Part shown: positions 1 to 64,000 of the stretch, one piece after another
Layout of the letters: the number at the start of each line of letters is the position of its first letter
Numbering within the stretch: the first letter of the stretch is position 1
DNA from: Methanococcoides seepicolus
GTDB taxonomy: Archaea; Halobacteriota; Methanosarcinia; Methanosarcinales; Methanosarcinaceae
DNA length: 64,000 bases
Direction: 5' to 3'
NCBI RefSeq assembly: GCF_023684405.1
Contig: NZ_JAGSOI010000004.1
Span: 1-64,000 of the forward strand
The notes under the pieces: model-generated
What the model was told of the DNA's origin: nothing
Seen by the model: the letters and a program-made list of their open reading frames with translations, nothing else
Databases searched by the model: none
Program-made: the position numbers and the translations under genes

Positions 1-224
1 ACTTTACCAACATAATAAAGATATGTCCCATCTTCGACCGGGACGGTTTTAGTGAACACCATCTTTGCGGGGACCGAGCTTGTTGGTGAGTCTCCGGTCA
101 CGATGATCTCATCGCCAACGTTCGGGTTTGCAGGTGCTATCTCAAAAGCACCCGCGGAAGGTATCAATAAGAAAAGGCTTAGTGTGATGCACACAAGTAA
201 GCATATTTTTGTGTTCTTGGTCAT
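1..224 (-). CDS. Secreted surface protein, N-terminal part (cut by window edge)
   Basis: The minus strand reads an open frame from an ATG at 224-222 to the window edge, 74 codons without a stop. The N-terminus is a clear signal peptide: basic MTKNTK, then a hydrophobic run (ICLLVCITLSLFLLI), then a small-residue cleavage zone PSAGA. The exported part (FEIAPANPNVGDEIIVTGDSP) looks like the start of a beta-sandwich domain of methanogen extracellular proteins. The exact family is an inference. The right end of the TnpB insertion element lies only about 15 bp upstream of the start codon, so the native promoter has probably been displaced or replaced. The C-terminus is outside the window. Confidence 0.75.
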   Translation of the reverse strand, partial: MTKNTKICLLVCITLSLFLLIPSAGAFEIAPANPNVGDEIIVTGDSPTSSVPAKMVFTKTVPVEDGTYLYYVGK

Positions 225-239
225 ATGTACTACCAGCTA

Positions 240-1530
240 GTGAACTACCGCCCATTAAAATGGGTGGCTTCCTGCTTCAAAGCCCAGACCAACGTCCGTG
301 ACTCCACAGGCTCTATCCGTAGTCCCTACGGTGCATAGATCGAGAATATTGATTGCAGCATTAATGTCTCTGTCAAGCTCAAGTCCACACTCTTGACACC
401 TGTGAACCCTGACAGCTAAACTCTTTTTGACGATGTTTCCACAGCTGCTGCATTTTTGTGATGTGTTGTATGGATTAACCAATTCGACATACTTGCCAGC
501 CTCTTCCGCTTTGCTTTTTGCCATCTGTATCAGTTGACCCCATGCAACATCATGTATTGATTTTGCAAAGTGATGATTTTTAACCATGTTCTTGATACTC
601 AAATCCTCGAACACTATCCTGTCAAACCTGTTGACAAGAGCCCTGCTCAACTTATGGTTAAAATCAAGTCTCTGGTTACGTACCTTTCTGTGAACCTTAG
701 CAACTTTAGTTTTTTGTTTGAGCCGATTCACTGACCCTTTCTTCTTCTTGCTCAGTCTCTTTTGTTGAACTGCAAGGGATCTCTCAGACTTGCGGTAATA
801 TGTAGGAGGATCGTACTGATCCCCATTGCTCAGCGTGACACAGGAGTTAAGCCCAACATCAATCCCTATGGATATATTCGGATTGACCTTTTCGGGATTT
901 GCACCCATATCGACAGAGAACACTGCATACCACTGATCGGTTTCACGTTTGATGGAACATGTCTTGATCTTACCCTCTATTTCTCGGTGTTGTTTGATTT
1001 TGATATTTCCGATCTTGGAAAGTTTTAGTATAGTTCCTTCGATCTTGAAACCAGATTGAGGATATGTGAAACTGTTGTACCGATCTCTTCCTTTGAATCG
1101 TGGATATCCGGGTGTTTCACCTGTTTTACACCGTCTAAAAAAAGCATCAAATGACTTTCCAAGTCTTCTGAGTACATCCTGCTTGATCTGGGATTGTACA
1201 GGTATCTTGCACTCGACATACTTGACCTGAGTTATCTGGTCAAATGTCGTTAATCCCTGGTTGCATCTGTCATACGCATTTCGTCTGTCCGCAAGAAACT
1301 CGTTATAGATGTATCTGCACACATCAAGAGTTTTGACCAGAACTCTCTCATGTTCTTTGGTCGGGTACAGACGGAATTTGTATGCCTTACGCATATAAGC
1401 CTATAGGTTAACAAGGGCTATATACCTTACGAGCCTATGGGTAAACATGAGTACTACAAGTTCAGCCGTGTACGAAAGAAACAATTAAGCGGTATATCGA
1501 CGGAACGAAAAACCGTAAGAGTGTACGCAA
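240..1530 (-). mobile_element. IS200/IS605-family element carrying only tnpB
   Basis: The element contains a single tnpB on the minus strand and no tnpA in the window. The right end (240-275) is typical of the family: the 3' end of tnpB runs into a hairpin (about 248-267, stem around CCCATT/AATGGG) followed by a TAGTTCAC-like end. Upstream of tnpB lies an imperfect 16-bp direct repeat, 1398-1413 and 1432-1447 (AGCCTATAGGTTAACA and AGCCTATGGGTAAACA), probably within the left end. The exact left boundary is not certain; I place it near 1530, just before the palindrome at 1536. Without TnpA the element would need a transposase in trans. Confidence 0.7.
255..1394 (-). CDS. tnpB: TnpB, RNA-guided nuclease of IS605-type element
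   Basis: 379-aa OrfB/TnpB protein. The RuvC-like catalytic residues appear intact: D179 in SIGIDVGL, E263 in VFEDLS, D343 in DRDINAA. A four-cysteine zinc ribbon is also complete (C315, C318, C333, C336). The basic N-terminal region (MRKAYKFRLYPT) is the usual start of the family and the length is close to the family norm. TnpB proteins are known to be RNA-guided DNA nucleases whose guide RNA (omega RNA) overlaps the 3' end of tnpB and the right end of the element. Here that RNA would read across 275-240 into the signal-peptide gene. No frameshift or stop is seen, so the protein is probably functional. Confidence 0.93.
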   Translation of the reverse strand: MRKAYKFRLYPTKEHERVLVKTLDVCRYIYNEFLADRRNAYDRCNQGLTTFDQITQVKYVECKIPVQSQIKQDVLRRLGKSFDAFFRRCKTGETPGYPRFKGRDRYNSFTYPQSGFKIEGTILKLSKIGNIKIKQHREIEGKIKTCSIKRETDQWYAVFSVDMGANPEKVNPNISIGIDVGLNSCVTLSNGDQYDPPTYYRKSERSLAVQQKRLSKKKKGSVNRLKQKTKVAKVHRKVRNQRLDFNHKLSRALVNRFDRIVFEDLSIKNMVKNHHFAKSIHDVAWGQLIQMAKSKAEEAGKYVELVNPYNTSQKCSSCGNIVKKSLAVRVHRCQECGLELDRDINAAINILDLCTVGTTDRACGVTDVGLGFEAGSHPF

Positions 1531-1535
1531 TTCAT

Positions 1536-1606
1536 CCACCGGTTTCATTTCGAAGAAATGAAACTCCCATTAAATCTTTGATTTAATGCGAGGTTGAAAC
1601 CGGTGG
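1536..1606. repeat. Cloverleaf-like palindromic repeat (three nested hairpins)
   Basis: An outer 12-bp perfect inverted repeat (CCACCGGTTTCA at 1536-1547, TGAAACCGGTGG at 1595-1606) encloses two further perfect hairpins. The first has a 9-bp stem TTTCATTTC/GAAATGAAA with a GAA loop and shares five bases with the outer stem. The second has a 9-bp stem CATTAAATC/GATTTAATG with a TTT loop. The unit lies between the TnpB element and the broken MazF gene and interrupts the MazF reading frame. It resembles a REP-like or non-autonomous IS200/IS605-type palindrome; which one is not decided by the sequence alone. Confidence 0.75.
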
Positions 1607-1799
1607 TCTTCTTGCTTAGAAGAAAATAAAACTCGATCAGATCTCCTGATCCAAGAGAAATATCATAACCATCACTTCTATGAGTAGATGTGATCGGACA
1701 GAGGATAACATCATCAGCCTTCAGATCCACAACTACTAAAGCCGGTCTCTTTTTGGTTGCTGTCAGATCAGAAAATGATGGCAGCACTACTATTGACCC
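1607..1799 (-). pseudogene. MazF/PemK-type toxin remnant
   Basis: Minus-strand translation gives GSIVVLPSFSDLTATKKRPA followed by LVVVDLKADDVILCPITST, the conserved beginning of MazF/PemK toxins (G-D-x-V-x-x-P-F-x-D, K-K-R-P-A-L-V, D-x-I-L-C-x-I-T-S). Similarity stops after about DLIE (near 1632), where the frame runs into the palindromic repeat and then ends. On the 5' side the gene is replaced near 1800 by an endonuclease IV fragment, so the native start codon is missing. Only a GTG at 1787 could start the remaining frame. The C-terminal half, including the rest of the fold, is lost. I call it a dead fragment. No cognate antitoxin is seen. Confidence 0.7.
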
Positions 1800-1975
1800 T
1801 GCATTGCCATATCTCCGGCATAGCCTATACAGAGAAGGGGGAAAAGAACCACATGGTGCTCCGGGAATCGGACTTTAATTATGCTGACCTGATGGCAGCG
1901 TTTCGGGGGTTTGGATTGATGGGGCTTGTGATATGCGAGAGTCCGAAACTGGAGGAGGATGCAATGCTGCTGTAG
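1800..1975 (+). pseudogene. Endonuclease IV-like (TIM barrel) C-terminal fragment, copy 1
   Basis: The frame encodes LHCHISGIAYTEKGEKNH and, later, GLVICESPKLEEDAMLL before a TAG stop. This matches the C-terminal metal-binding end of archaeal endonuclease IV/sugar-isomerase-like TIM barrels (H-x-H and the ICESP segment). A second, diverged copy lies at 3922-4365. The first ~30 bases after 1800 are almost identical between copies and similarity then drops, so the duplication is old. The N-terminal three quarters of the gene is absent here. The fragment joins the MazF remnant at about 1800. Confidence 0.65.
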
Positions 1976-2049
1976 GATACTTTCAGACAGTGAATTTGGA
2001 AAAGGAAGAGGGTAGCCGGGCTTATTTCCGAGCCTTCCTGACAGTGCTG

Positions 2050-2138
2050 GTTATCAGTGATAACATTATATGCATATCACAAAGTAAAGATAGGTATCAC
2101 TGATAAGTTTAAGTAGTTATCATAATATAGTGATAACT
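2050..2138. promoter_or_regulatory. Operator-like inverted repeats before the AbiE-like pair
   Basis: Three related motifs sit in the 93 bp before the antitoxin start: a palindrome GTTATCAGTGATAAC at 2050-2064, a near-palindrome TATCACTGATA at 2095-2105, and an inverted repeat AGTTATCA-8 bp-TGATAACT at 2115-2138, ending 4 bp before the ATG at 2143. All share the half-site TTATCA/TGATAA. AbiEi antitoxins of type IV systems are known to repress their own operon by binding inverted repeats, so autoregulation is the natural reading. Binding itself is inferred. Confidence 0.6.
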
Positions 2139-2142
2139 GTAC

Positions 2143-3174
2143 ATGATAAAAAAAGAATCAATTGAGCACAAAGAGATCCTGAATTACATCAAAGATAGCC
2201 TGGGCATCTCTTCCGATCACCTGAATACCAGTCTCAGCACATCATATGAGTATTACGTGAGCGATCTACCCCTCCGCCCGGATGCATTACTGGAAGACAA
2301 TGACACCATATACCTTATAGAGATCAAGTCAAAAGCTACCATCGATACGGTCGCAAGGATGAACCTGCTTCGTGATCTCTGGCTGCAGAATGAAGAGATG
2401 GAAAAGAGGAAGAGCATACAACTGGTCGTTGCTGCAAAATCATTCCCTGAAAGGGAAAAACAGATAATGGACCAATTGGGTATCATTATGCTAAAACTTC
2501 CCTGGACATTCAAACCCGGCAGCAATGAACAGTTCGGGTCCAAAACCCATCGGATCACATCGGACAAATCATGGAAAATAGTATCCCGTCTGTTGAAGGA
2601 GAAAAAGACCTCGATACGCCAATTATCACTCCTCGAAAATGTATCATATGGATGGGCACACAAAACGGTCCAGGCATTGATGCGGCAGAATATTGTGAAA
2701 CAGGATCACAACCACGTGAGCATTTCAAACGTGGACAAACTGCTCAATGGCGTTGCATGGGAACGCCCGCTTGCAAATCTTAAGATCGATGAGATCCGTA
2801 TACCGTTCAGCGGGTCCATGCATGCAGCAAGAGAGATCACAGAAGCCTTTGCAATGCAGGATAACATGCCTGTGGGATTCACAACATACACTGCAGCATC
2901 ACTTTACACAGGTTATGCCGTAAGGCATGATGCGGTCTATCTATACATGAGAGATGAACATCTTGACCATTTCCGGGAATTATTTGAGTCCCATTCGGGA
3001 AATACCATAAAGGCAGTGGTCTATAGGCCTGACAGGGACGTATTCCAGGATAGCCGCGAAAAAGAGGGAATCAGGATCGTATCACCCTCGCAGACACTTC
3101 TGGACCTGGCCGGAATGGGATATTCTGCAATGGACATTACAAAAGAAATGGTTTCGATGTATGACACGATATGA
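2143..3174 (+). CDS. AbiEi-like antitoxin with PD-(D/E)XK-like N-terminus
   Basis: 343-aa protein of three parts. Residues 1-115 look like a restriction-endonuclease fold: RPD47 followed by strand residues and E60-I-K62, the spacing of a PD-(D/E)XK motif. Residues about 140-200 contain a winged-helix-like segment (SWKIVSRLLKEKKTSIRQLS, then VSYGWAHKTVQALM). The C-terminal part (TTYTAASLYTGYAV, VYLYM, VSPSQTLLDLAGMG) resembles the AbiEi C-terminal domain of type IV antitoxins. It overlaps by 14 bp the nucleotidyltransferase gene that follows, the usual order of AbiEi and AbiEii. The role as antitoxin and repressor is inferred from context. Whether the N-terminus is an active nuclease is unknown. 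The protein is longer than common AbiEi proteins. Confidence 0.65.
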   Translation: MIKKESIEHKEILNYIKDSLGISSDHLNTSLSTSYEYYVSDLPLRPDALLEDNDTIYLIEIKSKATIDTVARMNLLRDLWLQNEEMEKRKSIQLVVAAKSFPEREKQIMDQLGIIMLKLPWTFKPGSNEQFGSKTHRITSDKSWKIVSRLLKEKKTSIRQLSLLENVSYGWAHKTVQALMRQNIVKQDHNHVSISNVDKLLNGVAWERPLANLKIDEIRIPFSGSMHAAREITEAFAMQDNMPVGFTTYTAASLYTGYAVRHDAVYLYMRDEHLDHFRELFESHSGNTIKAVVYRPDRDVFQDSREKEGIRIVSPSQTLLDLAGMGYSAMDITKEMVSMYDTI

Positions 3175-3910
3175 AAATATGGGCAATATAATCAGATATT
3201 CCTTAGATGAATTGGAGGTAATTAGCCAGTACCTTCATGAAAAGGAAGAAAGAGAGGATCCAACAACTGTGCTCATTGGGGACTGGGCAGTGGATTCATA
3301 TAACTCCTGGTACGGATCCATCGACATAGATCTCATAACGAACGCAAGTACACGAAAGAGCTTAATGCGTCACCTGCGAAATGATCGTGGTTTTACACCA
3401 TATAAGCTGCCAGGGATACCAACGAGTGTAAAAAAGGAAACTGAAGCAGGTCCGGTCATCATTGATTTTGCAACCAGGCAGAAGCCCTTTCCTTTTGAAG
3501 GGAAGGACATGTCTTTAGATTTCAGCATTCTTAACGGGAACACAGAAACAAGGCAAATTCGGGGAGGGATCGAAATGGCAGTACCAAACCGGGCAACATT
3601 GCTTGTTTTGAAATTGAAGGCCGTATGGGATCGCAATTATCGAATTGCTCATGGGACAAGTGATGATATTGAATGGGAGACAGGGAAGCTAATAAAAGAT
3701 TATGCAGATGTTCTTGCATTGATCGATCCCGATCATGGCGGGGAGCAGATAGAGATCTCCGTACTAGGCAGACTAATGGAAAAATACCCATTTCTCGAAA
3801 AATGTCTCACTTCAGCATATAATTCGGATGAAGGGATAGAGAAGTATGGCAGGATGTCACAAGATGATGCCAGATCCATTATCGACCGGATGATATCCTT
3901 GATCCATTGA
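3161..3910 (+). CDS. AbiEii/AbiGii-like nucleotidyltransferase toxin
   Basis: 249-aa protein of the nucleotidyltransferase fold. LIGDWAVDSY corresponds to the LIGG-x-A-V start of the family, with Asp replacing the second Gly. SIDIDLI supplies the metal-binding pair D55 and D57, and VIIDFA supplies the third acidic residue D102. The C-terminal segment LKLKAVWDR and KDYADVLALI is typical of AbiEii/AbiGii and related proteins. AbiEii-type toxins transfer nucleotides to RNA (tRNA in studied relatives). The gene overlaps the antitoxin gene by 14 bp, so the two are co-transcribed. An alternative ATG lies at 3179. Confidence is high for the fold, moderate for the toxin role. Confidence 0.7.
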   Translation: MTRYENMGNIIRYSLDELEVISQYLHEKEEREDPTTVLIGDWAVDSYNSWYGSIDIDLITNASTRKSLMRHLRNDRGFTPYKLPGIPTSVKKETEAGPVIIDFATRQKPFPFEGKDMSLDFSILNGNTETRQIRGGIEMAVPNRATLLVLKLKAVWDRNYRIAHGTSDDIEWETGKLIKDYADVLALIDPDHGGEQIEISVLGRLMEKYPFLEKCLTSAYNSDEGIEKYGRMSQDDARSIIDRMISLIH

Positions 3911-3921
3911 TCCAACAGTGA

Positions 3922-4365
3922 CACTTTTACGAAGAACTTGCAGACGAGGGCATCAATGTGGTGCTTCTCCCGGAGACCACCGGCAAACCGACCCAGTTAG
4001 GCGATCTGGAGGAGACCCTGATGATGGCTTCAGCCATCGAGGGGGTAATGCCCTGCATAGACTTCTCACATCTGCACGCACGCAGCTGCGGGGAGTATAA
4101 TACTATAGAAGAGTTCCGAAGCGTTTTTGAGAGCGTGGAAAATGCGCTTGGAAGGGTTGGGCTGGACAGCATGCATTGCCATATCTCCGGCATAGCCTAT
4201 ACGGAGAAGGGGGAGAAGAACCACCTGCTGCACCAGGAATCGGATTATAATTATATCGACCTCATGGCAGTATTTCATGAGTTCGACATAAAGGGGCTTG
4301 TGATCTGTGAAAGCCCGAATCTCGAAGAGGATGCCCTTCTTTTGAGAAATACCTTCTCAAACTAA
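3922..4365 (+). pseudogene. Endonuclease IV-like C-terminal fragment, copy 2
   Basis: The frame from an in-frame TGA at 3919 to a TAA at 4363-4365 encodes 147 residues: FYEELADEGINVVLLPETTGK, GDLEETLMMASAIEGVMPCI, DFSHLHAR, MHCHISGIAYTEKGEKNH and VICESPNLEEDALLL. This is the C-terminal half of a deoxyribonuclease IV-like TIM barrel, with metal-ligand segments E-T-T-G, D-F-S-H-x-H-A-R and H-x-H. The N-terminal half is missing upstream, where the AbiEii gene ends 12 bp before. A GTG at 3958 could in principle start a short product. I regard it as a remnant of the gene into which, or next to which, the toxin-antitoxin pair was inserted. Confidence 0.7.
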
Positions 4366-4543
4366 TATCGATATGAACGGTAACGAAAGGACGAAATGGG
4401 TCCTTATGGAAACTTTTAAAAAAACTTCCAGTCGAAACCATTATTTACTAACAGAACAACAATATAAAAATTAAAAGACATTATCAAAGATAATGGCAAG
4501 TTCTGTGATAAAAAAAGCAGAGCATGTCGAAAAGGCGGTACTT

Positions 4544-6238
4544 ATGAGCAGATTATACACTGGAATAACATTAGTTTTGTCCCTATTTATCACATTCTCA
4601 TTCATAACAGTGGCATCTGCTACCATGAATGACGAATACATAATGGAAATAAGCATTGATGAGAACCACGTCAGTTTTGCCGATCATAATGGCACAGCAG
4701 AAGGCAACTGGATATCCTTAAGCGGCGGGGAAACCTTCAAAATACCCGAACCTTTCACATTCACCTACAACGGCATAAACAGTAAGAATGCCATCATAAA
4801 AGGGAGGAACGTCACCGTTGAGCTTAACGTGGAAAACAATACGGACCACGTTATCACCTACCCCTACGACACCCACCAGATGTACGTGGCAGGATCCGGA
4901 CTGGACGATGTATCCTTCACCTTCCACGGCTCCGACCACTTCGCTAACAGAGAAGTGGACGTATATCTTTTCAACTCATCCATAGTAGACCTGAAACACG
5001 TCCTTGATGACCTCATGGAAGGAAACACAGCAAGTGCTCATGCGATCTATGACAACTCACAGGAATCAGAAGCTGTCCTTGATGGCAACGGCGACATGTC
5101 AATGACCTACAACGACATGAATCCCGGCTCCTACTCAATAATGATCATCCACACCGATGACATCACCGAAGAGAACATACTGCTCTCCGCCACTGCTTTC
5201 GAGGTCCTCGACTACAGCGCCGACCTGAGAACGACACGCAACAGCAACAACGTTCAGCTCGACATCACCGTGGAAGATGCACCCGATAAGACCTACACCT
5301 ACGGCGCCATACTCATAAAAGAAAGCGCTTATACCACCGATGTCCGCGTAGAGTTCGATGGCACCCTGAACGGATTCGATGTTCTCATGAACGGCGTTCC
5401 CATAATCGAGGGGTTCGACCTCGTGGGCATGTCCAAGGACGACATTGACGGCGCAGAATTAGAGGAATGTCTCACCGACATCTTCGGAGCAGACAACATC
5501 TCCATAGTCTACGAAGCGGTATATGGTACCAATGCAACATTATATGCAGACACCACCGGCCTTTCCGAAGGAGATTACCTCGTATTCGCAGGAGTTACCT
5601 CCGACCACGACATGGTCGCCTTTGAACAGTATGAAATGTACATCACCCAGGTAGGGATGGACCTTTTCGGAGGTCCAGGCGACGAGATAATTATCAATGA
5701 CACAAGGAACGGGATACGCGTGATCATTGGCTTGAACCAGAGCCTAACGAATGGTATGCTCCAGATCGAGAAAAGTACAACATTGCCAAATAACGTCACC
5801 CAGCCACTGTTCTACACTCCTGCAGGCTTTGCCACATTCACAGCGAATGACAACCTCAGCCAGGCAATGGCCTACGCCTACATCTACATAGACTGCCCGC
5901 ACCATTGCCTGAACGGACTTGACCCAAATGCAATGAGGTTCCACTGGTATGACGAGAACAGCACCAACTGGGTACAGCTGGAACCGGGAAACCCGCCATG
6001 CTGCCTTGAGACCGGCCAGTACAACACAGAGCACATCTGTTGCTGTTGGGCCAAAGTGACCCACTTCTCCACATACACAAGTGGTACTTACCACCCATAT
6101 GATGCAAACAAAGACGGCATGATCAGCATTGATGAGGTAAACACTACAATCGATGACTACTACGCAGGTCAAACCAGCATTAGAATGGTAAGTGAAATAA
6201 TTGATCTATACCGCATGGGTGGATCATATTGCAAGTAA
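4544..6238 (+). CDS. Secreted methanogen surface protein with EF-hand-like C-terminus
   Basis: I choose the ATG at 4544 because the preceding AAGGCGG can act as ribosome binding site and the product then begins with a standard signal peptide (MSRLYTGITLVLSLFITFSF, cleavage near VASA). An upstream in-frame ATG at 4493 would add 17 residues without a good site. The 564-aa product has repeated beta-rich segments such as YTYGAILIKESAYTTDVRVE, resembling the TIGR04279-type methanogen extracellular domain (recognition by eye). Cysteines cluster at CPHHC, PPCCLE and ICCCW. The tail DANKDGMISIDEV is an EF-hand/dockerin-like calcium loop. No C-terminal membrane anchor is visible, so it is probably released or bound by other surface proteins. 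It lies directly upstream of another exported protein. Confidence 0.75.
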   Translation: MSRLYTGITLVLSLFITFSFITVASATMNDEYIMEISIDENHVSFADHNGTAEGNWISLSGGETFKIPEPFTFTYNGINSKNAIIKGRNVTVELNVENNTDHVITYPYDTHQMYVAGSGLDDVSFTFHGSDHFANREVDVYLFNSSIVDLKHVLDDLMEGNTASAHAIYDNSQESEAVLDGNGDMSMTYNDMNPGSYSIMIIHTDDITEENILLSATAFEVLDYSADLRTTRNSNNVQLDITVEDAPDKTYTYGAILIKESAYTTDVRVEFDGTLNGFDVLMNGVPIIEGFDLVGMSKDDIDGAELEECLTDIFGADNISIVYEAVYGTNATLYADTTGLSEGDYLVFAGVTSDHDMVAFEQYEMYITQVGMDLFGGPGDEIIINDTRNGIRVIIGLNQSLTNGMLQIEKSTTLPNNVTQPLFYTPAGFATFTANDNLSQAMAYAYIYIDCPHHCLNGLDPNAMRFHWYDENSTNWVQLEPGNPPCCLETGQYNTEHICCCWAKVTHFSTYTSGTYHPYDANKDGMISIDEVNTTIDDYYAGQTSIRMVSEIIDLYRMGGSYCK

Positions 6239-6251
6239 TGGGGGGTTCAAT

Positions 6252-7469
6252 ATGAAAATACCAAAAAGTATCAAATTGTTTGGAATCCTAAGTTTAGTGT
6301 GCCTAATGACACTCTCGATGGTCTCAGCAGCAGCAGATCTTAATGTCTGCAGGGACCTTCCGACAAGTGCCAACCCGGGTGAAACAATAACTGTGACTCT
6401 GGACATCACACTTGATGGCGCAGACAAGACCGTCATCGAAGACAATGTACCTGCAGGATGGAACGTAAGCAATCCATCTGGTAGTGGATTAGTCGTTGAT
6501 GCAAATACAGTAAGCTGGATTGACGTCAACGCAGCATTAGGTGTCGAACAGTTGACCTATGACGTCACAATCCCTGGAGATGCAGCACTGGGAACATACA
6601 CATTTGATGGAATGTTCGACCTAGCGGTAGCAGCTCCTGGAGTCCAGCCAATTGACTGTGACACCCAGATGGAAGTGGTGGAAGTTGTAGTAGAGCCAAG
6701 CAGTGGTGGCAGCAGTGGTACCAGCAGTGGTACCAGCAGTGGCGGCAGCAGTGGCGGCAGCAGTGGAGCAACCGGCGAAACCTTCGAGAACATTGTAAAG
6801 AAAGAAGTAAAGAGTGCATACGTGATGAATGGTGCTAAAGTATCATACCAATTCAATGAAAAAGAAAACAATATCGATTTCATCAAATTCGATGCACTGA
6901 AGAACTCCGGTATGATCTCCGTTACGATCGAGACGCTCAAAGATACATCCGCACTGGTAAAGACCAATCCAGCCGGAAAAGTTTATCAGAACATGAACAT
7001 TTGGGTTGGAAAAGCAGGATATGCAACACCAAATGACATAGTCAACCCGGTCATTGGATTTAGGGTGGAGAGATCATGGATCGGTGCAAATGACATCGAT
7101 GGATCCGCAATAAAACTGAACAGATATCACGATGGGACATGGAACCCTCTGCCAACCACGAAGGTGCAGGAATCCAAGGATTACATCTACTTCGAAGCAA
7201 AAACACCTGGATTTTCACCGTTTGCAATAACCGGCGAGACAAACAGTGTTGTATCCGAGGATGAAGGGCTAACTGGTACAGATACGAACACTTCGACAGA
7301 AGGGTCCGAAGATCGAACGACATCGTATAAGGGAGAAAATCGCACAACGTCCGCAGATGCAAAAACTTCGATAGGCAATATAACTATGTTACTATCGTTT
7401 GCCACGATCATCGGATTTATGGGATACATTAAACGCGATGATATCAGGAAATATCTTAAGAAAAAATAA
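6252..7469 (+). CDS. PGF-pre-PGF domain surface protein with C-terminal anchor
   Basis: The ATG at 6252 is chosen because GGGGGTT lies just upstream and the product then opens with a signal peptide (MKIPKSIKLFGILSLVCLMT, cleavage near VSAAA). The 405-aa protein has an N-terminal beta-sandwich (NPGETITVTLDI, IEDNVPAGW), a Ser/Gly-rich linker (about 7 repeats of SSG or SSGGT), and a domain with KTNPAGKVYQNMNIWVGKAG and GFSPFAITGE that matches the PGF-pre-PGF domain of archaeal surface proteins. A Thr/Ser-rich stalk follows. It ends with one hydrophobic helix and a basic tail KRDDIRKYLKKK, so it is membrane-anchored; the PGF sorting triplet itself is not seen there. It follows the previous gene by 13 bp and is likely co-transcribed. 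Confidence 0.8.
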   Translation: MKIPKSIKLFGILSLVCLMTLSMVSAAADLNVCRDLPTSANPGETITVTLDITLDGADKTVIEDNVPAGWNVSNPSGSGLVVDANTVSWIDVNAALGVEQLTYDVTIPGDAALGTYTFDGMFDLAVAAPGVQPIDCDTQMEVVEVVVEPSSGGSSGTSSGTSSGGSSGGSSGATGETFENIVKKEVKSAYVMNGAKVSYQFNEKENNIDFIKFDALKNSGMISVTIETLKDTSALVKTNPAGKVYQNMNIWVGKAGYATPNDIVNPVIGFRVERSWIGANDIDGSAIKLNRYHDGTWNPLPTTKVQESKDYIYFEAKTPGFSPFAITGETNSVVSEDEGLTGTDTNTSTEGSEDRTTSYKGENRTTSADAKTSIGNITMLLSFATIIGFMGYIKRDDIRKYLKKK

Positions 7470-7505
7470 GAGGGTGAAGCCCCTCTTTCTTTTTATTTAT
7501 TTGAT
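7469..7505 (+). terminator. Hairpin with T-tract after the surface-protein pair
   Basis: AGAGGG (7469-7474) pairs with CCCTCT (7481-7486), followed by a T-rich run TTCTTTTTATTTATTTG. It starts at the last base of the stop codon. The remaining interval to 7739 is AT-rich and shows no gene. Confidence 0.6.
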
Positions 7506-7739
7506 TTTTGGTCCCGAATTTAATGTAGCGCCTTTTATTTGCAAGATGATGCGAGAATCCTTTTTTAAAAAAAGCAGTGTGTGAAAGTAATACCCAGCGG
7601 TAAATTTCCTTTAGCTCTTCATAACATTGGCATAGCAGTCATACTTGGAAGCAATGGCTCCATAGTTAACCAAGATCCCACATCACACATAATTATCTCA
7701 ATTTCACCCATACCTTTCAAATAACGGTAAAGGATCAGA

Positions 7740-8252
7740 TCACATCACAAGAGCTGACCTTCCACTACCTTTTATTTCCATCCCCTCATGCTCCAGAAGC
7801 AGGACCTTGTTTTCCAGACCACTTGAGAATCCGGTGAGCTTTCCTGAAGAACCGATCACCCGATGACACGGAATGATGATCAGTATAGGATTTGCACCGA
7901 TAGCACCCCCTACGGCCCGCTCAGCTTTCGGCCTACCGATCATTTTTGCAATATCGGCATAGGTCACAGTCGTTCCAAGCGGTATTTCTGTGAGGGCATC
8001 CCATACCAGCTTCTGAAAGCAAGTGCCTTCGGGAGTCAATCTGATGTCGAACTCTTTCAAATTACCTTTGAAATATTGCCCCAATTGTTCCTTAACATCT
8101 GAAAAAAGAACTTCATCACGAATCCAGTCTGAAGGAATGATAAAGTCATTCTTGCCTTTGATCAGACATACTTTTTTCAAGCCGTCATTGTCGCCTGTGA
8201 TAAGGAGCTCACCCACAAGGCCTGTTTGCATTAGATCGTAGTACATGTTCAT
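7740..8252 (-). CDS. ogt: Methylated-DNA-protein cysteine methyltransferase
   Basis: This protein repairs O6-alkylguanine by transferring the alkyl group to its own cysteine. The active site motif IIPCHRVIG is present, with LTGFSSGLENKVLLLEHEG behind it and the DNA-binding helix TTVTYADIAKMIGRPKAERA in front. The N-terminal domain is short and poorly conserved, as is common. I place the start at the ATG at 8252 (MNMYYDLMQ), after the stop of the upstream MFS gene at 8284. The open frame extends to 8309 but would overlap that gene. Both genes read on the minus strand 31 bp apart and may share a transcript. The length of 170 aa is normal. Confidence 0.9.
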   Translation of the reverse strand: MNMYYDLMQTGLVGELLITGDNDGLKKVCLIKGKNDFIIPSDWIRDEVLFSDVKEQLGQYFKGNLKEFDIRLTPEGTCFQKLVWDALTEIPLGTTVTYADIAKMIGRPKAERAVGGAIGANPILIIIPCHRVIGSSGKLTGFSSGLENKVLLLEHEGMEIKGSGRSALVM

Positions 8253-8283
8253 TTCTTTGTTATTTGTATTATATAGACAGATA

Positions 8284-9438
8284 TCAATCGAACCATCCCC
8301 TGACTGCAAATGTGGTCACCGCCACTATCAGACCGAAAATACCTGCCAAAAGGAAAACTGTTTGCAGACCGAAGTAGAGCAGTACCACACCCAGCAGCAC
8401 CGGTGCAGCGCTTTGTCCCAGATATTTCATGGTATTGTGAATGGACAGAACACCACCCCTTGCCCTCGCAGGTGAGATCTGTATGATCTGCGAGTCAATA
8501 CTGGCCTGTGCAAGACCAAAACCGGCACCGAAGAAAAGAAGAAGCAGGAACAGGACAGGAAGCTGAACATTCAGAGAGATGAGAAATATCGGTACACCCA
8601 TAAGGATAAAACCGGACCCTATGAGCACTGGAAGCGATAGCCTTGTAGCAAGCTTCTTTATGTTGGAAGCCACCAGAATGATAGCAAATCCCTGAATGGA
8701 GAGCACAAGCCCTGCTTCCTTTGCAGCGAACCCGAATACTTCCTGCAGCATGAACGGAATGTAAACCACAATTGAGAATAGCAGGAAGAAGATCGCGAAA
8801 CTTAAGAAGACCGTATAAGCAATTCTCTTGTCCTTCAATGCCCGAAGCGCTTCGCCAAGCCCTTTGGCATTTTCATGGTGCCCAGGATCTTTTGTTTCCG
8901 GAAGCAACACCCACACCAGAAGGGCAAATGGCAGGGAGAGGACGTAGAACAGGAACGGATAGTTCCACCCCACTGTGGCCAGACCTCCACCAATAAGAGG
9001 TGCCGTAACAGAACCAATGGCTATGGCCATACTTATCCTTCCCATGGATTGAATACGGTCAAGCCCTTCATAGACATCCCCTATGACCAGCATTATCAGT
9101 GACATCATACCGGCTATCCCTATACCCTGAACGAACCTCAACACAAGCAACGTTTCAAGGTCCATCGCAAAGAAACTGAAATACCCCATCAGACCGTTGA
9201 GAACAAGACAGGGAACAAGGATGGTCTTCCTATTGACCCTGTCCACAAAATGGCCAATTACCAGCGAAAAGATGGCTGTGGAGATGGTATAGACGGTCAT
9301 CAACTGTGCAACTTCGTGGGGCATCCTGCCAAGCGGTCCAACCATCTGCGGAAGGACAGGAGCAAGTATAGCACCACCTGCCATTGCAAAGAAGGCGGTT
9401 GCTGCAAGGAATGCAAGGTGATAGGGTTTGAATTGCAT
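8284..9438 (-). CDS. Major facilitator superfamily transporter
   Basis: 384-aa membrane protein with about 12 hydrophobic helices. The loop between helices 2 and 3, GHFVDRVNRKTIL, is the MFS motif A, and the N-terminal LAPVLPQMVGPLG with its early proline-rich turn resembles drug:H+ antiporters of the DHA1 type. The substrate cannot be read from the sequence; multidrug or metabolite export is plausible. A loop of about 20 charged residues (PETKDPGHHENAKGLGEALR) separates the two halves. The gene is followed by ogt on the same strand. Confidence 0.85.
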   Translation of the reverse strand: MQFKPYHLAFLAATAFFAMAGGAILAPVLPQMVGPLGRMPHEVAQLMTVYTISTAIFSLVIGHFVDRVNRKTILVPCLVLNGLMGYFSFFAMDLETLLVLRFVQGIGIAGMMSLIMLVIGDVYEGLDRIQSMGRISMAIAIGSVTAPLIGGGLATVGWNYPFLFYVLSLPFALLVWVLLPETKDPGHHENAKGLGEALRALKDKRIAYTVFLSFAIFFLLFSIVVYIPFMLQEVFGFAAKEAGLVLSIQGFAIILVASNIKKLATRLSLPVLIGSGFILMGVPIFLISLNVQLPVLFLLLLFFGAGFGLAQASIDSQIIQISPARARGGVLSIHNTMKYLGQSAAPVLLGVVLLYFGLQTVFLLAGIFGLIVAVTTFAVRGWFD

Positions 9439-9600
9439 TTTTAGAGATCCTTGGAGAGTTTGGTCTTAGATAGGATATGATGTTTAATTAACTGCACTGT
9501 ACCACCAGGAAAGAGAGAAAAGGGTAATGGGAAGAGGAAAAACAAAAAGGAAATACTTGTCGAAGATTGAACGCTCATATAGTCTTGGCCGGTGAAAATC

Positions 9601-9634
9601 ATACACGAACTTGATAGGCCCTGAGATCGTGTAT
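9601..9634. repeat. 8-bp inverted repeat in intergenic region
   Basis: ATACACGA (9601-9608) and TCGTGTAT (9627-9634) form a perfect inverted repeat with an 18-base spacer. It lies between the MFS gene start (9438) and the small membrane protein gene, about 165 bp upstream of the MFS start codon on the minus strand. It could be an operator or a hairpin. The rest of 9439-9672 holds no convincing gene. Confidence 0.35.
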
Positions 9635-9672
9635 TTCGCTGGCAGAAGACATTCATCATAACATACTAAACT

Positions 9673-9894
9673 TTAATAAAGATAGAAAGCGATCAATGCA
9701 GACAGAAGTGTTGAGAAGACACAAAGAAGAAGATAAACGATAGCAAATGCCACTTTGAAATTTCCATCATAAAACTTTTTTAGAGTTACATATGCTGCCA
9801 GATAAAATGCAACACATAGAATTATAAAAAATGAATAGTCCAAAAATGAAGGTGTAGAGCCATAATAACCTACAACATAATCATTAGATACCAA
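9673..9894 (-). CDS. Small two-helix membrane protein, unknown
   Basis: 73-aa open frame with two hydrophobic segments (FIILCVAFYLAAYVTL and VAFAIVYLLLCVFSTLLSAL) separated by KKFYDGNFK, which suggests a hairpin membrane topology. I do not recognise the family. It lies alone between the MFS gene and tRNA-Thr. Its amino-acid composition is consistent with a real small membrane protein, but AT-rich sequence often gives such frames by chance. The start MVSNDY is the only ATG. Confidence 0.45.
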   Translation of the reverse strand: MVSNDYVVGYYGSTPSFLDYSFFIILCVAFYLAAYVTLKKFYDGNFKVAFAIVYLLLCVFSTLLSALIAFYLY

Positions 9895-10061
9895 CCATTA
9901 TCACCTTCCATCACATATGTTGATATTTTATATAACTGTTCCTTTTTGTTACAAAGATGCCGGGTGCCGTAGCCTAGACACAAATATTCAGAATAATCGA
10001 ACATAAGAAAAATTACAATAGAAGTATTAGAAGCAGAAAATAACATATACAGAGAGAAAAA

Positions 10062-10135
10062 AGCCTCGGGCGTGATTTGAACACGCGACCTAGTGATTAC
10101 AAATCACTCGCTCTGCCGGGCTGAGCCACCGAGGC
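10062..10135 (-). tRNA. tRNA-Thr(TGT)
   Basis: The minus strand folds into a complete cloverleaf. The acceptor stem is GCCTCGG/CCGAGGC, the D stem GCTC/GAGC, the anticodon stem AGTGA/TCACT with loop TTTGTAA (anticodon TGT), the variable loop AGGTC, and the T stem GCGTG/CACGC with loop TTCAAAT. The discriminator base is T, as usual for archaeal tRNA-Thr. CCA is not encoded and there is no intron. Confidence 0.95.
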
Positions 10136-10209
10136 GCTATTGAAACGTACCCATACAATGCATAATAACAAATAAATGTTATGGTTGAATGTAGAGTGGT
10201 AGATATACT

Positions 10210-10761
10210 ATGTGGCAAGAAATGGCAAAATTCGGGAAAAAGCTTGTGGACCACGGGCTTGTAGAGTCTAATTTCGGGAACATCAGTGTGCGTGTTGGAA
10301 GAAGTATGATAATAACACGGACAGGTGCGGCACTGGATGAGATAGAGGAGAAAAGTGTGGTAGAAGTGCCCATCGAAAATACATCAGCGCTTGACGTACT
10401 GGCATCTTCAGAGGCATCGGTCCATCGTAACATCTATCAGGGAACTGATGCAAAAGCGATCGTTCATGCGCATTGCCCCTATTCCGTCACACAGACGCTC
10501 ATTACGGATTCGGATAAGATAATACCTATTGACAGTGAAGGAAAGCTTTTCCTGAAGGAGATACCCATCGTTAAAGGCGGTATCGGTTCTAAAGAAGTAG
10601 GAGAAGGAGCTGTTAAGGCGTTTGAAGAGCATCGAGGAATGGTAGTCTACAGCCATGGACCGTTCGCAATAGGTGAGACACTATCAGAAGCATACATAAT
10701 AATGACACAGATCGAACATTCATGCAGAATAAAGTATCTTGTAGACCTTGCCAAAAAATAA
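10210..10761 (+). CDS. Class II aldolase (fuculose-phosphate aldolase-like)
   Basis: 183-aa class II aldolase/adducin-family enzyme. Zinc ligands are visible at H86 and H88 (IVHAHCP) and H149 (YSHGPF), and the acid/base Glu of the family at about E68 (ASSEAS). The N-terminal SNFGNISVRV and the ITRTGAALDEI segment are typical. In methanogens the fuculose-1-phosphate aldolase homologue is known to supply lactaldehyde, used toward lactate for coenzyme F420, so that is a plausible role. Substrate specificity cannot be read from the sequence. The gene begins 74 bp from the divergently placed tRNA and is followed by a CDP-alcohol phosphatidyltransferase gene. Confidence 0.85.
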   Translation: MWQEMAKFGKKLVDHGLVESNFGNISVRVGRSMIITRTGAALDEIEEKSVVEVPIENTSALDVLASSEASVHRNIYQGTDAKAIVHAHCPYSVTQTLITDSDKIIPIDSEGKLFLKEIPIVKGGIGSKEVGEGAVKAFEEHRGMVVYSHGPFAIGETLSEAYIIMTQIEHSCRIKYLVDLAKK

Positions 10762-10844
10762 ATCCATACGAAAAGAACCAAAAAAACTAATAGTCAATAT
10801 ACGATAATAGACTCCTAATATTATTGAACATACAAGGAACAGCC

Positions 10845-11453
10845 ATGACCATTGATTCATTCAGACCGGCAGCTACAAGGATACTCGACCCGATAGCAAG
10901 AAGCGTAGCGAACAAAGGCATATCACCAAACGCTCTCTCAGTGGGTTCACTGGTATGCGCTGCACTTGCAGGTATCTCATTCTATTTTTCTGTGGACAAC
11001 CCCTTAAGTGCACTCATAGCGATATTATTTGTTGCCCTTAACTCATTCCTTGATGCCCTCGATGGTGCAGTCGCAAGGTACCTTCGCAAAGACAGTAAAA
11101 AAGGCGATTTCCTTGACCATGTCATTGACAGATATTCCGATGTTTTCATAATATGCGGAATGTTCTTCGGAGGACATGTCCATTGGCAGATAGGCACCAT
11201 AGCCATTGTCTGTGTACTTCTGACCAGCTATCTTGGAACCCAGGCACAGGCACTGGGTATCGGCAGGTTCTATGGCGGCATCATGGGTCGGGCTGACAGG
11301 CTTGTACTGATACTGATAGCATCCCTTGCCTACTACATCTACAGTGAAGCGATCTTCGGATACACGATCATCGGGTGGTCTCTCGTAGTGATAGCCATTG
11401 GCAGCCATATTACAGCCATACAGAGAATGGGCAGCATATGGAAGCGCCTCTGA
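10845..11453 (+). CDS. CDP-alcohol phosphatidyltransferase (archaetidylinositol-phosphate synthase-like)
   Basis: Integral membrane enzyme that joins a CDP-activated archaeol lipid to a polar head group. The family signature D-G-x2-A-R-x8-G-x3-D-x3-D is seen in DALDGAVARYLRKDSKKGDF with the following LDHVIDRYSD. About six hydrophobic helices follow. I start at the ATG at 10845 (MTIDSFRPAA), preceded by AAGGAA; the longer open frame begins with a TTG. The closest archaeal relatives are archaetidylinositol-phosphate synthases, so inositol-1-phosphate is the likely acceptor, by inference. The product of 202 aa has the usual length. Confidence 0.8.
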   Translation: MTIDSFRPAATRILDPIARSVANKGISPNALSVGSLVCAALAGISFYFSVDNPLSALIAILFVALNSFLDALDGAVARYLRKDSKKGDFLDHVIDRYSDVFIICGMFFGGHVHWQIGTIAIVCVLLTSYLGTQAQALGIGRFYGGIMGRADRLVLILIASLAYYIYSEAIFGYTIIGWSLVVIAIGSHITAIQRMGSIWKRL

Positions 11454-11522
11454 GACATGACATATTGACCCATCTGATCGTTCTGGAATAGTTTAAAGTA
11501 GAGCAAAGACCATCTAAAAATT

Positions 11523-11963
11523 ATGCAGTCCACTGAAGTAAAATATGAATATCTTGAACATACTGCGGATGCAAAGTTCAGAGCCTACGGCAAAACAAAG
11601 GAAGATGCTTTTGCAAATGCTGCGGAAGCTATGTTCAATGTGATGATAAATACATCAAAAGTGGACTGCAAGCACAGAGAAGATATCATCGTCAATGCAC
11701 CAGAGATCGATGAACTGCTTGTTGAGTGGCTCTCAGAGCTTCTATTTCTTTTCGAAGTGGATTTCCTCGCATTCGGGGAGTTCAAGGTTGAAAATATAAC
11801 AGAAAAGGATGGAGAATTCGAATTATCAGGTCATGCATGCGGTGAAGAGATAGACCTTGAAAGGCATGAGATCGATACAGAGGTCAAGGCAGTGACATAC
11901 AATGATCTGAGAGTGGAAGAGACCGAGAACGGATCCATGGTCCAGGTCACTGTCGATACATGA
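11523..11963 (+). CDS. Archease, activator of RNA ligase RtcB
   Basis: 146-aa archease. The N-terminal YEYLEHTADAKFRAYG and the metal-binding Asp/His region (HTAD), the central PEIDELLVEWLSELLFLFE and the C-terminal KAVTYNDLRVEE segment are diagnostic. Archease speeds guanylylation and multiple turnover of RtcB, and the gene directly precedes rtcB here (57 bp), so the two form the tRNA splicing and RNA repair ligase unit. No oddities were seen. Confidence 0.95.
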   Translation: MQSTEVKYEYLEHTADAKFRAYGKTKEDAFANAAEAMFNVMINTSKVDCKHREDIIVNAPEIDELLVEWLSELLFLFEVDFLAFGEFKVENITEKDGEFELSGHACGEEIDLERHEIDTEVKAVTYNDLRVEETENGSMVQVTVDT

Positions 11964-12020
11964 AATTAACGAATATTATCGATGATACACTAAGAACAAT
12001 ATCATCAAGGGGTGGGATAC

Positions 12021-13481
12021 ATGGAAAGCGGAAATAAAATAACTGATTTGCTCACGAAGATAGATGATAATATCTGGGAGATACCTGAGGACTACTCGCC
12101 TGGAATGAACGTTCCGGGAAGGATATACCTTTCAGAGAAGCTCATCCGGGACCTCGAGCCGGAAACACTTGACCAGGTGGCAAATGTGGCAAAATTACCG
12201 GGGATACAGAAATTCTCCATGGCAATGCCTGATGCCCATCTGGGCTACGGTTTCCCCATAGGAGGCGTTGCAGCCTTTGATGAAGAGGAAGGAGTTATCA
12301 GCCCGGGAGGCGTGGGTTTTGATATTAACTGCGGTGTAAGGCTTTTACGATCCAACCTTACGGTCGATGAGGTCCGCCCGAAGATGAAAGAACTTACAGA
12401 GAGGATGTTCGAGGCAGTGCCATCGGGTGTCGGGTCAAAAAGCCGTCTGAGAGTTACAGACAGCGAACTCGATGATATATTCCTGCATGGCTCGAAGTGG
12501 GCAGTGGAGAACGGTTATGGGGAAAAGACCGACCTTGAGCACTGTGAAGGCGGCGGGTGTATCGAAGGCGGAGATATTGGTCACATAAGCATCAAGGCAC
12601 GAAAGAGGGGGAGACCACAAGCGGGAACCCTTGGAAGCGGGAATCATTTCCTTGAAGTGCAATATGTTGATAAGATATATGACCAGGAGGCTGCTGATGC
12701 TTTTGGACTGGAAGAAGGTCAGGTCAGTTTTATGATACATTGCGGTTCACGCGGCACAGGTCATCAGATCTGTACGGACCATATCAAGACGATGTCACAG
12801 GCTTCGAAGAAATACGGCATACAACTTCCAGATAAGCAACTCGCATGTGCTCCGGCGCAGTCCGAAGAAGCACAGAACTACTTCGGGTCAATGATATGTG
12901 CCGCCAACTATGCGTGGAACAACCGCCAGATGATCACGCACTGGACAAGGGATGTTATCGCAGACACATTCAGGTCGGATATTGACGAGCTGGGATTAGA
13001 ACTTGTCTATGATGTGGCACACAACGTGGCAAAGCTCGAAGAGCATGAGGTTGACGGCAAAAAGAAGAACGTCTACGTCCACCGTAAAGGTGCTACAAGG
13101 GCATTCCCAAGGGGACATAAGGAAGTTCCTTTAAAATATCGTGATGTCGGGCAGCCTGTGCTTATCCCCGGAAGCATGGGCACAGCATCCTATGTACTTC
13201 ACGGAGGAGATCGATCAATGGACATCTCGTTCGGAAGTGCATGTCATGGTGCCGGCAGGGTGATGAGCCGTTCACATGCTAAAAAGGAGTTCCAAGGAGA
13301 AGATATCAAGATGCAACTTGAGAAAAGGGGCATTACGGTCAGGTCTGCACATCCAGCTGTCATTGCAGAAGAAGCTCCCGGCGTTTACAAATCCAGTAGC
13401 GAAGTGGTCAATGTGGTCCACGAACTGGATATCGCAAGAAAGGTAGCAAAAATGATGCCCATGGGCGTTATTAAAGGCTGA
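12021..13481 (+). CDS. rtcB: RtcB, 3'-phosphate/5'-hydroxyl RNA ligase
   Basis: 486-aa RNA ligase that seals tRNA exon halves after intron removal. Metal and guanylate-binding motifs are present: [23 protein letters not shown] with the metal-binding Cys, [22 protein letters not shown], and the C-terminal [11 protein letters not shown] with the His that takes GMP. The frame opens with GTG at 12012, but the ATG at 12021 has the ribosome binding site AGGGGTGG before it and is preferred. No intein interrupts the gene. It follows archease. Confidence 0.95.
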
Positions 13482-13837
13482 TATGTAAAAGATATGTTAA
13501 GGATATAAGGGCGACATGAATATATTGGCCCTTATATCGTATGGCATCAGACTAATTTATCAAAAAAGCAAAGCTTTCAGGTCAATACCACAAAAGAAGA
13601 TAACAAGAGAGTGAGGAAACGGTTGTTTGAGGGGATGAATGGTTTGCTTGATTACAGTCATTTACAACACAAAAGTTTGCAAGCAATCTTCCCGTTTCCT
13701 CAATATAAAGATTGATATAATATTATTTAAAGCTGATTGGTACCATTTAAATATAAAAGTTGTTATGCCAACAATTCGATGCCGAAACATATTTTCGACC
13801 GATACTATTTTTAAGTGCAATACATAATCTTGCGTCC
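13482..13837 (+). other. Gene-free interval with nested inverted repeat
   Basis: No convincing reading frame. Inside lies a long-range inverted repeat, TGAGGAAACGG (13612-13622) and CCGTTTCCTCA (13692-13702), 11 bp perfect. A second pairing lies inside it, TTGCTTG (13644-13650) with CAAGCAA (13680-13686). The pair would fold a 91-nt RNA with an internal loop. An AT-rich element TTTAAATATAAAA near 13747 is a TATA-box candidate for the PUA-domain gene at 13838. Whether the inverted repeat is a small RNA or a processed leader is unknown. Confidence 0.4.
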
Positions 13838-14308
13838 ATGGATAAAAATGCGAAAATGCTGAAAAAAGTTCGTGTCATGGCTGACTACCAGTTTGGAAAA
13901 GGATGCGGAGAAATTCTGTTCCCCGAGGACTCAACATTCCAGCTCTCAAGGACAAAACGTATCCGACAGATAATGAGCCAAGGCAAACGTATTGCGACCG
14001 TAAGAGCAAGGGATGGAACTTTCACATTGAGCATGGATGCTGCAACAGTTATACACAAACACATACCTGCGCCAGGTTCAAGGGTCACTGTCTGTGATGA
14101 TGCTGTGCCTTTCGTCTCCAAGGGCAAGACCACATTTGCAAAACATGTAACTGCCATAGACCCTGAACTTCGGAGCGGGGATGAGGTCATCGTTGTCGAT
14201 GAGAACGACATGGTTATCGCAACAGGACAGTTGGTGTTGTCCCCTGAAGAGATCGAAGCCCTTGATACCGGTGCCGCGGTCGATGTCAGGTGCGGATGCG
14301 AACAATGA
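13838..14308 (+). CDS. PUA-domain RNA-binding protein
   Basis: 156-aa protein. The C-terminal half (FTLSMDAATVIHKHIPAPGS, PFVSKGKTTFAKHV, LRSGDEVIVVDEND, MVIATGQLVLSPEEI) is a PUA domain, the RNA-binding module found in pseudouridine synthases and archaeosine transglycosylases. The N-terminal MLKKVRVMADYQFGKGCGEI matches the small archaeal proteins that consist of a pre-PUA and PUA domain. The precise RNA target is not known. I start at ATG 13838; the longer frame upstream is AT-rich and unlikely to be translated. A role in RNA modification or translation is inferred from the domain. Confidence 0.8.
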   Translation: MDKNAKMLKKVRVMADYQFGKGCGEILFPEDSTFQLSRTKRIRQIMSQGKRIATVRARDGTFTLSMDAATVIHKHIPAPGSRVTVCDDAVPFVSKGKTTFAKHVTAIDPELRSGDEVIVVDENDMVIATGQLVLSPEEIEALDTGAAVDVRCGCEQ

Positions 14309-14470
14309 GCTTTCTCTTGCAAAACAGCAGGCAGACTTCAAAATCTACACATAGCAACAGGTTAAATAAGCTGATAGAGCATACATAATCTCAAATCATC
14401 CCCACCGGAGAGTGAAAATATCGCAGAAGAGGGACTCCTGAAGACATTTGTCATTCCTGACAATACAAAA

Positions 14471-15301
14471 ATGGAAGAACGGAACATCGTTCTTGATGGT
14501 GATATCGTAGTGGGCAACCATTCCGACATACGCTATGGAATTATCGCCAAAGCTGCCATACTCGGTGAAAGGGTAGAGGTTTCAGGTGACATAGTTGCCA
14601 GCTCAGATGTAAGGATAGATATCTGGTCACACATCGGTGGGAACGTCAAGACAAAAGAGAACGCTTACATCGGTGAGTTCGTCACCATTGATGGAAGGCT
14701 CGTTGTAAAAGGCGACCTTGACATTGGAAATGATGTGAAGATCAGCAGCGGTTTCGAAGCAAAGGGCTGGATCGTTGTAAGGAACCCGATTCCTGTTATA
14801 GCATACCTGTTCCTTTATTTGACAGAACTTTTACGCATGGGCAAGGATGAAGAGGTCGAAAAGGCGCTTGATGAGCTTTTCGATGAAGAAGTAGAGACCA
14901 TAGGAAATCTCGCCATGATCGTCCCGAACGGTTCTAAGATATCCATAGATTCCATCAGAGTACCAGCCACAGCGTCCATAGGCAACAATTGTCGCCTTGT
15001 CGGCAATATCCGTGCTTCCACACTCGAGATGGGAAATGATACTACGCTTTATGGAAGTATCCGCACCCTTAATACAGTGGACCTCGGGGAAGATAATATC
15101 ATACACGGGAACATTGTATCCAGAGGTGATATATACATCAACAAGGGAACACATGTTCTTGGTGAGATAAATGCCAATTCCATAAAGATACACGAAAGTG
15201 CACGTGTTGACGGTGTCATGAGAGCACCCGGAGGAATTATCTTCGTAAGGGAAGATAATGAGATCCTCAATGAAAATGAACTTATGACGCTTGATATTTG
15301 A
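14471..15301 (+). CDS. Polymer-forming/beta-helix protein, function unknown
   Basis: 276-aa protein with many short repeats of the kind seen in bactofilins and left-handed beta-helix proteins: IVLDGDIVVGNHSDI, ILGERVEVSGDIVAS, NVKTKENAYIGEFV, and after the middle LVGNIRASTLEMG, LYGSIRTLNTVDLG, IHGNIVSRGDIYI. A central insertion contains a hydrophobic helix (VIAYLFLYLTELLRMG) and an acidic segment, so part of the protein may touch the membrane. Function is not recognised; a structural or acyltransferase-like role is possible. An ATG at 14471 starts it. The frame stays open upstream to 14378 but offers no other start codon. Confidence 0.6.
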   Translation: MEERNIVLDGDIVVGNHSDIRYGIIAKAAILGERVEVSGDIVASSDVRIDIWSHIGGNVKTKENAYIGEFVTIDGRLVVKGDLDIGNDVKISSGFEAKGWIVVRNPIPVIAYLFLYLTELLRMGKDEEVEKALDELFDEEVETIGNLAMIVPNGSKISIDSIRVPATASIGNNCRLVGNIRASTLEMGNDTTLYGSIRTLNTVDLGEDNIIHGNIVSRGDIYINKGTHVLGEINANSIKIHESARVDGVMRAPGGIIFVREDNEILNENELMTLDI

Positions 15302-15328
15302 CCATTACTAACTATTTAGAGGCTTTTT

Positions 15329-16501
15329 ATGACCAAAGAGACAACTCTATCAAAAGATTATAATTCAATCGTTGAAAAGGATTCAAAGTATGTAATGCAG
15401 ACATACACTCGCCAGCCATTAGCACTTGAAAGCGGACAGGGTTCAATAGTCCGTGATATTGAGGGCAGGGAATATATCGACTGCGTTGCAGGTATCGCTG
15501 TGAACAATGTTGGACACTGCCACCCGAAAGTGGTCGAAGCTCTCAGCAAGCAGGCAGGCAAGCTCATACACACGTCCAATCTCTATTACACGGACGTCCA
15601 GGCAAACTTTGCTGAAGAACTTGTAAATATTTCAGGCATGGGACGTGTATTTTTCTGCAATTCCGGAACCGAAGCCGTGGAAGCTGCAATGAAACTGGCA
15701 AGGGTTGCCACCGGCAAGAAAGAATTCATCGCTGCCGAGAACTCATTCCACGGAAGGACCATGGGTTCACTGACAGTCACATACAAATCCATTTACAGGA
15801 CACCTTTCGAGCCACTTATACAGGGAGAGAGATTCGTAGCCTATAACGATGCACAGGCCATAAGGGATACAATTACAGAAGATACTGCTGCCGTCATTGT
15901 AGAGCCTATACAGGGAGAAGGCGGCATAAATGTGCCTTCCGATGAATACCTGAGAGAAGTGCGTGAGATATGTGATGAGAACGAGATGCTCCTGATATTC
16001 GATGAAGTGCAGACAGGATTTGGAAGGACAGGTAAATGGTTCTGCAAGGACCATTCAAAGGTCGAACCGGATATCATGACCATGGCAAAGGCTATCGGCG
16101 GCGGATTCCCAATGGGCGCTATTGTGGCACGTGATGGAATTTCATTTGGAAAGAGCCAGCATGCTGCAACTTTCGGTGGAGGACCACTTGCTTGTGCCTC
16201 AGCTCTGGCATCTATCAATGTAATAAAGGATGAGAAGCTGGTGGAACGCTCGGCAGAGATGGGGCAATACTTCATGGACAAGCTCAATTCCCTTGATAAC
16301 GACAGCATTGTCGAAGTTCGTGGACGCGGTCTTATGATCGGTGTAGAAATAAACAAGGCTTGTGCAGACATCGTAGACCTTGCAAGGGATAATGGCATTC
16401 TCTTAAACTGCACCTCCGAGAAGGTACTCCGCATAGCACCTCCACTGATCATTACAAAGGAACAGATAGACAAGGTGGTCGAGATCATTGCCCAGATATG
16501 A
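15329..16501 (+). CDS. argD: Acetylornithine aminotransferase
   Basis: 390-aa class III aminotransferase. Landmarks are [68 protein letters not shown] and the pyridoxal-phosphate lysine in [15 protein letters not shown]. It is the ArgD type, converting N-acetylglutamate semialdehyde to N-acetylornithine in arginine synthesis; other class III substrates cannot be excluded. The end overlaps the start of hisC by 14 bp, so two amino-acid biosynthesis genes share a transcript. Confidence 0.85.
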
Positions 16502-17570
16502 ACTGATAAAGGATGAGATAGCATCCATTGCCAAATATGTCCCCGGCAAGTCCATCGAGGATATCGTGCAGACCTACGGGCTTGAACCATCCTCGATCAT
16601 CAAACTCGGATCGAACGAGAACCCGCTCGGACCTTCACCAAAAGCTGTCGAAGCACTCATAGAGAATGCACAGGGAATCAGTATCTACCCTTCAGCAGAT
16701 GCACGCGAACTTGTGGATGCGATATCTGAGTATACAGACATACCTGCAGCCAATATTGTTGCATCCGGTCCCGGGATGGATGGATTGCTGGACGGACTGG
16801 CAAGACTTGTCATAACTAACGGTGACGAAGTGGTGATCACTACCCCTACCTTCTCCTACTATGAGATAGCTGCACGTGCCAACGGTGCAACTACGGTATA
16901 TGTCCAGCGTGAAAAGGACTTTTCGATCAATGTGGATAAATTACTGGCAGCCATCACACCGAACACGAAGATCATCTTCCTGTGTTCTCCAAACAACCCT
17001 TCAGGAAATGTCATTCCTGAAGAAGACATACTGAAGATCGCAGCAGCTACCGATGCACTTGTTTTCGTGGATGAGGCATATGTGGAATTTGCCGAGAAGA
17101 ATGTTGCACATCTTGTACCCCAACATGACAACATCATTGTGGGCAGGACATTTTCAAAGGCATTCGGTCTTGCAGGTATGAGAATGGGATACGGCATCAT
17201 GCCGGAGTGGCTCAGAGAAGAGTACATGAAAATAGCAACCCCCTTCAATGTCAGTACGGCTGCAATGGCCGCAGGGATAGCTGCCCTCTCAGACATCGAA
17301 CATCTGAATAAAAGTATCGAACTTGCAGTTAAAGGAAAGAAGTTCCTTCAGGAAGAATTGCCTTTCAAGGTCTACGATACACAGGCTAACTTCGTACTTG
17401 TCGATGTAGCACCACACAAAGCACGCGATGTCACTAACGAATTGCTCAAAAAGGGCATCATTGTGCGTGACTGCACCTCCTTTGCACATGCCGGCGTATC
17501 ACTCATACGTGTGACCATTGGAACACGAGAACAGAATGAGAAGGTCGTAAAGGCCTTCTCCGATATCTGA
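16488..17570 (+). CDS. hisC: Histidinol-phosphate aminotransferase
   Basis: 360-aa class I/II aminotransferase that forms histidinol phosphate from imidazole-acetol phosphate. Typical segments are [42 protein letters not shown] and the PLP lysine [17 protein letters not shown]. The start codon is TTG at 16488 inside the last codons of argD (14-bp overlap); no in-frame ATG lies nearby that would keep the N-terminus. The overlap implies translational coupling. The homologous N-terminus begins [17 protein letters not shown], which the TTG start preserves. Confidence 0.9.
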
Positions 17571-17586
17571 CTGCTACTCTGAGCGG

Positions 17587-17955
17587 TCAGTCTATTTTAT
17601 CTATTTTCATCAAAGGATAGTCAAGTTCCTTATTGAACTCCATTGAAACATGCACCTTTGCTGAGCCGTATATTGCATCGATCTGAACATTGAGCATACG
17701 CCCTTCAAGCTCGCAGTAACCGAATTCATCATTAAGCTTTGAGCCGAGGATATCCCGATCTATGCTCACAGTAATTTTTTCCACACACGGCTGCACTGAA
17801 ATGCTCTGTGCAATAGCTGTCTCAAGGCTTTCCACAGTACGAAGGTTCACCGGAGAACCGGTGAACTGATGATATAAAGCTCCAAGCTTGATACCCGCTT
17901 CAAAAAGCACGTTATCCCTGTCAGTAATTGTATCTTCGACCATTCTATCTACCAT
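17587..17955 (-). CDS. mptD: Archaeal dihydroneopterin aldolase MptD
   Basis: 122-aa protein resembling MptD (MJ1585 family), which cleaves 7,8-dihydroneopterin in the archaeal route to tetrahydromethanopterin or tetrahydrosarcinapterin. The central EAGIKLGALYHQFTGSPVNL and QPCVEKITVSIDRD segments are diagnostic. It converges with hisC, 17 bp apart. A possible alternative start is the Met five residues in. Family recognition is from memory of the conserved segments, so the residue-level match should be treated as strong but unaligned. Confidence 0.75.
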   Translation of the reverse strand: MVDRMVEDTITDRDNVLFEAGIKLGALYHQFTGSPVNLRTVESLETAIAQSISVQPCVEKITVSIDRDILGSKLNDEFGYCELEGRMLNVQIDAIYGSAKVHVSMEFNKELDYPLMKIDKID

Positions 17956-18016
17956 GTTCCTGATGCAACGACATTGACCTTCATATATATAGCCAATGTG
18001 GTAGAAGAACCGAGGA

Positions 18017-20932
18017 TTATCCTTTTTTCACAGTGATCCAGAAAACACATCCTTTCCCATCAGGATTGTCCTCAACTCCAAAACTGCCACCATGGAGATC
18101 GACAATCTTCCTTACGATTGCAAGACCAATCCCACTTCCCTTTATGCTACTGTTTCCTACACGCTTGAAGCGTTCGAATACTAGTGGCTTGTCTTCGTCT
18201 GAAATACCTTCACCAAAATCAGTGAACTGCACTTTCCATTCATCGCCTGCATCCAAAATATCAACATAGACAGTACTACCTTCTGGGCTGTATTTTATAG
18301 CATTTGAAAAAAGGTTTGCGAATACTTCCTCGATCATTATATTGGCTTTTGCAAAATAACTTCCACTGAATCGGCATACAGCCCTCATGTTCTTATTCTC
18401 GAACATTGCCCCAAAGTTTGTTTTTGCAATGTTGATCATAAAACCGAGATCAATAACATTGAACTCAATTTTTTCAACTGAATCAAGTCTTGAAAGTTTT
18501 GAAGCCATCCCGATCATATCGATAACCTTTTGATTGCTCATTTCCACCTTTCTGAGCATATCCAGCATAGAGGGGTCTTTTTCTTTCTGTATAAGAACGG
18601 ACAGAAAACCTTTGACTATTCCAACTGGATTTAACAGGTCATGCCGCAAGATATCTGCAAACAAGTCCTTTAGCTCATTAGAATATTCCAGATCCTCCGC
18701 GTACTTCTTAAGTTCAGATTCTGCTTTTTTATTTATAGTTATATCACGACAATTATAGACATGACCTTGGATGACCCCATCCTTGAAAACAGGGAACAAA
18801 TTATATTCAACGACACGACCATCTTTGAAATACAGCAATCCACTATCTTTTTCTTTTAGGCTTGAGAACTTACGGACCTTTGAGCCTACATATTCAGCAT
18901 TCTCAAGATGTGGATAAACAAATTCCGCAAATAGATCCAAATAGTCCATATCGACCCCTATATTTTCAGGAATTTTCCACATATCCAGGAATTGTGAATT
19001 CATCAACTTGGCCTTATTACCCATATCAAAAAAAGCAATGCTGTCACCCGACGATTCAAGAACATTTTCAAGTAGAAGTTCATGCTCCCCCATCAAAACT
19101 TCAACTAAATTACGCTCAAAGATTTCTTCTTCAAGCTGCTCATTGACACGAGACAGTTCTTCAGTCCTTTCCTTCACTTTGTCTTCCAATTTCAAGCGAT
19201 AGGATTTCAGTTCCTGCTCAACTTTTTTCTTTTCAGTGATGTCCTGAACAATGCTCTGTATAACTCTCTTATTGCGGTCAACAAAGGAAGAACTTATTGA
19301 GACATCGATAACGCCACCATCAGCTTTGTTCATACACGATTCCGAGTAAGCAGAACCTTCTGCCAACACCCTTCTTGCAAAAGCAGGAAACTCATCATAC
19401 AGATCTTCATCATACAGAGAATAAGCGTTTATGTTGTAGAAGGCATTCCTTTCATAACCGAGCATATCACAGGCTTTTTTATTGATATTTAAAATTGTAC
19501 CATCCAGAGTATGGATCAAGACCGCATCATTGCTCTCTTCAAAAAGAGAACGGAAATACATTTCATTTTCACGAAGGACTTTGTTGTAACGTTCATGTTG
19601 TAGTACATTCCCAATGATCATTCCCACAAGACCGAACATATCCACTTCAAATTCCGACCATTGCACTTCTTTTTCCCTGCTGCTAAAAACAATAAAACCA
19701 ATCAACTTATTTTTTGCTATCATTGGTACAACAACAAAAGATTTTATGTGGAAATAATTGATCAGGTCTATTTCTGCACCCACTCCAAAAAGGAGTTCAT
19801 CAAGAGATGAAACTACAATATTTTTACCGGATATTAGATTTTTAAAAAGCTCTGGAATTTTTGAAATGAAAAGGTCGCCTATACTTTCATCAAGAGGTCC
19901 CTTACCATCTTTGTCCCATTCATAAAGAACGGAAAGGAGAGAACTTCCAGAGGTGGAATCGTAAATATGACATTGAGTAATATCGGAAACTGTACCAATA
20001 GCTTCCATAGCATCATGTATTTTCTCGTCAAGTTCATCTGATGAAAAATTAATGAAACTTGAAGATATATCACGAATTGTTTTTTCAAATTCTACACGTT
20101 GTTTTAACTCATCCCCCATATATTTTCGTTCAGTAACATCCCGGAGGATACCGTTAATACCCGTAACTTCACCAGATGAGTTCATTATAGGAGTCCCCAC
20201 CTCTTCCATCCAGTGAATGTTTCCTTTTGAATCAAATAATCTGAAAACAGTAGGTTTATTGAACTCCCGTCTGATCGTAGCACGATAACTATCAATGAGT
20301 CTTTTCCTGTCATCTGGATGGACTATGTCCAGCCAATTTCCAGCAAATACCTGTTTAGGAGTATAACCATATGAACTAACCTGTGGGCTAATGTATAACA
20401 GGTTCATATCCGTATCAATAGAATAGACCACATCCTTGATGTTTTCTATGAGAAAACGATATGACTCATCCTTTTCAAAGGAGGAGGCATACATATTACG
20501 ATGCATTACCATCAATTCAACATGATTGGCAACTGTTTTGAATATGTCCTCGTCCTTCTTAGAAAATAACTGGATATCCGAATCCGCCAATTCATCTAAA
20601 TTGTATACAGATATGACGCCAATTAACTCATTGTTCAAAGAAATATTATAATTAAGAGAGTGATTCGTCCTTTTGAAATTGTCGGAGCTATAGAAGGAAT
20701 CTTGAAGATCCATACATGCACAGACATTATAAGGATTACTGAAAGCAAGAGGGAGCTTTTCGATTATTTGCTTAGCAGCTTGCTCAAAGGAAATCTTACC
20801 TGCCATAAAATCAAAGATAAATAGACAACTTAGTTCATTCCCTTCTAAAAGAACATCTTTCTCAGATGTATGTGACGAACTCAAAAGCCCTTCACCGGCA
20901 TCTCTGCTGATAATACTCATTGCCTCCCCCAT
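18017..20932 (-). CDS. Multi-PAS/GAF sensor histidine kinase
   Basis: 971-aa cytoplasmic sensor kinase. There is no signal peptide or transmembrane helix. N-terminal about 50-150: GAF-like region. About 165-300: first PAS domain (FLIENIKDVVYSIDTDMNLL, then WLDIVHPDDR), ending in a PAC-like ILRDVTERK. About 310-450: GAF. About 460-590: PAS with IQSIVQDITEKKK. A coiled coil follows (VKERTEELSRVNEQLEEEIF), then a PAS with YNCRDITINKK. The phospho-acceptor is H764 in DILRHDLLNPVG. The ATP-binding domain shows NLFSNAIKYSPEG, DFGEGISDEDK, FERFKR and GSGIGLAIVRKIV. No response regulator is adjacent. The ligand is unknown; PAS/GAF kinases of methanogens may sense redox or light. Confidence 0.92.
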   Translation of the reverse strand: MGEAMSIISRDAGEGLLSSSHTSEKDVLLEGNELSCLFIFDFMAGKISFEQAAKQIIEKLPLAFSNPYNVCACMDLQDSFYSSDNFKRTNHSLNYNISLNNELIGVISVYNLDELADSDIQLFSKKDEDIFKTVANHVELMVMHRNMYASSFEKDESYRFLIENIKDVVYSIDTDMNLLYISPQVSSYGYTPKQVFAGNWLDIVHPDDRKRLIDSYRATIRREFNKPTVFRLFDSKGNIHWMEEVGTPIMNSSGEVTGINGILRDVTERKYMGDELKQRVEFEKTIRDISSSFINFSSDELDEKIHDAMEAIGTVSDITQCHIYDSTSGSSLLSVLYEWDKDGKGPLDESIGDLFISKIPELFKNLISGKNIVVSSLDELLFGVGAEIDLINYFHIKSFVVVPMIAKNKLIGFIVFSSREKEVQWSEFEVDMFGLVGMIIGNVLQHERYNKVLRENEMYFRSLFEESNDAVLIHTLDGTILNINKKACDMLGYERNAFYNINAYSLYDEDLYDEFPAFARRVLAEGSAYSESCMNKADGGVIDVSISSSFVDRNKRVIQSIVQDITEKKKVEQELKSYRLKLEDKVKERTEELSRVNEQLEEEIFERNLVEVLMGEHELLLENVLESSGDSIAFFDMGNKAKLMNSQFLDMWKIPENIGVDMDYLDLFAEFVYPHLENAEYVGSKVRKFSSLKEKDSGLLYFKDGRVVEYNLFPVFKDGVIQGHVYNCRDITINKKAESELKKYAEDLEYSNELKDLFADILRHDLLNPVGIVKGFLSVLIQKEKDPSMLDMLRKVEMSNQKVIDMIGMASKLSRLDSVEKIEFNVIDLGFMINIAKTNFGAMFENKNMRAVCRFSGSYFAKANIMIEEVFANLFSNAIKYSPEGSTVYVDILDAGDEWKVQFTDFGEGISDEDKPLVFERFKRVGNSSIKGSGIGLAIVRKIVDLHGGSFGVEDNPDGKGCVFWITVKKG

Positions 20933-21040
20933 TTAAATGAACGCGTTATCCCCACAACAATGTTCAATGAATAAGTATGTCCAAACGATTATATAAGCGT
21001 ATTTATACAAATAAATATTTACACTGCGAAATAATAAAAA

Positions 21041-21346
21041 TTAATGAAACCTGCTCTTAAGCCCAACCTCATTGTCAATAATTTCCGCCATCATTTCCAG
21101 CTCATCGAGTATCCCCTCAGAATCCTTTCTCATCTCACATACCGCTGCTTTGAGACTACCGCCACGCAGGTACAATGATCATTTTTTCCTGTAGACAAGA
21201 CCGGCATCGAGGAAATTTCGAAGATGATGATTGACACGTGATAATTTAATACCAAGGGTTGTTGCAAGGATCTCCGAAGTTACCCCCTCATCTTCGGAAA
21301 GATTTGCAAGCATGGTAAGTACTATTTTTTTGGAAAATGTTTAAAT
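21041..21346 (-). pseudogene. Broken winged-helix transcriptional regulator
   Basis: Minus-strand translation reads KKIVLTMLANLSEDEGVTSE, then ILATTLGIKLSRVNHHLRNF, LDAGLVYRKK, then a TGA at 21181-21179, and continues in the same frame as SLYLRGGSLKAAVCEMRKDS, EGILDELEMMAEIIDNEVGL, KSRFH and a TAA. The first part is a winged helix-turn-helix; the second part is the usual C-terminus of a family of methanogen ArsR-like regulators. A single stop codon interrupts an otherwise continuous gene, and the N-terminus also seems shortened. The nearest gene is clpB on the opposite strand, so it may once have controlled it or itself. Selenocysteine is very unlikely at this position. Confidence 0.7.
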
Positions 21347-21523
21347 GTGATATACACTAAATGAAATTGTTTGGCATAAGTTGATGATCAAACAATAACA
21401 GATCATTTGAATATCTGAGATCGATACGTGGAACAGGGGGAAATGTTTCCGTTGCAGAAGTACGATCAGATATCAAAGGACAGAAAGTCGAATACCATTG
21501 TATCACCAAATACGGAGGTAAAA
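21347..21523 (+). promoter_or_regulatory. clpB promoter and leader
   Basis: A TATA-like AT-rich stretch (GTTTAAATGTGATATACA, about 21340-21357) precedes clpB. The strong ribosome binding site GGAGGT at 21514-21519 lies 4 bases before the ATG at 21524 and decides the start, although the frame is open as far back as a GTG at 21428. Confidence 0.6.
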
Positions 21524-24133
21524 ATGGACCTTAACCGTTTTACACAGAAAGCACAGGAAGCCATACAGAAGTCTTTCTCCATTGCTGCAAGGTATTATAA
21601 CCAGCAAACGGAATGCGAGCATCTGTTGCTTGCATTATTGGAACAGGATGGCGGGCTTGTGCCTACCCTTCTTGACAGTATGGGAGTTGACAATCAGTCG
21701 ATAATAAAAAAACTTGAAGATCATTTGTCAAAACTGCCACAGGTATCCGGGTCGGGGAGTGGGCAGACTTACGTGAGTCAGGCATACAGCAGAGTGCTCG
21801 ACACGGCTGAAAATGAAGCAGGTTCAATGCATGATGAATACATCAGTGTAGAACATGTGCTCATCGCACTCCTAAAAGAAAAGGGGAGTACAAGTTGCCG
21901 GATACTAGAGGAAGCAGGCATCACAATGGATGCCACATTAGAAACAATTAAAGAACTAAGGGGGAATCGACGCATTACCAGCGAAAATCCGGAAGACACA
22001 ATGGAACCGCTCAAGAAATACGGAATTGATATCACCGAACTTGCAGCTCAAGGAAGACTTGACCCGGTAATAGGAAGGGAACAGGAGATCAGACATACCA
22101 TAGAAATCCTTTCACGCCGCAGGAAGAACAATCCCGTACTCATAGGAGAGGCAGGGGTTGGTAAGACAGCTATTGTAGAAGGACTTGCCCTGCGTATTGC
22201 AAAACATGATATTCCTGATGACATGAAGGATAAGAAGATCATAGCACTCGACATGGGTGCACTCATCGCAGGAGCGAAGTTCAGAGGAGAGTTCGAGGAA
22301 CGCCTTAAAGCAGTCTTAAAGGAAGTTGCCGATTCCCAGGGACAGATCATTTTGTTCATTGACGAGATGCATACCATCGTAGGAGCAGGAGCTACAGAAG
22401 GTGCAATGGATGCAGGGAACTTGCTAAAGCCGATGCTTGCGAGAGGCGAACTGCATTGCATAGGTGCCACCACGCTTGACGAATACCGCAAGTATATAGA
22501 AAAGGACGCAGCTCTTGAAAGAAGATTCCTGCCAGTCCTTGTTGACCAGCCTGATGTCGAGAATACCATATCCATCCTCAGAGGGCTGAAAGAAAGATAC
22601 GAGGTTCACCACGGAGTAAGGATCAAGGATGCTGCACTCGTGGCTGCTGCGGTCCTCAGTAACCGTTATATTTCGGACAGGTTCCTGCCAGACAAGGCCA
22701 TCGACCTTGTTGATGAAGCCGCCGCAAAGGTCAGAACGGCCATTGATAGCAAACCATCCGAGCTTGATGAGGCAGATCGTAAGATATTGCAGCTCGAGAT
22801 AGAAAGAGAAGCTCTGAAAAAAGAGAAGGATGCGGTTTCAAAGGAAAGAGTTGCTGATCTTGAGAAGGAACTTGCGGACATTCGTGCTGAATCCGATGCC
22901 ATGCGTGCGAAGTGGCAGAGCGAGAAGGACACCATTGCAAACCTGGGATCACTGAAACAGCAGATAGAGGATATTAAGACACAGCTTGAACTTGCTGAGA
23001 ACAGCGGTGATTTCGAGCTGGCCTCAAAGCTGAAATACGGTACACTAACCCCCCTGGAACATCAGTATAAAGAAGAGGAAACAAAGTTGCAGGAGCAACA
23101 GGATGACATGCTCCTCAAGGAAGAAGTTTGGGAAGAGGATATTGCACAGGTAGTAAGCCAATGGACCAACATTCCCATAACAAGGTTGATGGAAGGGGAA
23201 CGTGAGAAGCTTACACATCTGGAAGATAAACTTCATGAGAGAATTGTAGGCCAGAACGAGACAGTGAAAGCGGTTTCCGATGCGACCATACGCGCTTATG
23301 CAGGCATCAAGGACCCGAAAAGACCCATTGGAAGTTTCATTTTCCTTGGACCTACCGGAGTTGGCAAGACCGAACTTGCAAAGGCACTTGCTGCGGAAAT
23401 GTTCAATGATGAGAACAATATGATACGCATCGATATGTCGGAATACATGGAAAAGCATACCGTCGCACGCCTTATCGGAGCGCCTCCGGGATATATAGGT
23501 CATGAGGAAGGAGGACAGCTTACAGAAGCAGTTCGCAGACGACCTTATGCAGTCGTTCTCTTTGATGAGATAGAAAAGGCCCACCCTGATGTGTTCAATG
23601 TCATGCTCCAGATACTCGATGATGGAAGACTGACCGATTCGCATGGAAGAACAGTGGATTTCAAGAATACACTGATCATCATGACATCTAATATATGCGT
23701 TGACCGCACCATCTCGAAACTGGAAGAAGGTGAAGATTACGCAGAAATGCAGGAGATGGCGCAGAATGAACTTGCTAAATATTTTAGACCGGAATTCATC
23801 AATCGTATCGACGAACTTGCCATTTTCCGACCACTAACAAGGGAACAGCTTGTGAGCATTGTTGACATTAAGGTCGCTGACCTCATACAGAGGCTTAAAG
23901 AGAAGAGAATGGAGCTTGAAATATCAGAGAAGGCGAAACATTACCTTGGTGAAGCTGGCTATAGTGAAGCCTTTGGAGCGCGACCCCTCAAGCGCGTCAT
24001 TCAGAACCAGGTAGAAACAGCAGTTGCAAAGTTGATCGTTGAAGGAAAGGCCCTTGAAGGTTCTACCATAGACGTGGATGCTGATGACAGGGGTATCGTG
24101 GTCAGTGTGAGAACAGCGAGAGCAGAGCAATGA
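21524..24133 (+). CDS. clpB: ClpB, ATP-dependent disaggregase
   Basis: 869-aa Hsp100 chaperone that pulls polypeptides from aggregates together with DnaK. The N-terminal Clp repeats ([29 protein letters not shown]) are followed by the first AAA+ domain (Walker [14 protein letters not shown] near residue 208, Walker [16 protein letters not shown]). Next comes a long coiled-coil middle domain (about 400-520, many KKEKDA and EKELAD stretches) and the second AAA+ domain (Walker [14 protein letters not shown] near 608, Walker [16 protein letters not shown]). The C-terminus [19 protein letters not shown] is typical. It is a single transcription unit with its own strong ribosome binding site. Its presence in methanogens is patchy and usually attributed to transfer from bacteria. 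Confidence 0.96.
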
Positions 24134-24138
24134 TCAAT

Positions 24139-24166
24139 TGAAGGGGCACTTCCCTTCACTTTTTCG
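24139..24166 (+). terminator. Terminator between clpB and pssA (convergent)
   Basis: TGAAGGG (24139-24145) pairs with CCCTTCA (24152-24158) and is followed by CTTTTTC. It ends just before the stop codon of the opposing pssA gene at 24176, so it serves the clpB transcript. Confidence 0.65.
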
Positions 24167-24175
24167 ATTCATTGT

Positions 24176-24859
24176 TCATTCATCATAATACTGCCGCGGA
24201 ATCTTCATTATAGGGGATTCGAGATAGAGAAGCAATAATAAGAACATTAATGTGGCAAAGATGAAAAGATATTCCGGCAGGATGAAATAGGACAATATTG
24301 GAAGCATGAAGATAATTGCCATAATGGCCATTGCTTTGGGATGCCGAAGTTTGGGATAAGGGTGTTCACTTATCATAAGATATGATAACAAAAGCATTAT
24401 CGTAACGATCCCATACAGTATTATGTATTTATCCCCCATTAACATGTAAGAGGCAAGAACAGCAGCTGCAGCAGTTATTGGAAGCCCTTCAAAATCAGGG
24501 ATAGCCTTGTTCTTTGTGTTGAATCTCGCAAGTCTGAGAACACCACAGATAACATAGATACAGGCAACAGCTCCCACAAGAGAAGGCTGGAGATGCCCAT
24601 ATATCAAAAAGATGACAATTGCTGGTGCCGTACCAAAAGAGATAGCATCTGCAAGTGAATCAAGATTTTCACCTATGACACTTGATCCCATTCTGCGGGC
24701 CAGAAACCCATCCGCACCATCGGCAATAGCTGCTAAGAGAATAAAGATGAAAGCGAGATCGGCTTTTCCAGAAAATGCGCTGAAAATTGAAAGCATACCG
24801 AACATGGCATTGCCAAGGGTCACAACATCCGGGATCTTAAGTAGTTTTATAAAAGTCAT
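24176..24859 (-). CDS. pssA: Archaetidylserine synthase (CDP-alcohol phosphatidyltransferase)
   Basis: 227-aa membrane enzyme of the CDP-alcohol phosphatidyltransferase family. The signature is ADGADGFLARRM followed by GENLDSLADAISFGTAPA, the PssA form. It would exchange CMP of CDP-archaeol for L-serine. About eight hydrophobic helices are seen. The start codon overlaps the stop of the upstream decarboxylase gene by 4 bp. With the decarboxylase and artA it forms a minus-strand operon for archaetidylserine and archaetidylethanolamine. Specificity for serine is inferred from the partner decarboxylase. Confidence 0.88.
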   Translation of the reverse strand: MTFIKLLKIPDVVTLGNAMFGMLSIFSAFSGKADLAFIFILLAAIADGADGFLARRMGSSVIGENLDSLADAISFGTAPAIVIFLIYGHLQPSLVGAVACIYVICGVLRLARFNTKNKAIPDFEGLPITAAAAVLASYMLMGDKYIILYGIVTIMLLLSYLMISEHPYPKLRHPKAMAIMAIIFMLPILSYFILPEYLFIFATLMFLLLLLYLESPIMKIPRQYYDE

Positions 24860-25482
24860 TTCCGCACCTTAAAGCCTTTTTCTTTTGCGATTACCGTTTC
24901 GCCTGCATACACACGGTCTCCGACCTTACAGGTAATATCAAAATCTTCCGGAATGGTCACATCGACACGGGAGCCAAAACGGATCATCCCTATCTTCTCA
25001 CCATTGACAAGCTCATCCCCTACATTGACGTAGGAAACTATCCTGCGAACCATTACACCGGCTATCTGAGTAACATTCACATCACCATGGCTGCTCTTTA
25101 TCACTGTGACGGTGCGTTCGTTCCGTTCAGAATCCTTGTGAAAAGCAGGCAAATAGCCACCTTTTTTGTGAGTTATGCTCTTTACGACACCAGAGATGGG
25201 AGCACGGTTCACATGCACATTATGGACATTCATAAATACGCATACCCGTTGTCCACTGACATCAATAACTCTGCCATCGGCTGCTGAGAACATGCAATGG
25301 TCACATATCTTGGTAGTCCTGCCAGGGTCCCGGAAGAACCAGATGACAAAGACGGTAAGGAAGAGAAAGAGGTAGAACAGATACCATACAAGATCAATTC
25401 CCGTCAAGACCGCTGCGGTCAGGAAAATACCTGTTAGGATAACTACAGTAACTACCCATGAAAGAGAATCTTTAGCTAACAT
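24856..25482 (-). CDS. Archaetidylserine decarboxylase (short PSD type)
   Basis: 208-aa pyruvoyl enzyme of the short phosphatidylserine decarboxylase family. Self-cleavage to the pyruvoyl group is expected at the Gly-Ser in MIRFGSRVDV. Other landmarks are RAPISGVVKSI and the N-terminal membrane segment (WVVTVVILTGIFLTAAVL and LVWYLFYLFLFLTVFVIWFF). It converts archaetidylserine to archaetidylethanolamine, the lipid required by archaeosortase A in Haloferax as described in the literature. It overlaps pssA by 4 bp and follows artA by 11 bp, which is the same functional set. Confidence 0.87.
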   Translation of the reverse strand: MLAKDSLSWVVTVVILTGIFLTAAVLTGIDLVWYLFYLFLFLTVFVIWFFRDPGRTTKICDHCMFSAADGRVIDVSGQRVCVFMNVHNVHVNRAPISGVVKSITHKKGGYLPAFHKDSERNERTVTVIKSSHGDVNVTQIAGVMVRRIVSYVNVGDELVNGEKIGMIRFGSRVDVTIPEDFDITCKVGDRVYAGETVIAKEKGFKVRK

Positions 25483-25493
25483 TTCCGGTTCCC

Positions 25494-26306
25494 TTAGATC
25501 TTACGTACGAACGACCTTAACTGTTCTGTAGTCATTTCCCACAGACCATCGATCAGGTCAAGCAGTTCAGGCAATATTCGCATTACCACATAGGCGATGA
25601 CAAAAAGTGCGATCCCTGATCCGAACTTGGCAATAATATGATGAGCAACTTCAAAACTTTCAGGGCCGAACCACTGTTCACCATATGCGACTATCACAAA
25701 GGTATTTCTGATAAGGTTCAATGTGTATATAACTGGAACCGACACCATGAAAGCCTGGAAGAGCTTCTTTTTCGGAGCGTTTATAGAGATTATAAGACCC
25801 GTGAACAAAGCAATGCTCTCAATAGCAGTACAGGCAAGTATGATATTAACAGCATATCCGTTATAGACCACGCCATTACCGCTTGCGACCACATCATGCC
25901 CCAGCATCTGGAGCATCCATACCGTATTACCAGTAACTGTGGAGATTATCCACTGATTGAGCGAAGGTATGTTCGCAAAAGGGAAATAGAAAAGAGAACC
26001 AAGAGCAGTTGCACTTGTAGCCATTAGCACAATATTGAGATGACCCTTTTCTTCAGGAACTGAGGAACTACTGTAACCACGGACCATGTTCTGTGCCATG
26101 AACAGGCAGAAAAGAGCAATGGCTACAGTAAGTATTACATTGAAATAATCGTTTATCGCGATATAATGTAATGGCTGGTAAGCCCAATGTAGTGAAAAGA
26201 ACACCCATCCTAAACCGCCAATCAGAAACTTTATCCTTTTGGTTGGAGGCAGGATAGCAGATGCCACCATTAATGCGACGGCAATCCAAAGTACGTTTTC
26301 CATCAT
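25494..26306 (-). CDS. artA: Archaeosortase A
   Basis: 270-aa integral membrane protein with about seven hydrophobic helices. The catalytic motif is ACTAIESIALFTG (C159), the second is LNLIRN (R200) and the third is HHIIAKFGS (H222-H223). Archaeosortases cut PGF-type sorting signals near the C-terminus of surface proteins and attach the new end to a lipid. The operon continues with archaetidylserine decarboxylase and synthase, and a PGF-pre-PGF protein is encoded at 6252-7469 in this window. The start at 26306 is an ATG with an AT-rich promoter (26307-26372) shared with the divergent nudix gene. Confidence 0.88.
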   Translation of the reverse strand: MMENVLWIAVALMVASAILPPTKRIKFLIGGLGWVFFSLHWAYQPLHYIAINDYFNVILTVAIALFCLFMAQNMVRGYSSSSVPEEKGHLNIVLMATSATALGSLFYFPFANIPSLNQWIISTVTGNTVWMLQMLGHDVVASGNGVVYNGYAVNIILACTAIESIALFTGLIISINAPKKKLFQAFMVSVPVIYTLNLIRNTFVIVAYGEQWFGPESFEVAHHIIAKFGSGIALFVIAYVVMRILPELLDLIDGLWEMTTEQLRSFVRKI

Positions 26307-26372
26307 AATAAAGCATCTTTATAACAGGTATCATATATAGTATCTTGCTAAATGCATAAGGTTATGTAAAAA

Positions 26373-26792
26373 ATGCCAGTCCCAACAACACCCCCATTGA
26401 CCGTTGATGCCGTAATCATCTTAAATGGTAAGATTGTACTCATAAAACGGAACAATTACCCGTTCAAAAACGAATTTGCACTACCTGGTGGCTTTGTGGA
26501 GGTAGGCGAGACAACTGAAGCTGCGGCAATCAGGGAATCTTTTGAAGAAACCGGATTATCTATCGATCTTGTTAAATTGATCGGAGTATATTCAGACCCT
26601 TCACGCGATCCTCGTGGGCACACTGTGTCCGTATGCTATCTCGCGACAGGTCATGGAAAGCCGGAAGCGAACACTGATGCAGCAGATGTAGCTTTGTTCG
26701 ATCCCGAAAAACTGCCAGAACTGGCTTTCGACCACCGAAAAATGATAGACGATGCAGGAGATGATATTAATGGAATTCTGTCCAAAATGTAA
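26373..26792 (+). CDS. Nudix hydrolase (ADP-ribose pyrophosphatase-like)
   Basis: 139-aa Nudix enzyme. The Nudix box G-x5-E-x7-R-E-x2-E-E-x-G is complete: [18 protein letters not shown] then FEETGL. N-terminal [19 protein letters not shown] is the usual beta strand with the substrate-binding basic residues. The ADP-ribose type is suggested by overall similarity but the substrate is open. It overlaps the tfs gene at its 3' end and is probably co-transcribed with it. The divergent artA gene lies 66 bp upstream. Confidence 0.9.
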
Positions 26793-27081
26793 AAGTATGA
26801 TGCACCCGATCGAAGGGACGCTTAAATGTCGAAAATGTGGATATGAGAAAACGAAGGATGTCGCTCCAGAACTTATGAGCACATCATCAAGAGAGGAAAG
26901 AGAGGTCACTGTCCTTGAAGGTGATACTGACATAGGACTGCCTACAACAACCGCAAGATGCGAAGAATGTGGAAACAATACTGCATACTGGTGGCTAAGA
27001 CAGTTAAGGTCTGCCGATGAGTCGGAAACACGATTTTTCAAATGTATCAAATGTGGCTTCACCTGGCGTGAGTACGACTAA
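26770..27081 (+). CDS. Transcription factor S (TFS/TFIIS-like)
   Basis: 103-aa protein that rescues stalled archaeal RNA polymerase by stimulating RNA cleavage. There are two zinc ribbons: [13 protein letters not shown] with KCRKCGYEK, and the C-terminal [20 protein letters not shown] followed by E and [15 protein letters not shown]. The acidic pair of the RSADE loop, which reaches the polymerase active site, is intact. ATG 26770 is chosen since CAGGAG lies upstream; the frame opens earlier at 26752. It overlaps the end of the nudix gene by 23 bp. Confidence 0.93.
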
Positions 27082-27171
27082 TATATAAGTACACTGAAAA
27101 AAGCAGTGACACATATATATAGGAAATGATATAAGCAAGTTGAAATTGAGATTATTCGATGGAGAAACAAC

Positions 27172-27909
27172 ATGTTCAAGGCGACAATTGATGCATATCT
27201 TCTAAAGGATTCGATCGAAACGCTTTCTGTACTCGTGGACGAAGCAAGGTTCAGGATTTCACCAGAAGGAGTTATTGTAAGGGCAGTCGACCCTGCAAAC
27301 GTTGCGATGGTAAGTTTTGACCTTACCCCAGAGGCATTCGATGACTTTGAAGCAGACGACTGTGAGTTGGGATTGGACCTTTCGAGGATCAATGACATAC
27401 TGGGAGTTGCAGACAGGGACGATAAGGCCCAGATGGAACTGGATGAGGAATCAAAGAAACTGAAGATTCAGATAGGCGGTTTTTCATACACAGTTTCACT
27501 GCTTGACCCATCCACGATACGTGCAGAACCAAGAATTCCACAGCTTGAACTGCCAGCAGAGATAGTCCTTAACGGAAAGGACCTGCAAAAAGCTGTTAAA
27601 GCCGCTGAGAAGATAAGTGACCATATGTTACTTGGTGTTGAAGGAGAATCCTTCTTCATGGAAGCAGAGGGTGACACCGACCGTGTGAAGCTCACCATGA
27701 CACGTGACCAGCTTATTGACATCAGGCCGTCTGAAGTGCGTTCACTGTTCTCACTTGACTACCTGTCAGACATAATTAAACCTGCTTCAAAATCCAACGA
27801 GATCTCACTTCACCTAGGCAACGATTTCCCTATAAAGATCAATTTCAGCATTGCCAACGGAAACGGCAGCATTGGATATCTGCTGGCACCAAGAATTGAA
27901 TCAGACTAA
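27172..27909 (+). CDS. pcn: DNA polymerase sliding clamp PCNA
   Basis: 245-aa clamp that encircles DNA and tethers polymerases and repair enzymes. The N-terminal MFKATIDAYLLKDSIETLSV and GVIVRAVDPANVAMVSFDL, the interdomain linker region DPSTIRAEPRIPQLELPAEI and the C-terminal SLHLGNDFPIKINFSIANGN are typical. A single pcn gene occurs with tfs upstream and priL 1 bp downstream (stop TAA, A, then ATG). DinB elsewhere in this window ends in a PCNA-binding motif. A TATA-like ATATATAGGAAATGATATA lies about 45 bp upstream. Confidence 0.96.
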   Translation: MFKATIDAYLLKDSIETLSVLVDEARFRISPEGVIVRAVDPANVAMVSFDLTPEAFDDFEADDCELGLDLSRINDILGVADRDDKAQMELDEESKKLKIQIGGFSYTVSLLDPSTIRAEPRIPQLELPAEIVLNGKDLQKAVKAAEKISDHMLLGVEGESFFMEAEGDTDRVKLTMTRDQLIDIRPSEVRSLFSLDYLSDIIKPASKSNEISLHLGNDFPIKINFSIANGNGSIGYLLAPRIESD

Positions 27910-27910
27910 A

Positions 27911-29005
27911 ATGGATAACAGACATCTCGCCTTATACCCCTTTGTTTCCGAGGCATCCGAATATGTCGGAAGTCTCGGATTTTCACCGGACAGGCTACTA
28001 TCCTCACGTGCACTGGAATCCGCACGCATAAGAGGAAAGGAACGTGTGATACAAGCACTTGAAGGCGAGATCGAAAAACCATCCCCCTCCAGTTCAGAAG
28101 AAGGAAAGATACTTACTGAACTGTTGTCCTACCCTTTTTCAAGGATACTGGTCTCGTGCATAGATGATCCTTTTTTGACCCGAAAATATGCACTTGCCGA
28201 AGCCAAGGCTGCATACCATTTATTGAAAACACAACAACCGGAGTTCCTACAGGACCTGGCCACTGATTTCAAGATCAATGCGGAAATCTACGAGAATCCG
28301 GAAACCCATGACATATTTTTCGACCTGCATTTTACGGATTATATCAAACTTGCAAGTCCTTTGAAGGACCTTAACTGGAAACTGGTAAACAGGAAGATGA
28401 AGAAAGGCTACGTAAAGATAAGCAAGGAAGAGCTTGCCCGCCTGCTCCAGGAGGCCATACGCCTGCGGATACAGAACTCACTCCCAATAACTGTTCCAAA
28501 AGAGATATGTGAAGCCTGCATCCCGCATACGGATACAATCAGTGAAGAACTGGAAAAGAAGAAGACCGAATTCGGAGTAGGAGAATTCCAGAAGGTAGAA
28601 AGTGAACTGTTCCCACCATGCATCACGCAAGCGATTGCAAATGTACGTGCCGGAGTGAACCTTGCCCATTCGATGAGATTTGCAATGACCTCGTTCTTAA
28701 TAAACATCGGGATGTCCGTTGACGAAGTGGTGGCAATGTTCAACATCTCCCCTGACTTTGATGAGGAAAAAACACGCTACCAGATAGAACACATCGCTGG
28801 AACTTCATCAGGCACAACATATAAACCGCCATCCTGCAACACGATGAGAACCTACGGCAACTGTTATGCTCCGGATGAGATATGCAAAGGGGTAAAACAT
28901 CCTTTAGGATATTATAGCAGGAGGACGTGGTTCAAGAACAGAATGCAAAAAGATAACGAAAAAGGGAATGAAGAGAAAAAGGAAGGGGAAACTCCCCCTC
29001 AGTAA
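27911..29005 (+). CDS. priL: DNA primase large subunit
   Basis: 364-aa PriL, partner of the catalytic small subunit in RNA primer synthesis. Four cysteines for the iron-sulfur cluster are visible: EACIPH, FPPCITQAI, PPSCNTMRT and GNCYAP. The first half (HLALYPFVSEASEYVGSLGF) forms the usual helical N-terminal domain. The start at 27911 is one base after the pcn stop. The end runs up to 29005, four bases from the stop of the convergent cfbB gene. The C-terminal run of charged residues (NEKGNEEKKEGETPP) is a short extension. Confidence 0.94.
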   Translation: MDNRHLALYPFVSEASEYVGSLGFSPDRLLSSRALESARIRGKERVIQALEGEIEKPSPSSSEEGKILTELLSYPFSRILVSCIDDPFLTRKYALAEAKAAYHLLKTQQPEFLQDLATDFKINAEIYENPETHDIFFDLHFTDYIKLASPLKDLNWKLVNRKMKKGYVKISKEELARLLQEAIRLRIQNSLPITVPKEICEACIPHTDTISEELEKKKTEFGVGEFQKVESELFPPCITQAIANVRAGVNLAHSMRFAMTSFLINIGMSVDEVVAMFNISPDFDEEKTRYQIEHIAGTSSGTTYKPPSCNTMRTYGNCYAPDEICKGVKHPLGYYSRRTWFKNRMQKDNEKGNEEKKEGETPPQ

Positions 29006-29009
29006 CCAT

Positions 29010-30329
29010 TTATCTCTTTTTATACTGGCGACATTGTTCCACAAAACTTTCCACAGGGAACGAGCCAGGGTGCGCATGCATATAGCTTGCAAGGGAATTA
29101 TGCTCCGTGATACCATCCTTTCCGTTCATGATGCCTTTACCACGGGACATTTCGTAAGCAAGCCTTGAATCACTATCGCATTCCGTCAGAGAATAATGGA
29201 ATTCATGGCCTCTGACAGGTCCTTTTATGAACTTGCCTTTTGCGATACCCTCTGTATAGCCAAGTGCCTGAAGCCTTTTTGTCTGCACGGTCTCTGCAGG
29301 GAAAAGGTCTGCCATCTTGTACACGACATCCTCTATCTCATAGGAACTGCACAGATACTGCAACCCGCCACACTCACCATAGATAGGCATGCCATCAGCA
29401 GAAAGGTCTTTGAGCTTCTTTGTCGTGCTTGACCGTTCAAGTTCTGCAATATGGAGTTCCGGATAACCTCCACCGAAATACAGGCCATCCACTTCAGGAA
29501 GTTCACCATCCAGAGGACTGAAGAACTCAATGTTCGCACCACATTTCCTGAACATATCGAACATTTCTTCATAATAGAAACAGAACGCACTGTCCCTGGC
29601 AACACCTATGGTGACCTTGGACATATTTCCGACACACCTTTCATCTTCAACTTCCGGCTTAACAGGTTCGCGTGCAAGAGATAGGATTGTGTCGATATCG
29701 ACATTTTCCTCAATGAAACTTGCAAGCATATCTACATCATAATCCTGCTCAGATGCCATATGCAGACCAAGATGCCTTGAAGGGACTTTCACATCATTGT
29801 TCCTCGGAACAGTTCCCAGGACCGGAATATCCTGAAGGACATCCTTGATCAGCTTTGCATGGCGTGGACTTCCCACCCTGTTAAGGATAACACCTGCAAT
29901 TTCAACGTCCTTGTCGAATTCGGTAAAACCTTTCACAATAGCACCGGCACTTCTGGACATACCGTGTACGTTCACGACCAGTATGACAGGTATACCAAGT
30001 GACTTCGCAACATGTGCCGAGCTGGCGATCTCCGTTGAATCCATACCGTCATAAAGCCCCATAACGCCTTCGATGACAGAGATATCAGCATCCTTGTAAC
30101 TGCTATCCACAGTTCTGCGAACACCATCCACCCCCATCATGAAAGTGTCAAGGTTCCTTGAGGACACACCGCAGATAGCTGTGTGATGTGTGGGGTCGAT
30201 ATAATCCGGACCAACCTTGTAAGGCTGTACTTTCATGTTCCTTTTGGTAAGAGCCGCCATAATTCCCATAGCTACGGTCGTTTTACCGACACCGCTATGC
30301 GTACCTGCAATTAGGACCGATCGTTTCAT
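29010..30329 (-). CDS. cfbB: Cobyrinate/Ni-sirohydrochlorin a,c-diamide synthase
   Basis: 439-aa amidotransferase. The ATP-binding P-loop is GTHSGVGKTTVAMG at the N-terminus and the C-terminal glutaminase domain has its nucleophilic Cys in YGECGGLQYL. It adds amides to cobyrinic acid (CbiA) or to Ni-sirohydrochlorin in coenzyme F430 formation (CfbB); in methanogens the homologues serve one or both, and the sequence alone does not decide. I start at ATG 30329 (MKRSVLIAG); the longer frame to 30377 has no support. It is divergent from moaA, about 77 bp apart. Confidence 0.85.
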   Translation of the reverse strand: MKRSVLIAGTHSGVGKTTVAMGIMAALTKRNMKVQPYKVGPDYIDPTHHTAICGVSSRNLDTFMMGVDGVRRTVDSSYKDADISVIEGVMGLYDGMDSTEIASSAHVAKSLGIPVILVVNVHGMSRSAGAIVKGFTEFDKDVEIAGVILNRVGSPRHAKLIKDVLQDIPVLGTVPRNNDVKVPSRHLGLHMASEQDYDVDMLASFIEENVDIDTILSLAREPVKPEVEDERCVGNMSKVTIGVARDSAFCFYYEEMFDMFRKCGANIEFFSPLDGELPEVDGLYFGGGYPELHIAELERSSTTKKLKDLSADGMPIYGECGGLQYLCSSYEIEDVVYKMADLFPAETVQTKRLQALGYTEGIAKGKFIKGPVRGHEFHYSLTECDSDSRLAYEMSRGKGIMNGKDGITEHNSLASYMHAHPGSFPVESFVEQCRQYKKR

Positions 30330-30406
30330 GGCACTAATTGAGTTGGTTTTATATATATCGATTACCATCTGTTTCACAACTTAAGAATCATTTTGTGTAC
30401 ACGACC

Positions 30407-31342
30407 ATGAATCCATCCAGTAATAGTTTGACAGACAGGTTCGGACGTACTGTTACAAGTCTTCGGATCTCAATTACGAACCGCTGCAACCTTGATTGCA
30501 TCTATTGCCACAGCGAAGGTGATGAGGGAAACAGGAAAGAAATGTCCGCAAAGACAATTTCTACCATTGTCAGCACTGCGACAAAGTTCGGCGTCGACAA
30601 GGTCAAGTTCTCAGGAGGGGAACCCCTTGTCAGGAAGGATTTCGAGGACATACTTCGAGAACTTCCAAAACTAAAGGATGTTTCAGTTACAACAAACGGC
30701 GTATATCTCAAAGAGCGCGCATTCGGTCTGAAAGAGGCCGGACTGGACCGTGTCAATGTCAGTCTTGATACCCTCGATCCTGAAAAGTATGCATACATCA
30801 CTCACGGAAGCCCCGAAACCCTGCAGCAGGTCCTTGAAGGGATAGATGCTGCCATAAGTGCCGGACTTACACCGGTCAAACTGAACATGGTACTTCTCAA
30901 AGGAATCAATGAAGATGAGATCGATGATATGCTGGAACTTGTCCGAAGTAAAAAAGACGACCTGATCCTACAGATAATCCAGGTGATGGATTTCAGGGAT
31001 GGAAAACAGTACGATCTTGATGCGGACAAGATCGAGAAAAAACTTGAAGAGTATGCAGACAATATTACCATGCGTAACATGCACCACCGCAAGAAATACG
31101 TCATCGATGGTGCTGAGGTCGAGTTCGTAAGACCGATTGAAAATACGGAGTTCTGCGCCAACTGCAACAGGCTCAGGATAACCGCAGATGGAAAGCTCAA
31201 ACCTTGCCTGCTGGTTAACAACAACCTTATCGACGTCTCAGAAGCAGAACCTGATGAACTGCCGGAACTACTACGCAGATCCATTGATCGCAGAGTTCCA
31301 TTCTACAGGGACATGAAAGGTAAAACGATAATAGGAGATTGA
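30407..31342 (+). CDS. moaA: MoaA, GTP 3',8-cyclase for molybdopterin
   Basis: 311-aa radical SAM enzyme. The first iron-sulfur motif is CNLDCIYC (C27, C31, C34) and the C-terminal one is CANCNRLRITADGKLKPC. SGGEPL and TTNGVYL are the usual SAM-binding segments. I use the ATG at 30407 (MNPSSNSLTDRFGR), which matches where homologues begin. The C-terminal Gly-Gly common in MoaA is not present; the protein ends KTIIGD, a variation also found in archaea. The next gene is a 58-aa protein 3 bp downstream. Confidence 0.92.
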   Translation: MNPSSNSLTDRFGRTVTSLRISITNRCNLDCIYCHSEGDEGNRKEMSAKTISTIVSTATKFGVDKVKFSGGEPLVRKDFEDILRELPKLKDVSVTTNGVYLKERAFGLKEAGLDRVNVSLDTLDPEKYAYITHGSPETLQQVLEGIDAAISAGLTPVKLNMVLLKGINEDEIDDMLELVRSKKDDLILQIIQVMDFRDGKQYDLDADKIEKKLEEYADNITMRNMHHRKKYVIDGAEVEFVRPIENTEFCANCNRLRITADGKLKPCLLVNNNLIDVSEAEPDELPELLRRSIDRRVPFYRDMKGKTIIGD

Positions 31343-31345
31343 AAA

Positions 31346-31522
31346 ATGGAAGTAGAACTTACAGTTGATGGAAAGAACATAGAGATCAATCATTTCGTTA
31401 CAGAGATACTCGCAGCCATGACCGGCTCTTCTGTGGAGACACTCCACGGTGTCGAAGAGGACTGGAAAGAAATGACGGTCAAACTTAAGAGATCAAAGAC
31501 GGCTCACCAGAGCGAACTTTAA
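31346..31522 (+). CDS. Small conserved-looking protein downstream of moaA
   Basis: A 58-aa frame begins at ATG 31346, just after the moaA stop, with the ribosome binding site AGGAGA at about 31333. The product begins MEVELTVDGKNIEINHFVTE, then ILAAMTGSSVETLHGVEEDW, and ends KLKRSKTAHQSEL. It is short and soluble. I do not recognise the family; a role related to moaA is suggested only by position. It is too short to appear in most gene calls, but the tight spacing and ribosome binding site argue for a real gene. Confidence 0.7.
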   Translation: MEVELTVDGKNIEINHFVTEILAAMTGSSVETLHGVEEDWKEMTVKLKRSKTAHQSEL

Positions 31523-31751
31523 CGAATAGAGGGAATTGCCAATCCATCCATTCATCAACGTAGTTTAGGTTAGAACTTCTTTTCAGAATCATTGGTTCTT
31601 AAATGGCTATATATTGAGGACTTCCTAATATAATATGAGCAGTGATTGCTGGGTTCGCATGTTCCAAATCTCCTGACCACCATTATATTTTGGACAGTAA
31701 AAAATGGGAGTAGCTACCGCTATGCCAGTCTAATAAAAAGGGAGTGATATA

Positions 31752-32230
31752 TATGAAAACAAACAAATTAAGTGTTTTAGCCATTTCATTACTACTGATG
31801 ATAATGGCCGCTGGCACCGCGCTGGCAATTCACCCAGATATTGATATCAAACCAGGGTCATAGCCAAATTCCATTAATGTAAACGCCGCTGGTGAGATCC
31901 CAGTTGCAATATTGGGTTCAGACACCTTTGATGTAAACCAGATAGATCTAACTAGTGTGGTTTTTGCTGGGGTTGGACCAGTGACGTACAAGAATGGAGC
32001 CAACGCTGGATTGGTCAAGGCAGGATATGAAGATGTCAATAGTGATGGGGTTCTGGATTTGGTGCTTCAATTTAAACCGGATAAAAGTGACCTACGAGAT
32101 TCGTTTGAATTTAGTTAGATAGAGGTAAAAGGGCTTGATGGTTACCTAACTTTGACAGGTCAGCTTCTTAGTGGTGCACCCTTCGAAGGCAAGGACACAG
32201 CAAGACTTCTTCATGCAGACTGGCTCTGAT
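31752..32230 (+). pseudogene. Secreted beta-sandwich protein interrupted by two in-frame TAG codons
   Basis: An ATG at 31752 opens a signal peptide (MKTNKLSVLAISLLLMIMAA) and continues as IHPDIDIKPGS, TAG, PNSINVNAAGEIPVAILGSD, then TFDVNQIDLTSVVFAG. The end reads FEFS, TAG, IEVKGLDGYLTLTGQLLSG and a TGA. The reading frame is unbroken for about 159 codons except for the two TAG codons. The family (IDIKPGS-x-PNSIN, PVAILGSD) is common in archaeal and bacterial surface proteins. TAG would be a stop in most organisms, but methanogens of this group read TAG as pyrrolysine. I class it as a pseudogene because the sites are not known pyrrolysine positions. A shorter frame begins at 31912. Confidence 0.6.
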
Positions 32231-32576
32231 TCAACATCATAACCTATTTTTTTTCTTTTTTAATGGTTACAGAGATTGAGATTCTATAATCCAATCTAGT
32301 ATGATGAGAATCTGTCCAAACAAGAAGGATATTAGCACTGTAGAAGCACAAACTTTTAAAATTAGTGTAAAACTAACAATTTGAATTTTTGAATATTTAT
32401 TTCTCAAGATACCTATTACCCCGAAAGATTATGCACCGATTAATTTTGGATTGAAATTTTGATTTCTGATTGTGTCTTAATTTTTTTTCAAAATGCGTTG
32501 AACTATGGTTGTGCATAAGTTCCACATAACGCCGTAGTGTTTTTCATCATTACCTAGATCCCCAAGTTATTCTGAC
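32231..32576. other. AT-rich interval without a gene
   Basis: I see no coding frame here. It is low in GC with T-runs (TTTTTTTTCTTTTTT near 32250) and several stop codons in all frames. It separates two decayed secreted-protein genes. Confidence 0.5.
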
Positions 32577-33336
32577 AGTGATTGTTATGGAGTGCTCGAT
32601 ACACTCGACATCGGTGTCTTTTATGATAACAACTGCGATGGGGTTTAGAACACTGGAGATATCAATAGCCATTACAATGCCGATGTTGAACTATATGCTT
32701 TGGATGGGTGTACGTTGATTAAGCCAGCACTAGTGCCAGCACTAATTCTTAGTGATTTGTATAGGTATGAATCCGTTCCTGCGGCAAATACTTAGTAAAG
32801 ATCGTGCCAGAGGATAGTTCCTATGAAGTCAAGTGGGATTGCATCGAGGTGAAAGAAGGTGTACTACAAGAAATTAATTTTGGACTTTGCAAAGAATGTA
32901 CCCAATATTCACCAGGGTACTGGAAGAACCACCCAGATGATGGCCAGTTGAGGAGATCGAGATTGGTGGTATCACCTACACGAAGGCAGAAACCATAAGT
33001 TACATGCAGGCTCCCGTGGCAGGCGATAAGACATACACACTTTTCGAGGCACTGGTTGCCGCCAAGCTGAACGGTGGTGAATACTGTGGCTGCCCTGACA
33101 TAGCCGATATCATTGAGGCCGCTGACGCCTGGATATTTGTTCATCCTGTTGGAGTTGGAGTTGCTGCAAATAGTGATGCCTGGCAAGGATTTGGTGATGA
33201 TCTATATGAGGAGCTTGATGATTTCAACAATGGCGAGCTCTGCGATGACGATGGCGACTGTAAGTTTTGTGATGACGGTGACGAAAGCGGTGATGAAGAA
33301 AAGGACGATGACGTTCGAAAACCTAAATACAAGTAA
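32577..33336 (+). pseudogene. Decayed Cna/SdrD-like secreted protein gene
   Basis: The frame reads LDTLDIGVFYDNNCDGV, TAG, NTGDINSHYNADVELYALDG, a repeat type of SdrD B-like collagen-binding domains, then stops at TAG-TAA around 32795. A missing base shifts the frame to VKIVPEDSSYEVKWD and CTQYSPGYWKNHPDD. A second missing base near 32943 shifts again to PVEEIEIGGITYTK, MQAPVAGDKTYTLFEALVAA and a Cys/Asp-rich tail ending at 33336. The intact parental protein would be around 250 aa. Point mutations plus frameshifts show clear decay. The family occurs in surface proteins, consistent with the neighbouring amber-interrupted gene. Confidence 0.65.
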
Positions 33337-33341
33337 ATGAT

Positions 33342-33368
33342 GTGGAATCACCTTGATTCCACTTTTTT
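33342..33368 (+). terminator. Terminator after the decayed secreted gene
   Basis: GTGGAATCA (33342-33350) and TGATTCCAC (33354-33362), loop CCT, followed by TTTTTT (33363-33368). It is a perfect 9-bp hairpin with T-tract, five bases after the last stop codon, which shows that this was once an expressed gene. Confidence 0.8.
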
Positions 33369-33991
33369 ACTCCACATCCCTGTGATTATCAGGAATATGA
33401 AACAAATAACGAGAATTTTTTAAGATTACCTGAGAGAGCTCTCCTTGGTAGATGTATATACCCAGGATATCTTCACCTGTGCCCTTCTTGGCATCCAGGC
33501 CCTTAAGCCTCCTCCCTATTTTTTTATTGTCTTCCGTACACACCTCCAGGGCATCAATAAACCATTGAAAGTAGAAACAAGATGTATATTTTGTTGTATT
33601 ATTTGGTGTGTATTGATTAAGCCCATTATTGTAATAGCTTTTAGCTTATTCAATAACAGCAAATTCTCCCACTGCCATTGAAAAATGTAAAGAGATTTTT
33701 TTAAGATAATGGTTTCTAAACATAGTTTCTAAACATAGTTTCTAAACATAGTTTCTAAATTAAAGAACCTAACCTAAACTTTATAGAAAGCCTAATACCA
33801 GTTTAATTTTCTAATTATGAATTAGCTTAAAATGGATTTCGTCATACATTTACCTTATTCGTCGACCGTTAGGATATATCCAAAAACTATTTACTGGAGT
33901 ACCCTATTTACGATATCGTTCAGACATATTATTTAAAAGTTATATAAATACAGATCTATTTTTCAGACTAAAATATCACAGACTTGATCTA
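33369..33991. other. Gene-poor interval before the SulP gene
   Basis: Mostly AT-rich. The minus strand between about 33365 and 33655 stays open for nearly 90 codons and gives an unrecognised peptide (KKIGRRLKGLDAKKGTGEDI, then LGIYIYQGELSQ), with a local rise in GC. Without a start codon and a match I treat it as a possible remnant. The stretch also holds the 13-bp tandem repeat at 33712-33759. Positions 33920-33991 form the SulP promoter zone (ATTTAAAAGTTATATAAATA). Confidence 0.4.
33712..33759 (+). repeat. 13-bp tandem repeat, 3.7 copies
   Basis: The unit GTTTCTAAACATA is repeated exactly at 33712-33724, 33725-33737 and 33738-33750, followed by a partial copy to 33759. Each unit contains the near-palindrome TTTCTAAA. 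The array is about 230 bp upstream of the SulP gene and shows no associated cas genes. Confidence 0.85.
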
Positions 33992-35647
33992 ATGAGAACA
34001 GAACAGAAAGTTAAGAAATATTTTGAAGAATCGTTTTCGAGCGACCTGAAAGCAGGTCTTATCACTGCAGTTGTGGCACTTCCACTTGCCATCGCTTTTG
34101 CGATCGCTTCCGGAGTTGAGCCGGTAATGGGGCTTTACACTGCCATTATTGCAGGAATGCTTATATCCACTTTTGGCGGCTCCCGTTATTCAGTATCCGG
34201 ACCAACCGGTGCCATGACAGTTATTGTATTATCAACTGTCAATGGACATGGTGTTGAAGGATTATTGCTAGCAGGGTTCTTGGCAGGTATTTTCCAGATA
34301 TTATTCGGCATATTTAGATTGGGTAAAGTTGTGAAATACATCCCATTGCCAGTCATATCCGGATTTACAAGCGGTATCGGCATAATAATATTGATCGGAC
34401 AGCTATCCAATGTGTTCGGACTGGTATTGCCTGCACGTGAACATGTGTGGGAAACCGTTTATGATGTCATCGCAGGCATTGACATGATGAATATTTTGGC
34501 GTTGAGCATGTTTGCAGGCACCATAATACTCATGCTACTGCTGCCAAAGGCATTGTCCAACATAAAATACCTTAAGAACATTCCTGCCTCCATCATAACT
34601 TTGGTACTTTCAGTGATCCTCACATATCGTTTCGATCTTGAGATACCGATCGTTGGAGAGATCCCAAGTACGATCCCCCAGATCCACATGCTGGACATCA
34701 ACATCGGACTCATGTATGCGGTCCTACCGGCAGCATTTACGATAGCTCTTCTCGGAACCATAGAATCCCTTCTTTGTGCTGTGGTCTGTGATGCGATGAC
34801 GAACACCAAGCATAACAGCAACAAGGAACTGATAGGACAAGGAATTGCAAACGTTATCCTCCCGTTCTTCGCAGGCATTCCTGCAACAGCAGCAATTGCA
34901 AGAAGTGCGGTCAATATAAGAGAAGGCGCTAAGACCCGAATATCAGGGATCATTCATTCCCTGGTACTCATTGGAATATTGATATTCTTCGGACCAATAG
35001 CACAGTACATCCCAAAAGCATATCTTGCAGGCATACTCGTACTGGTCTCCATCAAAATGGTCAATGTAGATGAGATCAGGACCACGATGAATATCAGCAA
35101 GATGGATACGTTCGTCCTATTGACGACATTTGCATTGACCGTCCTGACAGATCTTGTATTTGCCATCCAGGCAGGCATGTTCCTTTCGATAATACTGCTG
35201 TTCATACGCCTGACCAACATAATCGAGGTCCAGTCAATGGAGAGCTACGACCCTTCCGAAGGAATAAATGCCACGATACTTGCAGACCCTTACCTAAAGG
35301 ATAATGTAGCGGTATATACGATAAATGGTCCATTCTTCTTTGGCGCAATGGCAGTATTCGAGAACAAGGTAGATGAACACATCCATATGAGCAAGCCCCA
35401 TATGATTATAAGAATGCGTTATGTCCCTTTTATCGATACCACAGGTATCGAAAGGTTGAAAAGCTTCATCTTAACCAGAAAAGGAACAGGTCACAAGGTA
35501 TATTTGACAACCGTGCAACCGGAGGTCATGCGTTCGATCAGCTCTGACGCGGTCCTGAACAAGTTGATGCAGGACAAGGATGTCACGATCTTCAAAAGCA
35601 CACAGGAAGCCCTTGGATATTTACAGGAAAGGGATGGAAATAGATGA
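33992..35647 (+). CDS. SulP-family anion transporter with STAS domain
   Basis: 551-aa membrane transporter. The N-terminal part has the SulP core (LKAGLITAVVALPLAIAFAI, FGGSRYSVSGPTGAMTVIVL) with some 12-14 hydrophobic segments. The C-terminal STAS domain (VAVYTINGPFFFGAMAVFEN, then MRYVPFIDTTGIERLKSFI) regulates such carriers. Members import sulfate, bicarbonate or other anions; the substrate here is not certain. It is a single-gene unit with its own promoter. The ATG at 33992 is the start. Confidence 0.9.
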   Translation: MRTEQKVKKYFEESFSSDLKAGLITAVVALPLAIAFAIASGVEPVMGLYTAIIAGMLISTFGGSRYSVSGPTGAMTVIVLSTVNGHGVEGLLLAGFLAGIFQILFGIFRLGKVVKYIPLPVISGFTSGIGIIILIGQLSNVFGLVLPAREHVWETVYDVIAGIDMMNILALSMFAGTIILMLLLPKALSNIKYLKNIPASIITLVLSVILTYRFDLEIPIVGEIPSTIPQIHMLDINIGLMYAVLPAAFTIALLGTIESLLCAVVCDAMTNTKHNSNKELIGQGIANVILPFFAGIPATAAIARSAVNIREGAKTRISGIIHSLVLIGILIFFGPIAQYIPKAYLAGILVLVSIKMVNVDEIRTTMNISKMDTFVLLTTFALTVLTDLVFAIQAGMFLSIILLFIRLTNIIEVQSMESYDPSEGINATILADPYLKDNVAVYTINGPFFFGAMAVFENKVDEHIHMSKPHMIIRMRYVPFIDTTGIERLKSFILTRKGTGHKVYLTTVQPEVMRSISSDAVLNKLMQDKDVTIFKSTQEALGYLQERDGNR

Positions 35648-35750
35648 AACCATCCCATCCCTGCATTCAATATAGAGATCAATGGATCAGAGAAAGCATC
35701 TCTGATGAATTGAGTATTCAGACGTATATATTGAACATCTGACCGTAAGG

Positions 35751-36536
35751 TCACATCAGATGTTCGATTTCTGAAAAGTTGATGGGAGACGTTGCATCCA
35801 GTGATATAGGTGTCACTGAGATGTGACCTTTTTCTATGGCGTGAACATCAGTGCCTTCTTCGGCTGTGTGTATAAGGTCACCTGCTATCCAGTAATATGG
35901 CCTTCCCCTTGGATCGCGGCGTTCCTCCACATCCGTCTGGAAGAACTTGCGAGCAAGTTTTGTGATTTCAACTTCAGAGTCCTCTTCCACAAAATGGGGG
36001 ATGTTTATGTTCAAAAGGTCGACATTCTCAGGCAGACCATTTTTAAGGACCTTTTTTGCAACACGGTTCACGAATTTGACACCAACATCGAAGTCATGCT
36101 GGAAATCCCGGAGGTCATCGAATTTCAATCCCTCTTCGGTCACCTGCAAAGATGCAGCAATGGCAGGGACACCATAACTTGCACCTTCCAGTGCGGCTCC
36201 GATGGTCCCGGAGGTCGTAATAGTATCTGTGCTGATGTTCTCACCGATATTGAAACCGGAAAGGATCAGGTCAGGCAATTCCTTCATGATCGTAAAGATG
36301 CCGAGAATAACAGAATCAGTTGGAGTGCCACCGATGGCATGCACTTCAATACCATCAATGGTCGTACGGGTTATACGCAGTGGTTCGAATATGGATATGG
36401 AGCGGCCCACACCACTTTGTTGCATTGCTGGTGCTGAGACGGTGACATCACCGAGGTCGGACACACTACGATAAGCTGCCCTGATACCGGCAGCATACAC
36501 GCCATCATCATTGGTAAGAAGGATTCGTTTTGACAT
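35751..36536 (-). CDS. surE: SurE, 5'/3'-nucleotidase
   Basis: 261-aa survival protein SurE, a metal-dependent nucleotidase. The N-terminal RILLTNDDGVYAAGI supplies the metal ligands D9 and D10, and SAPAMQQSGVGRSISI and GTPTDSVILGI contain the other conserved residues (Ser in QSG, and the later DLILSGFNIGENISTDTI). It is a single gene on the minus strand with its ATG at 36536. Its stop lies about 100 bp past the SulP end (convergent). Confidence 0.94.
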   Translation of the reverse strand: MSKRILLTNDDGVYAAGIRAAYRSVSDLGDVTVSAPAMQQSGVGRSISIFEPLRITRTTIDGIEVHAIGGTPTDSVILGIFTIMKELPDLILSGFNIGENISTDTITTSGTIGAALEGASYGVPAIAASLQVTEEGLKFDDLRDFQHDFDVGVKFVNRVAKKVLKNGLPENVDLLNINIPHFVEEDSEVEITKLARKFFQTDVEERRDPRGRPYYWIAGDLIHTAEEGTDVHAIEKGHISVTPISLDATSPINFSEIEHLM

Positions 36537-36646
36537 TGTACATTCTTTGTTCTTTGGAGTATTATAGTTAATGGAACAAGAATAGAAAAGAGAAGAAGTA
36601 TGAATTTAAAAGGAATAGGGAAAGAATTGCTGCAAGCAAATGTACT

Positions 36647-36922
36647 TTACACAGAGTGTAACAATTCTGTCTCAGATCTCAGCTTATTATAAGTTGCATT
36701 GAAAGAACTCTCAAGGAAACCAACGAACTGGCCACCATTTACCTCTAGCTCATTTTCATTGATAGATTCCATAACCTCAGGATCATCGATGATCGGGTCA
36801 CATATATAGACCTGAAGATCACCTGCAGCATCCATAAAGACAGATGGTCGGACACCAGTATTGTTGTATTCTTCTACTACGCCTCTGAAAACCAATGACA
36901 TGTATTTTACTGCTTGCATCAT
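36647..36922 (-). CDS. Small hypothetical protein
   Basis: About 91-aa frame, starting at Met 36922 (MQ context also possible at 36919; upstream ATG 36931 extends it). The sequence MSLVFRGVVEEYNNTGVRPS then VFMDAAGDLQVYICDPIIDD has alternating beta-strand character and an acidic C-terminal part. I do not recognise the family. It lies upstream of surE on the same strand (110 bp apart) and its stop precedes an AT-rich gap. The upstream GGG-rich stretch can act as ribosome binding site. Confidence 0.55.
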   Translation of the reverse strand: MMQAVKYMSLVFRGVVEEYNNTGVRPSVFMDAAGDLQVYICDPIIDDPEVMESINENELEVNGGQFVGFLESSFNATYNKLRSETELLHSV

Positions 36923-37221
36923 GAACACCATCCCTTCATACCCGATTTACAAAATCATGAACATGCATATAATAGGCATGTCCATTGAATGGAGGCTATT
37001 ACAGATAATTACGTACACATGTGGACACACGGATGAGAGGCAATGCCAAATATCACCATCGTGCGCCATTGATAAGAAATATACATATTTAAAGTTTTGA
37101 AGATAAACTGCTAAAATGAGAAATGTATTTAAACCATTGAAGGATACGGGTAGAACACGTGTCACTAATTATTTAATTTACACATCATGATCATAGAATA
37201 ACGACTACAGTTGGAATCATT

Positions 37222-39993
37222 ATGCTTGAAGATGAATATCAAATCGATTTTTTCTCTGATAACGGTTTTGTTAGAAAACAGTGCCCCAAATGTGGTAGTT
37301 TCTTTTGGACACGAGACATGGAAAGGTCTACCTGTGGAGATGCACCATGCGACCCTTATTCATTTATTGGGAACCCCGTGTTCAAAAAAGAGTTAGAGCT
37401 CCCAGACATGCGAGAATTCTACCTGAACTTTTTTGAAGAGCAGGGCCATACCCGGATAGAAAGATACCCAGTCATCGCCAGATGGAGAGATGATATATAC
37501 CTGACAATTGCGTCAATTGCTGATTTCCAGCCATTCGTCACATCAGGCCAGGTTCCCCCACCCGCGAATCCGCTGACGATCTCCCAGCCATGCATAAGGC
37601 TTTCAGACCTTGATGCTGTGGGAAGGAGTGGAAGACACCTCACCACTTTCGAGATGATGGCACACCATGCCTTCAACACGAAGAACGAGGAAATATACTG
37701 GAAAGAGCATACCCTTGAACTGTGTGACGGACTTCTCAATGCCCTTGGCGCGGACCCACTGGCAGTCACCTATAAAGAGGAACCATGGGCAGGCGGTGGA
37801 AATGCAGGAGCATGTGTTGAAGTGCTCATTGGAGGACTTGAGGTCGCAACCCTTGTGTTCATGAACCTCAAGAAGGACAAAAATGGAGATATCGACATCA
37901 AAGGTGACATGTATTCCAAGATGGACAATTACATAGTGGACACCGGATACGGACTGGAAAGGTTCGTCTGGGCTTCAAAGGGCTCACCCACCATTTATGA
38001 TGCTATTTTCCCCAGTATTGTGAACGAACTGATGGGACTTGCAGGAATCGAACACAAGCTAGAGGACAATGAATATTCACTTATCCTTTCACAGAATGCA
38101 CGTCTTGCAGGACTTATGGACGTAAGTGAGAAGGCAAACCTATTGGAACTGAGAAAACAGGTGGCAGCAAGCATTGGCATCCCTGCGGACAAGCTCAATT
38201 CCATCATGGAGCCTGTGGAGAACGTCTATGCAATAACTGACCACACAAGATGCCTGACGTTCATGCTTGGCGATGGCATCATACCATCCAATGTGAAAGC
38301 CGGATATCTGGCAAGACTTGTCATACGCAGAACCCTCAGGATGATGAAGGACCTTGACATAAAGATCCCGATTTCTGAGATAGTACAGATGCATATCAAC
38401 AACCTGCCGGAATATCCTGAATTCCGGGAAAGGTTCGATGTGATCAAGGACATCCTCCAACACGAGGAGCGTAAGTTTGCGGAAACTCTCGAACGTGGAA
38501 GAAGAATGATGGAGAAATCCGCCAGACATTACAAAGAGAGCGGTGAGAAAATACCATTGGAAACCATCATCGACATGTATGACAGTCACGGCATACCACC
38601 AGAGATCTCAAAAGCGGTAGCATCTGACGTAGGTGTCGAAGTCGACCTGCCAGATAATTTCTATTCCCTTGTTGCAGACAAACACAGCCAGTCCGAAGAA
38701 AAGGAAGAGAAAGTAGTTCCTTTCGCTGACAGGCTCTCAAGGTTGCCCAAGACGAAGAGACTGTTCTACGATGAGCCTAACAGAATGGATTTCGATGCAG
38801 TGGTCCTTGATGTGTTCGATAACCACATAGTGCTTGACAACACCCTGATGTACCCGGAAGGCGGAGGACAGCCAGCAGACCACGGAAGCCTTACGGTCGA
38901 AGATGTTGTACTGAAAGTTGTTGACACCCAGATGTATGATGGCGTAGTTGTGCATACCATAGACGAGATAGAGGACGAGCTGCACATACGAAAAGGCGAT
39001 ATGGTGGTCGGCAGAGTTAATGAAAAGCGCCGTATGGCGCATGCAAGACATCACACTGCAACCCATATAATCAATGATGCTGCAAGAGAAGTTCTTGGCA
39101 GCCACATCTGGCAGACAGGCGCACAGAAGTTCGCAGACCGCGCACGTCTTGACATTTCACACTACAAACGTATCACCCAGGAAGAGGCAAACCAGATAGA
39201 GCTTATTGCAAACCGCACAGTCATGGAGAACAAGCGTGTCATAAGCGACTGGATGGACAGGACAGATGCCGAGCAGAAATACGGATTCCGACTGTATCAG
39301 GGAGGAGTTCCCCCGGGAAAGATGATACGAGTACTTCAGGTCGGAAACGATATCGAGGCATGCGCAGGTACGCACTGTACGAACACCGGTCTGGTAGGCC
39401 CGATAAAGATACTGAAGACAGAGCGCATACAGGATGGCGTAGAACGTCTGGAATACGCAGCTGGTGAAGCAGCAGTTGTTGCCATGCAGGATCTTGAATC
39501 CCTTGTACGCGATTCATCTGAAACGTTGCGAGTATCTGCAGAACAGCTTCCTTCGACAATCGAGAGATTCTTCGATGAATGGAAGGAACTTAAGAAAGAG
39601 AACAACAAGCTCAAGGAAGAACTTGCACACTCAAGGGTCAGCCAGCTTGTCAACGATGCTGAAGATGTGAACGGGATTCGCATCATCACAAAGGCAATAC
39701 CTCATGCTGACAGCGAAGATCTCACAAAGACAGCCGGAGAGCTTACACAGGAAAATGATGTTGTTGCGATCCTTATCAGTGAGATGGATGGCGTGAAGAT
39801 CGTCGCAGCTGCTGGAAATGATGCTGTGAAAAAGGGCGTTAACGTTGGTGCCATAGTCAAGGAGATGTCAACGATGGTCGGCGGAGGCGGCGGAGGCCGT
39901 CCTAACATGGCACGCGGCGGAGGAACAGATCATTCAGGCATGGACAATGCATTATCACGCAGTGTCGAGCTTTTGAAAGAACAGCTCAATTAA
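37222..39993 (+). CDS. alaS: Alanyl-tRNA synthetase, archaeal type
   Basis: 923-aa AlaRS of the archaeal type. The N-terminal zinc-like motif (CPKCGSFFWTRD with CGDAPC) precedes the class II catalytic domain (HTRIERYPVIARWRDDIYLT, then FQPFVTSGQVPPPANPL). The editing domain has HARHHTATHIINDA and the CAGTHC motif (EACAGTHCTNTG), and the C-terminal DHHA1 domain (GGGGGGRPNMARGGGTDHSG) follows. It is monocistronic, with an AT-rich promoter upstream (37100-37200), and ends near a hairpin at 40048. Confidence 0.96.
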   Translation: MLEDEYQIDFFSDNGFVRKQCPKCGSFFWTRDMERSTCGDAPCDPYSFIGNPVFKKELELPDMREFYLNFFEEQGHTRIERYPVIARWRDDIYLTIASIADFQPFVTSGQVPPPANPLTISQPCIRLSDLDAVGRSGRHLTTFEMMAHHAFNTKNEEIYWKEHTLELCDGLLNALGADPLAVTYKEEPWAGGGNAGACVEVLIGGLEVATLVFMNLKKDKNGDIDIKGDMYSKMDNYIVDTGYGLERFVWASKGSPTIYDAIFPSIVNELMGLAGIEHKLEDNEYSLILSQNARLAGLMDVSEKANLLELRKQVAASIGIPADKLNSIMEPVENVYAITDHTRCLTFMLGDGIIPSNVKAGYLARLVIRRTLRMMKDLDIKIPISEIVQMHINNLPEYPEFRERFDVIKDILQHEERKFAETLERGRRMMEKSARHYKESGEKIPLETIIDMYDSHGIPPEISKAVASDVGVEVDLPDNFYSLVADKHSQSEEKEEKVVPFADRLSRLPKTKRLFYDEPNRMDFDAVVLDVFDNHIVLDNTLMYPEGGGQPADHGSLTVEDVVLKVVDTQMYDGVVVHTIDEIEDELHIRKGDMVVGRVNEKRRMAHARHHTATHIINDAAREVLGSHIWQTGAQKFADRARLDISHYKRITQEEANQIELIANRTVMENKRVISDWMDRTDAEQKYGFRLYQGGVPPGKMIRVLQVGNDIEACAGTHCTNTGLVGPIKILKTERIQDGVERLEYAAGEAAVVAMQDLESLVRDSSETLRVSAEQLPSTIERFFDEWKELKKENNKLKEELAHSRVSQLVNDAEDVNGIRIITKAIPHADSEDLTKTAGELTQENDVVAILISEMDGVKIVAAAGNDAVKKGVNVGAIVKEMSTMVGGGGGGRPNMARGGGTDHSGMDNALSRSVELLKEQLN

Positions 39994-40047
39994 GAACATT
40001 GATAAGATACATAGGTGCCTTTTTTGGCACTTGAAGCCAAACGTCCA

Positions 40048-40083
40048 CAGGTCAGTGTTCCTGACCTGAAGGCATCTTTTTTA
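40048..40083 (+). terminator. Terminator after alaS
   Basis: CAGGTCAG (40048-40055) and CTGACCTG (40061-40068) form an 8-bp stem with loop TGTTC, followed by AAGGCATCTTTTTTACTTTT. A weaker hairpin (GTGCC-TTTTTT-GGCAC) lies at about 40016-40031. The remaining gap to 40288 contains no gene. Confidence 0.75.
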
Positions 40084-40288
40084 CTTTTATATCATTGTAA
40101 TTCAAATACATTCTTTTCTCTTTGAGCCATGTGCCACAAATATATCATTCACAAATATCTTATTGATATAATGGAACATTTGTTGCCGATCTGAAAGTGT
40201 ATATTCACATCTGAAAAGATAGGTTTTTTTGAAAAGGTTAATATTACAAAAAAAACAATAATGACCTAAGTAATTGGATGAGGGTAAG

Positions 40289-41359
40289 ATGTCTGAGGAA
40301 GAAACAACTAAGATCATAGAAACACTTTGTGAAGAACTGGCATCGAAGAACACACTGATGCTGGCGCCTTTGAATGTGTTTAGCGAGAGAATGATCTATT
40401 TCTACACATATTCTGCACTTAAATGCAATCCTGAAAAGAACATTGTGTGGTTATGCCTGAAGACCTCAAGGAAACATGTACTCGAAAAGTTCGAGGAGTA
40501 CGGGTTCAAGATCAATGACCACATTGAGAGAATGTGGTTCATTGATATCGAAGGACCAGGCAAGAACGACCCGAATACATTCTATTGCGGTTCTGCAACC
40601 GATTACATCAAGATCGGATCACACGCATCGAGGATATTCGACGATAAGCCGGGTTCCATCATGGTCCTTGACGACCTTACAGTACTCTCAAAGGATAACC
40701 TACAGGTAGTTGAGAATTTCATCAAGTTCCTCGAGAGAAAAGTTCGCGATAGCCAGGGAAGTATTATTTCAATGCTTGGCAAAGGCATACTTCCGCCAGA
40801 GACAGAAGGACTCATGCGGTCGTTCTTCGATATTATAATAGACATTACGGAGAAAGGGAACTTTCACACTGATATTGGAATGAAGAGCCTTGATGTTCAT
40901 TACACCATCGTGGACGGGAAGATCGATCTCGAATATACCCAGAAGAAGATAGATAAAGAAAGGCTCAAGATACTTGTAGTGGATGACGAGCCGGACATCC
41001 CGGAACTTATCAGGCTTTCACTTGCAACTGAACCTTACGATTTCATTGTGGCATACAATGGAGAGGATGCAGTCAAGAAATCCATTGAGGAGCTTCCAGA
41101 CCTTATACTATTGGACATCATGATGCCGGACATGGACGGATATGAGGTTGTCGAAAGGTTGAAAGAAGACCCGTATGCAAGGGATATTGCGGTCATAATG
41201 GTATCTGCAAAGACCGAGATAGAGGACAAGCTTAAGGGAATGGAGCTTGGAATTGATGATTATATCTCAAAACCGTTTGACAAGAGGGAGATCAATGCCC
41301 GCATAAAGATGGTCATGAAAAGATTTGGCTGGGAACCGGAACTGGCCGAACAAAATTAA
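40289..41359 (+). CDS. RecA/KaiC-like domain fused to response regulator receiver
   Basis: 356 aa. Residues 1-215 look like an archaeal RecA-superfamily ATPase-like domain (TLMLAPLNVFSERMIYFYTY at the strand/P-loop position, SIMVLDDLTVLSKD near Walker B). I see no classical GKT P-loop, so ATP binding is uncertain. Residues 230-350 form a complete REC domain: KILVVDDEPDI with the acidic pair, LILLDIMMPDMDGYE with the phosphoacceptor Asp, VIMVSAKTE and YISKPFDK with the conserved Lys. The start ATG 40289 has GAGGGT ahead of it; an earlier in-frame start lies at 40274. No kinase is adjacent. It probably relays signals from one of the methanogen's sensor kinases. Confidence 0.75.
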   Translation: MSEEETTKIIETLCEELASKNTLMLAPLNVFSERMIYFYTYSALKCNPEKNIVWLCLKTSRKHVLEKFEEYGFKINDHIERMWFIDIEGPGKNDPNTFYCGSATDYIKIGSHASRIFDDKPGSIMVLDDLTVLSKDNLQVVENFIKFLERKVRDSQGSIISMLGKGILPPETEGLMRSFFDIIIDITEKGNFHTDIGMKSLDVHYTIVDGKIDLEYTQKKIDKERLKILVVDDEPDIPELIRLSLATEPYDFIVAYNGEDAVKKSIEELPDLILLDIMMPDMDGYEVVERLKEDPYARDIAVIMVSAKTEIEDKLKGMELGIDDYISKPFDKREINARIKMVMKRFGWEPELAEQN

Positions 41360-41495
41360 TCCTCTTTTCAACTTTTTTGGAACAAGCAATGATAATGTGC
41401 AATATTTGAGTTCCAACCAGATATTTTAAATATTCTAAAACCTCTCAATCTATCAAAATACATAGATACTTTTTAATAATAATTGGAGTGTTTTA

Positions 41496-44093
41496 ATGAC
41501 AATTCCTAAAGAATACGATTCTCACGAAATAGAAGAAAAATGGCAAAACGACTGGGATATGTCAATGTATCATTTTGACTGGAAAGACGAAAGTCGTCCC
41601 CAGTATATCATTGATACCCCACCCCCATACCCTACTGGAAATTTCCACATAGGGAACTCCCTTAACTGGTGTTATATCGATTTTGTTGCCCGATACAAGA
41701 GGATGCAGGGCTTTAATGTGATGTTCCCGCAGGGCTGGGACTGCCACGGCCTCCCTACCGAAGTAAAGGTGGAGGAAACCCACGGCATTACAAAGAATCA
41801 GGTACCTCGTACAGAATTCAGGCAAATGTGTGAAGAACTGACCGTAGGCAACATTGACAAGATGAGAAAGACAATGCATCGTCTTGGTTTCTCAACTGAC
41901 TGGAGCAATGAGTTCGTCACAATGGAACCTGAGTACTACGTCAAGACACAGATATCTTTTGTCAAGATGAAAGATATGGACCGCGTGTACCAGTCAGAGC
42001 ACCCTGTAAACTGGTGCCCAAGATGTGAAACAGCTATTGCTTTTGCAGAGGTCGAATACGATTCAAGGGATACCAAGCTTAACTTCCTGCACTTCGACAA
42101 GCTGGAGATAGCCACGACAAGACCGGAACTGCTTGCGGCATGTGTTGCCATTGCCATCAATCCGGAAGATGAGCGTCATAAGCAATACATCGGACAGACA
42201 ATGAAAGTACCACTGTTCGGTCATGATGTAGAGGTCATAGCTGACAAGGACGTTGACCCAACATTCGGTACAGGTGCGGTCATGATCTGTACCTTTGGTG
42301 ACAAACAGGATGTCAGATGGTGGTTAGAACACAACCTCCCGTTGAGGAAGGGCATTGACAAGAGCGGGATCATCACCGAGATAGCCGGAAAATACGCAGG
42401 AATGACAATACCTGAATGTAAAGCAGCTATTATCGAAGACCTCAAGAGCGAAGGATATCTCTACGAGCAGAATACGCTTGAGCAGAATGTCGGAATGTGC
42501 TGGAGATGCAAGACACCTATAGAGATACTGTCCGAGAGGCAGTGGTTCGTCAAGATCGACAATGATGAGATACTCAGGACAGCAGACGAGATCGAATGGC
42601 TGCCTGAATACATGAAGGTCAGGCTTCAGAACTGGACCAATACCATGGAGTGGGATTGGTGTATCTCACGCCAGAGGATCTTCGCAACACCAATACCTGT
42701 CTGGTATTGTAAGAAGTGTGGCGAGGTCATGGTCGCTGAAGAGGAATGGCTTCCTATCGACCCTACACAGCAGCAGCCACCTGTGGCATGTAAGTGCGGC
42801 AGTGAGGATTTCGAACCGGAAGAGGATGTCCTGGATACGTGGATGGATTCGTCCATCACTGCGTTACACGTTGCAGGATGGCTCAGCGATAAGGAGATGA
42901 GGAACCCAACACAGTTGCGTCCACAGGGACACGACATCATTCGTACATGGTCTTTCTACAGCATACTCCGTTCAATGGCACTTACCGGCGAGAAGCCCTG
43001 GGAGTCCATACTCGTCAACGGGATGGTCCTCGGAGAGGACGGACATAAGATGAGTAAATCCCTCGGAAATGTCATCTCCCCTGAAGAGGTCATCAAGGAC
43101 CATAGTGCTGACGCATTCAGGCAGTGGGCAGCAGTAGGTGGCTCCACAGGCTCCGATGTGATGTTCAGATGGAAAGATGTGGTATCAGCATCTCGGTTCT
43201 TTACTAAGATGTGGAGTATATACAGGTTCTCAATGTCACACATCGAAGACGAGCTTGCAGAGATCACATCCGGCAAACCGGAGAAACTCAATGTCATCGA
43301 CAGATGGCTTTTGAGCAATCTTAACAGGCTCATCAGTTCGGTCACCGCAAGCCTTGATGCATACCAGTTCGACGAGGCATACAAATCCATAAGGGGATTC
43401 GCATGGGAAACCCTTGCAGATAACTACATAGAGCTTGTGAAGTCCAGGCTGTATGGTGAGGACAAGGAAGCACGCAGGGCAGCACAGTACACACTGTATG
43501 TTGCCATTGATGGACTCTCACGCATGCTTGCGCCATTTGCTCCGTTCTTTGCAGAGGAGATGTACTCAAGGATAGGAGAGGGAAGCATACACGTTCAGGA
43601 GTGGCCAGTTGTTGATGAGACACTCATCGATGAGGCTATAGAGAAGGACGGAGAGCTTATCAAGGACCTTGCAGGCAGTATCAGAAGATACAAATCCGAA
43701 TCTGGCATGGCACTCAACGCACCCCTTGAAAAGATCGAGGTCTATGCCTCCCTTGGAGATGCTTCAGACCTGACAGGTGTTACGAACTCGACCGTGGAGA
43801 TCATTAGCGGTGAGCCGGACTTTGAACATGTGCCGGTGAGCGTTAAGCCGAACATGGCCATCATCGGCCCGAAGTTCAGGAAACAGGCAGGGGCCATAAT
43901 CAAGACCCTGACATCCATGGACCCTGTGGAAGTTGCAGATATTATCTCAAAAGGAAACATCAACATCAATGTAGATGGCGAGGATATCGAGCTTGAACCG
44001 GAAAGTGTGGCCATTGAGAAAGAGGTCATCTCTGCCGGAAGGGCTGTTGATGTCCTTGATGTCAACGGAACTGTCGTAGTGATAGTTCGCTGA
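41496..44093 (+). CDS. valS: Valyl-tRNA synthetase
   Basis: 865-aa class I enzyme. The HIGH motif appears as [11 protein letters not shown] and the KMSKS motif as [10 protein letters not shown]. The editing domain lies between, with zinc-like Cys pairs ([17 protein letters not shown] and [15 protein letters not shown]). The C-terminal helical domain ([20 protein letters not shown]) is present. It is monocistronic. A hairpin at 44112 follows the stop. Confidence 0.96.
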
Positions 44094-44111
44094 CCAAAAC
44101 AGTTATTTTAT

Positions 44112-44153
44112 CCCCCGCGATAGTTTCCTATAACTATTCGCGGGGGTATTTTT
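44112..44153 (+). terminator. GC-rich hairpin with T-run adjoining the uspA start
   Basis: CCCCCGCGATAGTT (44112-44125) pairs with AACTATTCGCGGGGG (44132-44146), with one bulged A, and is followed by TATTTTT that runs straight into the ATG at 44154. It can terminate valS transcription. It also lies in the position of a leader, 7 bases before the stress protein start codon. Confidence 0.75.
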
Positions 44154-44684
44154 ATGAATTGTAAAGAATATAGAACTATTTTGATAGCTACCGACGGGTC
44201 GGTAAATGCAGAGAAGGCCGTGATGTCGGGATTGAAGATCGCGTCATCATGCGGTGCCAGTGTTCTTGCGCTTTATGTTGTGGAGATGGATTCCATTGGG
44301 ATCACTCCTGAAGCAGTGCACAGAGACTATCTCGCTGCAATGGAAGTCGCTGCTACTGAACACATGACAAGTGAGCAGTGGAGGGAATTTGCCCGTATCG
44401 CAGATGAGAAATGGAAAACTGAAAGACACAAACATCTTATGGAGAAGGGAGAGAGGATCACCGCCTATGTGCAGGACCTGGGAAAGTCCCTCAATATCGA
44501 TGTAAGGTCCATTATCGAAGAAGGGCATCCGGCAGCTACGATCCTAAGCACGGCTAAAAAAGAGAATGTGGACATGGTGGTGATCGGTACGCTTGGAATG
44601 ACCGCAGACGGCACGTTCAAACTTGGTAGTGTCGCTGATAAAGTTATCAGGAACTCACCGGTGGAAGTACTGGCGGTCAGATAA
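44154..44684 (+). CDS. Universal stress protein
   Basis: 176-aa UspA-family protein. The N-terminal YRTILIATDGSVNAEKAVMS and the C-terminal ATP-binding segment VIGTLGMTADGTFKLGSVAD followed by VIRNSPVEVLAVR are diagnostic (G-x2-G-x9-G-S-V). Its ATG lies at the end of a strong hairpin, so it either has its own promoter within the valS end or is expressed when the hairpin is bypassed. Function in stress resistance is inferred from the family. Confidence 0.9.
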   Translation: MNCKEYRTILIATDGSVNAEKAVMSGLKIASSCGASVLALYVVEMDSIGITPEAVHRDYLAAMEVAATEHMTSEQWREFARIADEKWKTERHKHLMEKGERITAYVQDLGKSLNIDVRSIIEEGHPAATILSTAKKENVDMVVIGTLGMTADGTFKLGSVADKVIRNSPVEVLAVR

Positions 44685-44704
44685 AAAGAGAAGAAAAATT
44701 ATAA

Positions 44705-44738
44705 AGCAGGCATTTTAAAAAATCATGCCTGCTCTTTT
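44705..44738 (+). terminator. Terminator between uspA and thiD (convergent)
   Basis: AGCAGGCAT (44705-44713) and ATGCCTGCT (44725-44733) form a 9-bp stem followed by CTTTT. The second arm overlaps the stop codon of thiD-thiN on the other strand (44723), so the signal serves the uspA transcript. Confidence 0.7.
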
Positions 44739-46072
44739 GTAAGACGTTCTGCGATCTCCAGAGCAATTCCTGCCACTTCCACTGCATCTCTTCCGAGTAT
44801 GCGGATCATTGGTTCTTTACCTACACCGCCTTCGTCATAGATGATGACAGGCACACGACCATACGAATCGATGGCATAGGTCACTCCCCAATCCATGGTA
44901 TGTGTGTCCTCAGGCTCTTCCGCACGGCTGAAAGATGAGATGGTAAGCCCCATGTCCTCACAGATGGCAAGCACGTTCTTAGAATAGCAGATATTCACTG
45001 CTGCACGCATATTGGGATCGAACTCCATCGCAGCCAATACTATACGTGCCACATGACTGCTTGCCCCTAAGCTGACACATCCTACGACCTTGGGTTTGCC
45101 CTGAAGCTTCACGATCCTTCCGTTAACTGCAGCTACATCCTTCACTTCCCTGGCATGAGGTATTGCCATGGCGATATTACAACCGACCTCTGCAACAAGG
45201 CTGGCGAAGTTAACATCATCTTCCAGCATCCTGACAGCTTCCTCGGTGTTCCTCAACACGCTTTCTTTTGCTGCCATTGTATGGAGATAGCCCATCTGGT
45301 TCACCGGACCCACGCCTTTGCCAATGTTCTTGCTCAAAAGGATGCCATATTCTACGAACTCCTTGGCACCAATTGCGGCATCCTGCAGAGAATAACCTCT
45401 TGCAAGATAGGAGGTCAGCGCTGCTGAATAAGTGCAGCCTGAACCATGGGTCCCACCTTCGATCAACTTGCCAGGCACTTCTGTGAACGCATCGGTCACT
45501 GAATCGTAGATAAGGTCCACCCCATCGGAATGACCGCCAGTGATGATAACTGCCTTCACCCCAAGGGAAGCTATAGCTTTTGCAGCTTCCATGGCATCCT
45601 CACGGGTAGTTATGGACATACCTGAAAGGGTCTCTGCTTCGCTGATGTTAGGAGTTACAGCATAGCTTATGGGTAAAAGTTCATCTTTAAGGATAGATAC
45701 AGCATCCTGTTCGAGAAGATCTCCACCTGCCTCTGCGGCCATCACAGGATCAACGACAACTTTAAGGCCATACTTTTTCACACGATCTGCAACTACCCTG
45801 ACAATATCTGCAGATGAAAGCATACCGGTCTTTGCCCACCTGACGTCCATATCAGTGCATACTGCATCCACCTGGTCAGATACCACGGTTGGAGGTAGCT
45901 CATAAGCACTCTGAACGCCTGTGGTGTTCTGTGAGGTCACTGAGGTGATGGCACATGCTCCATGCACATACAGGGAAGAAAGGGTCTTGATATCAGCTTC
46001 AATGCCTGCACCGCCACCGGAGTCTGAACCGGCGATGGTCAATACAACGGGAATGATCTCCATCTCATCCAT
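44723..46072 (-). CDS. thiDN: Bifunctional HMP-phosphate kinase and thiamine-phosphate synthase (ThiD-ThiN)
   Basis: 449-aa fusion. The N-terminal half is a HMP(-P) kinase (VLTIAGSDSGGGAGIEADIK, GTHGSGCTYSAALTSYL), which phosphorylates hydroxymethylpyrimidine. The C-terminal half is ThiN, an archaeal thiamine-phosphate synthase (NIAMAIPHAREVKDVAAVNG, GCVSLGASSHVARIVLAAM, FSRAEEPEDTHTMDWGV). This fusion is common in archaea. The start is at ATG 46072, preceded by GAGAAGG (46063 possible). The gene reads away from the lsm cluster. Confidence 0.93.
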   Translation of the reverse strand: MDEMEIIPVVLTIAGSDSGGGAGIEADIKTLSSLYVHGACAITSVTSQNTTGVQSAYELPPTVVSDQVDAVCTDMDVRWAKTGMLSSADIVRVVADRVKKYGLKVVVDPVMAAEAGGDLLEQDAVSILKDELLPISYAVTPNISEAETLSGMSITTREDAMEAAKAIASLGVKAVIITGGHSDGVDLIYDSVTDAFTEVPGKLIEGGTHGSGCTYSAALTSYLARGYSLQDAAIGAKEFVEYGILLSKNIGKGVGPVNQMGYLHTMAAKESVLRNTEEAVRMLEDDVNFASLVAEVGCNIAMAIPHAREVKDVAAVNGRIVKLQGKPKVVGCVSLGASSHVARIVLAAMEFDPNMRAAVNICYSKNVLAICEDMGLTISSFSRAEEPEDTHTMDWGVTYAIDSYGRVPVIIYDEGGVGKEPMIRILGRDAVEVAGIALEIAERLTKEQA

Positions 46073-46299
46073 TTTTAAGCCTTCTCTTATCATAAGGTCT
46101 AAGATTGAACTTTTTGGATAAAAAACAAGTGGTTATTTAGAAGTGCAATTCACACATCGATGAGGAGGAGTGATATATGACCTCAACTATAATAGGTTTG
46201 AAATGATATTGCGTATTTCGATAGGTTTATATATTGTATTTACAACATTGGAGCTTCAAGTTAAGAACTAAACGCTTATCAAGTTCAAATACAACATAA

Positions 46300-46563
<264 letters not shown>

Positions 46564-46679
46564 CCTATATGAACAATAGATGCATCAGGAGAAATCCACG
46601 GATATAATTATTACAATTTACCAGTAGTAGAGATAGGCTGCAAAATACATATTATATAATACAAAAGGGTGATTAAAAG

Positions 46680-46850
46680 ATGTCAAAAGGTACTCCATCA
46701 ATGGGTAAGAGGCAGAAACGCACACATGCAAAATGCAGACGCTGTGGAAGCGTTTCACTCAACATCCATACAAAACAGTGCACTTCATGCGGATTCGGAA
46801 AAACATCACGCATGCGAAGCTACCAGTGGCAAAGAAAGTGCAAATTCTAA
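46680..46850 (+). CDS. rpl37e: 50S ribosomal protein L37e
   Basis: 56-aa zinc-binding ribosomal protein, too short for most gene finders. The frame reads [20 protein letters not shown], then [20 protein letters not shown], and ends [13 protein letters not shown]. The four cysteines CRRC and CTSC form the zinc site. The start is ATG at 46680. It follows the lsm gene by 116 bp and precedes purF by 26 bp, which is a known archaeal arrangement. Confidence 0.95.
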
Positions 46851-46876
46851 ATCGAGTTTTCTCATTTGGAGCATAA

Positions 46877-48265
46877 ATGAAAGAAGAATGTGGTGTTGTC
46901 GGCGTGTTGATGCATAAAGCTGATGCGCAGGCAAAACCCGCTTCACTCCAAATATATTATGCACTCTATGCTTTGCAGCATAGGGGACAGGAATCCACAG
47001 GAATTACGGTAAAGAACGGAGATAAACTCAAGTCCATCAAGGGCATGGGTCTTGTCCCGGAAGTATATTCCAAGGATGAACTGTTGAAGCTCGAAGGTAG
47101 GCTCGGTGTCGGACATGTTCGATATTCGACCACCGGAGATTCTAACATAGTTAACTGTCAGCCTTTAATGGTGAACTACAAGAATGGAAATCTTGCCATC
47201 GCGCATAACGGAAATCTTGTAAACGGAGAGGAACTTCGGGATGAGCTGGAATCCGAAGGACGCATTTTTATAACTAGTTCTGACACAGAGGTCATAGCTC
47301 ACCTTCTTGTCAAAGCATTGCTAATACACGACCCCCTTGAATCCATCAAGGCTGTTATGTCAATGCTCAAAGGTTCATATTCACTCGCCATTATGATAGA
47401 CGATCGACTTTTCGCTGTGAGGGACCCACTGGGATTCAAACCACTATGCGTAGGAGAGATCGACGGCGGATATGTAGTTGCATCGGAAAGCGTTGCCATC
47501 GACACACTCAACGGTAAATTGACAAGGGATGTCAAAGCCGGTGAGGTTGTGGAGATAACGGAAAATGGTTTTGAAGGCCATCAGATGTTAACTGAAAAGA
47601 ACTGTGCTCACTGTGTTTTTGAGTACATCTATTTTGCAAGGCCGGATTCGATCATTGACGGTCAGCTTGTGTACAAGGTTCGCGAGCAGATAGGCAGAGA
47701 ACTTGCAAAAGAACACCCGGTAGATGCGGATATTGTATCCCCCGTACCAGACTCAGGGATCACCTCTGCAATAGGTTATTCTGATGAATCGGGCATCAAT
47801 TATCGGGAAGGATTGATGAAGAACCGATACATAGGACGTACTTTTATCCTCCCGGGACAGGAAATGCGGGAAACAGCAGTTCGTCTTAAGATGAACACAA
47901 TAGCTGAGAACCTCAAGGATAGAAAGGTCATCATCCTCGATGACAGTATTGTTCGCGGTACAACATCCAGACGTATAATCGAAATGGTACGTAACGCGGG
48001 TGCAAAAGAAGTACATGCAAGGATAGGAAGCCCTGCTATTATCGCACCGTGCTACATGGGCATTGATATGGCTACAAGGGAAGAGCTCATTGCCGCTCAA
48101 AAGCCTCTTGATTATGTGAAAAATGCCATCACAGCAGATTCACTCGGATACCTCAGCATAGAAGGTCTTATCAAATCAATAGGTATTGACAGGAAAGAAC
48201 TTTGTCTTGGATGCCTTACAGAACGATATCCGATAAAGATAGTTGGCGAAGAGTGTTCCCGCTAA
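46877..48265 (+). CDS. purF: Amidophosphoribosyltransferase
   Basis: 462-aa PurF, first enzyme of purine synthesis. The N-terminal Ntn-hydrolase glutaminase opens after a short propeptide with Cys5 (MKEECGVVG), RGQESTGI and HVRYSTTGDSNIVNCQP. The phosphoribosyltransferase domain has the PRPP motif VIILDDSIVRGTTSR. C-terminal cysteines (LCLGCLTERYP) may hold an iron-sulfur cluster. It is probably co-transcribed with rpl37e. The stop at 48265 is followed by a hairpin-like CTCCGATC/GATCAGAG. Confidence 0.95.
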   Translation: MKEECGVVGVLMHKADAQAKPASLQIYYALYALQHRGQESTGITVKNGDKLKSIKGMGLVPEVYSKDELLKLEGRLGVGHVRYSTTGDSNIVNCQPLMVNYKNGNLAIAHNGNLVNGEELRDELESEGRIFITSSDTEVIAHLLVKALLIHDPLESIKAVMSMLKGSYSLAIMIDDRLFAVRDPLGFKPLCVGEIDGGYVVASESVAIDTLNGKLTRDVKAGEVVEITENGFEGHQMLTEKNCAHCVFEYIYFARPDSIIDGQLVYKVREQIGRELAKEHPVDADIVSPVPDSGITSAIGYSDESGINYREGLMKNRYIGRTFILPGQEMRETAVRLKMNTIAENLKDRKVIILDDSIVRGTTSRRIIEMVRNAGAKEVHARIGSPAIIAPCYMGIDMATREELIAAQKPLDYVKNAITADSLGYLSIEGLIKSIGIDRKELCLGCLTERYPIKIVGEECSR

Positions 48266-48304
48266 CAGCTCCGATCTGAAAGATCAGAGAGCAACATAAT
48301 TAAT

Positions 48305-48805
48305 TCACATACTCTTTTTTTGGAAATAGCTCTCGATCTGTAACCACAAATAGCCTATCATTATACCAAGCACGACCCCTGCTATCACGTCAGAAGGGTA
48401 ATGCACACCTGCAAACACACGACTTAAAGCCATTGCAATTGCACCTGACCAAATAAGAATACCATATTTATTTGCTACCGGATACAAGAACATAGCTGTT
48501 GCAAAGGCAGCTGTCGAATGTGCACTTGGCATGGAATAGCCCGAGGCTTCCACAACAAATCGAACATCTTCCGGACGGGGTACCATTAACTGTGATTTGA
48601 TCAATGCGACCGCCTCCACCAGGAAAAGCATCATCGAACAATAATAGAGAGCTTTCTCCTTTGAGATCGATATGAACAAAATAGCAGCTATCAATACCCA
48701 CAATATATCAGCCCCTGCCACTGACAAAAATACCACAATGGGATCAAAACCAGCATAAGAGTTCAGGATATGCAGTATCTGAGCATCCAGGGATGAGAAC
48801 GACAT
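48305..48805 (-). CDS. PAP2-family phosphatase
   Basis: 166-aa membrane phosphatase of the PAP2 superfamily. The motif [19 protein letters not shown] supplies the second signature and [20 protein letters not shown] the third (H in GVHYPSD). The first signature is [14 protein letters not shown]. There are about five hydrophobic segments. It may dephosphorylate lipid-linked pyrophosphates. I start at ATG 48805 (MSFSSLDAQ); the longer frame upstream to 48952 overlaps the divergent 5-oxoprolinase gene. Confidence 0.85.
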
Positions 48806-48860
48806 AAATAATTGTAGGAGCTGTATAGATAAACAATTTTGCAAGATACCGAGGTTGAAC

Positions 48861-51800
48861 ATGTCCGTAAAAAACAGATGGCAATTCTGGATAGATAGGG
48901 GAGGAACATTTACAGATGTTATTGGCAGATCTCCCGAGGGAGAGACCATCACCCATAAACTACTCTCGGAAAACCCGGAACATTATGAAGATGCAGCAAT
49001 TGAAGGGATACGCCAGATGCTTGACCTAGGAGCAGATGAAACATTGCCAACAAAGGACATTGAATGCATAAAGATGGGAACAACAGTAGGTACAAATGCA
49101 CTTCTTGAAAGAAAAGGCGAGAACTTTGCCCTCGTAGTAACCAAAGGGTTCAGGGATGCCCTAAGAATAGGATACCAGAATCGCCCGGAAATATTTGCAC
49201 TTGACATCAAGCTCCCCGAAGTTCTATATAAAAGCGTTATAGAAGCTGAAGAGCGCTACAACTCCAAGGGTGAAGAGCTGGTCCCCCTTGATGAGGACAG
49301 ATTAAGGAAAGACCTTAAAGAACTTCATGATTCTGGAATATATTCTATTGCAGTAGCTCTTATGCACTCTTATCGTTATCCGGAGCATGAACTTGCTATT
49401 GAAAGGATAGCAAAGGAGATAGGATTCACACACATTTCCCTGTCCCACAAGATCAGCCCCCTCATAAAAATAATAGGACGCGGGGAAACGACCATGGTGG
49501 ACGGGTATCTTTCGCCCGTATTAAAGCGCTATGTTGACAGGATACATTCAATATTGCGATCCAATGGAGATAACACCAGCCTTTTGTTCATGCAATCCAA
49601 CGGAGGGCTGACACAGGCGACTTCTTTCAGAGGCAAGGACAGCATCCTGTCAGGTCCTGCCGGAGGTATCGTTGGGGCAGCAACTGTATCAGAAGTTGCC
49701 GGATTCAAGGAGATCATAAGTTTCGATATGGGCGGGACTTCCACGGACGTAGCACACTATAACGGAGAATATGAGCGCTCATTTGAGAACGAGATTGACG
49801 GAATTCACCTATATTCCCCAATGATGCATATTCACACAGTCGCCGCAGGTGGCGGGTCGATCCTACACTATGAAAATGGAAGATTTCAGGTAGGACCCAA
49901 TTCTGCAGGATCAGAACCCGGGCCTGCATGCTACAGGAAAGGCGGACCTCTGACGGTCACTGATTGTAATGTGATGCTCTCAAAAGTAATCCCAGAATAT
50001 TTCCCACAGGTTTTCGGGGATTCAGGCACATTGCCCCTCGATACAGGAACTGTTCACACAAAGTTTGAGGAAATGGCATCGAAGGTATCGGAAGGATCAG
50101 GCAAGAGCATATCTCCTGAAGAAGTGGCAGAGGGATTTTTGACAGTCGCAGTCGAGAACATGGGAAATGCCATCAAGAAAATATCAACACAGAGAGGATA
50201 CGATCTTAAAAGTTATACACTCTGTTGTTTCGGAGGAGCTGGTGCACAACATGCCTGCCTTGTCGCGGATTCACTGGGAATGAGCACGATCTTCATCCAC
50301 CCATATGCAGGGGTGCTTTCAGCATATGGCATGGGACTGGCAGACCAGAGAATGATACTTGAAAGGTCCGCGGAAAAGGACCTGAATGCCGACACTATAG
50401 AGCAAATGCGAGAACTATTCATTGAAATGGAAACTGAAGGATATCAGTCAATGCAGCAGCAGGGTGTCTCACCTGACAGGCTCATCGCCAAAAAGAAAGT
50501 GCATGTGAGATACAGCGGCACGGACACTCCGCTGGAGATAGAGTTCGGAAGTACGAAGGACATAACAACAAGATTCTTTGAGGCCCACAGGAAGCGTTTT
50601 GGTTTTGTCATGGAAAACAGGGAACTTGTGGTTTCAGCAGCATCCGTGGAGATGATAGGAGCAAATGAGATCCATATTGAAAGGAAAAAGATGGAAACTT
50701 CTGAGAATGGATCAAGCCCATGTGGGACAGTACAGATGTACACCGGTGAAAGATATCATACTGCAAATATCTACGACCGCTGCTGTTTGGATACCGGACA
50801 TTCCGTAACAGGACCCGCCCTTATCATTGAAGATAATACTACGATAATCGTTGAACCCCTGTGGAAAGCGGACATAACCGCTCTTGACAATATTGTCCTC
50901 ACGCGTACAGTGCCACCAGAAGAACATGTTGCTCTCGGGACAGAGGTCGATCCGATCATGCTTGAAGTATTCAACAACCGTTTCATGTCAATTGCGCAGC
51001 AGATGGGATATAGCCTTCAAAACACCGCATATTCGGTCAATATCAAAGAGAGGCTTGATTTTTCCTGTGCGATCTTCGACCATGAAGGAAATCTCATCGC
51101 TAACGCACCTCACATACCAGTACACCTTGGATCAATGGAAGAATCGATCAAAGCAGTGATCAGGAACAGAAAGGGGAGAATGAATGAAAAGGATGCATAT
51201 ATGTTAAACTCCCCATATGCCGGCGGCACGCACCTTCCTGACATTACTGTTGTATCCCCGGTATTCTGCGGGTCGGAAAAAGTGCAATTCTATGTTGCAT
51301 CAAGAGGTCATCATGCCGATATCGGAGGAATCAGCCCGGGTTCGATGCCACCTAAAAGCAGGTTCATCTTTGAAGAGGGGATATTGATAGATGATCTCAA
51401 ACTTATGGACAGGGGATATTTCAGGGAAACTGAAATTACAGAACTCCTAAATAGTGGCGAGTATCCCGTACGCAATCATCACCAGAACATCGCTGACCTC
51501 AGGGCACAGGTCGCTGCAAATGAAAAAGGCATACAACACCTTGAGCAGATGGTGGAGAAATATTCGCTGCCAACGGTTATGGCGTATATGCAGCATGTGC
51601 AGGATAACGCCGAAGAGGCTGTAAGGAAGGTAATCGAGGTCCTGCATGACGGAGAATTCACTTACAAACTCGATGATGACAGTCATATTCACGCAAATAT
51701 CAAGATCGATAAGAATGACCGCTCAGCAACTATTGACCTTACAGGAACGTCACCGCAGCAGGATAATAATTTCAATGCCCCTGCATCCGTATGTAAGGCT

Positions 51801-52475
51801 GCCGTACTCTATGTTTTCCGCACGCTTGTAAAGGACAATATCCCATTGAACGCAGGATGTCTGAAACCCCTCAGAATAATAATACCGGAAGGATGTTTAT
51901 TGAACCCGTCCCACCCTGCAGCAGTTGCAGCAGGAAATGTGGAAACCTCACAGTATATCGTGGATACCCTCTATGGCGCACTGGGAATCATGGCAGCATC
52001 CCAGGGAACCATGAACAATTTCACCTTTGGAAACCAGGAATTCCAGTATTATGAGACCATCTGCGGCGGTTCAGGTGCAGGAGACGGATTCAATGGTGTC
52101 GATGCTGTACAGACCCATATGACAAACTCCAGAATGACCGATCCCGAAGTCCTTGAATTGCGTTTTCCGGTGCTCCTTGAAGAATATTCCATAAGGAAGG
52201 GAAGCGGAGGGGAAGGAGAATACTGCGGAGGAAATGGTGTTATCCGTAAAATGCGATTCCTTGAGGAAATGAAAGCAGCAATAATATCCTCGCACCGGAA
52301 ATATCCTCCTTTTGGTTCAAACGGCGGTTCCGAAGCGGAATGTGGTAAGAACCTGGTGATCAGGAAGGACGGAAGGACACAGGAAATGGAACCAACCGCT
52401 GAGGTGGATATGGAAGAAGGGGATGTGTTCGTGGTAGAAACTCCCGGTGGCGGCGGTTTTGGGAAAAAGGGGTGA
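48861..52475 (+). CDS. 5-oxoprolinase (fused HyuA and HyuB domains)
   Basis: 1204-aa ATP-dependent enzyme that opens 5-oxoproline to glutamate, or a related hydantoinase. The N-terminal HyuA half has the ATP-binding [10 protein letters not shown], the [12 protein letters not shown] segment and [12 protein letters not shown]. The HyuB half begins about residue 700 with [20 protein letters not shown], then [20 protein letters not shown] and GGTHLPDI. The C-terminus is GGGGFGKKG. In most archaea A and B are separate; the fusion resembles eukaryotic and some bacterial 5-oxoprolinases. The start ATG 48861 overlaps no other gene; a TTG at 48855 also opens the frame. The gene is long and intact. Confidence 0.9.
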
Positions 52476-52479
52476 TACT

Positions 52480-52770
52480 GATTTACTGAGGAAGATGATC
52501 ATTGACACGCCTTATGACGAATGGAAGAAAATGGAGATAGAATTCCTGATATATCTTCCACCATATTCCCCAGACATAAATCCAATAGAGCATATATGTA
52601 AAAGTATAAAGAGAGTTATTTCATCTATAATCATCATTGACACAAATCATATGAAGCAGCTGATATTTGATGCGTTCATCAAATATTCATCAAATATTCA
52701 TCAAAGATTAGTTTTGCAAAGAGATGGATTGAAAAGTTTGTTGATGAAGATTATAAGCGAAAAATATTAG
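52480..52770 (+). pseudogene. IS630-type transposase fragment
   Basis: The frame LLRKMIIDTPYDEWKKMEIE, then FLIYLPPYSPDINPIEHICK matches the C-terminal end of IS630-family transposases (DDE_3 fold: Y-L-P-P-Y-S-P-D-x-N-P-I-E). The catalytic Asp residues further upstream are missing because the piece starts right after the 5-oxoprolinase stop. It is closed by TAG. A tandem 11-bp repeat (TCAAATATTCA twice near 52678-52700) sits inside. It marks the left edge of an accessory island. Confidence 0.75.
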
Positions 52771-52881
52771 GTTATTGACTATAATTATGCGAACTTTGAG
52801 GGATTGGTGGGAAAGATATGAGGTGTGAGTTATGGTTTACATGTATTTGAAAAAGCAAAACTAAGCAAAAAGTGATAAAAT

Positions 52882-53823
52882 ATGGACGATAAAAACGCTA
52901 TGATTGCTATTGATGAAATATCCCTGATGGATATGCTTGAACCGGATAATGCGGTAATTCTGGGGCTTGAGAGTCTTGAGGATAAAGAGGAAGAATACTC
53001 TCAATATCTTGGTACGTTCGAATACACGATTGCTTATTATTACTATGAACGTGACAAAAAGATAACTGATAGGGAAATCATCAAATTACTGACATATATA
53101 AAATATAATCTGGATAAGAAGCTCAACTATTTTACCCATTCGCTTGGATCAGAACTTATTGCGAATTTAGTGGAAGTAATTGAGGATAAACCAATAACTG
53201 TTCATAAATTTAAACTGGCGATTGATTATGTACTCACATCTATCGATAACCGCTCGTGGATGTCGGACAGGCAGGCATATTTAAAATGGATTTGCTATTA
53301 CTCTGACATTAACACATCAGCAGACGATGCTATGTATGTTAAACAGATAAAAAGGCTTGGAAAAAAATATGATATCTCTCTGGAGATGATCGAATCTCTT
53401 TTGGTAAAAGCAAAAGATTTAGAAGATGAAGATGAAGATGAATATCTTGATCCGGAACAGGTAGCTCGTATTGAAGATTTTCTTGCACTGAACGACGATG
53501 AAAGGTTCGATTATTTGGTAGAGAACAGCCCCGAGAATTTAGATATCTTCATGTCATATCTATTTGAACTTGAAGAAAAAGGTGAATTTGAGATTATGCA
53601 AAAGCTGGCAAAAAGGTTTAGTAAGAAATTTGGTGAGATGTTCACACTACACCTTAAACTTGGTGATTTCTTTTTCATATCTCATCCTAACATTGCCAGA
53701 GGTTATTACGACAAAGCACTTTCTGCTTTGGAAAAAGTGGATTTAATTCCCGATGATCTAAAGTTAGAAATTTCAGAGGATATTAAAAATAATATTAAGG
53801 AATGTAACAAAATCAATTCATAA
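52882..53823 (+). CDS. Unrecognised helical protein
   Basis: 313-aa protein of mostly helical character, with acidic stretches (DEDEDEYLDPEQ near the middle) and many aromatic residues early (FEYTIAYYYYERDKK). No signal peptide or membrane helix is seen. I do not recognise it. The AT-rich coding sequence differs from the neighbouring core genes and supports recent acquisition. It is followed after 26 bp by the polymerase fragment. Sequence composition suggests a soluble scaffold or regulator; I give no function. Confidence 0.6.
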   Translation: MDDKNAMIAIDEISLMDMLEPDNAVILGLESLEDKEEEYSQYLGTFEYTIAYYYYERDKKITDREIIKLLTYIKYNLDKKLNYFTHSLGSELIANLVEVIEDKPITVHKFKLAIDYVLTSIDNRSWMSDRQAYLKWICYYSDINTSADDAMYVKQIKRLGKKYDISLEMIESLLVKAKDLEDEDEDEYLDPEQVARIEDFLALNDDERFDYLVENSPENLDIFMSYLFELEEKGEFEIMQKLAKRFSKKFGEMFTLHLKLGDFFFISHPNIARGYYDKALSALEKVDLIPDDLKLEISEDIKNNIKECNKINS

Positions 53824-53849
53824 AAATCTCAATTACAAAGGTGAAGTTC

Positions 53850-54791
53850 ATGGATACGGATTCAATATTCGTTCCTCCTGAACATGCTCAGGAGATCATA
53901 GATTATTTCCAACCGCTTAATCCTTACAGCCTTGATATTGATTTGTTGAAACCTGAAAAAGAAGATATGTGGTCTTATGGCATATCCTCTAAACGTTATG
54001 CCCTTTACACTTATGAGAATGGAATTATCAAGTTCATGGAAGGTGAGAGATCTTTTAAATTGCATGGACTTGGACATTTAACAAATCCGTTTCCAAAGGC
54101 TGTTGATGATTGGCAGGCTGAGATATGGGAAGATATTCTCACGTTGCATTATGGTAAATTCTCAGGAACGGATATTGAAGAGAAGTATTCAGGCTTGTAT
54201 GCTATCTCAAGGCTTACTGTTTCAACATCCAATGTCCTGAGAAGGTTCAAGGGATTCAATGCAGATAAGGAATGGAAAGACCAGATCAAGCCGTTCAATT
54301 TCTATCTTGTTGGATTCAAAGCAATTGAGGAAGATGGTAAGGCGGTAAAGCCTTTAGCCCCTTTCTCTAATGATCCTCAAAAGGCTGTTTATGAACCATT
54401 TATTGATTATGGAACTGGAGAGATTAGGGAAGGATCACATTATTTCAAGCCATTAAGCAGGACAATAACGCAGTATGTGGAACATCTTGAGCATAAGTTC
54501 GATGGTGAGATTGGAGTACTTGAAAGAAAGCATGTTCATGTTGATGGAATTGTTTACATTGGAAAGGAAGCCAATAATATTGATGAACAGGAATTGGATG
54601 TGAAGAAGGTTCAAGAGTTTATTGATGTAGAAGAGATCAAGAGAAAGATTCTTGAGATGCCACAGAAGGAAGCTGAGATACTTGGTGTTGGAAGAAGTAC
54701 TTTTCAGGATATTAAGAAGAGGATAAGGGATGGGGGATATGTAAATTTATGCACTCCAGCTCTAAAAAAAATAATGGTAGAATTTACTTAA
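53850..54791 (+). CDS. Family B DNA polymerase C-terminal piece beginning at motif C
   Basis: The product begins MDTDSIFVPP, which matches motif C (DTDS) of family B DNA polymerases, followed by MWSYGISSKRYALYTYENG with the later KRY motif. The open frame starts at GTG 53841 (KFMDTDS) but the ATG at 53850 has AAAGGTGA before it. The exonuclease domain and the polymerase motifs A and B are absent, so it cannot be an active polymerase alone. A C-terminal helix-turn-helix-like segment (KEAEILGVGRSTFQDIKKRI) with RDGGYVNLCTPALKK is present. It is either a decayed end of a mobile-element polymerase or a re-used fragment. The identification rests on these motifs. Confidence 0.55.
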   Translation: MDTDSIFVPPEHAQEIIDYFQPLNPYSLDIDLLKPEKEDMWSYGISSKRYALYTYENGIIKFMEGERSFKLHGLGHLTNPFPKAVDDWQAEIWEDILTLHYGKFSGTDIEEKYSGLYAISRLTVSTSNVLRRFKGFNADKEWKDQIKPFNFYLVGFKAIEEDGKAVKPLAPFSNDPQKAVYEPFIDYGTGEIREGSHYFKPLSRTITQYVEHLEHKFDGEIGVLERKHVHVDGIVYIGKEANNIDEQELDVKKVQEFIDVEEIKRKILEMPQKEAEILGVGRSTFQDIKKRIRDGGYVNLCTPALKKIMVEFT

Positions 54792-54798
54792 AAAACCT

Positions 54799-56043
54799 TT
54801 AATTTGATGCTTTATTTTTTGAAGTCCCTATAATTTCAAACTTTTCCGGTAAGGTCAGTTTACACTTTTCATTTAAAATTACTTGGGATTTGTGAGTGTA
54901 TTGACCAAACTCATCATTTATTTTTATATCAGGTGCTTTTGTTAGAACAACAGCATTAATGCTATCGCTGAAATGTTCTTTTATTTTTCTTTCAAGGATA
55001 TCGAAATCTTGTGGTTGGAAATTATTAGGGTTTATTTCGATATAAATAATTCCAGGCAAATCAGACCTTAATTGTTTTTTTGCTTTTCTAATTGTTCTTA
55101 TTACCGAGTTAACCCGATCAGGTAATTCTTTCGATTTGAAGCATATGATTTTTGGGTTTTTAATTAAAGAATTTTTAGATATGCCTTCTTCATTTGATTG
55201 AAAACTAACATATTCACTTTCAAAGTATTCTTCTCTTTTGAAATCTTCTGTAAATGAAGATGTTAAAATCTCATCGTTCTCTGCTATCTTTTTTAATTCA
55301 ACTGAAAAACCTAATTTATGTTTAAATACTCCTTCTTTTTGTTCCTTTAACAAATCTATTGTATAGGAAAGACATTTTTTAGCTGAAACATCGCTGGGAT
55401 CTTTTTCGAATCGTATGATTGATAGATAATTGATATCACTTTCTGTCATAAAATTAAGAGTTTTGATTGCTAACTCGTCCCAATGCAACTTGTTCGTTTT
55501 ATCTCTCTTGCTCATATCTTCTTTCTTTTTACATTCAATTTGAATCATTGAATTGTCTAACTTTATATACAAGTCAGGTGTTTTTTTGCTAGCAGTTTTG
55601 ACAAAATTTGTATTATAGTTAAAACTGTAAACTGAAGCAATTTGAAGCTCATATTTTACATTATCATATTCGTCAGGGTTTTTAAATCGTTTTTTTAACT
55701 CTTGAATAGAAGTCCCAACCATTTCTCCTTCAGAATTTACTAATTTAATAAATTTTAATCTTGAAAAGTAAGACCCTAAGACAACAACTTGTAACAAATC
55801 ATGAGAAACAATTAAACGCTTTTTTTCTAAACATAAATCCAATTGTTTTAAAGCATTTTTCCACGTAAGTGCAAAAGGATGATAGGTAATTTTTTTTCTT
55901 AAAAAATTATGTTTTCGAGGATTTTTGTTAGGCTTTTGGGAATTTAACTTCTTGAGCTCATCAGATAACCATTCTGTTCCAAGAAATATTTGGATTTCTT
56001 TAACTGATTCTACAATATCGTTAACTTCTAAGTTTCTCATCAA
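54799..56043 (-). CDS. PD-(D/E)XK-like nuclease-type protein, unknown
   Basis: 414-aa protein, convergent with the previous gene (7 bp apart). Residues 132-172 fit a PD-(D/E)XK core: E132 in KYELQIAS, PD157 in KKTPDLYI, then E170-C-K172 in MIQIECKKK. The remaining length is rich in Lys, Asn and Ile, with alternating strands (LPGIIYIEINPNN, INAVVLTKAPDIK). No membrane segment is seen. A nuclease or nucleic-acid binding role in defence or a mobile element is plausible, but no partner methylase or helicase is near. I do not recognise the exact family. Confidence 0.55.
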   Translation of the reverse strand: MMRNLEVNDIVESVKEIQIFLGTEWLSDELKKLNSQKPNKNPRKHNFLRKKITYHPFALTWKNALKQLDLCLEKKRLIVSHDLLQVVVLGSYFSRLKFIKLVNSEGEMVGTSIQELKKRFKNPDEYDNVKYELQIASVYSFNYNTNFVKTASKKTPDLYIKLDNSMIQIECKKKEDMSKRDKTNKLHWDELAIKTLNFMTESDINYLSIIRFEKDPSDVSAKKCLSYTIDLLKEQKEGVFKHKLGFSVELKKIAENDEILTSSFTEDFKREEYFESEYVSFQSNEEGISKNSLIKNPKIICFKSKELPDRVNSVIRTIRKAKKQLRSDLPGIIYIEINPNNFQPQDFDILERKIKEHFSDSINAVVLTKAPDIKINDEFGQYTHKSQVILNEKCKLTLPEKFEIIGTSKNKASN

Positions 56044-56131
56044 TTAACTCAAATTGTTATAATATGATATTAAGTTTTTTATAATGAAAACGATTCGACA
56101 AAATATTCTTGGAGAGTTCGGTTTTTTCTAG

Positions 56132-56263
56132 TTACCTATATCCCCAACTTTCTATGCGGGGGGTAAGATTCGAACCTATGGGGACTCAAAAATTTCTAGG
56201 AGTGACATTTTTCATCCTTACCCATATCCCCGACTTGCTATGCGAGAGAAAAAATCCGAACCT
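56132..56263 (-). repeat. Two decayed 46-bp direct repeats resembling a tRNA 3' end
   Basis: Positions 56132-56177 and 56218-56263 are 46-bp repeats that agree at 37 positions by direct comparison. The minus strand of the first copy contains AGGTTCGAATCTTACC then CCCCGCA (56155-56177), which looks like the T arm and acceptor end of a tRNA gene of Leu or Ser type (TTCGAAT loop, CCCCCGC, discriminator A). No full cloverleaf is present. Integrating elements often leave such tRNA 3' ends, and this lies at the right edge of the accessory island. An attachment-site remnant is the proposed reading. Confidence 0.45.
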
Positions 56264-56275
56264 TCGTATTTAATA

Positions 56276-57370
56276 TCAAAAGAACTCAGCCAGCGTTTTC
56301 TGACCCTTGTTCTCATGCAGGTTCCCCACACGCACACCAATGCGGCGGATATTGACAGTACTGCTATCCAGCAATTCCCCCATTATCTGATAGGAAACTT
56401 CCCGAAGCACTGACTTTTCAGCCATGGGATGATTGAGCGTATGGCTTTTGGTAACGGTCTTGAAATTAGAATATATGACGGTTATAGTAACTGATCTGAA
56501 AGAAACACTCCTTGCAGTAACTTTACTGAACACATCATCTAAAAGCTCATCCAGCAGGGAGAGCACCAGATCGCTTTTGCGGGTATCATGGGTAAGGGAG
56601 GCCATCCTGCCGATCTGGTCAGAACTGGTCTTCTCCTTAACAGGATCGTCATCGATGCCTGATGCAGCCATCTTGAGCCACGTACCCCGGGTCTTCCCGA
56701 AAATGGAGATCAGCTCCTGAACATCGTGCCCGGCAAGATCTTCCACGATATCGATACCCATACCGGCAAGTTTTTCCTCCGTGACCTTTCCGATACCCCA
56801 TAATTTTGCCACAGGCATCTTCCTGAGGAAACCATCCACCTCATCCTCCCTTATAACAGTGATACCGTCCGGCTTCTGACGGGATGATGCCATCTTGGCG
56901 ATTATCTTGTTAGGACCTATGCCCACCGAACATGTAAGGCCCTCCAGCTCCTTTACACCTTCCTTGATGCTCTGTGCGATCTGCTGTGCCTTATCAAGAT
57001 CTCCCCCTGAGGTAGCCGTCACTTCAAGGAAGGCCTCATCGATACCTAACTTCTCGAAAAGTTCCCCGTCATTGTCAGCATAGGACCTGAGTATTTCCAT
57101 TATACTGTCCGAAACTTCAGAATAGAAGGGTTTTCTCACCGGCAAAAAAACAGCATCCGGTTTGACAGCCTTTGCAAGACGACAGGGCATAGCGGAGTGA
57201 ATGCCTGCATCCCTTGCAGCATAGTTGCAGGTACTGACAGCACCCCCTTCCTCGCCACGATTGGAATACATACAGACCACGACCGCTTTTCCCCTAAGGG
57301 AAGGGTCTTCACGCTCTTCTATGGCGGCATAGAAATAATCCATATCTACATGAAGGATAATGCGGGACAT
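56276..57370 (-). CDS. dinB: DNA polymerase IV (Y family, DinB)
   Basis: 364-aa translesion polymerase. The N-terminal IILHVDMDYFYAAIE carries the catalytic D9 and D11 region, and LGIDEAFLEVT supplies the second acidic pair. SVGIGPNKIIAKMAS and the little-finger domain (VSFRSVTITVIYSNFKTV) are present. The last residues QKTLAEFF form a PCNA-interacting box (Q-x2-L-x2-F-F), so recruitment by PCNA (27172-27909) is expected. The sequence is intact. Confidence 0.95.
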   Translation of the reverse strand: MSRIILHVDMDYFYAAIEEREDPSLRGKAVVVCMYSNRGEEGGAVSTCNYAARDAGIHSAMPCRLAKAVKPDAVFLPVRKPFYSEVSDSIMEILRSYADNDGELFEKLGIDEAFLEVTATSGGDLDKAQQIAQSIKEGVKELEGLTCSVGIGPNKIIAKMASSRQKPDGITVIREDEVDGFLRKMPVAKLWGIGKVTEEKLAGMGIDIVEDLAGHDVQELISIFGKTRGTWLKMAASGIDDDPVKEKTSSDQIGRMASLTHDTRKSDLVLSLLDELLDDVFSKVTARSVSFRSVTITVIYSNFKTVTKSHTLNHPMAEKSVLREVSYQIMGELLDSSTVNIRRIGVRVGNLHENKGQKTLAEFF

Positions 57371-57451
57371 TGTAAGAACTAGTATCCATAAAGTCAGTTA
57401 AAGGATGTGGTAAGCGGAGTGGAAATAAAGTTATTGATGAGGGTTTTTCAT

Positions 57452-58132
57452 TCAATCCAGCCTTGAAGGGCAGAGTTTTGAAACCAGACAAACGGTACAT
57501 TGAGGTTTTTTTGCATCACATACCCTGCGCCCATGAAGGATAAGTGTCATTGACAGATCGTCCCAGTCCTTTTGATCTACAAGCTTCATAAGGTCCTGTT
57601 CTATCTTCTTCGGGTCAGTGTTCTCAGTAAGCCCCAACTTGCCGGAAACCCTTTTCACATGCGTATCCACGGCAATGCCTTCCACCTTACCGAATCCCCT
57701 TGCAAGAACGATATTGGCTGTCTTTCGAGCAACTCCCGGAAGGGTTGTAAGCTCTTCCATGGTGTCAGGCACCTTGCCATTGAAATCTGAAAGGATCAGT
57801 TGTGATGTCCTTTTTATGTTCTTCGATTTGGCACGGTAAAAACCGGTAGAGTATATCTCTTTTTCAAGTATATCTAGGTCAGCCGCTGCAAGAGCTTCCG
57901 CATTCGTATATTTCCTGAACAGCTCATTTGTCACTTTATTGACCTGCGTATCGGTACACTGTGCCGAAAGGATAGTAGCTATCAGTAACTCGAACTCATT
58001 GCTGTAATCCAGCTCAGGTTGAGGGTCAGGGTATTCTTTTTTCAGGATAGACCAGATAAGGTCAAAGTTTGCAGTATTGTCCATCACTATCGCCAGAGGA
58101 ACTTTGTTAATACCATACAAAACGTTTTGCAT
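57452..58132 (-). CDS. nth: Endonuclease III
   Basis: Up to 226-aa DNA glycosylase/AP lyase for oxidised pyrimidines. The HhH motif with the catalytic Lys is LPGVARKTANIVLARG, the catalytic Asp lies in GIAVDTHVKRVSGKLGL, and the four cysteines CDAKKPQCTVCLVSKLC hold the 4Fe-4S cluster (C-x6-C-x2-C-x5-C). Met 58084 (MDNTANFDLIWS) is a good alternative start that matches homologue N-termini; the longer frame adds 16 residues. It lies upstream of dinB on the same strand (81 bp) and may form a DNA-repair transcription unit with it. Confidence 0.93.
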   Translation of the reverse strand: MQNVLYGINKVPLAIVMDNTANFDLIWSILKKEYPDPQPELDYSNEFELLIATILSAQCTDTQVNKVTNELFRKYTNAEALAAADLDILEKEIYSTGFYRAKSKNIKRTSQLILSDFNGKVPDTMEELTTLPGVARKTANIVLARGFGKVEGIAVDTHVKRVSGKLGLTENTDPKKIEQDLMKLVDQKDWDDLSMTLILHGRRVCDAKKPQCTVCLVSKLCPSRLD

Positions 58133-58202
58133 GAAACGTCTAAAGCATATTTATATGATACAACAAAAATAAGTACTGTAGGAGAAGGAGGATGTTGGCG
58201 TA

Positions 58203-59600
58203 GTGATCGAATATTTTTTAAACCTGGTGGATACCGCCCCGGATAGGTTGATCCTTCTGAAAAGCATTGACGAGATCGTATGGGGACTTCCCCTACTTAC
58301 ACTACTTGTCGGGACCGGAGTTTATCTTACATTGCGTCTTGGCTTTATTCAAGTATTCAAATTACCATTGGCATTGCATTATGTTATCAAGCCTGATAGA
58401 TCAGACAGGAACTACGCCGGAGATATTAGCAGCTTTGCAGCCCTTACCACCGCACTTGCCGCTACTATCGGTACAGGAAACATCGTAGGAGTTGCCACAG
58501 CCATCAAGGTCGGAGGGCCGGGAGCACTGTTCTGGATGTGGTTGGCAGCTTTTTTCGGTATGGCTACCAAATATGCCGAATCCATGCTAGCAGTCAAGTA
58601 CAGAAAGATCGATGAGAACGGACAGATGTCAGGTGGTCCTATGTACTACATCACAAAAGGACTTGCTGGCAAGTTCTATGCACGCCCTCTTGCGGGTTTC
58701 TTTGCATTCAGCGGAATAGGTGTTGCATTTTTTGGGATAGGTATTTTCCCACAGGTCAATGCGATCGCAGATTCAGCTGCGATCACATTCAGCATTCCCC
58801 CGATCTACACAGCTGTTGTTATCACGGTCCTTGTGGCTTTGGTCACCATAGGAGGCATAAAGAGCATTGCCAGAGTTGCACAGGTATTTGTTCCGTTCAT
58901 GGCTATCGCTTATGTTCTTGGATGTCTGCTCATCATATTTACCAATCTGGACATGCTTTCCGACACGATAAGACTGATAATAATGTCTGCATTCACCCCA
59001 ACAGCAGCCACAGGAGGATTTTTAGGTGCTTCGATGTTACTTGCAGTACAGATGGGAATTGCAAGAGGAGTGTTCTCCAATGAATCAGGTCTTGGAAGCG
59101 CACCCATAGCAGCCGCAGCAGCAAAAGTGAAAGAACCTGCGAGACAGGGGCTTATTTCCATGACAGGAACATTCTTTGACACGATCATCGTCTGTACGAT
59201 GACAGGAATAGTGCTTGTGATGACAGGCTCCTGGACAAGTGAATATGAAGGTGCCTACATGACCTCATACGCATTCACCACAGGTCTTGAGAGCATTGGA
59301 GCCTACATTGTAGGAATTGGTCTGATCTTCTTTGCATTTACCACCATACTTGGATGGAACTATTACGGGGAAAGATGTGTGGAGTTCCTTGTTGGTGTCA
59401 AGGGCATACTTCCTTACAAGATAGTTTACATATTGCTAGTTGGAGGAGGAGTCTACATTACCCTTGAGACCATCTGGATACTGGCAGATATCGTGAACGC
59501 ATTGATGGTAATACCAAACCTCATAGCACTTCTTGCTTTGCGGAAGGTGATCGCCAGTGAGACCAGGAAATATTTTGAAGATATAGAGAAAGAGAGCTAA
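58203..59600 (+). CDS. Sodium:alanine/glycine symporter (AGCS family)
   Basis: 465-aa membrane transporter of the alanine or glycine:cation symporter family. Landmarks are VWGLPLLTLLVGTGVYLTLR, ALTTALAATIGTGNIVGVAT, MWLAAFFGMATKYAESMLAV, FSNESGLGSAPIAAAAA and some 11 helices. It uses the Na+ gradient. The GTG at 58203 is the apparent start; AAGGAGGA at 58185-58192 is about 10 bases before it. Just after that site an ATG opens a three-codon ORF (ATG TTG GCG TAG) whose stop overlaps the GTG. The gene diverges from nth (70 bp). Confidence 0.92.
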   Translation: MIEYFLNLVDTAPDRLILLKSIDEIVWGLPLLTLLVGTGVYLTLRLGFIQVFKLPLALHYVIKPDRSDRNYAGDISSFAALTTALAATIGTGNIVGVATAIKVGGPGALFWMWLAAFFGMATKYAESMLAVKYRKIDENGQMSGGPMYYITKGLAGKFYARPLAGFFAFSGIGVAFFGIGIFPQVNAIADSAAITFSIPPIYTAVVITVLVALVTIGGIKSIARVAQVFVPFMAIAYVLGCLLIIFTNLDMLSDTIRLIIMSAFTPTAATGGFLGASMLLAVQMGIARGVFSNESGLGSAPIAAAAAKVKEPARQGLISMTGTFFDTIIVCTMTGIVLVMTGSWTSEYEGAYMTSYAFTTGLESIGAYIVGIGLIFFAFTTILGWNYYGERCVEFLVGVKGILPYKIVYILLVGGGVYITLETIWILADIVNALMVIPNLIALLALRKVIASETRKYFEDIEKES

Positions 59601-59639
59601 AGCTGCTGAAGATCATTGGTTATTGATCGAACTGAAGTT

Positions 59640-59695
59640 ACGATAAGAAAAATAAGAAAATAAAAAGAAAAGAGGAACGGGTTTACTGTAACCCG
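59640..59695 (-). terminator. Terminator of the porCDAB transcript
   Basis: On the minus strand CGGGTT (59690-59695 side) and AACCCG form a 6-bp hairpin at 59678-59695 that overlaps the porB stop. It is followed by a long pyrimidine-rich tract down to 59640, typical of archaeal termination. Confidence 0.6.
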
Positions 59696-60558
59696 AACTT
59701 CTCGATATTAGCGTCAGCGAGTGCCTGTATCTTCTTGATCATCTCGTCTCCACCTTCCATTGTGAAAAGGTGCTTGAAACGGCGCTGCATCTTAAGATAG
59801 TCCTCGACCGGTTTTGGGTTCTTGATCTTCTTAGCCTTGGTGAGCTCACCATCTTCCATCTCATAGAGTGGCCAGAGACATGTTTCGACTGCCAGCTTTG
59901 CGATCTCTATGGTCTTGGAGCTATCGAATCCCCATCCGGTAGTACATGGTGAATGTGCGTGCACGTAGGTAGGACCTTCGACATCGACAGCTTTCTTGAC
60001 CTTCCTTATCATGTCCTTTGGATATCCGATGGATGTTGTTGTAACGTATGGAGAACCGTGTGCTACCATGATGGCTGGCATGTTCTTCTTTGGACGAATG
60101 TTACCAAAGGATACCTTACCTGCCGGACTGGTTGTGGTCGAAGCTGCAAATGGCGTTGCACCACTTCTCTGTACACCAGTGTTCATGTATGCCTCATTGT
60201 CGATACAGACGTATGTGAAGTCGTGTCCACGCTCGAATGCACCGGATATGGAACGCATACCGATATCGAGGGTTGCACCGTCACCGCCCATTGCGATGAT
60301 CTTGGTCTTGCCAAACTCGCCCTTTGCTTTGAGAGCTGCCTCAATGCCTGAAGCGACTGCTGCATTGTTCTCAAAAAGGGAGTGTATAAATGGGACATTC
60401 CAGGAAGATTCCGGATATGGAGTGGTCATGACCTCAAGACATCCGGTAGGACTTACAACGATACAGTCCTCGCCTGCTGCCATGAGAGTGAACTTTGCAG
60501 CTATTGCGTCACAGCAACCTGCGCATCCCCTATGTCCTGCTTGTAAGAGTGGTTTCAT
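59683..60558 (-). CDS. porB: Pyruvate:ferredoxin oxidoreductase, beta subunit
   Basis: 291-aa thiamine-diphosphate-binding subunit. The GDG-x(n)-N motif appears as [10 protein letters not shown] with [16 protein letters not shown], and the cysteines [11 protein letters not shown] and the later CTTGWGF hold the proximal iron-sulfur cluster. It joins the alpha, gamma and delta subunits to oxidise pyruvate to acetyl-CoA or form pyruvate for biosynthesis. Its ATG overlaps the TGA of porA by 4 bp. Confidence 0.95.
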
Positions 60559-61769
60559 AACAATTCCTCCTTCAGGTCGGTGAACTGACTTTCGACAGTG
60601 ATACCTGAATCAATTACTTTCTTTGCTTCGTCAACGATGGCCTCCATGGTGCTCATTGGGATATCACGACCCCCATGACCTATCATGAAACCGATTATAG
60701 GAATATTGACATTTGTGTTGTACAAACTTCCCTTTGTCTCGGTGAACAGTGCACCCTCATTGAGGCCAAGGGAGATGTTCTTGTCCAGTGCAACAACTAC
60801 TTTAGCGCCCTTGATAGCGTTCTTAATAGCTTCTGCAGGGAACGGACGGAAAGACCGTACCTTTAAGACACCTACCTTGACACCCTGTGCCCTGAGCTTG
60901 TCAACGACATCCTTGATGGTACCAACAATAGAGCCCATTGCCATGAGAATGATATCAGCATCTTCTGTCTCGTATGTGTCGATAAGACCACCATAGTGTC
61001 TGCCAAAGAGGTCATAGAACTCATCTGCAGCATCCTCTATGACCTTCAATGCCTTGTTCATTGCCTGCTGTTGCAGGTATCTGAACTCAGTGTAGGAATT
61101 AGGATCTGCAAAAGCACCGAAGGTCTTAGGGTTCTTCGGGTCGAGCTTGAACTTTGGCTCAAATGGTGGCAGATATTCTGCTACGAGATCTTCGTCAAGA
61201 AGGACCACAGGTTCATAGACATGTGACAGAATAAAACCGTCAAGACATGCCAGTACCGGAAGCAAGATATCTGGATCTTCAGCGATCTTGAATGCCTGTG
61301 CGGTCATGTCAGATGCTTCCTGAGTGTCCTCTGCGTGAAGCTGTATCCAACCGGTGTCTCTCTGGGAAATGGAATCCTGGTGGTCGTTCCAGATGTTAAT
61401 AGGAGCACTTACAGCCCTGTTCACAACGGTCATTACAACAGGTAATCTCATACCTGAGACGTTGAAAAGAACCTCGTGCATGAGTTCAAGACCCTGGGAT
61501 GTGGTCGCAGAATAACTCCTTGCACCTGCTGCGGAAGAACCGACAAGTGCGGAAATTGCGGAGAACTCGGATTCCACGTTGAGGTACTCACAGTTTGGTA
61601 TCTCGCCATCAGCGATGAACTGGGAGATATCCTCTACAATATGGGTCTGTGGTGTAATAGGATATGCGGAAATGACATTTGGCCTGCATGCTTTTACAGC
61701 ATCTGCAACAGCATACGATCCTTCAACAACGACCATATCCTTCTTGTCATTCTCAAAATTTCGTTTCAT
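60555..61769 (-). CDS. porA: Pyruvate:ferredoxin oxidoreductase, alpha subunit
   Basis: 404-aa subunit with the pyrimidine-binding half of the cofactor site. N-terminal [36 protein letters not shown], and [16 protein letters not shown] are conserved. It is in the operon order gamma, delta, alpha, beta, 1 bp from porD and overlapping porB by 4 bp. The middle contains [18 protein letters not shown]. Sequence is intact; the substrate pyruvate is inferred from high overall resemblance to methanogen Por. Confidence 0.95.
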
Positions 61770-62030
61770 TTATTTCTCCTCCAGAACCATCTCAATAGCG
61801 TCCTTTGGACATTCGTTCGCACAAATACCGCATCCTTTACAGAAATCATAGTTGAACTCAAAGAAACCGTCATCTCTTGCATCGACTGACATGTCCGGAC
61901 AAAGAAGTTCACAGAGTTTGCATTTGATACATTTGTCATAATCAAAAACTGGTCTGAATGTTCTCCAGCCACCGGTCTTGTTGACAAGAGTGGAGCCTGG
62001 TTCACAAACGCCTCCTGGTGAAATTGTCAT
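61770..62030 (-). CDS. porD: Pyruvate:ferredoxin oxidoreductase, delta subunit
   Basis: 86-aa ferredoxin-like subunit with two 4Fe-4S motifs, CIKCKLCELLCPD and CKGCGICANECPKDA. The N-terminal segment SPGGVCEPGSTLVNKTGGWR is that of the Por delta subunit. It lies between porC (3 bp) and porA (0 bp). Confidence 0.95.
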   Translation of the reverse strand: MTISPGGVCEPGSTLVNKTGGWRTFRPVFDYDKCIKCKLCELLCPDMSVDARDDGFFEFNYDFCKGCGICANECPKDAIEMVLEEK

Positions 62031-62033
62031 AAT

Positions 62034-62576
62034 TTAAGCCTCCGTCATCATATCGTAAGCTTTCTGGATAGCTTCTGCGTTCTTTTCACCGACTTTACCC
62101 GGGAAACGCTCCATAACGGCATTCTTGATGGATTCCGGATCGATAAGACCGGAAGCACCGGCGAAAGCACCTAAAAGAACAGTGTTAACAATAGGTCTGC
62201 CGATGATGTCAAGAGCGATCTTCGTAGCGTTGACGGTCATGATCTTTGCATTTGTGTTAAGATCGAAATGTTCCGGCTCAAAGTCACTGTTAATAAGAAT
62301 AACACCATCATCTTTTGCACCGCTCTCTACACTGACCACTTCAAGAAGGGTTGGGTCCTGAACGATAACATAGTCTGGCTCGTATACCTGTGCCCTTAGC
62401 CTGATCGGGTCGTCATTGATCCTGGTGAATGCCTGAACAGGTGCACCACGGCGCTCGACACCGAATGCTGGAAAAGCCTGGCTGAACTTTCCATCAGCGA
62501 AAGCTGCAACCGCAAGCAATTCAGCAGCAGTAACGGAGCCCTGTCCACCCCTACCGTGTATTCGTATTTCTTTCAT
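62034..62576 (-). CDS. porC: Pyruvate:ferredoxin oxidoreductase, gamma subunit
   Basis: 180-aa gamma subunit and first gene of the operon. [39 protein letters not shown] and [20 protein letters not shown] are characteristic. Its ATG at 62576 is preceded by a 140-base leader with a perfect hairpin and an upstream TATA box (see the entry at 62577-62914). Confidence 0.95.
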
Positions 62577-62914
62577 GTATTATTCTCCTATGACAGTGCG
62601 TGTATAATTGTACGATAATAGCAGTCAAAGTGTTTTTCAGATGGCAACAGATCAATAGCCAAGAGGGATCGGCAAAAAAGTTACCATCGTGGAGGTGACT
62701 GTTCCTCCACATACATCGACTGCCAAAAATATATATAGCAGTCTAAATGCAATGTTTAATTGTGTACAATCCTAATCTTATTTAGTCTTTTGGTGAATTG
62801 ATCGAACAAAGTTCTCGGAAAAAACACCCATTTTTGCTCAAAAACACAATGCAAAGCCCATGTTAGACAATAACACGCATATACACGAGAATAATATACA
62901 AATACACATAAATA
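62577..62914 (-). promoter_or_regulatory. por operon leader and promoter
   Basis: Read on the minus strand, CTATATATATTTTTGG (about 62724-62740) is a good TATA box. Transcription would begin about 25 bases downstream, giving a leader of roughly 120 bases. In it lies a perfect 7-bp hairpin: on the plus strand GTGGAGG (62689-62695) and CCTCCAC (62704-62710) with an 8-base loop. The rest up to 62914 is AT-rich with no gene. The hairpin is either a leader structure or, if the start is further down, an operator. Confidence 0.55.
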
Positions 62915-63871
62915 TCACACCAAATCTTTTTCACACATATTCTTAACAAACTCTACAATAGAGTCTCTTGAATCCGCATATCCTATCTCGGAACGCATGC
63001 TTCGACTTCCTTTCAACCCTCTCGTGAACCACTGTACATGTGCTTTCAAATTAATATGCGAGGACAGGTCGAACTTTTCCAAAAGATCCAGATATTCCAG
63101 AAGGTCATCTCTTTTCTGCTCACATCCACACTCGAGGATCTCCCCATCGTCCAAATATCTGGATATACGATAGAACACGTGAGGATCACCCATTGCAGCC
63201 CTGCCTACCATCAATCCATCACATCCGGTATATTCCAGCACCTTTTCAGCAGATGCGCCATCCCTGATATCGCCATTGGCTATCACTGGAATGGAAAGCT
63301 CTTCTTTGATAAGCTTTGCATAACTATGGTCAGCAGTCCCGCTATAACCCAGTTCGCGGGTCCTCCCGTGGACAGTGATACCACAAACCCCCGCATCCTC
63401 AAGCCTGTGTGCGATATCAAGAGTGGCTGCACGGCTCTCCAGCACACGTATCTTTGCAGTTACAGGAGTGTCCACCCCTTCACAAAGAGTTGAGAACATA
63501 TCGCTGACACGTTCAGGAGAATCAAGCAGTGCGGAACCACAGCCTGCATTGGTGATCACCGGGGCCGGACATCCAAGATTAATATCGATTATAGCCGGAT
63601 GGAACATATCTTCGAGAACAAGTGCAGCTTCCGTGACCACATCTGGAGAATTGCCGAACAACTGCACACCAAAAGGACGCTCTTCATCACAGGTCATCCC
63701 ACGCAGAACGGAACTGTCATTTCCATGCACAACAGCATCCGAACTTATCATTTCAGTAAAACAAAGGGATGCACCATATTTCTTGCACATGAGACGAAAT
63801 GCCAGGTTCGTGACCTCTGCCAATGGTGCAAGCAAAAGGTCTCCGGGAAGGTCAACTCTGCCAAGTCTCAT
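62915..63871 (-). CDS. tRNA-dihydrouridine synthase family protein
   Basis: 318-aa flavoenzyme. The TIM barrel begins DLLLAPLAEVTNLAFRLMCK, catalytic Cys lies in NLGCPAPVITNAGCGSALL (second Cys), then VTAKIRVLES, GITVHGRTRELGYSGTADHS, and IPVIANGDIRDGASAEKVLE. The C-terminal DLSSHINLKAHVQWFTRGLK segment is the RNA-binding part. It reduces uridines in tRNA D-loops; which position is open. The upstream region 63872-64000 is AT-rich and may hold its promoter (ATATATCAGTATG on the minus strand). Confidence 0.9.
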   Translation of the reverse strand: MRLGRVDLPGDLLLAPLAEVTNLAFRLMCKKYGASLCFTEMISSDAVVHGNDSSVLRGMTCDEERPFGVQLFGNSPDVVTEAALVLEDMFHPAIIDINLGCPAPVITNAGCGSALLDSPERVSDMFSTLCEGVDTPVTAKIRVLESRAATLDIAHRLEDAGVCGITVHGRTRELGYSGTADHSYAKLIKEELSIPVIANGDIRDGASAEKVLEYTGCDGLMVGRAAMGDPHVFYRISRYLDDGEILECGCEQKRDDLLEYLDLLEKFDLSSHINLKAHVQWFTRGLKGSRSMRSEIGYADSRDSIVEFVKNMCEKDLV

Positions 63872-64000
63872 ATTGTCAGTTCACACAAAGACATACTGAT
63901 ATATAAAATCAAATACTTGACAGTTCCATTCACCCTAATATACTATAATTCATACAAATGTAGTATAATAAGAGAACTACAGGTATAACCATTGCAGGAA

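Follow-up and report, generated by a model that had tools for sequence, protein, structure and literature searches.

A 64,000-nucleotide stretch of the Methanococcoides seepicolus genome (hereafter the window) contains a gene with two in-frame TAG codons which, in all likelihood, is active and encodes a small exported protein, both UAGs of which would be decoded as pyrrolysine (Pyl) by the cell's own tRNA-Pyl and PylS. The best explanation of the comparisons described here is that this Pyl protein would be functional and fast-diversifying and would act outside methylamine metabolism.

Structure of the TAG-bearing gene

The gene occupies positions 31753..32229 of the + strand, on contig C93 of the window's own genome (G000; 2.80 Mb, genus Methanococcoides), and consists of 158 sense codons, with an ATG start at 31753 and a TGA stop at 32227-32229. 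Codons 37 and 122 are in-frame TAG codons, whereas the frame is free of internal TAA and TGA codons and of frameshifts. The first of them, TAG1 (31861..31863, +), lies in the motif KPGS-TAG-PNSIN, and the second, TAG2, lies at 32116..32118 (+). A sequence-only reading of the window had described a gene with a clean signal peptide, two in-frame TAG codons, no frameshift and a TGA end; the TAG codons, the unbroken frame and the TGA end are confirmed on the sequence, and the start is signal-peptide-like. The open reading frame is present as it had claimed, but the limits that it had given, 31752-32230, are one base off at both ends.

Inspection of the translation by eye revealed a signal-peptide-like N-terminus at residues 1-25 (MKTNKLSVLAISLLLMIMAAGTALA; 31753..31827, +), which the N-termini encoded at two homologue loci (L009 and L010) resemble. 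A Shine-Dalgarno-like sequence, GGGAGTGA (31740..31747, +), and, 3′ of the gene, a T-rich stretch that is a probable terminator (32247..32261, +) were likewise recognized by eye, and the 3′ flank is conserved up to 32416 in a second Methanococcoides species, G051 (blastn). The product is probably a small exported protein. It matched no Pfam family at E≤1, and so has no MtmB, MtbB, MttB or transposase domain; NCBIfam gave one sub-threshold chance match and nothing else, a profile search against solved structures gave 0 matches, and an AlphaFold2 model computed with the window and M. vulcani sequences had a mean pLDDT of 34. An antisense gene opposite the TAG gene was ruled out, as every antisense frame behind TAG1 has at least 3 stops. 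Under standard-code gene calling the TAG gene would end at codon 36 and be overlooked.

Pyrrolysine machinery and TAG as a stop codon

Locus L018 on contig C1 of G000 carries a tRNA-Pyl(cta) gene (5882-5953) followed consecutively by pylS, pylB, pylC and pylD. The identity of pylS was confirmed by family search and that of pylB by its radical SAM domain, while we take the two following genes to be pylC and pylD from their position and sequence type. All 11 of the Methanococcoides genomes examined have pylS, and G000 has three mtmB genes with one TAG each. The sequence-only reading had held that the gene could be read through if TAG means pyrrolysine, and that an absence of pyl genes elsewhere in the genome would speak against this; pylT, S, B, C and D are all found at L018. 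With a complete Pyl system and TAG-bearing mtmB genes in G000, a UAG-containing gene can therefore be read through in this organism. Two mtmB genes, at C69:30869-32218 and C115:64726-66075, are identical in DNA, reflecting either duplication or assembly redundancy. A further MtmB homologue without TAG, L007 (C104:4660-6009), possibly resembles MtqB of M. methylutens Q3c, a protein that contains no Pyl (PMC13044021).

As a stop codon, TAG is rare in G000, not absent. We sampled 312 kb, comprising the window and 13 other stretches of G000, in which 259 ORFs of at least 120 aa were picked greedily by length, uncurated: 4 ended in TAG, 144 in TGA and 111 in TAA. Triplet frequencies predict a TAG share of about 18%, giving a binomial P of ~1e-17 for 4/259, and the avoidance of TAG as a stop that had been noticed in the window alone thus extends to the larger sample. 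One of the four TAG-ended ORFs is pylB (L018:7268-8380), so TAG still has some use as a stop; the M. burtonii gene is known to have a TAG at the corresponding position (PMC2933860). Within the window, 2 of the 49 picked ORFs (at least 100 aa) end in TAG. One is a DDE_3 transposase fragment and the other an ORF antisense to the decayed neighbour of the TAG gene; the sequence-only reading had named a transposase fragment and an endonuclease fragment. A DDE_3 transposase fragment at 52423-52821 of the window contains two in-frame TAGs, and a squalene-cyclase-like ORF at L022:17819-18520 ends in TAG and has two further in-frame TAGs upstream of its start.

Homologues and conservation of the TAG codons

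The gene is present in 3 of the 11 Methanococcoides genomes examined, namely G000 and two other species of the genus, G002 and G051, whose proteins are 54-56% identical to that of the window. Judged by its motif and domain, the product belongs to an archaeal secreted-domain family for which we have coined the motif name IDIKPGS-x-PNSIN. A profile of the three TAG genes gave 22 matches at E≤1e-6 in 17 of 111 family genomes, the three TAG genes included. The IDIKPGS-x-PNSIN proteins of Methanosarcinaceae share the domain of the TAG gene, but none of the 19 matches outside the clade of G000, G002 and G051 (E-values, 1.6e-27 to 9.8e-7) has an in-frame TAG within the profile match; 7 of these 19 are without the motif as searched (S-x-PN). 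In a tree of 15 sequences, from which the G110 sequence (motif absent) and the other 6 motif-less matches were left out, the three TAG genes form one clade with a local support of 0.987.

TAG1 is found at the identical codon in all three clade members. Because homologues in two other genomes carry TAG at codon 37, the TAGs are more than the sequencing errors that the sequence-only reading had considered as their possible source. In the 12 other members with S-x-PN, residue 37 is C (6), F (2), W (2), E (1) or D (1), and the nearest TAG-less relative has GAG at this codon, not the CAG of the CAG-to-TAG origin that had been proposed. TAG2 falls in a stretch limited to the TAG-bearing clade, where each of the three species has a TAG within about 3 codons; the exact column is ambiguous because of indels, and in G051 TAG2 falls in another alignment column. 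A third TAG is private to G002; the corresponding codon specifies Glu in both G000 and G051.

Searching with the pattern O-P-N-S-I-N matched 9 of 111 family genomes, against 5 for a reversed control pattern, and the six matched genomes beyond the three of the clade were rejected as containing short, unrelated frames. A scan of genome contigs for relatives named Methanococcoides vulcani SLH 33 alone; one of the two patterns used read TAG as K, so that any TAG-bearing relatives would have escaped that motif. No relatives (0) were found in viral contigs. G002 also has a TAG-less C-terminal fragment of a related gene (L062; C1:686576-686693), with part of the 3′ flank in common.

Evolution of the sequence behind TAG1

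If TAG1 were a true stop, nothing downstream of it would be under selection. Behind TAG1, the pN/pS values of the three species pairs were 0.258/0.104, 0.313/0.130 and 0.297/0.181, and the share of bootstrap replicates with pN≤pS was 0.0002, 0.0002 and 0.0108, respectively; over the whole gene, pN>pS was not significant for G002-G051 (0.080). Of the six frames behind TAG1, that of the gene alone is open. Gaps in a DNA-only alignment were multiples of three, except for one pair around TAG2 (13 + 2 = 15), unlike the codon alignment, in which whole-codon gaps arise by construction. Codon usage was coding-like both behind TAG1 and behind TAG2 (0/1000 shuffles reached the observed value in each segment), and not clearly coding in the 36 codons before TAG1 (129/1000 shuffles). 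Taken together, these patterns indicate that the DNA behind TAG1 is under frame-specific selection as protein. Restart at an internal start codon is disfavoured, because a second TAG follows. The sequence-only reading had thought it more probable that the TAGs are tolerated mutations of the CAG-to-TAG type, a view at odds with the sharing of TAG1 by three species, with the selection behind it, and with the occurrence of a TAG in 3/3 species in the clade-only stretch around TAG2.

Insertion, probable transfer and the decayed neighbour

An insertion (31567..33840) that holds both the TAG gene and its decayed neighbour is absent from G067, G063, G070 and G044, which have 189 to 873 other bases in its place. 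On the left, homology to G067 reaches as far as 31566 (31493-31566 when all four relatives are considered), and on the right it begins again at 33841. Close to the right end of the insertion is a 13-base tandem repeat of 3.7 copies (33712-33759). Three-frame translation places the decayed neighbour at approximately 32571..33336 (+), with frameshifts and, before the frameshift, an early TAG at 32646-32648, as the sequence-only reading had observed. The neighbour thus has frameshifts besides its TAG, whereas the TAG gene has none.

The genus falls into two branches, one with G000 and the other with G002 and G051; identity of pylS is 96-97% within the branch of G000 and 82-86% across branches. 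Between branches, Ks is 0.17-0.19 for the TAG gene, compared to 1.64-2.39 for pylS and moaA. Considering this low Ks and the empty site in four close relatives, G000 probably acquired the TAG gene horizontally from the branch of G002 and G051. In G002 and G051 the gene is at the same locus, and its Ks between the two (0.23) is like that of neighbouring genes (0.20-0.78), while its Ka is 0.32, compared to 0.01-0.08 in six neighbouring genes. By this pairwise count, as distinct from a codon model, the fast protein change probably reflects diversifying selection.

Alternative explanations

Could the gene simply be dead, with the TAGs acting as stops and the interspecies resemblance being leftover identity? 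It occurs in few genomes and its neighbour (32571-33336) is decayed and contains a TAG. Dead genes with TAG exist elsewhere in G000, since the two copies of a DUF835 gene (L079 and L087, on C69 and C115, in non-identical surroundings) have one TAG and a frameshift each; this gene, rejected as a second Pyl protein on account of its frameshifts, has a TAG in 0 of the 7 other genomes that carry it. An open frame alone is weak evidence against decay, because 8% of free-decay simulation runs acquired neither TAA nor TGA. The TAG gene nevertheless shows neither frameshifts nor a neutral substitution pattern, its frame is kept through indels in three genomes, and decay gives no reason for an excess of pN over pS behind TAG1 in the open frame. 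The evidence taken together makes decay unlikely, and we would give a pseudogene very little chance of being the answer.

The remaining alternatives are forms of, or additions to, decoding as pyrrolysine. In a translational switch, compatible with the preferred reading, UAG1 would gate output on Pyl supply, and hence on methylamine growth, the chemistry of Pyl being irrelevant. A stop at codon 37 yields no usable product; according to a 2021 review, Acetohalobium arabaticum reads UAG as Pyl in trimethylamine-grown cells only (PMC8211752). In M. acetivorans, where a pylT deletion mutant can live on methanol, read-through in a reporter is 20-30% per UAG (PMC2933860). We found no regulatory element, however: of 26 pairs in the predicted fold downstream of TAG1, a single one is compensatory, and a PYLIS-like element is not supported. 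Moreover, a switch gains nothing from the second TAG, nor from the third in G002, and we regard it as unlikely, if less so than a dead gene. It is considerably more plausible, at a little under an even chance, that UAG is read as Pyl at positions where any residue suffices, having drifted from codons such as GAG. The variety of residue 37 in relatives (C, F, W, E or D, with GAG in the nearest), the position of the private TAG of G002 opposite Glu codons in G000 and G051, and the precedent of Thg1 in M. acetivorans (PMC2933860) all fit such neutral entry. Against it, TAG1 is kept in all three lineages though the protein changes almost half its residues. Among the 150 ungapped codons, however, the three species agree exactly at 58, so that TAG1 may simply be kept, and its identity by itself is weak evidence for selection on Pyl.

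Comparison with known pyrrolysine proteins

Like the TAG gene, the genes for MtmB, MtbB and MttB occur in genomes with pyl genes and have an in-frame TAG that their homologues share, but these are methanogenesis enzymes with Pyl in the active site, whereas the product of the TAG gene is small and probably exported. Wider use of Pyl was reportedly described in 2025 for some archaea, in which every TAG would be read as Pyl and numerous genes would contain TAG as a sense codon, as is proposed for the TAG gene. Thg1 of Methanosarcina acetivorans is, like the TAG gene, a case of UAG as Pyl outside the methyltransferases, but its TAG is described as confined to one species and not essential (PMC2933860), whereas TAG1 is common to three species. 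The amber-bearing transposases of Methanosarcina likewise combine a conserved in-frame amber codon with movement between species (PMC2933860); the TAG gene differs in having no transposase features. The Pyl proteins named in the 2021 review are limited to the methylamine methyltransferases, Thg1 and certain transposases (PMC8211752). A literature search of titles and abstracts returned no description of an exported Pyl protein.

Implications

In the preferred reading, the cell's own tRNA-Pyl would read both UAGs and a protein with two pyrrolysines would be exported. By parsimony, TAG1 would already have been present in the last common ancestor of the clade, and the simplest origin of the codon would be neutral entry from GAG. 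Pyl supply would presumably control output of the gene, because a stop at TAG1 leaves only the signal peptide and 11 residues. At the reporter's rate per UAG, two UAGs would give 4-9% full-length protein, although this figure may not hold in Methanococcoides. As a rather improbable extension, the two electrophilic pyrroline rings of the exported protein might capture amines or cross-link partners, with the gene spreading among Pyl-decoding species only. The retention of UAG in a diversifying, transferred and probably exported protein raises the question of whether Pyl serves purposes other than methyl transfer, and the gene also raises that of whether amber-coded genes may form a pool shareable among Pyl-decoding species alone.
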